Source: Streptantibioticus rubrisoli (GTDB taxonomy: Bacteria; Actinomycetota; Actinomycetes; Streptomycetales; Streptomycetaceae). Taken from it: 42,398 nucleotides of DNA. The notes under the pieces are model-generated. The model saw only the letters and a list, made by a program, of their open reading frames with translations. It ran no database searches and was not told the origin of the DNA. The position numbers and the translations under genes were made by a program. Each line of letters starts with the position of its first letter. Within the stretch, counting starts at the first letter, position 1. Where the stretch lies: assembly GCF_024436055.1 (NCBI RefSeq), contig NZ_JANFNH010000058.1, forward strand, positions 1 to 42,398. The letters are read 5' to 3'. Below are positions 1 through 42,398 of the stretch, piece by piece.

Positions 1-146
1 GTGGTGATCCGTACCCGCAGCGCGGCCGGGTCGTCGCCGAACCAGGGTCCCGGGACGGCTCCCGGCAGCCGCTCGGCCAGCGCGTGGGTCGCGGGCAGCC
101 CCGGGTCGGGGCGGGCGAGGGGGGAGCCAGCCGACGTTCGCAGCAT
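1..146 (-). CDS. N-terminal fragment of a protein cut by the window edge
   Basis: On the minus strand an ATG at 146 is preceded by a GGAGG ribosome site (152-156, 5-base spacing) and opens a frame that runs off the left edge with no stop. The 48 visible codons are strongly G/C at the third position, and the peptide (start MLRTSAGSPLARP, then LAERLPGAVPGPWFGDD) reads as a soluble protein. It lies 41 bases downstream of the DUF6158 gene on the same strand, so the two are probably cotranscribed. The segment faintly recalls the start of pyridoxal-phosphate aminotransferases, but no catalytic motif is visible, so function is left open. The ribosome site and codon bias make the gene itself fairly safe. 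Confidence 0.5.
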   Translation of the reverse strand, partial: MLRTSAGSPLARPDPGLPATHALAERLPGAVPGPWFGDDPAALRVRIT

Positions 147-187
147 CCGTACCTCCGTGCTGCGGGCGTCGCGGCCACGGACCCGGC

Positions 188-430
188 TCAGACGCTGGCC
201 GCGCGGGCCCGGGCGCCTGCCCTGGTGCGGCCGGACGCCGGGCGGCGCTGCGGATGGCGCCGCAGGTACTCGCCCTCCAGCGCGGCCATCCGCGAGCTGT
301 GCGTGCGCAGCGCGTCCGACGATCCGTACAGCAGCGTCTCGTGCCGGGTGCGGTGGATGGCCTCCAGTTCCTTGATCAGCAGGCGGTCGTCCAGCCGCTC
401 GGGTGCCACACCGTTGTTGTACTCGGCCAT
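188..430 (-). CDS. DUF6158 family small conserved protein
   Basis: An 80-residue protein beginning MAEYNNGVAPERLDD, with a charged helical core (LLIKELEAIHRTRHETLL) and a basic Arg/Ala-rich tail. I recognise it as the actinobacterial DUF6158 family, which has no known function. The start is supported by an AAGGA site 8 bases upstream. There is no signal peptide or membrane segment, so it should be cytosolic. It sits between the orphan ATP-synthase-b-like gene upstream and the edge-truncated gene downstream, all on the minus strand. Two hairpins at 621-666 separate it from the ATP-synthase-like gene, so it probably has its own promoter in 431-620. Confidence 0.8.
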   Translation of the reverse strand: MAEYNNGVAPERLDDRLLIKELEAIHRTRHETLLYGSSDALRTHSSRMAALEGEYLRRHPQRRPASGRTRAGARARAASV

Positions 431-620
431 GGGCGCGTCCTTCCCGGATCGGTCCGTACCGGTCCCGCCACGGCGGTCCGCCCACGCGAAGCGCTTTCCC
501 CGCCGGAGACCGCGGCCAGCCCTGACGCGGCCAGTATCGCAACCGCTACCGGCCCCCGCACGCCCGCTCGCCTGTCCGGCGGACCCCGTCTTCCGGGACC
601 GCGCCGCGGGCTGAACAGGC

Positions 621-666
621 CGGGCGGAGTCCGCCCGCGGTTCGGTAGCGCCTCAAGGGGCGCGGG
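621..666 (-). terminator. Double hairpin after the ATP-synthase-b-like gene
   Basis: Directly after the stop codon (667-669) lie two structures. The first (637-666) resembles the hairpin half of the dispersed repeat seen at 8792 and 14920, with GCGGTTCGG and AAGGGGCGCGGG in the same order. The second is a perfect 7-bp stem, CGGGCGG (621-627) and CCGCCCG (631-637), with a 3-base loop. There is no U-tract, as is common for Streptomyces terminators. Confidence 0.6.
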
Positions 667-1179
667 CTAGTCGGTGACGGGCGTGTCGCGCGGTCCCAGC
701 TCCGCGAAGAACCGTTCCACCACCGCGCTGGCCCGGGCCGTCTCGTCAAGGGGTTCGCCGACGATGCGTCCGGCGAGCTGGACGGCGAGGGTGCCCACGT
801 CATGGCGCAGTTCGGCTTCCGCCAGGGCCCGGTCGGCGGCGATCTTGGCCAGCCCGGTCGCCACGACCTCCTCCCGCTGCCGTACGCCCTCCTGCCGGAT
901 CCGGGTCAGCAAAGCGGTGCCCTCCTCGATCTGGCGCTGCCGCTCGCGGGCCGCCGCACGCCGCGCCTCGGCGATGATCTCGCGCCCTTCGGCGGCTGTG
1001 CGTTCGGCCTCGGCGGCCTGTTCCGCCGCCTTCTCCAGGCCGCCGTTGATCAGTTCCTCGCGCTCGGCGATCACCTTGGCGATCCGCGGCAGCAGCACCA
1101 GGGCGAACAACCCGAAGACGATGAAGAAGAGGACGAGTCCGAGGACGAGGTCAGGCGTATCGATCTTCAACGGTCCCAT
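667..1179 (-). CDS. Orphan F0F1 ATP synthase subunit b-like protein
   Basis: A 170-residue protein with the b-subunit plan: one N-terminal membrane helix (residues about 10-31), then a long charged, Ala/Glu/Arg-rich helix (about 35-140) typical of the b-subunit stalk coiled coil, and a short C-terminal segment (VQLAGRIVGEPLD) like the end of AtpF. The ATG at 1179 is chosen over upstream in-frame codons because family similarity begins at MGPLK and the upstream residues are Cys/Arg-rich non-coding-like sequence. No other atp gene is in the window, so this copy is outside an atp operon. Whether it joins ATP synthase or does something else cannot be seen. It is divergent from the DUF2795 gene. 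Confidence 0.8.
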   Translation of the reverse strand: MGPLKIDTPDLVLGLVLFFIVFGLFALVLLPRIAKVIAEREELINGGLEKAAEQAAEAERTAAEGREIIAEARRAAARERQRQIEEGTALLTRIRQEGVRQREEVVATGLAKIAADRALAEAELRHDVGTLAVQLAGRIVGEPLDETARASAVVERFFAELGPRDTPVTD

Positions 1180-1354
1180 GGCGCAAGGGTATTGGTGCCT
1201 CGAACACCCGTACCCGGCGGGGTGGCGGCCGACAGGCCACGTGACGTCAGCACATGACCCGGCCGTGACCGGGCGCGCTCGACGGCGCTCGACCGCGCAT
1301 ACGGCGCGCGGCGGAGGTAAGACGGATAGACAGGACGAACACGGGAGGAACGCC

Positions 1355-1729
1355 ATGCAGCGAGGCAGTGACCGGCTCAGTGTCTACCGTGACGACGAGA
1401 TGAAGCACGAGTTGCAGGGGCTGATCCGCTCCGGGCACGCGACGCGGGTGGCGGAGTGGTTCGACCCGGAGCCCTTGGCCGAGGACGACCCGGCGGTGGC
1501 CGCGCATCCCGTACCGACCGGTATGCGCGGTGAGGACGCGCTGCGCTTCGAGCTGGCGCGCCACCTGGGGCGCAAGGTCTTCCCGGCCAAGCGCAGCGCA
1601 CTGGTCCGTGAACTGGGCACCCAGCACGCCCCGGACGCCCTGGCGGACCGGGTGCGGGCACTGCCCGCCGACACCACCTTCCACAACGTGCAGGAGGTGG
1701 TGGACACGCTCCGCCGCCGCTCCTCCTGA
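1355..1729 (+). CDS. DUF2795 domain protein
   Basis: A 124-residue soluble protein. The N-terminal half (1-65) is acidic and variable. The C-terminal part (about 66-122) matches the DUF2795 pattern: RHLGRKVFPA, then a helical segment, then LPADTTFHNVQEVVDTL. The family is common in actinobacteria and thought to be a small all-alpha fold of unknown function. The ATG at 1355 follows a clear GGGAGGAA ribosome site (1343-1350), which rules out the much longer in-frame extension upstream. It is divergent from the ATP-synthase-b-like gene across about 175 bases that must contain both promoters, and convergent with the SseB gene, sharing the hairpin at 1735-1768. Confidence 0.85.
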   Translation: MQRGSDRLSVYRDDEMKHELQGLIRSGHATRVAEWFDPEPLAEDDPAVAAHPVPTGMRGEDALRFELARHLGRKVFPAKRSALVRELGTQHAPDALADRVRALPADTTFHNVQEVVDTLRRRSS

Positions 1730-1734
1730 CGGCC

Positions 1735-1768
1735 GGGCGCCACCCTCGCCAAGAGCGAAGTGGCGCCC
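1735..1768. terminator. Bidirectional terminator between convergent genes
   Basis: Perfect 9-bp arms GGGCGCCAC (1735-1743) and GTGGCGCCC (1760-1768) enclose a smaller inner TCGC/GCGA stem. It lies between the stop of the DUF2795 gene (1729) and the stop of the convergent SseB gene (1788), where one hairpin can serve both strands. Confidence 0.8.
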
Positions 1769-1787
1769 GTACCAGATCGGTTGGCGG

Positions 1788-2204
1788 TCAGCCGCCACCG
1801 GTCAAGGTGGCCAGCGCGCGTACGCCCCGGCCCTGGACGGTGAGGGTGTCGGGCGATCCCGCGTCGATGGACAGCGCGAGGTCGTCGGCGGGCCAGCCCT
1901 GGCCCAGCAGCGCCAGTTGCACCATGCGGTAGCTGTGGATCTGCGGCAGGGCGACGGCGAGCCGTTCCTCCGAGGTGAAGACCGGTACCAGGCGCACCCC
2001 GTCGCTCTGCTCGAACACCGGCAACTGGATGCCGCCCGGTTCACCGTCGGGGGACTCGACGTTCTCCGGAACCGGCACCAGCACCTCACTGGCGGCCAGG
2101 GTGCCCAGCGCCACCGCGTCGTTGCTGTCGGTGGCCAGCTGGTGCAGTGCCCGCTGTGCGGCGTCCCGCGCTTCCGGCGAGTTCGGTTGGTTCGGCTCGG
2201 TCAT
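1788..2204 (-). CDS. SseB-like protein
   Basis: A 138-residue protein with an SseB-type N-terminal domain: a helical start (MTEPNQPNSPEARDAAQRAL), a strand-rich centre (VLVPVPENVE, LPVFEQSDGVRLVPVFTSEERL) and a C-terminal region with LALLGQGWPADDLALSIDAG. The family is named after enterobacterial SseB, but in actinobacteria its role is unknown. A short hydrophilic cytosolic protein is expected. The ATG at 2204 has an AGGAG site a few bases upstream. Upstream in-frame codons belong to the frame opposite the MDR and lipase genes and are rejected as non-coding. Confidence 0.8.
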   Translation of the reverse strand: MTEPNQPNSPEARDAAQRALHQLATDSNDAVALGTLAASEVLVPVPENVESPDGEPGGIQLPVFEQSDGVRLVPVFTSEERLAVALPQIHSYRMVQLALLGQGWPADDLALSIDAGSPDTLTVQGRGVRALATLTGGG

Positions 2205-2326
2205 CGGACCACTCCTTGCATACGCTGCCGGACGCCCGGTGCGCCCGGCGTCGAACCTGCCGCGTACCCGAGGAGCCGCCGGGCATGCGCCGTCCACGGC
2301 AAAGAAATCCGTGCGGGTGGCCGCTT

Positions 2327-3262
2327 TCAGGACACCACCAGCACGATCTTGCCGCGGGTGCGCCCCGCCGCGCTGGCCGCCCAGGCCTCTGCGGCCTCGG
2401 CGAGCGGCAGTTCCCGGTCGATGTGCACGGTCAGCCGTCCCCGGTCGGCGAGTTCGGCGAGCACTCCGAGGTCGGCGGCGTCCGGCCGCACCCATACCAG
2501 GTGGCCGCCAGCCCTGGTCACGCCCTCGGCGTCCACGATGGAGGCGATCCGGCTCCCGTCGCCGTCCACCACGACCTGCTTGGAGACGGCGACGGCTTCC
2601 CCGCCCACGTAGTCCAGGGCCGCGTCGACCCCGTCGGGCGCCAGCGCCCGCACCCGGTCGGCGAGCCCCTCCCCGTAGACGACCGGCTCGGCGCCCAGGG
2701 AGCGCAGGAAGTCGTGGTTGCGCTCGCTGGCGGTGCCGATCGCCCGGGCCCCGGCGGCCACCGCGATCTGGGTGGCGAGGCTGCCCACCCCGCCCGCCGC
2801 CGCGTGCACCAGCACCGTCCGTCCCGCGCCGGGGCTGCCGACCGCGCGCAGCGACTGGTAGGCGGTGAGCCCGGCCAGCGGCAGTCCGGCCGCCTGCTGC
2901 CAGCCGAGCGAGGCGGGCTTGCGGGCCAGGGTGCGCACCGGTACCGCGGCCAGTTCCGCGTACGTACCGTGCTGCACGTAGTCCAGGCGCGCGTAGCCGA
3001 ACACCTCGTCCCCGGGCGCGAACTCGGTGACGCCCGGGCCGATCCGCTCCACCACGCCCGCCAGGTCCCACCCCGGGACGAACGGGAAGTACACGTACAG
3101 CATCGGGTCGAGGTAGCCCTGGCCGATCTTCCAGTCCACCGGGTTGACCCCGGCTGCCCTGACCCGGACGAGCACGCTGTCGGGGCCGACCTTCGGTTCC
3201 GGTACCTCGGTGAGTTCCAGGTTCTCCGGGCCTCCGTAGGCCCGCATCACGATTGCCTTCAT
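2327..3262 (-). CDS. NADP-dependent MDR oxidoreductase (quinone reductase-like)
   Basis: A 311-residue medium-chain dehydrogenase/reductase. The N-terminal GroES-like domain (about 1-120) starts MKAIVMRAYGGPENL and contains the family's GVNPVDWKIGQGY. The Rossmann domain follows with AAAGGVGSLATQIAVAAGAR (about 145-165) for NADP binding. Catalytic-zinc cysteine and histidine ligands are absent, so it belongs to the zinc-free quinone/enone reductase branch. The ATG at 3262 is chosen because family similarity begins there; 15 upstream residues encoded across the hairpin are not expected in the protein. It lies downstream of the lipase gene but is separated by the strong hairpin 3279-3308, so independent transcription is likely. 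Physiological substrate unknown. Confidence 0.85.
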   Translation of the reverse strand: MKAIVMRAYGGPENLELTEVPEPKVGPDSVLVRVRAAGVNPVDWKIGQGYLDPMLYVYFPFVPGWDLAGVVERIGPGVTEFAPGDEVFGYARLDYVQHGTYAELAAVPVRTLARKPASLGWQQAAGLPLAGLTAYQSLRAVGSPGAGRTVLVHAAAGGVGSLATQIAVAAGARAIGTASERNHDFLRSLGAEPVVYGEGLADRVRALAPDGVDAALDYVGGEAVAVSKQVVVDGDGSRIASIVDAEGVTRAGGHLVWVRPDAADLGVLAELADRGRLTVHIDRELPLAEAAEAWAASAAGRTRGKIVLVVS

Positions 3263-3278
3263 GATCGCGAAAACGAGC

Positions 3279-3308
3279 GGTGGCGGGGGGAGCATTCCCC
3301 CCGCCACC
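3279..3308 (-). terminator. Terminator of the SGNH lipase gene
   Basis: Perfect 12-bp stem GGTGGCGGGGGG (3279-3290) and CCCCCCGCCACC (3297-3308) with a 6-base loop, 17 bases past the lipase stop codon and just upstream of the MDR start codon. Confidence 0.8.
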
Positions 3309-3325
3309 CGTTCGGCCGAGGGGGG

Positions 3326-4120
3326 TTACAGCGCGGCCTCGAAGGCGGGCAGGTAGCCACCCGACTGGCCGTCCGCCGTCGGGTGGTACGAGTCGGAGAT
3401 CGGCCAGGTCACGGCGTGCAGCCATGCGGAGTCGTCGCACAGTTCGTGCCCGGCGAAGTAGCCGCGCACGTCGGCGAAGGTGAAGCCGCCGTACTTCGCG
3501 ACCTCGGTGGAGATGACGCTGTCCAGCAGGTCGGCGGCCCTGTCGAGGGCGGTGCGCTTGGTGTTGTCCAGCCCGACGCACCCGTCGGACTGGGACAGGT
3601 CGTAGAACTCGGGGTATCCGAGGACGACCACATGGGCGTTGGGGGCGTCGTTGCGGATGTCCGAGTACAACGTGTCCAGGATGCCGGGGAGTTGGCTGCG
3701 TGCCTTGCTCTCCGCGGACGAGATCGCGTTGGTGCAGGTGCTGTCCCCGCCCAGCACACAGCTCTCCATGACGCTGGAGAAGCCGACGTCGTTGCCTCCG
3801 TCGGTGAGGCTGACCAGGCTGGTAGCGGAGTTGAGGGCGGACAGCTGGCTGCTCTCGATGTCGGCGGCGGTGGCGCCGGTGCACGCCTTGAAGCTGAACG
3901 AACTCGGCGAGTTGGCCTGCTGGTACAGGTACGGATAGGCGTTGGTGCTCTGGTCGCAGCTGTTGAGGTAGTTGTCGGTGGAGCCGACTCCGGAGGAGTA
4001 CGAGTCCCCGAGGGCAACGAAGTTGCCCCCGCTGGCGGTTGCGGAGGTGGCGCCGCCGAGGGTCATGGCGGCGGCCGCGGCGAGGCTTACGGCGGCAGCG
4101 AGCAGGGATGGTCTGCGCAC
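3326..4120 (-). CDS. Secreted SGNH/GDSL-family lipase/esterase
   Basis: A 264-residue exported hydrolase. The GTG at 4120 has a GGAGGAAC site 5 bases upstream and opens a signal peptide (basic RRPS, hydrophobic core, Ala-rich cleavage region TSATASG near residue 30). The mature part starts with block I (FVALGDSYSSGVG; Ser is the nucleophile), has block III GGND (in TDGGNDVGF) and ends with block V SDSYHPTADGQ, which supplies the catalytic Asp and His. Six or so cysteines suggest disulfides in the mature enzyme. It closely resembles the extracellular Streptomyces SGNH lipases. Substrate range (triacylglycerol, phospholipid or other esters) cannot be read from sequence. It is monocistronic, with a terminator on its 3' side. 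Confidence 0.92.
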   Translation of the reverse strand: MRRPSLLAAAVSLAAAAAMTLGGATSATASGGNFVALGDSYSSGVGSTDNYLNSCDQSTNAYPYLYQQANSPSSFSFKACTGATAADIESSQLSALNSATSLVSLTDGGNDVGFSSVMESCVLGGDSTCTNAISSAESKARSQLPGILDTLYSDIRNDAPNAHVVVLGYPEFYDLSQSDGCVGLDNTKRTALDRAADLLDSVISTEVAKYGGFTFADVRGYFAGHELCDDSAWLHAVTWPISDSYHPTADGQSGGYLPAFEAAL

Positions 4121-4308
4121 GGGGTTCCTCCACGGGGTGATGCGGAAGAGTGGGGGTGGTACTCGCGGGTGGGCGCGAGCCCTACCCAGCAGTAAGGCGC
4201 AGCGGGGGCGGGCGGTACAGAGGCGTGCGCCATGATTCAACCGATATCGCCAATTTTTCACTTGTCGTGCACACGACCATCACGTGCCCATCGGTGCCAA
4301 CTGCCGCC

Positions 4309-4334
4309 GCCGGACGCGTGGTTGGGCGTCCGGC
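4309..4334 (-). terminator. Terminator of the GH92 gene
   Basis: Perfect 9-bp arms GCCGGACGC (4309-4317) and GCGTCCGGC (4326-4334) with an 8-base loop, about 20 bases past the GH92 stop codon. The remaining 4121-4308 should carry the lipase promoter; I see no convincing operator there. Confidence 0.7.
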
Positions 4335-4355
4335 AGCGGCCTGGGCGGTACGGGC

Positions 4356-7300
4356 TCAGTTCCCGTAGCCGATGGCGAAGATGTGCGCCGAACCGCTGTC
4401 CGTCACCGGCAGCGTGATCGAGGCCACCCGCTTGTCCGGGTCGATCGGCACCTTGGTGGCGAAGACATAGGTCTTCACGGTCTCCCTGTTCCCGTCACCG
4501 GTGTTCCGGTAGGGCGTGGCCACCACCGTGGTGTCGCCCGGAATCGGGCTGCTGGCACCGGCGTTGAGGGTCCAGTCGGAGAAACCGACCGTGGCCTTGG
4601 ACGTACTGCCGTCGGTGTAGGTGACGGTCAACTGGCCCTTGGCGCCGTCCTTCGGCGCGTTGGTCGCCGCACCCAGCAGCCCCAACGACCCGGCGCCGGA
4701 GGGCGAGGCGGTGGGGATGGTCTGGCCCGCCATGGTGATGTTGTCCAAGGTGCCAGGCGCCACCTGCGGCCAGATGTACGAGACGCCATCCACCCCGACA
4801 TCCGAGCCATCCCGAACTCCCGCCTCGTCCAAGGCGTTCTCGGAGTAGGCCGATCCGTCACCGTCGAACCCGCCGGTGTAGGTGGAACCGTCCGGATACA
4901 CGCCCTCGTCCGTGAAGTACGGCCAGATCTCGTCCTGGTGTGCCACCACCGCCCGGAGCGCGGCCTCACCCAGCGAGCCACCGGAGGCACTGGACAGGGC
5001 GAATGTCACCGGATACACGCCCTCCTTGTCCTGCGCCGTCACCCGCACCTGCTGCTGCGCCTTGCCGTCCGGTGGGACGGTCACCGAGCCGTGCGCCGGG
5101 GTGACGGTCACCCCGGGCGGTGCGGTGGCCGACCACGCCACGGTGATCGGGGCCGCGCCGATGTTCGCCAGGTCCAGGGTGCCGGTACCGCTCTCGCCGG
5201 GCGGCACCACCAGACCGGCGCCCGAGGGGCCGGTCGCCGCCAGCACCCGGTGCTCCCCTGTCGGGTCGGACGGTGGTGCGGCGGCGGGCGAGGACGCCCA
5301 GCTCGTGTTGGGCGTGGTGCCCAGGGTGTAGTCCAGCACCGCGCCCTGGCGCAGCATGCCGAAGCGCAGCCAGGCCTTCTGCCAGTCCTGTCCGTTCACC
5401 CGCAACGCCTGCACATACGGCGCGTCAGGCGCTGCCTGCGGGGCGTTGATCCGTACCGCGTTTCCGTTGCCCAGCCGCACTACGGCGCGTGGAAAGACCG
5501 GGCTGCCCAGCGCGAGGACATCCGTACCGGCCGTCTCTGGATAGAAACCCAGCTCGGTCCAGACGTACCAGGAGGCCATCTCCCCCAGATCGTCATTGCC
5601 GAACGAACCAACCGGAGCGTTGAACCAGAGCTTCTGCTCCGCCTGCCGCAGCACCTGCTGCGTCTTCCACGGCTGGCCTACGTAGTCGTACTCGTAGGGG
5701 ATCTCGATGCTCGGCTCGTTGCTCAGATCGGCGTTGGCGCCCGAGGGGGTGGTGAGGTTGCTGAACAGGCTGTCCAGATACGCGCTGTACTCGGCGTTGC
5801 CCCCACGGGCGGCGATCAGTGCCCGGAGGTTGAACGGCACCATGGGCGTGTACTGCGCCGAGGTGCCCTCGACGAAGCCGTTGGACGTCGCGGGGGTGAA
5901 ACCGGCGGCGAACTCCCCGTCCGCCTTCTTCGCCTGCAGATATCCGCTGCGCGGGTTGAACACGTTCTGCCAGTCCTGGGCGCGGGTCGCGAACCTGGTG
6001 TAGAGGTCCTGACGGCCCAGCGACCTCGCCAGCCAGGCGAGCGCGTAGTCCGCGATGTCGTACTCCTGCTGGGTGGAGACCGGACCGTAGAAGTTGCAGC
6101 AGCCCCAGTCCTTGCCGTCGATCGGCAGATATCCCCTGGCGTCCCGAACCGCCTCACCAGGCCGGACGTTGTTGGGCTGGGTGGCCTCGTGCACCAGCGC
6201 GTCCAGGGCGTGCCGGGCGTTGAAGTCGCGCGCCCCGAAGGCGTACGCGCCCGCGATGATGCCCGCCGCCGGATCACCGACCATCACATACGTCTCGCCG
6301 TTGTTCTGCGCCCACTTCGGCAACAGGCCCGTCTGGTCGTAGCCGTTGAGCATCGAGGTGACCACATCGCTTTCGACCCTGGGGGCGACCATGGCCATCA
6401 ACTGCGCCTGCGAACGGTAGACGTCCCAGCCGGAGTAGTTGGCGTACTGGGAGAGTTGACCCCTGACCACCTGGTGCACCTGGTTGTCCATGCCCATGTA
6501 CTCGCCGTTGACATCGGAGAACACATTGGGGTGCAGCAGCGCGTGGTACAGCGCGGTGTAGAACTTCACCTGGTCGTCATGGCTGCCGCCGCCGATCCGC
6601 ACCCGGCTCAACAGCCGGTTCCACTCACGGTGGTTGGCCTGCCGCATCCCGTCGAAGCCCCAGCCGTGGGCCTCGGTCACCCGGTTCAGGCGCGCGTTGT
6701 CGTCGCTGGTGTACGAGATGCCCACCGCCGCCGTCACGGTCTGGTCGTCGCTCGTGTCGAACGTCAGGTACATCCCGTTGGCCCCGGTCACCGGCGGGCC
6801 GACCGCCCTGCGCTTACGGGGCACCGAGGGACCGTGCATCGACGGTGAGGGCCTGCCGCGCAGGGTGAAGTCCGGCCCCTTCGCGGGGCTCGTCGCGTGG
6901 TGCGGGCCGAAGCCCTGCCGCGGACGGCCCTGCTCCAGCGAGGTGGCGTTCTCGTTGACGGTGTCGCCGACCCAGGTACCGGTGCTGGTGAACGGGTGGT
7001 CGAACCGAATGTCGAAGTGCAGGGTGTAGGTGTTGTTGGCGCCGCAGAAGTGGCCGCTTTGCACCGCGCCGACGACCTCGTGGTCGCCCACCACCTCCGC
7101 ACGGGTGCCGTCCACCTGGGTGGCGCCGCCGCTGAGCTTCAGCAGCAGATGCGAGTCGGCGGAGCCGGGGAAGGTGAACCGGCCGAGGCCCGCCCGGGTG
7201 GCGGTGGTCAGCTCCGTCCTGATGCCTGAGGCGTCGGTGACCCCGTAGTAGCCGGTACCGGTCTGCTCGTCGTCATGGCGGAAGGTGGCGGAGGTGTCGC

Positions 7301-7685
7301 TGAGGTTCCCGGACAGTTCGCCGGTGACCGGCAGGATCGGCACGTCACCGGCGCCCGGACAGCCCGGGCCCGACAGATGGGTCAGGCTGAAACCGGAGAT
7401 CTTGTTGTCGTTGTACTCGTAACCGCCGCCGTCCGGGCGGTGCGGGGTGGTGTCCGGACCCCACTGGAGCATGCCGAACGGCGCGTCAGGACCGGGGAAG
7501 GTGTCCACGCTGCCCGAGGTGCCGATCAGTGGGTTCACCAGCGAGGCGGGATCCTCCACCAAGGTGGCGGCGGACGCGGGCCCGGCAGCCAGTGTCTGGA
7601 GCGGCAGCGCCGCCATGGCCCACACGGCCACGGCGGCGATACGTCTGCGGAATCCGGGCGCGCTCACGCGCGGCGGTCTTGCCAT
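4356..7685 (-). CDS. Secreted GH92 alpha-1,2-mannosidase-type glycosidase
   Basis: A 1109-residue secreted enzyme. A signal peptide (about 1-39, ending GPASA-A) precedes the GH92 N-terminal beta-sandwich (about 45-290; NPLIGTSGSVDTFPGPDAPFG) and the (alpha/alpha)6 catalytic domain (about 300-770). Family blocks seen include HALLHPNVFSDVNGEYMG, NYSGWDVYRSQAQLMAM, YVMVGDPAAGIIAGAYAFG and GNDDLGEMASWYVWTELGFYP. An NPCBM-associated NEW3-type domain (about 825-910) and a further beta-sandwich (about 910-1109) follow. GH92 enzymes are calcium-dependent exo-alpha-mannosidases acting on N-glycans or yeast mannan. The ATG at 7685 follows GGAGG by 6 bases. A LacI-type operator lies about 85 bases upstream, suggesting induction by mannosides. 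Linkage specificity is inferred from the family only. Confidence 0.93.
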   Translation of the reverse strand: MARPPRVSAPGFRRRIAAVAVWAMAALPLQTLAAGPASAATLVEDPASLVNPLIGTSGSVDTFPGPDAPFGMLQWGPDTTPHRPDGGGYEYNDNKISGFSLTHLSGPGCPGAGDVPILPVTGELSGNLSDTSATFRHDDEQTGTGYYGVTDASGIRTELTTATRAGLGRFTFPGSADSHLLLKLSGGATQVDGTRAEVVGDHEVVGAVQSGHFCGANNTYTLHFDIRFDHPFTSTGTWVGDTVNENATSLEQGRPRQGFGPHHATSPAKGPDFTLRGRPSPSMHGPSVPRKRRAVGPPVTGANGMYLTFDTSDDQTVTAAVGISYTSDDNARLNRVTEAHGWGFDGMRQANHREWNRLLSRVRIGGGSHDDQVKFYTALYHALLHPNVFSDVNGEYMGMDNQVHQVVRGQLSQYANYSGWDVYRSQAQLMAMVAPRVESDVVTSMLNGYDQTGLLPKWAQNNGETYVMVGDPAAGIIAGAYAFGARDFNARHALDALVHEATQPNNVRPGEAVRDARGYLPIDGKDWGCCNFYGPVSTQQEYDIADYALAWLARSLGRQDLYTRFATRAQDWQNVFNPRSGYLQAKKADGEFAAGFTPATSNGFVEGTSAQYTPMVPFNLRALIAARGGNAEYSAYLDSLFSNLTTPSGANADLSNEPSIEIPYEYDYVGQPWKTQQVLRQAEQKLWFNAPVGSFGNDDLGEMASWYVWTELGFYPETAGTDVLALGSPVFPRAVVRLGNGNAVRINAPQAAPDAPYVQALRVNGQDWQKAWLRFGMLRQGAVLDYTLGTTPNTSWASSPAAAPPSDPTGEHRVLAATGPSGAGLVVPPGESGTGTLDLANIGAAPITVAWSATAPPGVTVTPAHGSVTVPPDGKAQQQVRVTAQDKEGVYPVTFALSSASGGSLGEAALRAVVAHQDEIWPYFTDEGVYPDGSTYTGGFDGDGSAYSENALDEAGVRDGSDVGVDGVSYIWPQVAPGTLDNITMAGQTIPTASPSGAGSLGLLGAATNAPKDGAKGQLTVTYTDGSTSKATVGFSDWTLNAGASSPIPGDTTVVATPYRNTGDGNRETVKTYVFATKVPIDPDKRVASITLPVTDSGSAHIFAIGYGN

Positions 7686-7767
7686 CACGTGCCTCCACGG
7701 GGGCGGTTGGAACTTCACGGATGGACGAGGATCGGGCGGTGCGGATCGGGCGGTGCGCCCGAACGAG

Positions 7768-7781
7768 TGACAACGTTGCCA
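7768..7781. promoter_or_regulatory. Putative LacI-family operator upstream of GH92
   Basis: TGACAACGTTGCCA is a 14-base near-perfect palindrome (one mismatched pair) around the perfect core CAACGTTG, with the central CG typical of LacI/GalR-family operators in actinobacterial sugar genes. It lies 83 bases upstream of the GH92 start codon. No LacI-family gene is in the window, so the regulator would act from elsewhere. Confidence 0.55.
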
Positions 7782-7860
7782 ACGTGTACGGGGGAAAAGT
7801 CAAACGGTCCGCTGATGCGGTGTCAACACTGCGGGAGGCCGGGGGCTGAGCCTTTCGGGT

Positions 7861-7924
7861 GAGGGCGTAACCGCGCTGGCGTTCGGGACTACGCCCTCTG
7901 GGTGCGCTCGCGCTGGCGTTCGGG
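7861..7924 (-). repeat. Hairpin plus direct repeat downstream of the methyltransferase gene
   Basis: GAGGGCGTA (7861-7869) and TACGCCCTC (7890-7898) form a perfect 9-bp inverted repeat. A 16-base sequence, CGCGCTGGCGTTCGGG, occurs twice, at 7872-7887 (in the loop) and 7909-7924, starting 37 bases apart. It lies just beyond the methyltransferase stop codon (7966), so it probably includes that gene's terminator. Confidence 0.6.
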
Positions 7925-7965
7925 GGTACGTCCTTCCGTCACCGCGTTCCCCCGAGAGGGCTGCC

Positions 7966-8745
7966 TCAGGCTGGCTTGCGCCACACCGAGATGTGCTTCG
8001 CGGAGTCCTGGCTGAACGGCGCACCGTCCCAGTCCGCGACACGCCGTTCCAGTTCGAGCCCCGCGATGCGCGCCATCAGGTCGAGCTCCGCTGGCCACGC
8101 GTACCGGTGCCGGGAGGCGCTGCGGCGGTAGTGGCCGTCTTCGCCGTCGCGGGTGAAATGGTGCGAGACGAGAGTCTGCTCCACCAGATCGAAGGTGTCG
8201 AAGCCGAGATGCCGCTCGGAGACGTCGAACGGCACCGCGACCTGCCCAGGTGGCAGGAACCGCAGGGGCGGCACGCCCAGCTCGATGACGAACCGTCCGC
8301 CAGGCGTCAGGTGGCGTGCGGCGTTGCGGAAGCACTCGACCTGCTCGTCCTGTGTGAGGAGATTCGTGATCGTGTTGTAGACGAGGTAGACCAGGGTGAA
8401 CTCACCGGGCACGACAGTCGTGGCCATGTCTCCGATGGCGACCGGGAGCATGTCCTCGTCGATCTTGCGCCGCAGGACCGCCGCCATGTGCTCGGACAGC
8501 TCGATGCCCACAACGGGCACGCCGCGCTCCCGGAGCGGGACGCCCACTCGTCCGGTCCCGATGGCGAACTCCAGCGCCCGGCCGCCTCCGGCGAGTTCGG
8601 TGAGGAGGGCGAGAGTCGGCCCGAGGACAGCCGCCGAGGACATCTGGCTCTCCTCGGCGTCGTAGCGTTCGGCGGTCGCACGGGACCACAGCTCACTGCT
8701 CGTCACGGGCGGCCACTTTGCCGTGCGCGGCGAGGAACTGTCCAC
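7966..8745 (-). CDS. Class I SAM-dependent methyltransferase
   Basis: Up to 259 residues with a Rossmann-type methyltransferase domain: motif I is ALEFAIGTGRVGVPLRERG (about 57-75), motif II follows as VVGIELSEHM, then MLPVAIGDMATT and the strand-loop GEFTLVYLVYNTITNLL. The C-terminal half (HRYAWPAELDLMARIAGLELERR) is typical of small-molecule methyltransferases that sit with unrelated genes. The frame can start at GTG 8745 or GTG 8706; neither has a strong ribosome site, and similarity would fit either. It lies between two mannosidase genes on the same strand, but dispersed repeats flank it on both sides, so operonic linkage is doubtful. Substrate unknown. Confidence 0.82.
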   Translation of the reverse strand: MDSSSPRTAKWPPVTSSELWSRATAERYDAEESQMSSAAVLGPTLALLTELAGGGRALEFAIGTGRVGVPLRERGVPVVGIELSEHMAAVLRRKIDEDMLPVAIGDMATTVVPGEFTLVYLVYNTITNLLTQDEQVECFRNAARHLTPGGRFVIELGVPPLRFLPPGQVAVPFDVSERHLGFDTFDLVEQTLVSHHFTRDGEDGHYRRSASRHRYAWPAELDLMARIAGLELERRVADWDGAPFSQDSAKHISVWRKPA

Positions 8746-8791
8746 GCGTTTACGACCTGCCCCGCGCTGCGCAGCGGTGGCCGCGACTCGG

Positions 8792-8899
8792 CTGCGGTTC
8801 GGTCGCGCCCTGAAGGGGCGCGGGGAACCGCGCGACCAGCCACCACGCTGCCGCAGACGATCGACGGCAGGTCACCGCACTGCCCAGCGGAGCGCTCAG
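8792..8899 (-). repeat. Dispersed 3'-end repeat, copy A
   Basis: A 108-base sequence that is nearly the same as 14920-15024. It begins, on the minus strand, with the stop codon of the GH47 gene (TGAGCGCTCCGCTGG) and ends with a nested hairpin: outer arms GCGGTTC/GAACCGC (8794-8800, 8825-8831), inner arms CGCGCCC/GGGCGCG (8804-8810, 8816-8822). Sequences of this kind recur after many Streptomyces genes and probably act as terminators or mobile palindromic units. Confidence 0.8.
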
Positions 8900-10365
8900 G
8901 TGCGGCGCAGGCCCCGGAGGACCTTTCCCTCCGTGGACAGGTAGCCGTTGCGGTAGTCGAACCGGCGGGTCCCGGAGAACATCAGGTACAGGTACTTGTA
9001 GTTCTCCGCGAACCAGTAGGCGGGCAGCAGATCGCCCCGGCCCATGGGCCTGGTGGTCACATCGGTGGCGATCGTGTATCCGCCCGGTACCCGGAGGTTG
9101 TCGCGCATGGCGGTGAAGTACTGGTATGCGGTCCGCTTGTAGAAGGCGTCGTGCGTCAACCGCCACAGGTCGAACGCGGAGTTGGCGTACTCGGGGCGAA
9201 GTTGGTTGCCCTTGTCGGTGGCCTCCAGCGTGCGGTAGTCGAGCCCCTCGGGCAGCACGGGGTACCGGTCGAGGGCGGCCGTCCACGAGCGGTAGTACGC
9301 CGCGCCGTCCCGTAGGTCGCCGCCCTTGCCCAGCAGGCCCGCGTAGAAGGAGGCGAGTTCCGACTGGCTGGTGCCGATCGGTGCGCCGGTGGTCGGGTCG
9401 ACCTGGCGGAACCACAGGTGACCGGTGCTGGTGTCGGACTGGTGGCGCAGGATGGCGCGGGTCAGGGTGCGGTACCAGTCGCGCAGTCGGGCGTCGCCGA
9501 GCAGCGCGTAACCGCCCCACAGGTACTCGTAGAACGAGTCCACCGGCGGGTTGGGGGCGGTGGAGTCGGGATCGGTCCAGCGGCCGGTCTCCGCGTCGAT
9601 CGAGGTGCCGAGCAGGTCGAGCGAGCTGCGCTTGGCGATGACCGCCTGGTACGCCCGCAGGGACGCGTCGAAGTACCGGCGGTCACCGGTGAGCTTGGAC
9701 AGCAGGCCGAACTCCATGATGTTCGTGCCCACTTCGGCGAGCGGGACGTCGGATCCGCTGACCGCGCCGGTGCGCAGGTTCACATGGGTGTACGGGATAC
9801 CGGTCGGCGACGTGGTGAAGGCGGGCAGCAGGTGGTCGGTGAACTCCCGGCAGACGGCCAGCAGTTTGCGCCGCCCGGTGGCGAGGTAGCCCGCGAGCAG
9901 GCCGCCGACGAGGCGGATGACGGCCTCGAAGACGTGTACGTCGGCGTCCTGGACCGGATCGAAGTGCCGCTCGATCCAGTCGCAGCAGCGGGCGAGTTCG
10001 CGGTCCTCGCCCATCAGGAACAGTGTGTCGAGTGCCTCGACCATCGACAGGCCGAAGGTCTTACCGGCGGCGAAGAAGTCGTTGTGGGTGCCGCTGACCG
10101 GGCGCACTTCGTCGTGCCCCCAGGCCTTCGCGGTGTAACCGTGCCAGCCGTGCAGGAACTCCGCGTGCACCTGCTGGGTGACCTGGGCGTCGCTGGGGAG
10201 TCCGGCCGGGGCGCTGGTCATGGGTCTGGGCCTCCCGGCGGCGAAGGCGGGCAGGGGGCTGAGCGCGGCACCGCCGAGTGCGGTGGCGGCGGCCGCGCCC
10301 AGCAGGATGCGGCGCGACGGGCGCCACACGGCGGGCTGTTGGGGTGCGCGGAAGAGGGGTCGCAT
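8896..10365 (-). CDS. Tat-exported GH47 (class I) alpha-mannosidase
   Basis: A 489-residue enzyme. The N-terminus carries a twin-arginine signal (SRRILLG, residues 17-23, hydrophobic stretch, LPAFAAG near 38-44). The rest is one GH47 (alpha/alpha)7 domain: AWGHDEVRPVSGTHNDFF (81-98), GLSMVEALDTLFLMG, VFEAVIRLVGGLLAGY (E147), DSFYEYLWGGYAL (D276), QLRPEYANSAFDLW (E392), WFAENYKYLYLMF (E454) and a C-terminal STEG (T478). These line up with the known GH47 acid, base and calcium-binding positions, so an active, calcium-dependent inverting alpha-1,2-mannosidase is expected. GH47 is mainly eukaryotic (N-glycan trimming) and sparse in bacteria. It probably cooperates with the GH92 enzyme nearby. Its stop codon lies inside dispersed repeat copy A. 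Confidence 0.9.
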   Translation of the reverse strand: MRPLFRAPQQPAVWRPSRRILLGAAAATALGGAALSPLPAFAAGRPRPMTSAPAGLPSDAQVTQQVHAEFLHGWHGYTAKAWGHDEVRPVSGTHNDFFAAGKTFGLSMVEALDTLFLMGEDRELARCCDWIERHFDPVQDADVHVFEAVIRLVGGLLAGYLATGRRKLLAVCREFTDHLLPAFTTSPTGIPYTHVNLRTGAVSGSDVPLAEVGTNIMEFGLLSKLTGDRRYFDASLRAYQAVIAKRSSLDLLGTSIDAETGRWTDPDSTAPNPPVDSFYEYLWGGYALLGDARLRDWYRTLTRAILRHQSDTSTGHLWFRQVDPTTGAPIGTSQSELASFYAGLLGKGGDLRDGAAYYRSWTAALDRYPVLPEGLDYRTLEATDKGNQLRPEYANSAFDLWRLTHDAFYKRTAYQYFTAMRDNLRVPGGYTIATDVTTRPMGRGDLLPAYWFAENYKYLYLMFSGTRRFDYRNGYLSTEGKVLRGLRRT

Positions 10366-10466
10366 GGCCCACGGACACTACTCGTGGGGCAGCGCACACC
10401 CAAGGGTGCGCACGCGACCGGCGCGGTGGCGTGAACTGTTTGCGGACACTTTTCCTGTTGGGGCAA

Positions 10467-11210
10467 CTACCCCTTGACACAAGGCGGTTGGCTGCCCACC
10501 AGCGCGGTGGCGATGGCCGCGCCGTATCCGTCGCCCACCGGAACGTCGGCCAGTGCCCAGCCGGTGACGGCCGCGGGCTCGGATCCTGTGCCCACGTACG
10601 TGTGCTCGGGTCCGCCCGCCAGCCCCTCTCCGGTGCCCTTGAGGTAGGCCTCCTTGCGGGTCCAGCAGCGGGAGAACGCGATGATGCGGTCGGCCGGGGC
10701 CAGTGCGGCCAGTTCGTCCCGCTCGCGCGGATGGAGGGTGCGTGCCACGTCGTCGGCGACCGAGAGCGCGGGGATCTCCTCCACGTCGGCGCCGACCGGG
10801 GTGGCGGCGACGGCGATCAGGACCAGGTCACCGCTGTGCGAGAGCGAGAAGTGCGGTGCGCCACCGCTGACCGCGGGACGGCCGTGCGGGCCGCCGCACA
10901 GCGGACACCGCTCGCGTGCCAGGACGACCCCGCCCGGCTTGGTACCGGTGTACGCGCCCAGCAGCAGCCGCAGCCCGACGTGTGCGACCGCGTAGCGTTC
11001 GCGGTCGCGCGCCCGGACGAACGCCTGGTGACGCTGGCGCTCGGCCGCGTCGAGCACCTCCAGTCCGTCCAGTTCGGCCGCGTGGCGGGACACCCGCAGC
11101 AGCCACACATGCGCCGGGTCCCATGGGCCGGGCAGCGCTAGCCCACCGGCCAACGTCCCGGAACCGAGTTCACGCGGCACGATCCGCGCAGGCGGCGTCG
11201 GTACGGTCAT
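10467..11210 (-). CDS. 4'-phosphopantetheinyl transferase, Sfp type
   Basis: A 247-residue protein that would transfer phosphopantetheine from CoA to carrier proteins of polyketide, nonribosomal-peptide or fatty-acid synthases. Family motifs are clear: PHFSLSHSGD (about 125-134), the magnesium-binding GADVEEIP, and FSRCWTRKEAYLKGTGEGL. The extra N-terminal half and overall length place it in the Sfp (not AcpS) group. The ATG at 11210 is used; an ATG at 11279 is an alternative and would add 23 residues. It is not next to any synthase, so it may serve several pathways in trans. A small GGGG/CCCC hairpin just past the stop (about 10471-10487) may end transcription. Confidence 0.9.
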   Translation of the reverse strand: MTVPTPPARIVPRELGSGTLAGGLALPGPWDPAHVWLLRVSRHAAELDGLEVLDAAERQRHQAFVRARDRERYAVAHVGLRLLLGAYTGTKPGGVVLARERCPLCGGPHGRPAVSGGAPHFSLSHSGDLVLIAVAATPVGADVEEIPALSVADDVARTLHPRERDELAALAPADRIIAFSRCWTRKEAYLKGTGEGLAGGPEHTYVGTGSEPAAVTGWALADVPVGDGYGAAIATALVGSQPPCVKG

Positions 11211-11374
11211 CTCTCCAGCCCTCGAACGTCCCAGCAACACGTCCTCCCGATCTTGCCATCGCCCCACCAACTCCCCCATATCCACGTGCTCCACCGTGCC
11301 GTCCCGGCGCGAGGGCCGCGCACGGCGGGCGGAGATGGCCGGTGAGCGGCGTGATGTGGTGGCGTAGGCGTCGG

Positions 11375-12745
11375 CTACTCGGCGACCGATGTCCGGCGCC
11401 GCAGCAGTGCCCCAGTGGCCACGGTGAGCGCCGCCAGGCCGAAGGGCCAGGCCTGCACGGGGATGCCGCGCAGTCCTTGCGCCTGCTCGATGTAGAGGAC
11501 CATGCCCGCGGCGGGAACGGCGAGCCACTCCCAGCGGCCGTCCAGGCAGACCAGGGCGACCACCAGCAGGGCGTACCAGTAGTAGCTGGGCGAGGTGACG
11601 ACCAGCGCCGTGCCGGTCACCAACAGCGCGCCCCGCCAGGGCTGTTGGGGGTCGCCGCGCCACAGCACGTACAGCGCGGCGAGCACGATCAGGGCGACGG
11701 CCACCGGCCCGGCCCAGGCATCCGGCAGCACCAGCCGCAGCAGCGCGAACCGGCCGACGCTGCCCGCGTCGTACCCCTCCTCGTGCAGATAGCCGGGGAG
11801 GTAGCCGATCACCCCGGCGCCGGAGACGAGGACGTACGGCAGATACGCGAGGGCGATCACCAGCACCGCGGGCACCAGCAGCGGGACGGCCTCGGCGAGC
11901 CGGTCCCGCCAGCGGCGGCCCGGGGCCAGCACCCCCGACAACGTACCGGGCAGCGCGAGCGCGGGCAGAAGTTTGACCGCGATCGCGGCGCCGAGCAGTG
12001 CGCCTCGGCGCACCCGAGGCCGGACCGCGAAGGCGAGCACCATGAACAGGACGCCGAGCGTGTCGACATGGGCGTCGTTGACCGCCCCGAAGGCCACCGC
12101 CGGACACCACGCCCACAGTGCCGCCCGTCGGGGATCACCGCGCCGCCGCAGCACCAGCAGCAGCGCCCCGGTCGTCGCGACGGCCAGGAGCGCGCCCGCG
12201 ACCTGGAACGGCTTGTGGCGGCTGCCCGCCGGGGAGACCGCGTGGACGCCCAGGTACCAGGCCTCGGCGACCGGCGGGTAAATGGTGTGCACGGTCGGCC
12301 GGTTGATGTGGGTGCACACGTCTCCCGGGGCCACGTGCAGGTTCCAGCCCCGGCACTCGGTGCCGGTCGGGAACAGCCAGGGGTCGCGCAGCCGGGCCAA
12401 CTCCGGTGCGGCGGGCGGATAGGCGTACGGCGAGGTCCCGGCCGCCTGCACCCGGCCGTCCCACGCGTACCGGTACATATCGTCACTGGTACGCGGTGGC
12501 GCGGACAGCGCCGCGGCGGCCAGCGCCACCCCGCCGATCAGCACCAGCACCACCGCCGCGCGCCGCGGAACCTTCCATACCGCCCACACCGCCGCCGCGA
12601 ACAGCGCCCAGTCCACGCCGTACCAGGCCAGCAGGTGACCGGGCGCGCCGAGGTCGCCGCCGACACGCAGGGTGGCGACGGTGACCGCGGTCAGGGCGGC
12701 GAGCAGGACGGCGGTGATGACGGTGCGTACTCCCACAGGTGCCAC
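11375..12745 (-). CDS. GT87/DUF2029-type integral membrane glycosyltransferase
   Basis: A 456-residue polytopic protein with about eleven predicted membrane helices. The first large extracytoplasmic loop contains SDDMYRYAWDGRVQAAGTSP (about 88-107) and THINRPTVHTIYPPVAEAW, a pattern of GT-C enzymes in the GT87 group, which use polyprenyl-phosphate mannose (as in mycobacterial lipomannan synthesis). The acidic pair in SDDMYRY and the GAVNDAHVDTLG segment (about 225-237) would be the active-site region. The start is a GTG at 12745; a second GTG three codons in is possible. It is divergent from the molybdenum-enzyme operon with 104 bases between. The acceptor is unknown. Confidence 0.82.
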   Translation of the reverse strand: MAPVGVRTVITAVLLAALTAVTVATLRVGGDLGAPGHLLAWYGVDWALFAAAVWAVWKVPRRAAVVLVLIGGVALAAAALSAPPRTSDDMYRYAWDGRVQAAGTSPYAYPPAAPELARLRDPWLFPTGTECRGWNLHVAPGDVCTHINRPTVHTIYPPVAEAWYLGVHAVSPAGSRHKPFQVAGALLAVATTGALLLVLRRRGDPRRAALWAWCPAVAFGAVNDAHVDTLGVLFMVLAFAVRPRVRRGALLGAAIAVKLLPALALPGTLSGVLAPGRRWRDRLAEAVPLLVPAVLVIALAYLPYVLVSGAGVIGYLPGYLHEEGYDAGSVGRFALLRLVLPDAWAGPVAVALIVLAALYVLWRGDPQQPWRGALLVTGTALVVTSPSYYWYALLVVALVCLDGRWEWLAVPAAGMVLYIEQAQGLRGIPVQAWPFGLAALTVATGALLRRRTSVAE

Positions 12746-12849
12746 GGTGGCAGCCGAGACGGCCCAAGGCGATCTTCCCGCTCACTGCGTCCGCATTCCG
12801 TAAGGAGTCACGGCCCCCACGCACGGCCTTTCGGCTGTGAGATGGAGCC

Positions 12850-13992
12850 ATGAGAGCGATGGGGTTCCGTCCGCCGCTGCCCGTCTTCAGGGGGCGGCTG
12901 CACGACGCGCGGACGGCGACGGTGATCGGCCGGGCGCTGGGCGCCGCCATGTTGGTGTGCTTCGTCACCGGAGTTGTCAGTCACTACCTTCAGCAGCCGC
13001 CGAGTTGGGCGGTCGGTGTGCTGCCGACCCGCCCGGTGTGGGGATACCGGCTCAGCCAGGGGCTGCATGTGGCGAGCGGTATCGCCGCGGTTCCGCTGCT
13101 GCTGGCGAAGTTGTGGACGGTGTATCCACGGCTGTTCGGCTGGCCGCCGGTGCGGTCGGTGGCGCACGCGCTGGAGCGGCTGTCGATCGCGGTGCTGGTG
13201 GCGAGCGCGCTGCTGGAGCTGTTCACGGGGCTGTTGGACACCGAGCAGTGGTATCCGTGGCCGTTCCCGTTCCGGCAGGTGCACTTCGCGCTGGCCTGGG
13301 TGGCGGTCGGCTCTTTGCTGCTGCACATCGCGGTCAAGGCGCCGGTGATCGCGGCGAGTTGGTGGCGACCGCGTTCCGGCCCGGAGCCGGTGGACGTCGA
13401 CGGACCCGACCGGCGGTCGTTCGTCGCGGCGGTGGGCGCCGCCGTGGGTGCGGTGACGCTGACGACAGTGGGGCAGTCGCTCGGTCCGCTGGGCGGCCTG
13501 GATCTGCTCGCGCCGCGCCAGCCGGACCATGGCCCGCAGGGCCTGCCGGTCAACCGCACGGCCGCCGCGGCGGGCATCACCGCCGACCTGGTGTCCGACT
13601 GGCGGCTGCGCGTGGTGGGGCCACGCCCCTATGAGCTCACGCTCTCCGAATTGCGTTCGCTGCCCCAGCGGTCCGCCGTTTTGCCGATCGCCTGCGTCGA
13701 GGGCTGGAGTAAGAACGGGCAGTGGACCGGGGTTCGGATACGGGACCTGCTCGACCGCGCGGGCGCTCCGCCGAACGCCCGGGTCCGGGTGGTGTCACTG
13801 GAACGCGGCGGAAACTACGGGGTGTCGGAGCTGGGCGCCTCCTACGCCCGCGATCCGCTGACGCTGCTCGCGCTGTCCCTGGGCGGTCAGCCGCTGTCGT
13901 ACGACCATGGCTTCCCGGCTCGGATCATCGCCCCGAACCGCCCGGGTGTGCTCCAGACCAAGTGGGTCACGCGGCTGGAGGTGATGTCGTGA
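12850..13992 (+). CDS. Membrane-fused molybdopterin-dependent oxidoreductase
   Basis: A 380-residue fusion. The N-terminal 220 residues hold about five membrane helices (near 26-43, 72-88, 110-130, 145-168 and 192-215) with histidines H45, H73, H145 and H159 placed like haem ligands of a small b-type cytochrome. The C-terminal part (about 235-380) is a sulfite-oxidase-type molybdopterin domain, with the likely molybdenum-ligand cysteine C282 in LPIACVEGWSKNGQWTG and the end motif HGFPARIIAPNRPG. It would couple a molybdenum-catalysed reaction to the membrane quinone pool. Start ATG 12850 or 12859; GGAG at 12844 fits the second better. It overlaps the next gene by 4 bases (translational coupling). 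Confidence 0.85.
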   Translation: MRAMGFRPPLPVFRGRLHDARTATVIGRALGAAMLVCFVTGVVSHYLQQPPSWAVGVLPTRPVWGYRLSQGLHVASGIAAVPLLLAKLWTVYPRLFGWPPVRSVAHALERLSIAVLVASALLELFTGLLDTEQWYPWPFPFRQVHFALAWVAVGSLLLHIAVKAPVIAASWWRPRSGPEPVDVDGPDRRSFVAAVGAAVGAVTLTTVGQSLGPLGGLDLLAPRQPDHGPQGLPVNRTAAAAGITADLVSDWRLRVVGPRPYELTLSELRSLPQRSAVLPIACVEGWSKNGQWTGVRIRDLLDRAGAPPNARVRVVSLERGGNYGVSELGASYARDPLTLLALSLGGQPLSYDHGFPARIIAPNRPGVLQTKWVTRLEVMS

Positions 13993-14711
13993 AGTCCCGT
14001 CTGGTGATCGGCGCGTTGGGGCTCGCGGCCATGGGCATCGGGCTGTCGATCCTGCTCACCGATCCCTATGTGCGCGACCCGTTGGACGTGGTGTGGTGGC
14101 TGGCGGGCGCCGTGCTGCTGCACGACGGTGTGCTGGTGCCGGTGGTGCTGGTGGCCGGGGCCGCGCTGCGGGTCCCGCGCTGGATGCGCGGTCCGCTGCG
14201 CGGTGGCCTGATCGCGGCGGGGTGCGTGGCGGCGGTGGCGCTGCCCGCGGTGCTGAGGCCCGGCCCGGTGGCCAACCCCTCCGTGCTGCCGCTGGACTAC
14301 GGGCGCGGCCTGCTCATCGCCACGGGCGCGGTGGCCGCCGCCACGGCGGTGGCGGCGGTCCGGTCCGGGGTGCGGTCACGGCGCGAAGCGGCGGGCTCCG
14401 GTGACGGACCAGACCTCGGCGATACGGTCGCCGTCCAGGACCAGGATGTCGATGCCGCTCTTGGTGGTGACGGCGCCCGTGGTGTCGGGTACGTCAACCG
14501 TCCAGCGGGCGACCACGGTTGCGCTGCCGAGGTCCACCACGGGCACACCATCCACGGCGTACCGCAGCCCGGGGGCGGGGTACCGGTCACGGAACTCGCC
14601 GATGAAGGAGGCGATGGCGGCGGGCCCGCGGAAGGCGTCGGCGGCTTCGGTGCCGACACCGGCGAAGTGGATGCGGAAATCGGGGGTAAGGATCTGCGGG
14701 GTGAGCGCTAG
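13989..14711 (+). CDS. Small membrane protein coupled to the molybdoenzyme, with an antisense-overlapping tail
   Basis: GTG at 13989 overlaps the stop of the molybdoenzyme gene by 4 bases, so the two are coupled. The first about 125 residues contain about four hydrophobic helices (LVIGALGLAAMGIGLSILL; VWWLAGAVLLHDGVLVPVVLV; GGLIAAGCVAAVALPAVL; LLIATGAVAAATAVAAV) and then basic residues RSGVRSRREA, where a normal protein of this kind would end. No stop occurs there. The frame continues for about 110 hydrophilic Gly/Asp-rich codons antisense to the SnoaL-like gene up to 14711. I read the tail as non-native, gained when the neighbouring gene arrived. Function unknown; probably a membrane partner of the molybdoenzyme. 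Confidence 0.6.
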   Translation: MKSRLVIGALGLAAMGIGLSILLTDPYVRDPLDVVWWLAGAVLLHDGVLVPVVLVAGAALRVPRWMRGPLRGGLIAAGCVAAVALPAVLRPGPVANPSVLPLDYGRGLLIATGAVAAATAVAAVRSGVRSRREAAGSGDGPDLGDTVAVQDQDVDAALGGDGARGVGYVNRPAGDHGCAAEVHHGHTIHGVPQPGGGVPVTELADEGGDGGGPAEGVGGFGADTGEVDAEIGGKDLRGER

Positions 14712-14798
14712 GTCGCCGTTCCAGATCGCCGTCCACTGCTCGACCAGGTGGATGCCGTGATCGCGGGTGAGGTCGGTCGCCTGGAGGTGCGTGGTCAT
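14376..14798 (-). CDS. SnoaL-like / nuclear transport factor 2-fold protein
   Basis: A 140-residue protein with the cone-shaped NTF2/SnoaL fold signature: LVEQWTAIWNGDLALTPQIL, TPDFRIHFAG, AIASFIGEFRDRYP, then alternating strands ending in LVLDGDRIAEVWSV. Family members include polyketide cyclases, dehydratases, isomerases and many uncharacterised stress proteins, so the reaction cannot be named. The ATG at 14796-14798 has an AAAGG site about 10 bases upstream. It lies downstream of a WYL regulator gene on the same strand, the usual arrangement of a regulator and its target, although dispersed repeat copy B lies between them. The 3' end runs antisense through the tail of the preceding membrane-protein frame. 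Confidence 0.8.
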   Translation of the reverse strand: MTTHLQATDLTRDHGIHLVEQWTAIWNGDLALTPQILTPDFRIHFAGVGTEAADAFRGPAAIASFIGEFRDRYPAPGLRYAVDGVPVVDLGSATVVARWTVDVPDTTGAVTTKSGIDILVLDGDRIAEVWSVTGARRFAP

Positions 14799-14919
14799 GC
14801 GGATTGCGCCTTTCGCGTAGGGCTCGTTGAGCTGAACAGAAAGAAGTCTCTCCCGCCTCGGCGACACCGTCCTGTCGGTGTTTACGGAACGGTCGGCCAA
14901 GCGGGTCGGACGAAGTCCG

Positions 14920-15024
14920 CTGCGGTTCGACAGCGCCCGAAGGGGCGCGGGGAACCGCGCGACCAGCCACAACAACGCCGCAGACGATCGACGGCACATC
15001 GCCGCACTCCAGCGGAGCGCTCAG
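14920..15024 (-). repeat. Dispersed 3'-end repeat, copy B
   Basis: A 105-base near copy of 8792-8899 in the same orientation. It starts at the stop codon of the WYL-regulator gene (15021-15023), again with TGAGCGCTCCGCTGG, and ends with the same nested hairpin: outer GCGGTTC/GAACCGC (14922-14928, 14952-14958), inner GCGCCC/GGGCGC. It should terminate the regulator transcript before the SnoaL-like gene. Confidence 0.8.
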
Positions 15025-15722
15025 CCGGTGACCTCGCTCAACCTGGTCTTCTCCCGGCCCAGGGTGTCCAGTTCCGCGAGGTCGACCAGGCGCGGCGGAG
15101 CGGTCTCGTCCAGTTGCTGCGCGTCCTGGACGCGGTCCAGCCGGAAGCCCCGCACCGCGTCCCGCAGTCGGCACCACCCGACCAGGTACCACCGCTCGCC
15201 GCCGAGGAACCCCAGCGGCTCGACCAGCCGCTCGGTCGTCGCGCCCCGCGCGTCAGCGTAGACCAGCCGCAGCACCCGCCGGGCGGACAGCGCCTGCCGT
15301 AGCACCCGAGGGACGTCGGGCGGCGGTGCCGAGGGCACCAGCAGCCGCACCCGGTCGGCGAACTCCCCGGCCGCCATCCGCTCCCGCTGCGGCATCACGG
15401 CGAGTACCTTGCGCAGCGCGTCGCGGGCGTCGTCCTCGAAGGGCGTGCCAGCGAGCGTGTGCAGGCCGACGGCGAGCGCCGTGGCCTGCGCGGGGGTGAT
15501 GTTCAGCGGTGGAAGGGTGCGTTCCCGGTCCAGGACGTAGCCTCCCGAGCGGCCCTGTTCGGCGTAGAGCGGAACGCCGGACTGCTGAAGGGCGTTGAGG
15601 TCGCGCTCGATGGTCCGGGTGCTGACCTCGAAGCGCTCAGCCAGCCAACGGGCACTTCGGGGGCGGGGAGACGCGGCACGCAACTCCTCCACGAGGGCGT
15701 ACAGCCGATCCGTGCGGTTCAC
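15021..15722 (-). CDS. YafY-type HTH transcriptional regulator with WYL domain
   Basis: A 233-residue DNA-binding protein. The N-terminal winged helix (about 1-65) shows RLYALVEELRAASPRPRSAR, LAERFEVSTRTIERDLNALQ and the wing GVPLYAEQGRSGGYVL. The C-terminal WYL domain (about 135-215) has the family triad in ERWYLVGWCRLRDAVRGFRLDR. WYL domains sense small ligands or nucleic acids and usually control a neighbouring gene, here perhaps the SnoaL-like gene. The start is the GTG at 15722, where HTH similarity begins; the longer in-frame extension overlaps the methyltransferase gene and is rejected. The stop codon is the first triplet of dispersed repeat copy B. Confidence 0.87.
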   Translation of the reverse strand: MNRTDRLYALVEELRAASPRPRSARWLAERFEVSTRTIERDLNALQQSGVPLYAEQGRSGGYVLDRERTLPPLNITPAQATALAVGLHTLAGTPFEDDARDALRKVLAVMPQRERMAAGEFADRVRLLVPSAPPPDVPRVLRQALSARRVLRLVYADARGATTERLVEPLGFLGGERWYLVGWCRLRDAVRGFRLDRVQDAQQLDETAPPRLVDLAELDTLGREKTRLSEVTG

Positions 15723-15748
15723 GGCGACGACCCTAGCGGGGGTCCCCG

Positions 15749-16414
15749 CTATGCGGACCGGCGCAGGTCCACGAAAGGGCGGCCGTCGGCCTCCCAGTGC
15801 TCCGCGGGGGTCCAGCCGGTGTCGGCCGCGGCTGCGAGCAGGGCGCGGGTGCCCAGCCGGGCCCACGGGAAGTCGCTGCCGTGCCGACCGCGGGCGTCCT
15901 CCACCCGTACCGTCAGCCGCTCGTCCACGTCGTAGGGCGCCGCCTCCACCAGCAACCGGCCGCCGGGGGCGAGGAGTTCGCGGATGCGCCGCAGCAGCGC
16001 GTGCGGGTCGCCGCCGATGCCGATGTTGCCGTCCGCCAGCAGCGCGGTGCCCCAACCGCCCTCCGCGGGCAGCCGGTCGAAGACCGAGCGGTGCAGTACC
16101 GCACCGCCCGCGCCGCGGGTTCGGGCCACCGCGGCCGGGCTGACATCCACGCCCAGCGCGCAGTGCCCGTACGCCGTGAGCGCCGCCACCAGGCGACCGG
16201 GGCCGCAGCCGATGTCGAGCACGGGGCCCTGACATCGGCGCAGCAGCGCGGCGTCGGCGGCGTCCGGCGCGGCGCACCAGCGCTCCACGTCCAGCGGTAG
16301 CAGCCAGCCGTCGGAGCGGCGCAGGAACAGCGGACCGCGCCCGGTGCGCAGGGCACGCGCGTACGGGTCGTCCACCCATGGTCGTTGACGTGATGTCAGT
16401 TCGGTGATGCTCAT
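15749..16414 (-). CDS. SAM-dependent methyltransferase, last gene of the GT2 operon
   Basis: A 221-residue class I methyltransferase. Motif I is VLDIGCGPGRLVAALTAYG (about 70-88), followed by ALGVDVSPAAVARTRG, LLADGNIGIGGDPHALLRRI (about 125-145) and APGGRLLVEAAPYD. The N-terminus (VDDPYARALRTGRGPLFLRRSDG) is unlike ordinary metabolic methyltransferases and recurs with the DUF2064/GT2 partners. The ATG at 16414 overlaps the previous gene's stop by 4 bases, showing translational coupling in the order GT2, DUF2064, methyltransferase. The acceptor is unknown; a glycolipid or sugar product of the two upstream genes is the natural guess. Confidence 0.85.
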   Translation of the reverse strand: MSITELTSRQRPWVDDPYARALRTGRGPLFLRRSDGWLLPLDVERWCAAPDAADAALLRRCQGPVLDIGCGPGRLVAALTAYGHCALGVDVSPAAVARTRGAGGAVLHRSVFDRLPAEGGWGTALLADGNIGIGGDPHALLRRIRELLAPGGRLLVEAAPYDVDERLTVRVEDARGRHGSDFPWARLGTRALLAAAADTGWTPAEHWEADGRPFVDLRRSA

Positions 16415-17067
16415 GAGACGGCCAACCCCCTGAGCACGGCGGCGAATCGGGAGCCGGGCGCCTCGGCGGCGACAGCGGCGGCGTCCGCGGCGGTGTCCAC
16501 GTCGCGCAGCGGCGGCAGGTCGCCGACCGACAGCCCGGCGTCCACCAGCCGCTGCCGCTGCACGGCGCCGGTGTGACTGGTGGACATCGGTACCCCGCGC
16601 ACCAGCGCGGGGTTGGGCCGGGCGAGCCCCAGCGTCCAGAACCCGCCGTCCGCCGCGGGCCCGAACCAGGCGTCGCACCCGCGCCAGGAGTCCGGACCCA
16701 GTACCGGAGCCAACAGTTCCGGGCTGAGCTGCGGGGTGTCCATACCGACCAGCAGCGCGGGCCCTTCCGCGCAGGCCCCGAAGGCCGCGGCCAGCCGCTC
16801 GTCCAGGCCGCCCGCCACCTGCGGCAGGACCTCGAACTCCGGCGGCAGCCACGGGCCGGGCGCGCCGTCCAGTACGAGCACCCGCCGTCGGGCGGGCGCC
16901 CGGCGCACCGCGTCCAGGGTGTCCACCAGCGCCGCCTCGGCCAGCGCGGCCGCCTGTCGCGGGCTGAACGGCGGGGTGAGCCGGGTCTTCACCCGGCCGG
17001 GCACCGGTTCCTTGGCGATCACCAGCAAGGTCACCGGCCCGGTGGGCGCGAGCCGTTGCGCACTCAT
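16411..17067 (-). CDS. DUF2064 / TIGR04282-type glycosyl- or nucleotidyltransferase-like protein
   Basis: A 218-residue protein of the DUF2064 family, with a GT-A-like nucleotide-binding fold. The signature start VTLLVIAKEPVPGRVKTRL (about 13-31), the middle LVGMDTPQLSPELL (about 108-121, acidic residue in the metal-binding position) and FGPAADGGFWTLGL are all present. TIGR04282 is named for arsenosugar biosynthesis, but no arsenic gene is nearby, so the label should not be taken as function. Both ends overlap neighbours by 4 bases (GT2 upstream, methyltransferase downstream), so the three proteins are made together. It may activate or transfer a sugar onto the GT2 substrate. Confidence 0.85.
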   Translation of the reverse strand: MSAQRLAPTGPVTLLVIAKEPVPGRVKTRLTPPFSPRQAAALAEAALVDTLDAVRRAPARRRVLVLDGAPGPWLPPEFEVLPQVAGGLDERLAAAFGACAEGPALLVGMDTPQLSPELLAPVLGPDSWRGCDAWFGPAADGGFWTLGLARPNPALVRGVPMSTSHTGAVQRQRLVDAGLSVGDLPPLRDVDTAADAAAVAAEAPGSRFAAVLRGLAVS

Positions 17068-17786
17068 CGCGTCACCTCCGCCGGGCGGCGCAGCACCGCC
17101 CGCATGTCACGCACCGCGTGCCAGGTGCCCCGCCAGGTGCCGGTGACCTTGGAGCGACCCGTGCGCGGAGCGTACGGAACGTCCAGTTCCAGCACCCGCC
17201 AGCCCTGGTCGGCGGCTCGCACCAGCATCTCCAGCGGATAGCCGGAGCGGCGGTCGGACAGTTCCAGGGCCAGCAGCCGCTCCCGGCGTGCGGCGCGCAT
17301 GGGGCCGAGGTCGCGCAGCCGAAGTCCGGTGCGGCGGCGGATCAGCCTGGCCAGTTCACGGTTGGCGACGCGCGCGTGCACCGGCCAGGCGCGGCGCACG
17401 GTCGGCCTGCGGCGGCCCATCACGAGGTCGGCGCTGCCATCCAGCACCGGCTGCGCGACGGACGGCAGCAGCGCGGGGTCGAGCGAGGCGTCGCAGTCGC
17501 AGAAGCACACCACATCGGCGGTGGCGGCCCGCAGCCCGGCGTGGCAGGCGGAGCCGAAGCCGCGTACCGGCTCGCGCACCACATGCGCTCCGAGCGAGGC
17601 GGCCAGCTCCGCCGATCCGTCGGTCGAACCGTTGTCGACCACGATCGCCCGCCAGCCGGGCGGTATCCGCTCCAGCACCCAGGGCAGCGCCTCCGCCTCG
17701 TTCAGGCAGGGCAGGACAACGTCGATCAGTGGGGTGTCAGATGAACTGCCGTCGTCCGGCGGCGAGGTGTTCTCGGTCACCCTCAT
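17064..17786 (-). CDS. GT2-family glycosyltransferase (polyprenyl-phosphate type)
   Basis: A 240-residue GT-A enzyme: IDVVLPCLNEAEALPWVLER (about 22-41) and AIVVDNGSTDGSAELAA bind the nucleotide sugar, and FCDCDASLDP (about 93-102) contains the DXD-type metal motif. The C-terminal part (RSGYPLEMLVRAADQGWRVLE, then VPYAPRTGRSKVTGTWRGT) matches dolichol-phosphate-mannose-synthase-like proteins. No C-terminal membrane helix is present. It heads the overlapping three-gene operon and is divergent from the response regulator, with 117 bases between, so the two-component system may control it. ATG 17786 is chosen; a GTG two codons later is also possible. Its product could be the lipid-linked donor for the GT87 enzyme, which is inference. 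Confidence 0.87.
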   Translation of the reverse strand: MRVTENTSPPDDGSSSDTPLIDVVLPCLNEAEALPWVLERIPPGWRAIVVDNGSTDGSAELAASLGAHVVREPVRGFGSACHAGLRAATADVVCFCDCDASLDPALLPSVAQPVLDGSADLVMGRRRPTVRRAWPVHARVANRELARLIRRRTGLRLRDLGPMRAARRERLLALELSDRRSGYPLEMLVRAADQGWRVLELDVPYAPRTGRSKVTGTWRGTWHAVRDMRAVLRRPAEVTR

Positions 17787-17903
17787 CACCCTACGAAGAC
17801 AAAAGCCACATTCCGGATTCCGGATCCTTACGAAACACGGACATCGGCTCCGGCGGACGGCCTCGCCCCGGCGTGCCGAAGGTCCCGGTGCGAGACTCGG
17901 ACC

Positions 17904-18674
17904 GTGACCACCGCAGCAGCAGCGAACACCGCCCGCCGGATCCTCGTCGTGGACGACGATCCGACCGTCGCCGAGGTCGTCGCCGGTTACCTGGACCGCG
18001 CCGGGTTCGCGGTGGAACGGGCGGCCGACGGCCACACCGCCGTGGCCCGGGCCGCCGCCACCCAGCCTGACCTGGTCGTGCTCGACCTGATGCTGCCCGG
18101 CATCGACGGCCTGGAGGTCTGCCGCCGAATCCGCGAGCAGGGGCCGGTGCCGGTCGTGATGTTGACGGCGCGCGGCGACGAGGACGACCGGATCCTCGGC
18201 CTGGAGATCGGCGCGGACGACTACGTCACCAAACCGTTCAGCCCACGTGAGCTGGTGCTGCGGGTGGAGTCGGTACTGCGTCGCGCGGGCTCCCCCGCGG
18301 CGCCCGGCCCCTGGCTGCGCTCCGGACCGCTCGCCCTGGATCCCACGGCGCGCCGCGCCACCCGGGACGGCGCCGAACTGGCCCTCACCATCCGCGAGTT
18401 CGATCTGCTCGCCTTCTTCCTGCGGCATCCAGGACGGGTGCTGGGCCGCGAGGAACTGATGCACCGGGTGTGGGGCTGGGAGTTCGGCGACCTGTCCACG
18501 GTGACGGTGCATGTACGGCGCCTTCGCGAGAAGATCGAGGAGGACCCGGCCCGGCCCAAGCTGATCAGCACGGTGTGGGGGGTCGGGTACCGGTTCGATC
18601 CACCGGAGGGCGCGGCACCGCGGACGGGCGCCTGTGGTGACGGCGACGCGGACGGGGCGGTGGCCGGTGCATGA
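17904..18674 (+). CDS. OmpR/PhoB-family response regulator
   Basis: A 256-residue regulator. The receiver domain (about 12-125) has the acidic cluster VVDDDP, phospho-acceptor D61 in VVLDLMLPG, the switch Thr in VVMLTARG and K110 in YVTKPF. The DNA-binding winged helix (about 145-235) ends with STVTVHVRRLREKIEEDP and VWGVGYRFDPP. The C-terminal 20 residues are a Gly/Asp-rich tail overlapping the kinase start. The gene begins with GTG 17904 and overlaps the kinase gene by 8 bases. It is divergent from the GT2 operon, a likely target. Confidence 0.92.
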   Translation: MTTAAAANTARRILVVDDDPTVAEVVAGYLDRAGFAVERAADGHTAVARAAATQPDLVVLDLMLPGIDGLEVCRRIREQGPVPVVMLTARGDEDDRILGLEIGADDYVTKPFSPRELVLRVESVLRRAGSPAAPGPWLRSGPLALDPTARRATRDGAELALTIREFDLLAFFLRHPGRVLGREELMHRVWGWEFGDLSTVTVHVRRLREKIEEDPARPKLISTVWGVGYRFDPPEGAAPRTGACGDGDADGAVAGA

Positions 18675-19788
18675 CCTGCTGGTGATCGCCGCGTACGCCG
18701 CGGCGGGCGCCGCCGTCGCGGGCCTGCTGGGCGCGTTGGCGCTACGGCTGCTGCGCCACCGCTCGGTCGCGCTGGCGGTGGCCGTCGTCCCCACCGTCTC
18801 GGTGACCGCGATGCTGGCCGGGACCTTGTCGGTGGCATGGGCGATGTTCCTGTCCTCGCACGACCTGCGGGTCATCATCCTGGTCTGCGCGATGGCGGCC
18901 GTGGTCTCGCTCACCGTGGCGCTGCTGCTGGGGCGCCGGGTCGTCGCGGGCAGCCGGGCACTGGCCTCGGCCACCCGGGCGCTGGGCGACGGCGCCGGAC
19001 TGACCCCGTTCACCGCGCCCGACAGCGCGCCGACCGCCGAACTGGCCGAGCTGGGCAGGGAGCTGGCCGCCACCAGCGCCAAACTCGCCGCCTCCCGGCA
19101 GCGTGAACGCGCGCTGGAGGCCTCGCGGCGGGAGCTGGTGGCCTGGATCTCGCACGATCTGCGCACCCCACTGGCTGGCTTGCGCGCCATGGCCGAGGCC
19201 CTTGAGGACGGCATCGCCGAAGACCCCACGCGCTACCACGCGCAGATCCGCGCCGAGGTGGAGCGGCTGAGCGCGATGGTGGGCGACCTGTTCGAACTCT
19301 CCCGCATCCAGGCGGGCGCGCTGCCCCTGTCGCCGTCCCGCATCTCGGTGTACGACCTGGTGGGCGACGCCATCGCGGGCGCGGACGCGCTGGCCCGCGA
19401 GCACGGCGTACGGCTGATCGGGCACGGTGTCGAACCGGTACCGGTGGAGGTCGACGGCCGGGAGATGACCCGCGTGCTGGCCAACCTCCTGGTCAACGCG
19501 ATCCACCGCACCCCGGCCGACGGCACGGTCGCGGTGGCCGCGCACCGGGAGGCCAACTCCGTGGTGCTCTCGGTCACCGACGGTTGCGGCGGCATCCCGC
19601 CGGAGGACCTGCCGCGCGTCTTCGACACCGGCTGGCGCGGCACCGGTGCCAGAACTCCGCCTGCCGGGGCGGGACTCGGCCTCGCCATCGTCCGCGGGAT
19701 CGTGGAGGCCCACCACGGCTACGCCGCCGTCCGCAACGTCCCCGGCGGCTGCCGCTTCGACGTCGTCCTGCCAGCGGCACCGAACTGA
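18667..19788 (+). CDS. Membrane sensor histidine kinase
   Basis: A 373-residue kinase, partner of the preceding regulator. Three hydrophobic segments near the N-terminus (HDLLVIAAYAAAGAAVAGLL; VALAVAVVPTVSVTAMLAG; VIILVCAMAAVVSLTVALLLG) leave almost no extracytoplasmic domain, so it probably senses a membrane event. A HAMP-like linker, then the H-box ELVAWISHDLRTPLAGLRAM (phospho-acceptor H163), N-box NLLVNAIHRTP, G1 TDGCGGIPPEDLPRVFD and G2 GAGLGLAIVRGI complete the catalytic part. The start GTG 18667 overlaps the regulator gene by 8 bases and puts the first helix right at the N-terminus; GTG 18634 is a longer alternative. The N-box has His-Arg where related kinases usually read Arg-His. Confidence 0.9.
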   Translation: MHDLLVIAAYAAAGAAVAGLLGALALRLLRHRSVALAVAVVPTVSVTAMLAGTLSVAWAMFLSSHDLRVIILVCAMAAVVSLTVALLLGRRVVAGSRALASATRALGDGAGLTPFTAPDSAPTAELAELGRELAATSAKLAASRQRERALEASRRELVAWISHDLRTPLAGLRAMAEALEDGIAEDPTRYHAQIRAEVERLSAMVGDLFELSRIQAGALPLSPSRISVYDLVGDAIAGADALAREHGVRLIGHGVEPVPVEVDGREMTRVLANLLVNAIHRTPADGTVAVAAHREANSVVLSVTDGCGGIPPEDLPRVFDTGWRGTGARTPPAGAGLGLAIVRGIVEAHHGYAAVRNVPGGCRFDVVLPAAPN

Positions 19789-19835
19789 CGGCGCTACGCG
19801 CCTTACTCCAGCCGCCAAGATCGCCCCCAAGGGCG

Positions 19836-20888
19836 CTAGCCACGCCCCGCGCGCAACGGCGCTTTCGCGAACTCCGCCATGCCGTCGTCGAATTCGACGG
19901 TCGCGGACCAGCCCAGTTCCTCATGGATCCGCCGCGAGGAGGCGGTGATGTGCCGGACGTCGCCCAGCCGGTACTCACCGGTCACCACGGGCGCCGGGCC
20001 GCCGTACTCGGTGGCGAGCGCGGTGGCCATCTCTCCCACGGTGTGCGGTGTGCCGCTGCCGACGTTGTACGGCCGCAGCATGCCGGGCCCCGCCTGGGCC
20101 ACCAACGCGGCGAGGTTCGCCGCGGCGACGTCCCGTACATGGACGAAGTCCCGCCGCTGACCGCCGTCTTCGAAGACCCTCGGGCTCTCCCCCCTCTCCA
20201 GTGCGGAACGGAACAGTGCGGCCACCCCCGCGTAGGGCGTGTCCCGCGGCATCCCCGGCCCGTAGACGTTGTGGTAGCGCAGCGCCACCGCCGTGCCGTC
20301 CGTCGCCCTGGCCCATGCCGCGGCCAGATGCTCCTGCGCGAGTTTCGTCGTCGCGTAGACATTGCGCGGGTCGACCGGGGCGTCCTCGTCCACCAGGCCG
20401 GGCCGCAACGGCTCACCGCAGTGCGGGCAGCGCGGCTCGAAGCGCCTGGCGTCCAGGTCGCAGACCCTGCGTGGCCCGGGGCGCACCCCGGCGTGCCGAG
20501 CGCAGTCGTACCTCCCCTCGCCGTACACCACCATCGAGCCCGCGAGCACCAACCGCCGCACCGTGCCCCGGGCCATGGCCGCGAGCAGAACCGCCGTACC
20601 GAGGTCGTTGCAGCTCACATAGTCGGGCGCGTCGCAGAAGTCCTTGCCGAGTCCCACCATCGCGGCCTGGTGGCACACGGCGTCAACTCCCCGCAGCGCC
20701 TCCTCGACCGCGGACGGGTCACGTACATCGGCGCGTACGAAGTCGACGTCGGACGCGATGTCCGGCGGCACGCAGTGAGCGGCGGGCAGCAGCGCGTCGA
20801 GTACCCGCACTCCGTGCCCTGCCCGGGTGAGTGCGGTGGCGATGTGCGAGCCGATGAAGCCCGCGCCTCCGGTGACGAGTACCAGCAT
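19836..20888 (-). CDS. NAD-dependent sugar epimerase/dehydratase with a cysteine insert
   Basis: A 350-residue extended short-chain dehydrogenase. NAD binding is at VTGGAGFIGSHIA (5-17); the catalytic set is S118 in AGSMVVYG and Y178/K182 in VYATTKLAQEH, so it should be active on a nucleotide sugar. Between them sits an insert of about 45 residues with C129, H132, C143 and the pair C154/C157 (CPHCG), which looks like a zinc knuckle and is not part of the classical GalE/RmlB fold. It is convergent with the kinase gene (47-base gap) and closes the glycosyltransferase block, where it would supply a sugar donor. Product identity is unknown. Confidence 0.87.
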   Translation of the reverse strand: MLVLVTGGAGFIGSHIATALTRAGHGVRVLDALLPAAHCVPPDIASDVDFVRADVRDPSAVEEALRGVDAVCHQAAMVGLGKDFCDAPDYVSCNDLGTAVLLAAMARGTVRRLVLAGSMVVYGEGRYDCARHAGVRPGPRRVCDLDARRFEPRCPHCGEPLRPGLVDEDAPVDPRNVYATTKLAQEHLAAAWARATDGTAVALRYHNVYGPGMPRDTPYAGVAALFRSALERGESPRVFEDGGQRRDFVHVRDVAAANLAALVAQAGPGMLRPYNVGSGTPHTVGEMATALATEYGGPAPVVTGEYRLGDVRHITASSRRIHEELGWSATVEFDDGMAEFAKAPLRAGRG

Positions 20889-20994
20889 GGACCGACCGTA
20901 CGGGCCGTCCGGCGCCGCTGGGTGGCGGCACGGGCGGTACGTCAGCGATTCGTAAGGTCGGCTCCCCGTGCCTCGCCACTGCCTGGGACCCGCG

Positions 20995-22986
20995 TCATAT
21001 GGTCAGCTCCAGGGTCGGCACGGACGGCGGTATGAACCCGAAGACCTGTGCGTACAGGGAGAGTTCGGCCTCCAGGCAGCGGACGATGTTCTCCTGGCGG
21101 CGGAAGCCGTGGCCCTCGCCGTCGAAGGTGAGGTACGCGTGCGGGATGCCCCGTCCGGCGATGGCCGCCAGGAACCGCTCGCACTGCGCCGGCGGGCAGA
21201 TGACGTCGTCCAGCCCCTGGAGCAGCAGGAAGGGCGCGCGGATCCGGTCAGCGTGGGTGACCGGGGAGCGATCGCGGTAGCGCTCGGGCACCTTGGCCAT
21301 CGGGCCGACCAGCGTCTCCAGGTACTGGGACTCGAAGTCATGGGTCTCGCCGCCCGCCGACCAGCCGGTCAGATCCAGTACCGGGAAGCTGATCGCGCCG
21401 CAGGCGAAGGTGGAGCACGAGACAAGTGCGGCGGCGGTGGTCCACCCGCCCGCGCTGCCGCCACGGATCCCCAACCGTGCCGGGTCCGCCACGCCCTCCG
21501 CCACCAGCGCCTCCGCGACCGCCACGCAGTCCTGCACGTCGACCACGCCCCACTGCTCACGCAGCCGGTTGCGGTAGGCACGCCCATAACCAGTGGAGCC
21601 GCCGTAGTTGACCTCCGCGATGCCGATGCCCCGAGAGGTGAAGTAGGTGATCTCCAGGTCGAGCACGAGCGGTGCCCGGCTGGTCGGTCCGCCGTGCACC
21701 CAGAGCACATAGGGCGGCAGTTCGCCCTCCGGCGCGGTGAACGCGGGGTTGTGCGGCGGGTAGAGGTGAGCGTGGATCTCCCGGCCGTCCGGGCCGGTGA
21801 AGGTGCGCTCGACGGGGGCGGGCAGCTCGTCGGGATCCACGGCGTCGCTGTGGTGGGCGGCGACCGCGCGGGGGCGGCCGGTACGGATGTCGAGTTCGAC
21901 GATCTCATGGCCGGTCGTGGCGGTGGCGGCGATCCCTATGACCCGCGTGCCGGTCACGGTGACCATGGCGTCCCATTCGGTCCACTTTCCCGGGACGTCG
22001 GTGAGTTCCCCCGTGGCGGGGTCCAGGATGCCGAGGCGCTGCGCTCCTCGGCCGTGGAGGGCGGCGATCAGCCCGTTGTCCAGCGGAGCGAACCAGCTCA
22101 GCCCGAGCCGCCATAGCGGACCCGCGAACTCCTCCTGCCGGGGGCAGAGGTTGACGGCCGCGCCGGTGGCCGGGTCGACCCGGTGGATGTTCCACCAGCC
22201 GGTGCGGTCGGTCGCGGCCAACAGCGTGTTGTCCCGGGCCCATTCGATTTGTGCGATGGACTCGTCGGGGCCGCCGATGAGGGTGCGGGCGCCGGAGAAA
22301 CCGTCATCGGTCACATCCGCGATCAGCACCTGCGTGCCGTCCCACGGCATCCGCGGATGGTCCCAGGCGATCCAGACGGCACGCGTTCCGTCCGGTGACA
22401 GCCGCGGCGCGGTGACGAACCTGTGGCTGTCATCGGTGAGTTCACGCACCCGCGTGCGGTCCTCGGCGGCTGACCCGTCCAGCGGCACCGCGGCCACGAC
22501 CCGTCGCAGGTCCGTTGGGCGCTGACCGGTGAACTCCTCCAGCACACACCACACTTCACCGCGATCGGCGTGTATCCGCAGGTCCGCCCAGCGCAGTCCG
22601 CCTCCGAGCGATGAGATCGGCGTCAGGGGACGCGGCTGGCTGCCCGGCACATCGGGCTCATAGGCGAACAGCCGCTGGTCGGCGAAGTGCGCGAAGACGA
22701 CCAGCGCTCCCCGCCCCGGGCCACGGTCGGTTCCGGCCCACGGCAGGCCGCCGTACTCGATGACCCGGCTCCGGACGTTCCACGGTGGGTGCAGCACGGA
22801 CTCCTCGGTGCCGTCCGGGCGTCGGCGCATCAGGGTGCGGCGCCCGCGCTCCGCGGGGCGCGGGGCGGTCCACCACAGTTCGTCTCCGACGATGCGGGCG
22901 AAGTCGGGCCGACCGTCGCGGGATGCGGCCGTCGCCGCGTCGATGGGTGACTCCCAGGTGCCGTACGGGGCGGTGTTGACGGTCAT
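20995..22986 (-). CDS. S9-family prolyl oligopeptidase-like serine peptidase
   Basis: A 663-residue cytosolic peptidase: an N-terminal beta-propeller (about 1-390, repeated blades such as RLSPDGTRAVWIAWDHPRMP) caps a C-terminal alpha/beta hydrolase (about 400-663). The nucleophile is the Ser of IRGGSAGGWTTAA (near 510), with Asp in LLLQGLDDVICPP and His in FDGEGHGFR. This architecture fits acylaminoacyl peptidase/dipeptidyl peptidase relatives acting on short peptides. An AGGAG site lies directly against the ATG at 22995 but 9 bases before the ATG at 22986, so the second is chosen. It is the last gene of the M55-M20-S9 operon, 12 bases after the M20 stop. Confidence 0.9.
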   Translation of the reverse strand: MTVNTAPYGTWESPIDAATAASRDGRPDFARIVGDELWWTAPRPAERGRRTLMRRRPDGTEESVLHPPWNVRSRVIEYGGLPWAGTDRGPGRGALVVFAHFADQRLFAYEPDVPGSQPRPLTPISSLGGGLRWADLRIHADRGEVWCVLEEFTGQRPTDLRRVVAAVPLDGSAAEDRTRVRELTDDSHRFVTAPRLSPDGTRAVWIAWDHPRMPWDGTQVLIADVTDDGFSGARTLIGGPDESIAQIEWARDNTLLAATDRTGWWNIHRVDPATGAAVNLCPRQEEFAGPLWRLGLSWFAPLDNGLIAALHGRGAQRLGILDPATGELTDVPGKWTEWDAMVTVTGTRVIGIAATATTGHEIVELDIRTGRPRAVAAHHSDAVDPDELPAPVERTFTGPDGREIHAHLYPPHNPAFTAPEGELPPYVLWVHGGPTSRAPLVLDLEITYFTSRGIGIAEVNYGGSTGYGRAYRNRLREQWGVVDVQDCVAVAEALVAEGVADPARLGIRGGSAGGWTTAAALVSCSTFACGAISFPVLDLTGWSAGGETHDFESQYLETLVGPMAKVPERYRDRSPVTHADRIRAPFLLLQGLDDVICPPAQCERFLAAIAGRGIPHAYLTFDGEGHGFRRQENIVRCLEAELSLYAQVFGFIPPSVPTLELTI

Positions 22987-22998
22987 GTCGGTCATCTC

Positions 22999-24366
22999 CT
23001 AACGGCTCAGGAAGCGGTCGAGGACGCGGACACCGAAGTGCAGGGCCTCCACGGGCACCCGCTCGTCAACACCGTGGAACAGCGCCCCGTAGTTGAAACC
23101 GGGCGGCAGCTTCAGTGGCGTGAAGCCGTAGCCGACAACGCCGAGTCGGGCGAACTGCTTGGCGTCCGTACCACCCGACATGCAGTACGGCACCACATGC
23201 GCGCCGGGATCGAAGTGCAGCAGTGCCTCACGCATCGCCGCGAAGGTCGCGGAGCGCACCGGCGCCTCCAGTGGCACTTGCCGGTGGTAGAACTCCCAAT
23301 TCACCGCGTCACCGGTGAGCTGGTCCAGGGTACGGACGAACTCCTCTTCGCCACCGGGCACTGTTCTGCCGTCCACATGGGCCGTCGCGCTGCCAGGAAT
23401 CACATTCACCTTGTAACCGGCCGACAGCATGGTGGGATTGGCGCTGTTGCGCAATGTCGTGTCCACCAGGGCGGCCGCCGGGCCGAGTTGGGCCAGCAGC
23501 TCTGCCAGGTCGTGGGCTAGATCGTCAGGTGATGTGGCGTCGAGGTCGATGCCGAGCCCGTGCACGGCGGCGAGTTCGGTGAGCGCTGCCCGCACTGTGG
23601 GGGTGAGCCGCAGCGGCCACTGGTGTTCGGCGATGCGGGTGATGGCGGCGGCCAGTGCGCTGACCGCGTTGTCGGGATTGGCCTTGGAGCCGTGCCCGGC
23701 CCTGCCGTTGGCGGTGAGTTTGACCCATGCGGTGCCTCGTTCTCCCGCGGCGACCGGATAGATGCGCAGGTCGCCGGCGCCGTGGAAGGTGAACGCCCCG
23801 CATTCGCTGATGCCTTCGGCGCAGCCCTCGAAAAGCTCGGCGTGCTGCCGGGTGAGGAAGTCCGCCCCGAAGGCCGCGTTGTCCTCCTCGTCGGCGGTGA
23901 AGGCGAGCACGATGTCCCGCCCGGGCCTGCGTCCTTGGCGCGCCCAGGCCCGAACCGTCGCCAGCACCATCGCGTCCATGTTCTTCATGTCGATGGCACC
24001 ACGGCCCCACAGCACGCCGTCTCGCACCTCGCCGGAGAACGGGTGCACCGTCCAGTCGGCGGGCTCCGCGGGCACCACGTCCAGATGGCCGTGGACCAGC
24101 AGGGCGTCGGCACCGGGATCCGTTCCTTCGATACGGGCCACCACGTTGGCACGCCCGGGCGCGGATTCCAGGATCCGCGGTTCGATCCCCGCGTCGGCCA
24201 GTTTCTCGGCGACGTACTCGGCCGCGGGTCGTTCGACGCAGTCGCCGCCGCCGCGGTTGGAGGTGTCGATTCGAATCAGGTCCGAGGTGAAGCGAACCAC
24301 TTCGTCGAAGACGACCGTGTCGTCCGGAACGTCTTGTGTCGCTCTCGCGAGCGTTACCTCAGCCAT
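22999..24366 (-). CDS. M20-family metallopeptidase (dipeptidase/deacylase)
   Basis: A 455-residue di-zinc hydrolase. Metal-binding motifs are LLVHGHLDVVPAEP (H94, D96), GRGAIDMKNMD (D126, the bridging ligand), TADEEDNAAFGADF (general base E160, ligand E161) and a late His in FHGVDERVPVE. The lid domain (about 200-330) includes GRAGHGSKANPDNAV. Family enzymes cleave dipeptides or N-acyl amino acids. The ATG at 24366 overlaps the upstream dppA-like gene by 8 bases and has GGAGG 6 bases before it. Operon position between a D-aminopeptidase and an oligopeptidase suggests it takes dipeptides released by its partners. Confidence 0.9.
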   Translation of the reverse strand: MAEVTLARATQDVPDDTVVFDEVVRFTSDLIRIDTSNRGGGDCVERPAAEYVAEKLADAGIEPRILESAPGRANVVARIEGTDPGADALLVHGHLDVVPAEPADWTVHPFSGEVRDGVLWGRGAIDMKNMDAMVLATVRAWARQGRRPGRDIVLAFTADEEDNAAFGADFLTRQHAELFEGCAEGISECGAFTFHGAGDLRIYPVAAGERGTAWVKLTANGRAGHGSKANPDNAVSALAAAITRIAEHQWPLRLTPTVRAALTELAAVHGLGIDLDATSPDDLAHDLAELLAQLGPAAALVDTTLRNSANPTMLSAGYKVNVIPGSATAHVDGRTVPGGEEEFVRTLDQLTGDAVNWEFYHRQVPLEAPVRSATFAAMREALLHFDPGAHVVPYCMSGGTDAKQFARLGVVGYGFTPLKLPPGFNYGALFHGVDERVPVEALHFGVRVLDRFLSR

Positions 24367-25201
24367 ACTGCTCCTCCACCGCCGCCGAGACGAGTGTGGT
24401 CACGGCCTTGAAGCATCTGATGCCTTCGTACATCGTCGCCGCGGTGTACTGGACACGGCGTTCGCCACACCGTTCGACCGAGGGCACGACGCAGGCCGCT
24501 CCGACGAGGTGCGCGGCGTCGAACTCCACCTCTACCGTGAACGGCCCTGCCTGCGCTGGCGCATGGCGCACCGCCAGTGCGGCTGCCTGTTTGGCCGCCG
24601 CTTTGATGTCCGTCGCGGTGCGCGTCGGTGGTCGGCATACGGCGGCGTACCGCGACACGTAATCCTTCACTCCGACGGTGTAGGCGTCGGGTGCGTAGGT
24701 GTGAGCGTCGAGGGCGGTGCGGTCGTCGCCGGTGACCAGGATGACGGGGACCCCGTACTCGGCGGCGACCAGCGCGTTGAGCCGTCCCTCGCTGGCCGGT
24801 TCGCCGTTGACCCATACTCCGGTGATGGAGTTGGCGAGGTAGGTGTGGGCCAGGACTCCTTCGGTGCCCGCGCCGGTGTGATAGCCGATGAACGCGACGC
24901 CGTCGGGTCTGCGGTGGCCCTCGTACTGCACCCCCTCGACCATCGACAGGTCCTTGTGACGCCCCGTGAGCATCTGGGCTCGCGCGTCGAGTTGTTCCAG
25001 TAGGAGGTTGCGCATGGTCCAGTGGGCCTCGTTGACCAGGACCTCGTCGGCGCCGCCGTCGTAGAAGCCGGCGATCGCCGCGTTCACGTCGGAGGTGAAC
25101 ATATGGCGGCACCGCTGCCATTGCTCGGTGCCGGGAAGCACGTCCGCGGGCCATGTGACGCCGGTGGCGCCCTCCATGTCCGCGCTGATCAAAATCCTCA
25201 T
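24359..25201 (-). CDS. dppA: M55-family D-aminopeptidase (DppA-like)
   Basis: A 280-residue enzyme of the DppA family, known from Bacillus subtilis as a zinc D-aminopeptidase acting on D-Ala peptides, probably from cell walls. Metal ligands are visible: D8 and E10 in ISADMEGATGV, H60 in VLVNEAHW, H108 in FIGYHTGAG and a Glu in NGEPASEGR (E134 or E138). It is the first gene of a three-peptidase operon and overlaps the M20 gene. The ATG at 25201 lacks a strong ribosome site, but similarity begins exactly there. The perfect 60-bp palindrome 25234-25293 lies 33 bases upstream and probably holds promoter and operator. Confidence 0.9.
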   Translation of the reverse strand: MRILISADMEGATGVTWPADVLPGTEQWQRCRHMFTSDVNAAIAGFYDGGADEVLVNEAHWTMRNLLLEQLDARAQMLTGRHKDLSMVEGVQYEGHRRPDGVAFIGYHTGAGTEGVLAHTYLANSITGVWVNGEPASEGRLNALVAAEYGVPVILVTGDDRTALDAHTYAPDAYTVGVKDYVSRYAAVCRPPTRTATDIKAAAKQAAALAVRHAPAQAGPFTVEVEFDAAHLVGAACVVPSVERCGERRVQYTAATMYEGIRCFKAVTTLVSAAVEEQYG

Positions 25202-25233
25202 GGCTCGGACGGTACGCGTCGGCCGACGGGAGG

Positions 25234-25293
25234 CACCAGGCCTGTGGATAACTCTAGAGGTCTAGACCTCTAGAGTTATCCACAGGCCTGGTG
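25234..25293. promoter_or_regulatory. Perfect 60-bp palindrome with a GntR/DasR-type core and paired DnaA-box-like arms
   Basis: Each 30-base half is the exact reverse complement of the other, with no loop (centre between 25263 and 25264). The centre GGTCTAGACC (25259-25268) equals the core of the DasR-responsive element of Streptomyces, and the 16-mer AGAGGTCTAGACCTCT fits it at 12 of 16 positions. Further out, each arm carries TTATCCACA, the classical DnaA-box sequence, in opposite orientation. TCTAGA occurs three times. It sits just upstream of the peptidase operon; a TAGAGT hexamer (minus strand) in it could serve as a -10 box. Confidence 0.75.
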
Positions 25294-25336
25294 GTCGCGC
25301 TCCACCGGGCGGAGGCTCGGCGGCATGACATCACTC

Positions 25337-25600
25337 TCAGCGACCCACCACCAGCCACTGCGCAGGAAGATCAATGCGCGAACCGTCCGCGCGGTACTCC
25401 GCCATCACCAACTCGATCCGACCCCGCGCGAACACCGAAAGCCCAGGGCCACGCAGCAGTTCGGGCACCGTCGCGTCCCAGCAGCTGCGTGCTCCACTGC
25501 TCCAGTGCGATATCAGGCCGTCGTCGTCCTGGACGACCACGGCCAGCGGAATCCGCCCAGAAGCGGCGCTGGTCGACTCGGGCGGCTTGCGGTGGCCCAT
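25337..25600 (-). CDS. Hypothetical small protein, possible PAS-domain remnant
   Basis: An 87-residue frame from ATG 25600; the frame is open further upstream to 25822, but that part looks non-coding. Residues about 14-30 (GRIPLAVVVQDDDGLISHWS, then SGAR) match the opening of PAS domains found in Streptomyces SpoIIE-type phosphatases, which normally continue into RRLFG. Here that continuation is missing and the sequence turns into a different, still coding-like segment ending in LPAQWLVVGR. Third-position G/C is weaker than in its neighbours. It may be a degraded sensor gene or a short real protein. No ribosome site of normal spacing is seen. Confidence 0.35.
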   Translation of the reverse strand: MGHRKPPESTSAASGRIPLAVVVQDDDGLISHWSSGARSCWDATVPELLRGPGLSVFARGRIELVMAEYRADGSRIDLPAQWLVVGR

Positions 25601-25722
25601 GGTCCGCGGGACGCCTTCCCTGTGGGTTCGCGGCCCCACGGCCGTCCCCCGGGGTGCAAGATCCGCGACGCCGCTACCACCGTATGGCCCACGGCCACAC
25701 CCCGTAGATGCGAAGCGAGAAT

Positions 25723-25742
25723 CCGGCGCATACCAGCGCCGG
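25723..25742. promoter_or_regulatory. Inverted repeat upstream of the polytopic membrane protein
   Basis: CCGGCGC (25723-25729) and GCGCCGG (25736-25742) are perfect 7-base arms around ATACCA, 86 bases before the start codon at 25829. Position suggests an operator; the sequence could also be a chance GC-rich hairpin. Confidence 0.3.
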
Positions 25743-25828
25743 TCATCCGCTACCACGGTCTGGGCGAAGTGCGTGTTAGCGTCCCGTTCTTGGTACGGCA
25801 TCTGGGGAGAGACCGGGAGCAATCACCC

Positions 25829-27490
25829 ATGAGCACGCTCGAACCGGCCCCTCGCGCCGCGCCACTGCCACGCCCGCCCGCGGCGCTGTGGCTGCGGCAT
25901 CCGGTTGTGGCGGCGGTGCTGTTGGCAGGTGTGTTCCATGCGGTGTGGGCGCTGTTCCTGACCGCCGAAGGCGGTGACCTGGCGGCGCAGTACGCCTGGA
26001 GCGAGTTCGCACAGCACAACCCCGACTCCGCGTACAACCTGTCGTGGTACGGCGGTATGCACCCCTTCTCGTACAGCGTGCTGACGCCCTACCTGATGGC
26101 GTTCGCGGGCGTCCGCACCACGGCGATGGCCGTGGGCACCCTCTCCGCCGCCGTCTTCGCCCAGTTGCTGATCCGCTCGGGGGTTCGGCAACCCATGGCA
26201 CCGGCACTGTGGGGTGCCTTCTCGCTGTGGTGCGACACGGCGTCGGGTCGGGTGACGTTCGCCGTCGGAGTGCTGTTCGGCCTGGCAGCCGTCTGGGTCG
26301 CGTACGAGACCTGGGGCACCCGGACCGTGCGTTGCGGGACGGCGGCTGTGCTGGGTGCGCTCGCCACGCTCTCCAGTCCGGTGGCGGGGCTGTTCGTGGA
26401 AGTGGTGGCGGCGGCGCTCATCTTCACCGGGCGGCGCAGGGACGGCTGTGCCATGGCGGCCGGACCGGTACTCGTGGTCGCCACGACGACGCTGCTTTTC
26501 CCCTTCTACGGGGTGCAGCCGTTCTCTTGGGGCGGGGCGCTACTGCCGACGCTGGTGGCGGCACCACTGGCGCTGTGGGCTCCGAAATCGTGGCGTCCGG
26601 TGCGGGTCGGCGCCGCCGTCTATGTGCTGGGGGTGATGCTGACCTTGGCGATCCCCTCACCGGTGGGCAGCAATGTGGTGCGCCTGGCACTGCTGTTCGG
26701 TGGTCCGCTGCTGCTCGCGGCCATCGTGGCCAGCGGGAAGGTGGACGTCAGCAGGATGGTCGCACTGGGGCTCGCCTTCGCCGTGGCCGTGGTCTGGCAG
26801 ATCTTCAAGCCGGTACAGGACCTGCTCACCACCGCGCCCGCGGCGGGCTGGTCGGCCTACTCCCAGCCGCTGATCGCCGAGTTGAACCGGCTCGGCGCGG
26901 ACCGCGGACGGGTGGAGGCGGTCTCGGCGCAGACGCACTGGGAGTCGGCGGGCCTGGCCCCGTACGTCAACCTGACGCGCGGCTGGAACCGGCAGATTGA
27001 CGTGGAACGCAACCCGCTGTTCTACCACGGCACGCTGACGCCCGAGGCCTACCACGAGTGGCTGCGTCACTGGGGGGTCGGCCTGGTGGTGTTGCCGAAC
27101 GCCCAGCCGGACGGCGCCTCGATGGCGGAGGCGCGGATCGTCGCGGCCGGGCAGCCGTGGCTGCGGGCGGTCTGGCATGACGCGCACTGGCGGGTGTTCC
27201 GTGTCGCCGACGCGCTGCCGCTGGTCGACTCCCCCGCACAGGTGGTGCGGACGGCGGAGGGTGAGATGTCGGTACGGGTCCCGAAGCCGGGGGCGTTCGT
27301 GGTGCGGGTGACCTGGTCGCCGTGGCTCGGGGTGCTGGGCGGCGGGCGCGGCTGCCTGGAGCAGGACGGCGAGTGGACGCGATTGCGGGCGGCCGGACCG
27401 GGGGTGTTCCGGATCGGCGCGCGCTATCAACTGCCGCGTGGCACGCCGTGCACGAACAGCGGCACGGTTGCGTTGAGCGCCGCCACCTGA
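25829..27490 (+). CDS. Polytopic membrane protein with a GT-C-like layout
   Basis: A 553-residue integral membrane protein. The first helix (HPVVAAVLLAGVFHAVWALFL, about 25-45) is followed by an extracytoplasmic loop containing GGDLAAQYAWSEFA and YNLSWYGGMHPFSYSV, then roughly ten more helices to residue 345, and a soluble C-terminal domain (about 350-553) rich in Trp. A long first loop with acidic residues plus a C-terminal soluble domain recalls GT-C glycosyltransferases, but no recognised catalytic motif is present; automated labels may call it a transporter. The ATG at 25829 has GGGAG 8-9 bases upstream; the longer in-frame extension is not coding-like. It is convergent with the MFS gene, whose shared hairpin overlaps its stop codon. 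Confidence 0.75.
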   Translation: MSTLEPAPRAAPLPRPPAALWLRHPVVAAVLLAGVFHAVWALFLTAEGGDLAAQYAWSEFAQHNPDSAYNLSWYGGMHPFSYSVLTPYLMAFAGVRTTAMAVGTLSAAVFAQLLIRSGVRQPMAPALWGAFSLWCDTASGRVTFAVGVLFGLAAVWVAYETWGTRTVRCGTAAVLGALATLSSPVAGLFVEVVAAALIFTGRRRDGCAMAAGPVLVVATTTLLFPFYGVQPFSWGGALLPTLVAAPLALWAPKSWRPVRVGAAVYVLGVMLTLAIPSPVGSNVVRLALLFGGPLLLAAIVASGKVDVSRMVALGLAFAVAVVWQIFKPVQDLLTTAPAAGWSAYSQPLIAELNRLGADRGRVEAVSAQTHWESAGLAPYVNLTRGWNRQIDVERNPLFYHGTLTPEAYHEWLRHWGVGLVVLPNAQPDGASMAEARIVAAGQPWLRAVWHDAHWRVFRVADALPLVDSPAQVVRTAEGEMSVRVPKPGAFVVRVTWSPWLGVLGGGRGCLEQDGEWTRLRAAGPGVFRIGARYQLPRGTPCTNSGTVALSAAT

Positions 27491-27522
27491 CGGGCGCTCA
27501 ACTCCACGCCAGCGCGCGTCAG
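27487..27522. terminator. Bidirectional hairpin overlapping both stop codons
   Basis: CTGACG-G-GCGCT (27487-27498) pairs with AGCGC-G-CGTCAG (27511-27522), a 12-base stem with one G/G mismatch. The TGA of the membrane protein (27488-27490) and, on the other strand, the TGA of the MFS gene (27519-27521) both lie inside the stem. Confidence 0.7.
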
Positions 27523-30035
27523 TCCTCGTGGCCCAATTGCAGGTCGCGTTCGGTACGCCCGCCGCCCGCTACCTGAAGGACGGTGGCCACCGGGGGGTAC
27601 CCCGCGGCGATCACGGTGTAGGAGCCCGCCGCCAGGTCGATGAAGCGGAAGACGCCGTCGACGCCGGTGGTGACCGAGTCCACGACGTTGCCCGCCGCGT
27701 CCAGCAGCGTCACCCGGGCGTCCTCCACCGGGCGGCCGTCCGGTGCCCGCACGGTGCCGCGTAGCACCGCGCCGCCCGCCAGCTCCACGTCCTGCCGGGT
27801 CTCGCGGGCCGCCTGAACGGAGACCGGCAGCGCGGCGGGGCGGAACGCGGGGGCGCTCGCGGCCAACGTGTACTCACCCGCGACGAGTTCGGTGAGCACG
27901 TAGGAGCCCTCGCGGCTGGTGCGAGTGCTGGCCACCACCTCGCCCCGTACATCGGTCAGCGTCACGATCGCGTCCGGCACCGGCGTGCCGTCGGCGGTGT
28001 GTACGGCACCCGCCAGTCGCCCGGCGCCGCCGAGCACCACGTCGAGGTCGACCGGGCGCTCGCCCACCGTGACACTGACCGCCTGCGGCTGGTGGCCGCC
28101 CGCCGCGGCGATGAGCACATAGCTGCCGTTGCCCGGTGTGCTGAGCGCGTACCGCCCGTCGTCACCGGTGGCGCCGCGCCCGATCTGCCGACCAGAGGCG
28201 TCGATGAGGGTGAGGGCCGCGCGGGCCACCGTGGTGCCGTCGGAGTGCTGGACCGTACCGCACACGGGAACGCCCGCGCCGGGAGCGGACCGTGCCTCGG
28301 GGATGAGCGACTGCGCACCGGCCGCCGTACCGTTCTGGGTCACCGGGGGTTTCTCCTTGAGCAGAAAGGCGAGCAGGAAGCCGAAGACGAGCACCGGCAC
28401 CAGGTACAGGTAGATCCGCGGCATGGCCTCCGCGTACGCCCGCACATAGCCGTCACGCAGTGGCGCGGGCAGCGCGCGCACCAGTTGCGGGGTGATCGAG
28501 TCCGGGTTGGGCAGCCGCGCCGAGTGCGGCAGTCGGACGGCGAGACGGGCGGTCAGCCGATGGGCGAAGAGGGTGCCGAACACCGCGGCGCCCAGTGAAC
28601 CGCCGATCTGCCGGAAGTAGTTGCTGGCCGAGGTCGCGGTGCCCAGGTCGGTGCGGCGGACGGTGTTCTGCACGGCCAGCACGAGCACCGGCAGGCACAG
28701 TCCGATGCCGACGCCCAGCAGGGCCATCCAACCGCTGTAGACGGCGCGGGGGGTGCTGGCGTCGAGCCGGGACAGCAGCCAGGTGCCGACCGCCGCGCAG
28801 GCGCAGCCGAGGATCGGGTACGCCTTGAAGTGGCCGGTGCGGCTGACGAGTTGCCCGGCGATGATCGAGGCGGCCACCACGCCCCCGGTCATCGGCAGCG
28901 TCAGCAGCCCCGAGCGGGTGGCGGAGGCCCCGTCCACCATCTGCAGGAACGTCGGCAGATAGCTGGCCGCGCCGAACAGCGCGACCCCCACGACGGCGCC
29001 GACGAGCCCGCTGACGGTGAACACCCGGTCCCGGAACAGCCGTAGCGGAACGATCGGGTCCACCGCGAACCGCTCGACGATCAGGAAGCCGACGGTGGCG
29101 ACGAGCGCACCCGCGCCGAGGCCGACGATGACGTCCGACCGCCAGGCATACCGCGTGCCGCCCCAACTCGTCAGCAGCACGAGGCAAGTGGAGACGGCGA
29201 CGAGCAACAGGACGCCGAGCACGTCCAGTCGCGGCCGGGCGGTGGGCGTCGGCAACCTCAGCGCCAGGCCGACCACCGTGAGGGTGACCAGAGCGAAGGG
29301 CACGTTGACGTAGAAGCACCAGCGCCATGAGGCGTGGTCGGTGAAGAGGCCGCCGAGCAGCGGCCCGGCGACCGAGGCCAGTCCGAACGCGGCACCGATC
29401 AGACCCATGTAACGGCCGCGTTGCCGGGGCGGCACGATGTCGGCCATGATCGTCTGAACGCCGATCATGAGGCCGCCGCCACCGATGCCCTGGAGTCCCC
29501 GGAAGATGATGAGTTCGTTCATCGAGTGCGACCAGCCCGCCAGAGCCGAGCCCATGACGAACATGGCGATCGCGAACTGGAAAACAGGTTTGCGGCCGAA
29601 GATGTCGCCGAGTTTGCCGTAGATCGGCAGGCACACGGTGGAGGACAGCAGATAGGCGGTCACTACCCACGACATATGGCCCACACCGCGCAACTCCCCG
29701 ACGATCTTGGGGAGTGCGGTCGCGACGATGGTCTGGTCGAGGGCGGCGAGCAGCAGGGTGAGCATCAGCCCGAGGAAGACCATCCGCACCCGGCGCGGGC
29801 CGAGCGCCACGACGGCTGGCGACTCCTCGGCGCCCGCGTGGCCGGTCTCCTGCCGGTCCTGGCACGCAGGCCGCGCCTCGTGCGGCCGGTGGGTCGGCGG
29901 GGCGCCCTGACGCGGTACGCGGGGCGCGTCCGAGGCGCCCGTCGCCCGGTTCGGTGACTTCGGCCGCTCGGCGCCCTGAGACGGCCGCGCGCCGTCCGTC
30001 GTCTCGGCCTGCCCGGCCAGTGCGGTCCCGCCCAC
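27519..30035 (-). CDS. DHA2-type MFS exporter fused to three beta-sandwich repeats
   Basis: An 838-residue fusion. Residues 1-80 are a hydrophilic Pro/Arg/Glu-rich extension. Residues about 82-565 are a 14-helix EmrB/QacA-type drug:H+ antiporter, with motif C-like [14 protein letters not shown], motif A-like [15 protein letters not shown] and the start [16 protein letters not shown]. From about 590 to the end come three tandem repeats of about 82 residues, each of the form GTV..DGTPV..A.VTL.D..G..V....T...G.Y....L..G.Y.L, typical of carboxypeptidase-regulatory-like (transthyretin-fold) domains. The GTG at 30035 has GGGGAG 6 bases upstream. No adjacent TetR/MarR regulator is seen. Likely a drug or metabolite exporter; the role of the repeats is unknown. 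Confidence 0.9.
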
Positions 30036-30189
30036 TGCTGCTCCCCTTCGTCACGCTGCGGGCCATTTCTCGCATTACGCGACAGGAACGAGCAAGCGCG
30101 ACCTTTCGCCGTGCACGGCGCGGGAGGAGCGGCCAACTACCGCTCGGAAAAGTGCACTTGGCACCCCATCAGGGAATTTCGCACTAGGC

Positions 30190-30210
30190 GGCGCGCGCCG
30201 AGCGCGCGCC
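30190..30210 (-). terminator. Terminator of the SRPBCC gene
   Basis: Perfect 9-bp arms GGCGCGCGC (30190-30198) and GCGCGCGCC (30202-30210) with a 3-base loop, 62 bases past the SRPBCC stop codon. The interval 30036-30189 should contain the MFS promoter. Confidence 0.6.
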
Positions 30211-30272
30211 TACCTTGCCAAGAAATCCACTCGATTCGGTGAATACGGCTGGCGCCTGGTTTTCGCCGTCGG

Positions 30273-30716
30273 CTACTTCTCCACGTGCGCCGCGAGATTG
30301 GCGAGTACCTGGTCGTGGATGCGGTTGAGGCCCTTGGGGGCGAAGGTCCGCTCGAAGAAGCCGCCGATGCCGGTCGCACCGCTCCAGGTGGCGGAGACGA
30401 CCACCTTGGCCTTGCCCTCTCCGGCCGGGGTCACGGTCCAGGTGGTGACCATGGTCGAGTTGCGGTCCTTCTCCACCAGCTGCCCGGGCGACGGCTCGGT
30501 CACGTCGAGCAGGCAGTCCCGCACCCGCTTGGAGGTGGCCTGGAGCCTCCAGTGCACCAGGGTGCCCGCACCGGCGCCGCCCTCGCGCACCTCGTACTCG
30601 CTGTACTGCTCGGGCAGTAGTTCCTTGCGGGCGTGGGCGTAGTCCGCGAGGGTGCCGAACGCCGCCTCGGGCGTGGCGGCGATGATCCGCTCGGTGGTGG
30701 CCTCTACCTGTGCCAT
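30273..30716 (-). CDS. SRPBCC (START/Bet v1-fold) family protein
   Basis: A 147-residue soluble protein with the helix-grip fold pattern: MAQVEATTERIIAATPEAAF at the start, a strand-rich middle (VHWRLQATSKRVRDCLLDVTEP, TTWTVTPAGEGKAKVVVSATW) and a long C-terminal helix (GLNRIHDQVLANLAAHVEK). Such proteins bind hydrophobic ligands or act as polyketide cyclases; here no partner gene hints at a ligand. The ATG at 30716 follows a GAGGACGAG purine run. It is divergent from the radical SAM gene, sharing 222 bases of intergenic sequence. Confidence 0.85.
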   Translation of the reverse strand: MAQVEATTERIIAATPEAAFGTLADYAHARKELLPEQYSEYEVREGGAGAGTLVHWRLQATSKRVRDCLLDVTEPSPGQLVEKDRNSTMVTTWTVTPAGEGKAKVVVSATWSGATGIGGFFERTFAPKGLNRIHDQVLANLAAHVEK

Positions 30717-30938
30717 CTGCTCGTCCTCCGGTTCGCGTTCCGGGGGCTTGGCCTCCGGAAATCCACTCGGTTGCTGGTTCGGGACAGAAGCCAACCACCG
30801 TGGGTGCGCGGAACCGAAATCGGGGCCCCGTCCGGCCCACAGCCGCCTAACCCGCGTCCTGGGATCCACCTCGCACAAAATTCGTTCACTTGTTCTATTG
30901 TGGTTTTCGGGGGACCGTCGACGCGAGGAGGCAGCAGC

Positions 30939-31961
30939 ATGCGCTGGGACAACCTGAGTCCGGGCGGCAGCCCGCCCGCGCTCTTCGGCACCGACGTCGT
31001 TTCGCGGACGTTCGACACCCCGGAGTTCCGCGGCATCACCTTCCACGAGGTGCGGGCCCGCACGATCATCAACCGGGTGCCGGGCGCGTCCCGGATGCCG
31101 TTCGAGTGGACCGTCAATCCCTACCGAGGGTGCAGCCACGCCTGTGTCTACTGCTTCGCCCGGAACACGCACAGCTATCTCGACCTCGACACCGGCCACG
31201 ACTTCGACACGCAGATCGTGGTGAAGGTCAACGCCCCCGAGTTGCTGCGCCGCGAGCTTGCCGCGCCGCGCTGGCGCGGGGAGCACATCGCCATGGGCAC
31301 CAACGTCGACTGTTATCAGCGCGCGGAGGGGCGCTATCGGTTGATGCCGGGCATCATCAGCGCGCTGCGCGACCACGCCAACCCGTTCTCGATCCTCACC
31401 AAGGGCTCGCTGATCCTGCGCGACCTGGAGCTGCTGGAGCAGGCGGCGCGGGTGACCGAGGTGGCCACCGCGGTCTCCGTCGGGTTCACCGACCGGCGGC
31501 TGTGGCGCGACGTCGAACCGGGTACGCCCGCCCCGGACAAGCGTTTGGAGGTGTGCCGGACACTTAACGAGCACGGCATCCCGTGCGCCGTACTGATGGC
31601 ACCGGTGCTGCCGTTCCTGTCCGACTCCCCCGAGCAGTTGCGCGAGACGGTGCGCGCCATCGCCGCGGCCGGGGCCACGTCCGTCACGCCACTGGTGCTG
31701 CACCTGCGCCCGGGTGCCCGCGAGTGGTACATGAGGTGGCTCGCCGAGCGCCACCCCCACCTGGTCAGGCGGTACATGACCATGTACGCGGAAGGCGCGT
31801 ACGCGCCCAAGTGGTACCAGCGCCGCATCACCCGCCAAGTTCACGAACTGGCCAGGGAGTTCGGCATCGGCCCGTCCCGTGCGGGCGCGGCCCGGCGCCT
31901 CGGGTCCGCCGCGCCCGAGGCGGCCGTCCCCGCCGGGCCGACACAGCTGACGCTGCTGTGA
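30939..31961 (+). CDS. Rv2578c-family radical SAM protein
   Basis: A 340-residue protein with the radical-SAM cluster motif C65-x3-C69-x2-C72 (CSHACVYCFAR) in an SplB-like setting: GITFHEVRARTIINRVPGAS before it and NPYRGCSHACVYC with Tyr/Phe neighbours. The rest of the TIM barrel (MGTNVDCYQRAEG, FSILTKGSLILRDLELL, VSVGFTDRRLWRDVEPG, LMAPVLPFLSDSPEQL) is intact. The family is widespread in actinobacteria and often described as DNA-repair-lyase-like, but its substrate is unproven. The ATG at 30939 has GAGGAGG 7 bases upstream. An unusually AT-rich stretch (about 30876-30908) lies just upstream and probably holds its promoter. Confidence 0.9.
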   Translation: MRWDNLSPGGSPPALFGTDVVSRTFDTPEFRGITFHEVRARTIINRVPGASRMPFEWTVNPYRGCSHACVYCFARNTHSYLDLDTGHDFDTQIVVKVNAPELLRRELAAPRWRGEHIAMGTNVDCYQRAEGRYRLMPGIISALRDHANPFSILTKGSLILRDLELLEQAARVTEVATAVSVGFTDRRLWRDVEPGTPAPDKRLEVCRTLNEHGIPCAVLMAPVLPFLSDSPEQLRETVRAIAAAGATSVTPLVLHLRPGAREWYMRWLAERHPHLVRRYMTMYAEGAYAPKWYQRRITRQVHELAREFGIGPSRAGAARRLGSAAPEAAVPAGPTQLTLL

Positions 31962-32046
31962 GGGCACCGCGGGGGTCCGTGCCCATCTGAGCGCCGTCGC
32001 TCATCTGAACGCGGCGCAATTCACATGGGCAAAACTCTGGCGCGTA

Positions 32047-32064
32047 GGTTACTGGCGAGTTACC
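32047..32064. promoter_or_regulatory. Candidate TetR-type operator upstream of the hydroxyacyl-CoA dehydrogenase gene
   Basis: GGTTACTGGCGAGTTACC is an 18-base inverted repeat: 7-base arms with one mismatch around GGCG. It overlaps the proposed -10 box, where a repressor would block transcription. The TetR-family gene at 34283, immediately downstream of the target gene, is the obvious candidate binder. Confidence 0.5.
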
Positions 32065-32238
32065 CTCCCACCAACGAGCCCGCGCACCGCTGACCGTGGT
32101 GCCACGGCTCGCGCGCACAGCGGCCTGGTGACGCAGCCACCGTGCGCACAGCACCACCGCACCATCGCGGTTCTCGTCGGTTCGGCATCGCGGCGCGGCC
32201 CCGGGACAGGGCCCGCCACACACTCCGCGGACACCTCT

Positions 32239-32258
32239 GCGCCCGCATGTGCGGGCGC
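32239..32258 (+). promoter_or_regulatory. Strong hairpin in the leader of the hydroxyacyl-CoA dehydrogenase gene
   Basis: GCGCCCGCA (32239-32247) and TGCGGGCGC (32250-32258) are perfect arms with only two bases between, 119 bases before the start codon. It could be an attenuator or mRNA-stability element, or terminate upstream transcription from the radical SAM gene. Confidence 0.35.
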
Positions 32259-32376
32259 GCGGGTCCACGGGGCATTCCAACTCCCGCGCCGTACGCGTGT
32301 GTTCGACGACACGCCCGGTCGCTCCTCAGTCGTCACGCCCCGTTCCCGCACGGGGCACACCCCCTGGAGTTTCGCG

Positions 32377-34179
32377 ATGGACCGTCCGTCCACCCCGTCC
32401 CCCTCCGCCTTGCGCACCGTCGCCGTCGTCGGCCTCGGCACCATGGGCTCCGGTATCGCCGAGGTCCTGGTGCGCGCCGGACACGAGGTCATCGGCATCG
32501 AACGCTGCGAGCAGGCCGTCGTGGCGGCGACCACCGTCCTGGAGCGCTCCACCGAGCGGGCCGTGCAGCGCGGCAGGCTCACCACGGCCGAACGAAGTGA
32601 GGCACTGGCCCGGTTCCGTACGTTCACCGACCTGCACGCCGCCGCCGACGCCGACCTGGTGATCGAGGTGGTGCCGGAGGACTACGACCTCAAGCGCGAG
32701 GTCCTCACCGCGCTCGACGCCGTCTGCAAGCCGCAGACGATCTTGGCCACGGGCACCAACGCGCTGTCGGTGACCCGGCTGGCGGCCGAGACCAAGCGCC
32801 CTGAACAGGTGCTGGGTCTGCACTTCTTCGCGCCCGCGCAGGCGATGAAGCTGGTCGAGGTGGTCTCCACGGTGCTCACCGCGCCCGAGGCGACGGCCCA
32901 GGTGACCGCGCTGGTCAGCGCGCTCGGCAAGGAGGCGGTCCCGGTCGGCGACCGGCCCGGGTTCATCGCCGACGGGCTGCTGTTCGGCTACCTCAACCAG
33001 GCCGCCGCCATGTACGAGGCACGGTACGCGACGCGTGAGGACATCGACGCGGCCATGCGACTGGGCTGCGGTCTGCCGATGGGGCCGCTGGCGCTGCTCG
33101 ACCTGGTCGGCATCGATACCGCGAAGACGGTGCTCGAGGCGATGTACGCCGCCTCACGGGACCGGCTGCACGCGCCCGCGCCGATCCTGGGCCAGTTGGC
33201 GGCGGCGGGCCTGACCGGCCGCAAGGCCGGACGCGGCTTCTACACCTACGCCGCGCCCGGCAGCCAGGAGATGGTCGCCGACCAGCAGACCCCGGCCGAC
33301 GACCGGCGGCAGGGCGCGGGCCGCACCGTGCGCACCGTCGGCGTGGCCGGATCCGGGACCATGGCGACCGGCATCGCGGAGGTCTTCGCGAAGGCGGGCT
33401 ACCAGGTCGTGCTGGCCGCCCGTGGCCAGGAGAAGGCCGACGCCGCCGTCGCCCGCATCGCCAAGTCCCTTGCCCGCTCGGTCGATCGGGGCCGGCTGTC
33501 GGCGGCCGACCGGGACGCGACGCTGGCCAGGATCACCCCGGGGGGATCGTTGGACTCCTTCGCCGAGGTCGACCTGGCGGTGGAGGCCATCGCCGAGGAA
33601 CTCGCCCTGAAGCAGCAGCTGTTCGAGACCTTCGACAAGGTCTGCCGACCGGGCGCGGTGCTGGCCACCACCACGTCCTCGCTGCCGGTGGTGCAGATCG
33701 CCGCCGCCACCTCCCGCCCGCAGGACGTCATCGGCATGCACTTCTTCAACCCGGCCCCGGTCATGAAGCTGGTCGAGGTGGTGCGCACGGTGCTCACCGC
33801 GGACGACGTGCGGGCCACGGTGCACGAGGTGTGCGGCGTCATCCGCAAGCACCCGGTGGACTGCGGTGACCGGGCCGGGTTCATCGTCAACGCCCTGCTG
33901 TTCCCGTACCTGAACAACGCGGTGAAGATGGTGCAGGAGCACTACGCCAGCGTGGACGCCGTCGACACCGCCATGAAGCTCGGCGGCGGCTACCCGATGG
34001 GACCGTTCGAACTGCTGGATGTCGTCGGTCTCGACGTGTCACTGGCCATCGAGCGGGTGCTGCACCGGGAGTTCCGTGACCCGGGCCTCGCCCCCGCGCC
34101 ACTGCTGGAGAACCTGGTCTCCGCGGGCTGCCTCGGCCGGAAGACCGGCCGCGGCTTCCGCGAATATGCCAGGGCCTGA
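32377..34179 (+). CDS. Tandem (double-module) 3-hydroxyacyl-CoA dehydrogenase
   Basis: A 600-residue protein made of two complete 3-hydroxyacyl-CoA dehydrogenases. Module 1 (about 12-290) has the NAD motif VVGLGTMGSGIAEVLVRAG, module 2 (about 318-600) VAGSGTMATGIAEVFAKAG. Each contains the catalytic His in LHFFAPAQAMKLVEVV / MHFFNPAPVMKLVEVV, GDRPGFIADGLLFGYLN / GDRAGFIVNALLFPYLN, and the end GRKAGRGFYTY / GRKTGRGFREY. It should oxidise or reduce 3-hydroxybutyryl-CoA, linking acetoacetyl-CoA with the crotonyl-CoA used by the Ccr gene downstream. Both modules keep active-site residues, so this is an internal duplication rather than a decayed copy. ATG 32377 follows GGAG by 8 bases. Confidence 0.9.
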   Translation: MDRPSTPSPSALRTVAVVGLGTMGSGIAEVLVRAGHEVIGIERCEQAVVAATTVLERSTERAVQRGRLTTAERSEALARFRTFTDLHAAADADLVIEVVPEDYDLKREVLTALDAVCKPQTILATGTNALSVTRLAAETKRPEQVLGLHFFAPAQAMKLVEVVSTVLTAPEATAQVTALVSALGKEAVPVGDRPGFIADGLLFGYLNQAAAMYEARYATREDIDAAMRLGCGLPMGPLALLDLVGIDTAKTVLEAMYAASRDRLHAPAPILGQLAAAGLTGRKAGRGFYTYAAPGSQEMVADQQTPADDRRQGAGRTVRTVGVAGSGTMATGIAEVFAKAGYQVVLAARGQEKADAAVARIAKSLARSVDRGRLSAADRDATLARITPGGSLDSFAEVDLAVEAIAEELALKQQLFETFDKVCRPGAVLATTTSSLPVVQIAAATSRPQDVIGMHFFNPAPVMKLVEVVRTVLTADDVRATVHEVCGVIRKHPVDCGDRAGFIVNALLFPYLNNAVKMVQEHYASVDAVDTAMKLGGGYPMGPFELLDVVGLDVSLAIERVLHREFRDPGLAPAPLLENLVSAGCLGRKTGRGFREYARA

Positions 34180-34282
34180 CGACACCAAGGGGTGGGCCGG
34201 GGTCTTCCCCGGCCTGGCCCCCAGCACCGGCCGAACGGGGACGCCGGGCGCGCCGCCTGCCGAAATGCAGTACGTTCCCCAC

Positions 34283-35053
34283 ATGTCCCAGCCGCGCTCA
34301 ACTGCCCGAACCACCGCACAACGGCACCGCGTGCGTCAGGAGCTGGCCACGGCCGCGATGCACCTGTTCTCCACGAAGGGGTACGAAGCCACCACGGTCG
34401 ACGAGATCGCGGCGGCGGCAGGGGTGGCCCGGCGCACCTTCTTCCGCCACTTCCGCTCGAAGGAAGAGGCGATCTTCCCCGACCATGACGACACCCTGGT
34501 CCGCGTCCAGGCGGTGCTGGACAGCGCGGACCCCGGTGAGCATCCCCTCGACACGGTGTGCCGCGGAATCACCGAAGTGCTGCGGATGTACGCCGAGTCG
34601 CCCGAGGTGTCCGTCGAGCGCTACCGGTTGACCCGTGAGGTCCCCGCGCTGCGCGAGCACGAGATCGCCTCCGTCGCCCGTTACGACCGGCTTTTCACCC
34701 GCTATCTGCTGGGTCACTTCGACGAGGCGGCGCACCGTGCGGGCGATGACGACCCGCTGCTGGCCGAGGTGGCCGCCTCCGCGGTGGTGGCCGCGCACAA
34801 CCATGTGCTGCGGCGCTGGCTGCGGGCGGGCGGCAAGGGCGATGTGGAGGCGCAGTTGAACCACGCCTTCGACGTGATCAGGGAGACCTTCGGCACCGGT
34901 ATGGGCGTCGGCCGCGCCGAGCCCGCCCCGGCGGCGCCGGTGGCGCAGCAGGACCGTCCGGGCGCGGTGGTGGTGGCGGTGGCCCGTACCGGCGCCTCGC
35001 CCGCCGAGGTGCTCAGGGCCGTCGAGAAGGCCCTGGAATCCGGCGTGGACTGA
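34283..35053 (+). CDS. TetR-family transcriptional regulator of the C4-CoA block
   Basis: A 256-residue regulator. The N-terminal HTH (about 15-62) reads LATAAMHLFSTKGYEATTVDEIAAAAGVARRTFFRHFRSKEE in three helices. The C-terminal ligand domain (about 75-215) is variable, as usual. An extra C-terminal stretch (about 216-256; Ala/Pro linker then VVAVARTGASPAEVLRAVEKALE) is beyond the normal TetR length and looks like a small separate module. The ATG 34283 is used; ATG 34265 is possible, and neither has a strong ribosome site. It lies between the hydroxyacyl-CoA dehydrogenase and ccr, so it probably controls one or both, perhaps in response to an acyl-CoA. A strong terminator follows. Confidence 0.88.
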   Translation: MSQPRSTARTTAQRHRVRQELATAAMHLFSTKGYEATTVDEIAAAAGVARRTFFRHFRSKEEAIFPDHDDTLVRVQAVLDSADPGEHPLDTVCRGITEVLRMYAESPEVSVERYRLTREVPALREHEIASVARYDRLFTRYLLGHFDEAAHRAGDDDPLLAEVAASAVVAAHNHVLRRWLRAGGKGDVEAQLNHAFDVIRETFGTGMGVGRAEPAPAAPVAQQDRPGAVVVAVARTGASPAEVLRAVEKALESGVD

Positions 35054-35074
35054 CCGCGGACACCCGTACACGAC

Positions 35075-35104
35075 AAGGCCGCACCCGGCTTCGGGTGCGG
35101 CCTT
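35075..35104 (+). terminator. Terminator of the TetR gene
   Basis: Perfect 13-bp stem AAGGCCGCACCCG (35075-35087) and CGGGTGCGGCCTT (35092-35104) with loop GCTT, 21 bases past the stop codon. It is one of the strongest hairpins in the window and separates the regulator from the ccr operon. Confidence 0.9.
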
Positions 35105-35168
35105 GGCCCATCAACGCGTTGCTTGCGTGTCACGGCCGCGTGAAACTCGTCCAAATTGATGGCACGCA

Positions 35169-35187
35169 GTGTCTTTACGAGTGACAC
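35169..35187. promoter_or_regulatory. Inverted repeat in the ccr promoter region
   Basis: GTGTC (35169-35173) and GACAC (35183-35187) flank a 9-base spacer containing TTTACGAGT. The right part, CGAGTGAC, resembles CGAGTTAC of the proposed operator at 32047, so one regulator might bind both. Evidence is weak. Confidence 0.3.
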
Positions 35188-35412
35188 CCCGTGCCATAAC
35201 CTGGACCTGTCCGGGTGGGCGGCGTGCAGCGAACCTTCGCACGCCGTCTGTCCCCAAGCACCCGGACGCCTGCGTCACAGGCTCCCCCAGACCCCGTCCG
35301 GGGGCACTTCCAGCACGCCACAGCGCGCTCACGCACCACCGCCGAACCGACGGCACACCGAGACCCCAGCGTTCCCTCAAGCGTCCCCAAACGCTTCGCC
35401 GGAGGCCCCAAA

Positions 35413-36774
35413 GTGAACGACATCCTCGACGCGATCCTCGCGTCGACCGCATCCAACAGCGGCTCCCCCGCCGTCACCGCCGCCGACTTCGCGGCCCTGC
35501 CGCTGCCCGAGTCGTACCGTGCCGTCACCGTCCACAAGGACGAGGCCGAGATGTTCTCCGGCCTTACCACCCGTGAGAAGGACCCGCGCAAGTCGCTGCA
35601 CGTCGACGAGGTGCCGGTGCCCGAACTCGGCCCGGGCGAGGCCCTGGTGGCCGTCATGGCCAGTTCGGTGAACTACAACTCGGTCTGGACGTCCATTTTC
35701 GAGCCGGTTTCCACCTTCAACTTCCTTGAGCGCTACGGGAAGTCGTCGCCGCTCGCCGCGCGCCACGACCTGCCCTACCACATCATCGGCTCCGACCTGG
35801 CAGGCGTCGTGCTGCGCACCGGCCCCGGCGTCAACGCCTGGAAGCCCGGTGACGAGGTCGTCGCGCACTGCCTGTCGGTGGAGCTGGAGTCGGCCGACGG
35901 CCACAACGACACCATGCTCGACCCCGAGCAGCGCATCTGGGGCTTCGAGACCAACTTCGGCGGCCTCGCCGAGATCGCCCTGGTCAAGTCCAACCAGCTG
36001 ATGCCCAAGCCCAGGCACCTCAGCTGGGAGGAGGCGGCCTCTCCCGGCCTGGTCAACTCCACCGCGTACCGCCAGTTGGTGTCGCGCAACGGCGCCGGTA
36101 TGAAGCAGGGCGACAACGTGCTCATCTGGGGCGCCAGTGGCGGACTGGGCAGCTACGCCACACAGTTCGCGCTCGCCGGCGGCGCGAACCCGATCTGCGT
36201 GGTCTCCTCACCGCAGAAGGCGGAGATCTGCCGCGCGATGGGCGCCGAGGCGATCATCGACCGCAACGCCGAGGGCTACAAGTTCTGGAAGGACGAGCAC
36301 AACCAGGACCCCAAGGAGTGGAAGCGCTTCGGCAAGCGCATCCGCGAACTGACCGGCGGCGAGGACATCGACATCGTCTTCGAGCACCCCGGACGCGAGA
36401 CCTTCGGCGCGAGCGTGTACGTCACCCGCAAGGGCGGCACCATCACCACCTGTGCCTCCACCTCGGGCTACATGCACCAGTACGACAACCGGTACCTGTG
36501 GATGTCCCTGAAGCGCATCATCGGCTCCCACTTCGCCAACTACCGCGAGGCGTGGGAGGCCAACCGCCTGATCGCCAAGGGCAAGATCCACCCCACGCTG
36601 TCCAAGACGTACCGCCTGGAGGAGACCGGCCAGGCCGCCTACGACGTGCACCGCAACCTCCACCAGGGCAAGGTCGGTGTGCTCGCACTGGCACCGCAGG
36701 AGGGCCTGGGCGTGCGCGACCACGAGATGCGCGAGAGGCACATCGACGCCATCAACCGCTTCAGGAACGTCTGA
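35413..36774 (+). CDS. ccr: Crotonyl-CoA carboxylase/reductase
   Basis: A 453-residue MDR-superfamily enzyme that reductively carboxylates crotonyl-CoA to (2S)-ethylmalonyl-CoA with NADPH and CO2, the key step of the ethylmalonyl-CoA pathway and a source of butyryl-type polyketide extender units. Diagnostic features are the long N-terminus (DEAEMFSGLTTREKDPRKSLH), SVNYNSVWTSIFEPVSTF, HIIGSDLAGVVLRTGPGV, the NADPH site IWGASGGLGSYATQFALAGG and EHPGRETFGASVYVTRKGG. Length matches known Ccr proteins (about 447). The GTG at 35413 has CGGAGG 7 bases upstream; the frame upstream lies in the leader. The mutase gene begins 11 bases after its stop. Confidence 0.95.
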   Translation: MNDILDAILASTASNSGSPAVTAADFAALPLPESYRAVTVHKDEAEMFSGLTTREKDPRKSLHVDEVPVPELGPGEALVAVMASSVNYNSVWTSIFEPVSTFNFLERYGKSSPLAARHDLPYHIIGSDLAGVVLRTGPGVNAWKPGDEVVAHCLSVELESADGHNDTMLDPEQRIWGFETNFGGLAEIALVKSNQLMPKPRHLSWEEAASPGLVNSTAYRQLVSRNGAGMKQGDNVLIWGASGGLGSYATQFALAGGANPICVVSSPQKAEICRAMGAEAIIDRNAEGYKFWKDEHNQDPKEWKRFGKRIRELTGGEDIDIVFEHPGRETFGASVYVTRKGGTITTCASTSGYMHQYDNRYLWMSLKRIIGSHFANYREAWEANRLIAKGKIHPTLSKTYRLEETGQAAYDVHRNLHQGKVGVLALAPQEGLGVRDHEMRERHIDAINRFRNV

Positions 36775-36785
36775 GAGACGGTGCG

Positions 36786-38807
36786 ATGACTGAGCGTCAG
36801 AAAGATCGGCCGTGGCTGATGCGGACCTACGCGGGGCACTCCTCCGCCGAGGAGTCCAACGCGCTGTACCGGCGCAACCTCGCCAAGGGCCAGACCGGAC
36901 TGTCGGTCGCGTTCGACCTTCCGACGCAGACCGGCTACGACCCCGACCATATCCTCGCCCGCGGCGAGGTGGGCCGGGTCGGGGTCCCGGTCGCCCATCT
37001 CGGCGACATGCGGCGGCTGTTCCAGGACATCCCGCTGGAGCAGATGAACACCTCGATGACCATCAACGCCACCGCCATGTGGCTGCTGGCGCTGTACCAG
37101 GTGGTCGCCGAGGAACAAGGCGTGGACATCGCGAAACTCCAGGGGACGACGCAGAACGACATCGTCAAGGAGTACCTGTCGCGCGGTACGCACGTCTTCC
37201 CGCCCGGCCCGTCGCTGCGGCTGACCACGGACATGATCACCTACACGGTGAACCACATCCCCAAGTGGAACCCGATCAACATCTGCAGCTACCACCTGCA
37301 GGAGGCGGGAGCCACGCCTGTTCAGGAGATCGCCTACGCGATGTGCACGGCGATCGCGGTGCTGGACGCGGTGCGCGACTCCGGCCAGGTGCCACCGGAA
37401 CGTTTCGGCGATGTGGTCGGCCGGATCTCGTTCTTCGTCAACGCGGGCGTGCGGTTCATCGAGGAGATGTGCAAGATGCGGGCCTTCGCCCGTATCTGGG
37501 ACACCGTCACCCGGGAGCGGTACGGCATCGAGGACCCCAAGCAACGCCGCTTCCGCTACGGCGTCCAGGTCAACTCGCTCGGCCTGACCGAGGCCCAGCC
37601 GGAGAACAACGTCCAGCGCATCGTGCTGGAGATGCTGGCCGTCACCCTCAGCAAGGACGCCCGCGCCCGCGCCGTGCAACTCCCGGCCTGGAACGAGGCG
37701 TTGGGCCTGCCGCGCCCTTGGGACCAGCAGTGGTCGCTGCGCATCCAGCAGGTCCTGGCCCATGAGAGCGACCTGCTGGAGTACGAGGACATCTTCCGCG
37801 GCAGCCATGTCATCGAGGCCAAGGTCGACGAGATCGTCGAGGCCGCCACCGCCGAGATCGACCATGTTCAGGAGATGGGCGGCGCCATCCCGGCGGTGGA
37901 ATCGGGCTACCTCAAGTCGCAGCTGGTCGCCTCGCACGCGCTGCGCCGCGCCCGTATCGAGTCCGGCGAGGACAAGATCGTTGGCGTCAACAGCTTCGAG
38001 GCCACCGAGCCCAGTCCGCTCACCGCGGACCTGGACACCGCCATCCAGACCGTCGACCCGGCCAACGAGGCGCTCGTCGTGAAGGCTCTGGGCACCTGGC
38101 GGGCCGAGCGCGACCAGGCCCGCGCGCGGGCGGCCCTGGAGGCGCTCAAGGCCGCCGCGGCCACCGACGTCAACCTGATGGAGGCGACGTTGGAGTGCGC
38201 ACGGGCGGGGGTCACCACCGGCGAGTGGTCCTTCGCGCTGCGCGACGTCTTCGGCGAGTTCCGCGCCCCCACCGGGGTGAGCAGCGCGCCCGTGGCGGTC
38301 GCTCCGGAGGCGGGCTCTCCGCTGGCCGAGGTGCGGCTCAAGGTGGCGGCCACGGCGCGGGAGCTGGGCGGCGGCAGGTTGCGGCTGCTGGTCGGCAAGC
38401 CCGGCCTGGACGGGCACTCCAACGGCGCCGAGCAGATAGCGGTTCGCGCCCGTGATGCGGGTTTCGAGGTCGTCTACCAGGGCATCAGGCTCACCCCTGA
38501 GCAGATCGTCACGGCCGCCGTGGATGAGGACGTGCACTGCGTCGGCCTGTCGATCCTGTCCGGCTCGCACCTGGAACTCGTCCCAGAGGTGCTGCGCTTG
38601 CTGCGCGCCGCGGGGGTGGAGGACATACCGGTGATCGTCGGCGGCATCATTCCGTCGGCGGACGCCGAGGCCCTGCGCGCGAAGGGCGTGGCAGCGGTCT
38701 TCACGCCGAAGGACTTCGGCATCACCGAGATGATCGGCAGGATCGTGGACGAGATCCGCCGCGCGAACGACCTGGGGAGCCTGGCGGCTCCCCCACAGGA
38801 GGCTTAA
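36786..38807 (+). CDS. meaA: Coenzyme-B12-dependent ethylmalonyl-CoA mutase (MeaA)
   Basis: A 673-residue adenosylcobalamin mutase. The large TIM-barrel domain (about 1-500) has GLSVAFDLPTQTGYDPDHILARGEVGRVG and TSMTINATAMWLLALYQVVAEEQG in the acyl-CoA site. The C-terminal B12 domain (about 535-660) carries the D-x-H-x-x-G base-off motif in GLDGHSNGAEQ, then LSILSGSHLELVPEV and VIVGGIIPSADAEAL. Unlike methylmalonyl-CoA mutase it is a single chain of about 670 residues, as in MeaA/Ecm. It converts ethylmalonyl-CoA to methylsuccinyl-CoA, directly after Ccr in the pathway and on the chromosome. Only 5 bases separate it from the mch gene. Confidence 0.93.
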   Translation: MTERQKDRPWLMRTYAGHSSAEESNALYRRNLAKGQTGLSVAFDLPTQTGYDPDHILARGEVGRVGVPVAHLGDMRRLFQDIPLEQMNTSMTINATAMWLLALYQVVAEEQGVDIAKLQGTTQNDIVKEYLSRGTHVFPPGPSLRLTTDMITYTVNHIPKWNPINICSYHLQEAGATPVQEIAYAMCTAIAVLDAVRDSGQVPPERFGDVVGRISFFVNAGVRFIEEMCKMRAFARIWDTVTRERYGIEDPKQRRFRYGVQVNSLGLTEAQPENNVQRIVLEMLAVTLSKDARARAVQLPAWNEALGLPRPWDQQWSLRIQQVLAHESDLLEYEDIFRGSHVIEAKVDEIVEAATAEIDHVQEMGGAIPAVESGYLKSQLVASHALRRARIESGEDKIVGVNSFEATEPSPLTADLDTAIQTVDPANEALVVKALGTWRAERDQARARAALEALKAAAATDVNLMEATLECARAGVTTGEWSFALRDVFGEFRAPTGVSSAPVAVAPEAGSPLAEVRLKVAATARELGGGRLRLLVGKPGLDGHSNGAEQIAVRARDAGFEVVYQGIRLTPEQIVTAAVDEDVHCVGLSILSGSHLELVPEVLRLLRAAGVEDIPVIVGGIIPSADAEALRAKGVAAVFTPKDFGITEMIGRIVDEIRRANDLGSLAAPPQEA

Positions 38808-38812
38808 GCACG

Positions 38813-39325
38813 ATGCAATTCGGTCGCACCTACGAGGAGTTCGAGGTCGGGGCGGTCTACAAGCACTGGCCCGGAAAAACCGTCACCGAATACGACGACC
38901 ATCTGTTCTGCCTGCTCACCATGAACCACCATCCGCTGCACATGGACGCCAACTACGCGGAGCAGACCACCGATTTCGGCAAGAACGTGGTGGTGGGCAA
39001 CTACATCTACTCCCTGCTGCTGGGCATGTCCGTACCCGACGTCTCGGGCAAGGCCATCGCCAACCTGGAGATCGAGTCCCTCCGGCACGTCGCGCCGACC
39101 TTCCACGGCGACACCATCTACGGCGAGACGACGGTGCTCGACAAGTGGGAGTCGAAGTCCAAGAACGACCGCGGCATCGTCTACGTGGAGACCAAGGGCT
39201 ACAAGCAGGACGGCACTTTGGTGTGCGTCTTCCGCCGCAAGGTCATGGTCCCCACCGCCACGTACACCAAGGAGCGCGGCGGCGAGCAGCCCGGCCGCCC
39301 CGAGCTCAAAGCCCAGGAGAAGTAG
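38813..39325 (+). CDS. mch: MaoC-like mesaconyl-CoA hydratase
   Basis: A 170-residue hot-dog-fold protein of the MaoC family. FEVGAVYKHWPGKTVTEYDDHLFCLLTMN leads into the active-site segment HHPLHMDANYAE (hydratase Asp/His pair near residues 41-45), followed by VVVGNYIYSLLLGMSV and FRRKVMVPTATY. In this context it should hydrate mesaconyl-CoA to beta-methylmalyl-CoA. It is a single hot-dog domain, about half the size of the proteobacterial Mch, as seen in actinobacterial pathways. The ATG has GGAGG about 12 bases upstream, inside the mutase gene end. The next gene starts 3 bases after its stop. Confidence 0.88.
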   Translation: MQFGRTYEEFEVGAVYKHWPGKTVTEYDDHLFCLLTMNHHPLHMDANYAEQTTDFGKNVVVGNYIYSLLLGMSVPDVSGKAIANLEIESLRHVAPTFHGDTIYGETTVLDKWESKSKNDRGIVYVETKGYKQDGTLVCVFRRKVMVPTATYTKERGGEQPGRPELKAQEK

Positions 39326-39328
39326 ACC

Positions 39329-40540
39329 ATGAGCCGCCTCCAGCAGACCGAGGGCCTGACCGACATCCAGCGGGAGATCCTGTCCACCGTCCGGGATTTC
39401 GTGGACAAGGAGATCCTGCCGGTCGCGACCGAACTGGAACACCGCGACGAGTACCCCACGCAGATCGTCGAGGGGCTCAAGGAGTTGGGCGTCTTCGGCC
39501 TGATGATCCCCGAGGAGTACGGGGGTCTCGGGGAGTCCCTGCTCACGTACGCGCTGTGCGTCGAGGAGATCTCCCGTGGGTGGATGAGCGTCTCCGGCAT
39601 CATCAACACCCATTTCATCGTCGCCTACATGCTCAAGCAGCACGGTACGCAGGAGCAGAAGGACTACTTCCTGCCGAAGATGGCGGCCGGTGATGTCCGC
39701 GGCGCGTTCTCGATGTCCGAGCCGGGGCTCGGTTCCGACGTTTCCGCCATTCGCACCAAGGCGGTGCGCAACGGGGACGAGTACGTCATCAACGGTCAGA
39801 AGATGTGGCTGACCAACGGCGGATCGTCGAATCTCGTCGCGGTGCTGTGCCGCACCGACGAGGGCCAGCCGGAAGGCGCCCCGGCGCACCGGTCGATGAC
39901 CACCTTCCTCATCGAGAAGGAGCCCGGCTTCGGCCCGAACCCCAAGGTCTCCGGCCTCACCGTGCCCGGCAAGATCGAGAAGATGGGCTACAAGGGCGTG
40001 GACACCACCGAGTTGGTGCTGGAGGACGTACACGTCCCGGCCGACCGGGTGCTCGGCGGCCAAAGCGGGCGCGGCTTCTACCAGATGATGGACGGTGTCG
40101 AGGTCGGCCGGGTCAACGTGGCGGCACGCGGTTGCGGTGTGGCGCGCCGGGCTTTCGAGTTGGGGATCGAGTACGCCCAGCAGCGGCAGACCTTCGGCAA
40201 GCCGATCGCCCAGCACCAGGCGATTCAGTTCAAGCTCGCCGAGATGGCCACCAAGGTGGAGGCCGCGCATCAAATGATGATTAACGCGGCCCGTAAGAAG
40301 GATTCCGGACAGCGCAACGACCTCGAGGCGGGGATGGCGAAGTACCTGGCCTCCGAGTACTGCAAAGAGGTGGTGGAAGACGCCTTCCGCATCCACGGCG
40401 GATACGGCTTCTCCAAGGAGTACGAGATCGAGCGGCTGTACCGCGAGGCACCGATGCTGCTGATCGGTGAGGGCACCGCCGAGATCCAGAAAATGATCAT
40501 CGGGCGGCGCCTACTGGAGGAGTATCGGATCCAGGGCTGA
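39329..40540 (+). CDS. mcd: Acyl-CoA dehydrogenase, probably methylsuccinyl-CoA dehydrogenase
   Basis: A 403-residue FAD enzyme of the acyl-CoA dehydrogenase family. Signature pieces are GVFGLMIPEEYGGLG, AFSMSEPGLGSDVSAIRTKA (FAD/substrate loop), YVINGQKMWLTNGGSSNL, RQTFGKPIAQHQAIQFKLAEM and the C-terminal IGEGTAEIQKMIIGRRLL, whose Glu in EGTA is the usual catalytic base. Genomic position after ccr-meaA-mch supports (2S)-methylsuccinyl-CoA oxidation to mesaconyl-CoA; sequence alone would only give a short/branched-chain acyl-CoA dehydrogenase. GGAGAAG precedes ATG 39329. It ends the coupled operon; 169 bases then separate it from psd. Confidence 0.9.
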   Translation: MSRLQQTEGLTDIQREILSTVRDFVDKEILPVATELEHRDEYPTQIVEGLKELGVFGLMIPEEYGGLGESLLTYALCVEEISRGWMSVSGIINTHFIVAYMLKQHGTQEQKDYFLPKMAAGDVRGAFSMSEPGLGSDVSAIRTKAVRNGDEYVINGQKMWLTNGGSSNLVAVLCRTDEGQPEGAPAHRSMTTFLIEKEPGFGPNPKVSGLTVPGKIEKMGYKGVDTTELVLEDVHVPADRVLGGQSGRGFYQMMDGVEVGRVNVAARGCGVARRAFELGIEYAQQRQTFGKPIAQHQAIQFKLAEMATKVEAAHQMMINAARKKDSGQRNDLEAGMAKYLASEYCKEVVEDAFRIHGGYGFSKEYEIERLYREAPMLLIGEGTAEIQKMIIGRRLLEEYRIQG

Positions 40541-40709
40541 ATGTCCATCTTTGTGGCATTTGTCCGCGAAAAACATCACACCCGGTCATCGGTTTGCGGC
40601 CACCGACTCGCCCTTGAGCTTGCCGAGTTGCTGGTCGCAACCGATACCATCGGGAAAAGCCGCCGTCCCCGTTTCTCTCCGCGGCAATCCTCCGCTACGA
40701 AGGTCATCC

Positions 40710-41357
40710 ATGCCCCACAGCCCATCCTCTGCACAACGCGGCCGGGTCCGCCTCGCGCGTGGAGCGTCGCCGTGGCTCCTCCCGACCGTCGCCGCCGCAG
40801 CGGTCAGCCTGACCCGCGCCCGACGCTCCGGCCGCTGGGCGGCTGTGGCCGTACCGACCACCGCCCTCGCGGCGGGCATGCTGTGGTTCTTCCGCGACCC
40901 CGAGCGTGAGATCGCTCACGGCCGCGTGATCTCCCCGGCAGACGGTGTGGTGCAGAGCATCATGCCGTGGAAGGACGGCCGTACCCGCGTCGCGATCTTC
41001 ATGAGCCCGCTGAACGTCCATGTGAACCGCGCCCCGCTGGCCGGCACGGTCACCTCCGTCGAGCACATCCCCGGCGGATTCGTTCCCGCGTTCAACAAGG
41101 AGAGCGAGAACAACGAGCGGGTCGTCTGGCACTTCGACACCGAGCTCGGCGACATCGAGATGGTCCAGATCGCCGGTGCCGTCGCCCGGCGCATCGTGCC
41201 CTATGTGGCACAGGGCACCAAGGTGGAACAAGGTGAGCGGATCGGGCTGATCCGCTTCGGTTCACGGGTCGACATCTACCTGCCGGAGGGGATCGAGCCG
41301 GCCGTCGAGGTCGGCCAGACCACACAGGCTGGGGTGACTCGCCTTGACCGTGGTTGA
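40710..41357 (+). CDS. psd: Phosphatidylserine decarboxylase proenzyme (short form)
   Basis: A 215-residue pyruvoyl enzyme that turns phosphatidylserine into phosphatidylethanolamine at the membrane. One or two N-terminal hydrophobic helices (about 22-62) precede MLWFFRDPEREIAHGRVISPADGVV. IFMSPLNVHVNRAPLAGTV follows, and FGSRVDIYLPEG (about 193-204) holds the Gly-Ser self-cleavage site that makes the pyruvoyl group. Short PSD proteins of this type are usual in actinobacteria. The ATG at 40710 has an AAGG site 7 bases upstream; longer upstream frames are not coding-like. The psd and pssA genes overlap by 14 bases. Confidence 0.93.
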   Translation: MPHSPSSAQRGRVRLARGASPWLLPTVAAAAVSLTRARRSGRWAAVAVPTTALAAGMLWFFRDPEREIAHGRVISPADGVVQSIMPWKDGRTRVAIFMSPLNVHVNRAPLAGTVTSVEHIPGGFVPAFNKESENNERVVWHFDTELGDIEMVQIAGAVARRIVPYVAQGTKVEQGERIGLIRFGSRVDIYLPEGIEPAVEVGQTTQAGVTRLDRG

Positions 41358-42213
41358 TCCCGACACACAATCGTCCTGGGTCACCGAGATCGAAGAGGAC
41401 GACGCGGACGACATGCCGGTGTCCACCAGGCTGTCAATAGCGGACACCCTCACTCTCGGCAACGCCACCTGCGGCTTCATGGCGGTGTACTTCACCACCA
41501 CCGGTGTGCTGGTCCCGCATCTGATGGGCCAGACCGACGGCGGAATGGCCCGGCACAGCGCCGCCACCGCCGTGATGCTGATGCTGCTGGCCTCGGTCTT
41601 CGACCTCTTCGACGGCCTGGTGGCGCGCAAGCTGCGCAGCTCGGCGATGGGCGCGGAGCTCGACAACCTCTCCGACCTGATCAGCTTCGGGCTGGCACCC
41701 GCGTACTTCGTGGTGGTCTGGGGCATGGTCGCCGACGACGGTCACCAGCACGTCTCCGCCGTGGCGGCGATCGTGGTGGTACTGGCCGTGGTGCTGCGGC
41801 TGGCCAGATTCTCCTGCACCACCATGAAGGACGGCATCTTCCAGGGCATGCCGAGCCCCATGGGCGCGCTGACGATCGTCTCCGCGACGCTGCTGCGGCT
41901 GCCGTTCCTGCCGACGCTGGCGATCATCGTCTGCGTGGCGTGGCTGATGGTAAGCCGGGTCGAGTACCCCAAGCCGCGCGGTCGGCTGGCGGTCGCCACC
42001 CTGTGCTGGATCTTCATCAGCATGGGCTGCCTGGCGGCGTGGGCGGCCGACTCTCCGGCCGCGCAGGTGCTGCTGCAGGCCGGTGCGGCGCTCCAGGTGG
42101 TGATGGCGGCGGTCATTCCGCTGTTCGCCACCTTCCGGCGGGTGAACGCGATCCGGGGCAACCGGCGCGACGCCCGGGCCGCGCGGGCCACGGAGCGCCT
42201 GCCGCTGGGCTGA
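41344..42213 (+). CDS. pssA: CDP-diacylglycerol--serine O-phosphatidyltransferase
   Basis: A 289-residue integral membrane protein with about eight helices. The CDP-alcohol phosphotransferase signature D-G-x2-A-R-x-G-x3-D-x3-D is seen in FDGLVARKLRSSAMGAELD and the following NLSD (about 95-120). It makes phosphatidylserine from CDP-diacylglycerol and serine, the substrate of Psd. The frame opens at TTG 41344, with a GTG at 41350 as an alternative; either overlaps the psd end (to 41357), so translation is coupled. The C-terminus is a basic Arg-rich tail. The extreme G/C hairpin 42239-42273 follows. Confidence 0.92.
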   Translation: MTVVDPDTQSSWVTEIEEDDADDMPVSTRLSIADTLTLGNATCGFMAVYFTTTGVLVPHLMGQTDGGMARHSAATAVMLMLLASVFDLFDGLVARKLRSSAMGAELDNLSDLISFGLAPAYFVVVWGMVADDGHQHVSAVAAIVVVLAVVLRLARFSCTTMKDGIFQGMPSPMGALTIVSATLLRLPFLPTLAIIVCVAWLMVSRVEYPKPRGRLAVATLCWIFISMGCLAAWAADSPAAQVLLQAGAALQVVMAAVIPLFATFRRVNAIRGNRRDARAARATERLPLG

Positions 42214-42398
42214 GCACGGTTGTGATCCACCCTGCCGTGGGGGGGGGGGGGGGGGGGGGGGCCCCCCCCCCCCACGCCGGGGGGCTTGGTCGGCGTCACG
42301 GCGGGTTCTAACCGCCGGGCGGCGCGGTGCGGGGTCGCGCGCTGCCGACCCCACCTCGGCCACAAGCGGAAGGCGCCCCTCAGCGTGCGGCGCGCGCC
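42214..42398. other. Intergenic end of window
   Basis: The only firm item is the homopolymer hairpin at 42239-42273. On the minus strand a TGA at 42380-42382 with in-frame GC-rich codons running off the right edge could be the end of a convergent gene, but six codons are too few to call. Confidence 0.5.
42239..42273. terminator. G23-C12 homopolymer hairpin after pssA
   Basis: Twenty-three G (42239-42261) are followed directly by twelve C (42262-42273), flanked by CGT and ACG. It can fold into a very stable hairpin and sits 26 bases after the pssA stop, where a terminator is expected. The run length is likely to vary by slippage or to be a sequencing error. Confidence 0.55.

Follow-up and report, generated by a model that had tools for sequence, protein, structure and literature searches.

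A perfect 60-bp palindrome before an M55-M20-S9 peptidase operon of Streptantibioticus rubrisoli: a candidate composite operator with a dre-like dyad and DnaA-box-like arms

The closest described counterparts of the site reported here are the dre operators of GntR/HutC regulators and the DnaA boxes that take part in transcription control. The dre consensus of Streptomyces DasR is a 16-bp sequence, A(G/C)TGGTCTAGACCA(G/C)T (PMC4398421). The structure of NagR (YvoA) of Bacillus subtilis bound to DNA, as described in PMC4333415, places specific contacts at G-7, G-5 and G-4. At the non-canonical targets of DasR, the chromatin immunoprecipitation (ChIP) study of S. coelicolor presumes a still unidentified partner protein; the words 'peptidase', 'protease' and 'dppA' are absent from the main text of that paper (PMC4398421). 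For DnaA, TTATCCACA is given as the high-affinity box of E. coli and TTGTCCACA as that of S. coelicolor (PMC4285127), and E. coli DnaA is reported to prefer boxes 2-3 bp apart (PMC11317965).

Among the papers listed by literature searches on DasR together with D-aminopeptidase, M55 or dppA, none was seen to link DasR to an M55 dppA gene. In the retrieved portions of three papers (PMC11093716, PMC10704036, PMC4752587), DasR and D-aminopeptidase or dppA occur only as separate mentions, namely in reference lists, as the transporter dppABC among listed members of a GlnR regulon, and as an abbreviation for a chemical. The terms also occur together in PMC8416026, PMC11818296 and PMC9426474. A search on DasR, DnaA and Streptomyces gave nothing on such a pairing among titles and the openings of abstracts.

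The window considered here is the whole stretch of DNA that was analysed, 42,398 nucleotides of Streptantibioticus rubrisoli contig NZ_JANFNH010000058.1. It carries a perfect 60-bp palindrome upstream of genes for M55, M20 and S9 peptidases. Judged from comparative sequence analysis, the palindrome is real and conserved, and in all likelihood regulatory. We somewhat favour the reading that it is a composite operator and promoter region of the peptidase operon, the central dyad of which would be read by a GntR/HutC dimer, with DasR as the likeliest protein.

The palindrome, its operon and the putative promoter

The palindrome (25234-25293) was found by an inverted-repeat search and consists of two 30-nt arms, 25234-25263 and 25264-25293, which are 100% complementary with no loop, as the initial annotation had claimed. 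For a window of this composition, the chance expectation of such palindromes is about 4e-12. The palindrome has no second copy in its own genome, and its core, GGTCTAGACC (25259-25268), occurs in exact form once in 7.26 Mb, inside the palindrome. A search of the genome with a 19-base arm pattern, allowing up to three mismatches, recovered the palindrome itself and two sites with three mismatches. At zero to two mismatches there was no second copy in the genome, and a mobile repeat or attachment site was rejected on this ground. Near the contig end, a run of G is directly followed by a run of C (approximately 42239-42273), possibly a sequencing or assembly artefact.

All three peptidase genes lie on the reverse strand and were identified as open reading frames with Pfam matches, which agree with the families first assigned to them. 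The M55 D-aminopeptidase gene (24359-25201) is followed by an M20 peptidase gene (22999-24366), which overlaps its end, and by a gene for an S9 peptidase of the prolyl oligopeptidase family (20995-22995). The M55 protein scored 170.7 against the NCBIfam DppA equivalog model, the cut-off of which is 430. The gene is thus of DppA type rather than a proven dppA; the earlier naming holds for the M55 family and falls short of the equivalog. The palindrome does lie upstream of the operon as proposed, with 32 bases, not 33, between it and the M55 ATG (start codon at 25201). On its other side, at 25337-25822 on the reverse strand, a methyltransferase gene seems to have been cut down to its C-terminal part fused to other sequence, and a Pfam search of the product gave no match. 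In relatives (L005, L081 and L086) this methyltransferase gene precedes dppA. A divergent promoter arising from the mirrored arm was considered and rejected, as the neighbour on that side (methyltransferase or remnant) is co-directional with dppA.

A usual streptomycete -10 hexamer is TANNNT. A -10-like hexamer of this form, TACCGT, lies 7 nt before the M55 ATG (25209-25214, reverse strand), and the presumed -35 region contains CTGGTG (25234-25239, reverse strand), which belongs to the proximal arm and is mirrored at 25288-25293. A promoter scan found no consensus sigma-70 promoter around the site, which fits a promoter in need of help. The relatives described below share this arrangement. All 41 related elements have a TANN(G/C)T hexamer (TAACGT in 25, TACCGT in 7, TAGCGT in 7 and TACGGT in 2). 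In 39 of them 6-8 nt separate the end of the hexamer from the ATG, and in the other two the distance is 3 nt to a first ATG. This short distance suggests that the dppA promoter is probably leaderless, and the palindrome, being upstream of the inferred start, would then be absent from the operon mRNA.

An asymmetric element and its symmetric form

A search of 150 family genomes for the M55 protein yielded 107 rows from 106 genomes, and upstream DNA was taken from 104 of these rows, the three most distant (G006, G031 and G037) being left out. With a cut-off chosen by the analyst, at least 14 of 23 positions of one arm consensus, a related element is present in 41 of the 104 Streptomycetaceae dppA (M55) upstream regions. 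It was found in 25 of 35 rows of genus g7, 9 of 39 of g10, 3 of 3 of g1, 2 of 2 of g16 and the single rows of g17 and g6, and in 0 of 23 rows across the other eight genera. Rows just under the cut score 13 and appear chance-like, and both rows at 14 are partial, with only the dyad (G182) or only the box (G114). Outside the 41, G170 has a box and -10 at the usual spacing, shifted upstream and without a dyad.

The typical element reads AGAGGTCTAGACCACTGAAGTTATCCACAGG, that is, a dre-like dyad followed by one box of the form GTT(A/G/T)TCCACAG. The first T of the box is 12 nt from the dyad centre (10 in G147, 13 in G059 and G047). This proximal box is the most conserved block of the element, arm positions 11-23 carrying the commonest base in 36-41 of 41 elements except at position 15. 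Position 15 is the third base of the box 9-mer and its main degenerate site (A in 30, G in 7 and T in 4); Streptomyces DnaA boxes are likewise degenerate at the third base. Apart from G002 and G182, all of the 41 (39) have the motif T(T/C)NTCCACA intact. Of the 40 elements with a box, 19 have 25-26 nt between box end and -10 hexamer, and 21 have 36-38 nt. The two spacings differ by approximately 11 bp, about one helical turn, which suggests that a protein bound at this site touches RNA polymerase.

An exact contig scan located the same palindrome in Streptantibioticus parmotrematis Ptm05, Streptomyces sp. ICBB 8177 and Streptomyces sp. RPT161, in all of which it lies directly upstream of an M55 gene. 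These records correspond to G028, G017 and G001 of the family set and are not additional cases. With a looser pattern (25 positions, up to three mismatches), 7 of 100 relatives gave a match, a count that includes the window's own genome (G000), and all seven matches are upstream of the M55 gene by position. The initial annotation had suggested scanning relatives for conservation at dppA-like genes. Conservation was indeed found for the element, and perfect palindromes occur in a single branch only.

A second, mirrored box is present in seven of the 41 elements (G000, G001, G002, G017, G028, G018 and G007). In a tree of 33 full-length M55 coding sequences, these seven genomes fall in one nine-row branch with support of 96/97; the remaining two rows, of genus g8, are without the whole element. 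The distribution needs two changes on the tree, and a single origin of the second box followed by loss is the simplest reading, though not proven. The same seven genomes were recovered when the paired-box pattern GTGGATAACN{16,36}GTTATCCAC was searched over 394 family genomes. The pattern occurred in 46 genomes and, by position, at the dppA promoter in these seven; the other matches have between their boxes no dyad CTAGACC and lie elsewhere wherever the M55 position is known. The palindrome represents the symmetric version, specific to one lineage, of an asymmetric element that is older.

The arms of five of the seven are exact or nearly exact copies of one another. They are perfect over 30 to 33 bases each in G000, G001, G017 and G028, and in G002 they differ within 30 bases at two positions, 21 and 29. 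G018 and G007 keep an intact distal box, which sits nearer the centre by one base, and their inner arms have diverged. Substitutions are mirrored in both arms at positions 9 and 10 (G002 versus the other four) and 29 (G000 versus G001; G017 versus G028), while at position 29 the two arms of G002 carry one of the two states each. Homogenisation of inverted-repeat arms by template switching has been described (PMC7202029, PMC8604942, PMC3820800). Few as they are, the mirrored changes make it look as if the symmetry is kept by exchange between the arms.

The half-site pattern GACCNNNNNAGTTRTCCACAG with up to one mismatch was matched in 35 of 61 genomes. Its exact form occurs at dppA in eight genomes and elsewhere at eight places in five genomes (four in G016 and one each in G005, G009, G025 and G067). 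G016, of genus g15, has 13 matches to the pattern, the next highest number among the 61 genomes being six. The half-element GACCACTGAAGTTATCCACAGG lies away from dppA at L218, approximately position 2374 (G025:C3:273872-273892), between aldehyde-dehydrogenase-like and TetR-like reading frames identified by eye; the dppA of G025 itself has no element.

The dyad, the boxes and their candidate readers

The centre of the palindrome is the dre-like dyad AGAGGTCTAGACCTCT (25256-25271), which holds GGTCTAGACC. Identity of the core with the centre of the DasR element had been proposed; this is right for GGTCTAGACC, and the full consensus is matched at only 14 of 16 positions, the two mismatches being symmetric. 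Both halves read AGAGGTCT, in which all three bases contacted in the NagR structure (G-7, G-5 and G-4) are kept and only the uncontacted -6 is changed. Among the 41 elements the dyad matches the consensus at 15 positions in 4, at 14 in 17 (the window included), at 13 in 8, at 12 in 5, at 11 in 2 and at fewer in 5, so that 34 reach at least 12 of 16. Best matches in 120-bp control regions were 7-12 of 16 far upstream (104 regions) and 8-12 of 16 in the proximal regions without element (63 regions), with one region at 12 in each set.

Since selection of the 41 elements relied on similarity to one arm, and with it to one half of the dyad, the other half serves as an independent test. There the bases paired with G-4 and G-5 are conserved in 37 and 40 elements, respectively, of the 41. 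G-4 and G-5 are present in both halves of 36 elements and G-7, G-5 and G-4 together in both halves of 21; G-7 is kept in 30 and 28 of 41, little above the uncontacted -6 (26 and 24).

The genome encodes a DasR orthologue, a 284-aa GntR-UTRA protein on contig 6 that scores 466 bits to the DasR of PDB 4zs8. At the ER, SR and GxG positions it aligns with the same residues in NagR, which we read from the alignment as Arg38, Arg48 and Gly69. A solute-binding protein gene is divergent from the DasR gene, with the dre-like AATGGTTTAGACCAGT in between. Another dre-like site, ACAGGTCTACACCACT, and the sequence AGTGGTGTAGACCAGA lie upstream of a PTS EIIC gene, the best NCBIfam match of which is a GlcNAc-specific model at a score under its cut-off (455 vs 553); ACAGGTCTACACCACT carries, in one half, the A of the dppA dyad at the uncontacted position. 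Across the genome, TGGTCTAGACCA with up to two mismatches is hardly commoner than its reversed control (259 vs 245). The notion of a DasR-type core is supported at the level of sequence, since the dyad lies at the dppA promoter of many relatives, a DasR orthologue is encoded and the NagR-contacted bases are kept. On this basis DasR is the likeliest reader of the core.

Each arm contains TTATCCACA. The promoter-proximal copy (25243-25251, reverse strand) lies within GTTATCCACAGG and is the widely conserved box, and the distal, mirrored copy (25276-25284, forward strand) is found in the seven genomes of the window's branch. The initial annotation took each arm to carry the classical DnaA box. 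In form this is supported, the DnaA-box-like sequence being the most conserved part of the element; it is of the E. coli type, not the TTGTCCACA preferred in S. coelicolor. The two boxes of the window are 24 bp apart and do not have the close 2-3 bp pairing of E. coli DnaA.

The genome has 21 occurrences of GTTATCCACAGG and one of the reversed pattern; in G113, G032 and G180 the counts are 15, 21 and 12, with none for the reversed pattern. Examples outside the palindrome in its own genome are G000:C71:105774, C71:145206, C19:14855 and C14:70166. With the palindrome excluded, 8 of 19 such sites have TANNNT 24-39 nt downstream, where 0.65 are expected from the far flanks, and 2 have it on the upstream side. 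All eight distances are 25-26, 36 or 38, as at dppA. For 51 of 69 places in the four genomes, orthologous sites included, the downstream count is 16 against 1.3, and there is an excess on the upstream side too (nine, six of them at one distance). The GTTATCCACAGG box thus looks promoter-linked and is a possible general promoter element.

Weighing the explanations and comparison with known systems

In the favoured reading, the element would be a composite cis-regulatory site, and the M55-M20-S9 operon would be driven from a leaderless promoter directly downstream of it. The central dyad would be bound by a GntR/HutC dimer, most likely DasR, an amino-sugar-phosphate-responsive regulator, and the box GTTATCCACAGG, helically phased to the -10, would be read by a second protein (DnaA or another factor) that helps to recruit RNA polymerase. 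DasR beside the box would block or modulate this recruitment until amino-sugar phosphates release it. In the branch of the window, the upstream half would have become an inverted copy of the downstream half, giving the second, mirrored box. The sequences themselves show the conservation, the anatomy, the spacing, the branch-specific symmetry and the presence of DasR and of the contact bases; we infer the leaderless start, both readers, the direction of regulation and symmetry through arm exchange. Counting against this reading, 63 of the 104 dppA upstream regions are without the element at the cut used. Other points against it are the two symmetric departures of the window dyad from the dre consensus, the modest conservation of G-7, the near equality of dre-like sites and control in the genome, the 14 UTRA-domain proteins that could compete as readers, the silence of the S. 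coelicolor ChIP main text on peptidases, the choice of the elements by one arm, and a box that is not the one preferred in Streptomyces.

A quite possible alternative, if somewhat short of probable, is that the perfect symmetry has no binding function and arose by inverted duplication and template switching, so that only the downstream half and the dyad work. Template switching on inverted-repeat arms has precedent in the three papers cited above, the mirrored part includes the presumed -35 CTGGTG, which has no evident use upstream, and position 29, outside the boxes, is mirrored in G000/G001 and G017/G028 and mixed in G002. However, G018 and G007 keep the distal box intact despite diverged inner arms, which suggests that this box is selected, and the mirrored changes come from five genomes, one of which (G002) also has two one-sided changes. 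It is less likely, though still to be taken seriously, that the operator has the same architecture and its core is read by a GntR/HutC protein other than DasR. The genome encodes 14 UTRA-domain proteins, DasR among them, and the dyad deviates from dre symmetrically, at the same position in both halves; yet the deviating base is one without a specific NagR contact, the same deviation occurs in one half of a PTS EIIC site, and no GntR gene was seen by eye among the listed open reading frames around dppA. Still more speculative, and on balance improbable, is the extension in which GTTATCCACAGG is a general, helically phased activator element with the dppA palindrome as its most elaborate form. 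This would be a dual-input switch at which DnaA (replication or growth state), bound on two sides by virtue of the mirror duplication, and DasR (cell-wall amino-sugar state) compete at the leaderless promoter of a D-peptide-degrading operon.

The remaining explanations dispense with a transcriptional operator. A DnaA-titrating or replication-related site is very unlikely; two perfect TTATCCACA boxes and the strong bias of GTTATCCACAGG over its reversed form would suit it, but in 40 genomes the distance between a box and the dppA -10 takes one of two values, only seven of these genomes have the second box, and the 24 bp between the window boxes differ from the spacing given for E. coli DnaA in PMC11317965. 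An RNA hairpin serving the upstream methyltransferase gene as terminator or stabiliser is highly implausible. The strand folded as DNA does form a 28-pair hairpin (z-score -9.6), but no T run follows the palindrome, the element precedes the inferred promoter and the upstream gene in the window is a remnant. Nor was the palindrome called in a terminator scan, and a terminator was rejected. Long perfect palindromes are often mobile-element ends, recombination sites or assembly artefacts; here such an origin has next to no credibility. The palindrome is single copy and holds a fixed promoter position, which speaks against the recombination site once offered as an alternative, and the finding of the palindrome and of mirrored variants in the same position in other sequenced genomes excludes the assembly artefact that had also been considered.

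If the DasR-centred operator reading is true, an operon for the degradation of cell-wall peptides would join the GlcNAc/DasR network, through which nutrition is connected with development and antibiotic production. The site would also provide a compact natural test of DasR acting beside a second factor. From asymmetric operator to perfect palindrome, moreover, the genomes form a natural series with mirrored substitutions, in which the making and maintenance of palindromes could be studied.

The locus is best regarded as a candidate addition to the DasR regulon; its architecture is unusual, but the system is not of a new kind. With Streptomyces dre sites it shares the GGTCTAGACC core, the promoter position, a DasR orthologue in the genome and G-7, G-5 and G-4 in both halves. 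It differs from them in having A for T at position 3 of the 16-mer and at the mirror position, in being embedded in a 60-bp palindrome with DnaA-box-like arms, and in its target, a peptidase operon rather than an amino-sugar gene. The dre sites of B. subtilis NagR (YvoA) have the same type of core and the same contact bases, whereas the natural sites are imperfect palindromes and, as presented in PMC4333415, are without flanking boxes. Like the DnaA boxes of transcription control, the arms carry the 9-mer TTATCCACA upstream of a promoter, degenerate mainly at the third position. Unlike them, the window has two boxes, 24 bp apart, placed around another operator, and the high-affinity S. coelicolor box differs in its G at the third position.
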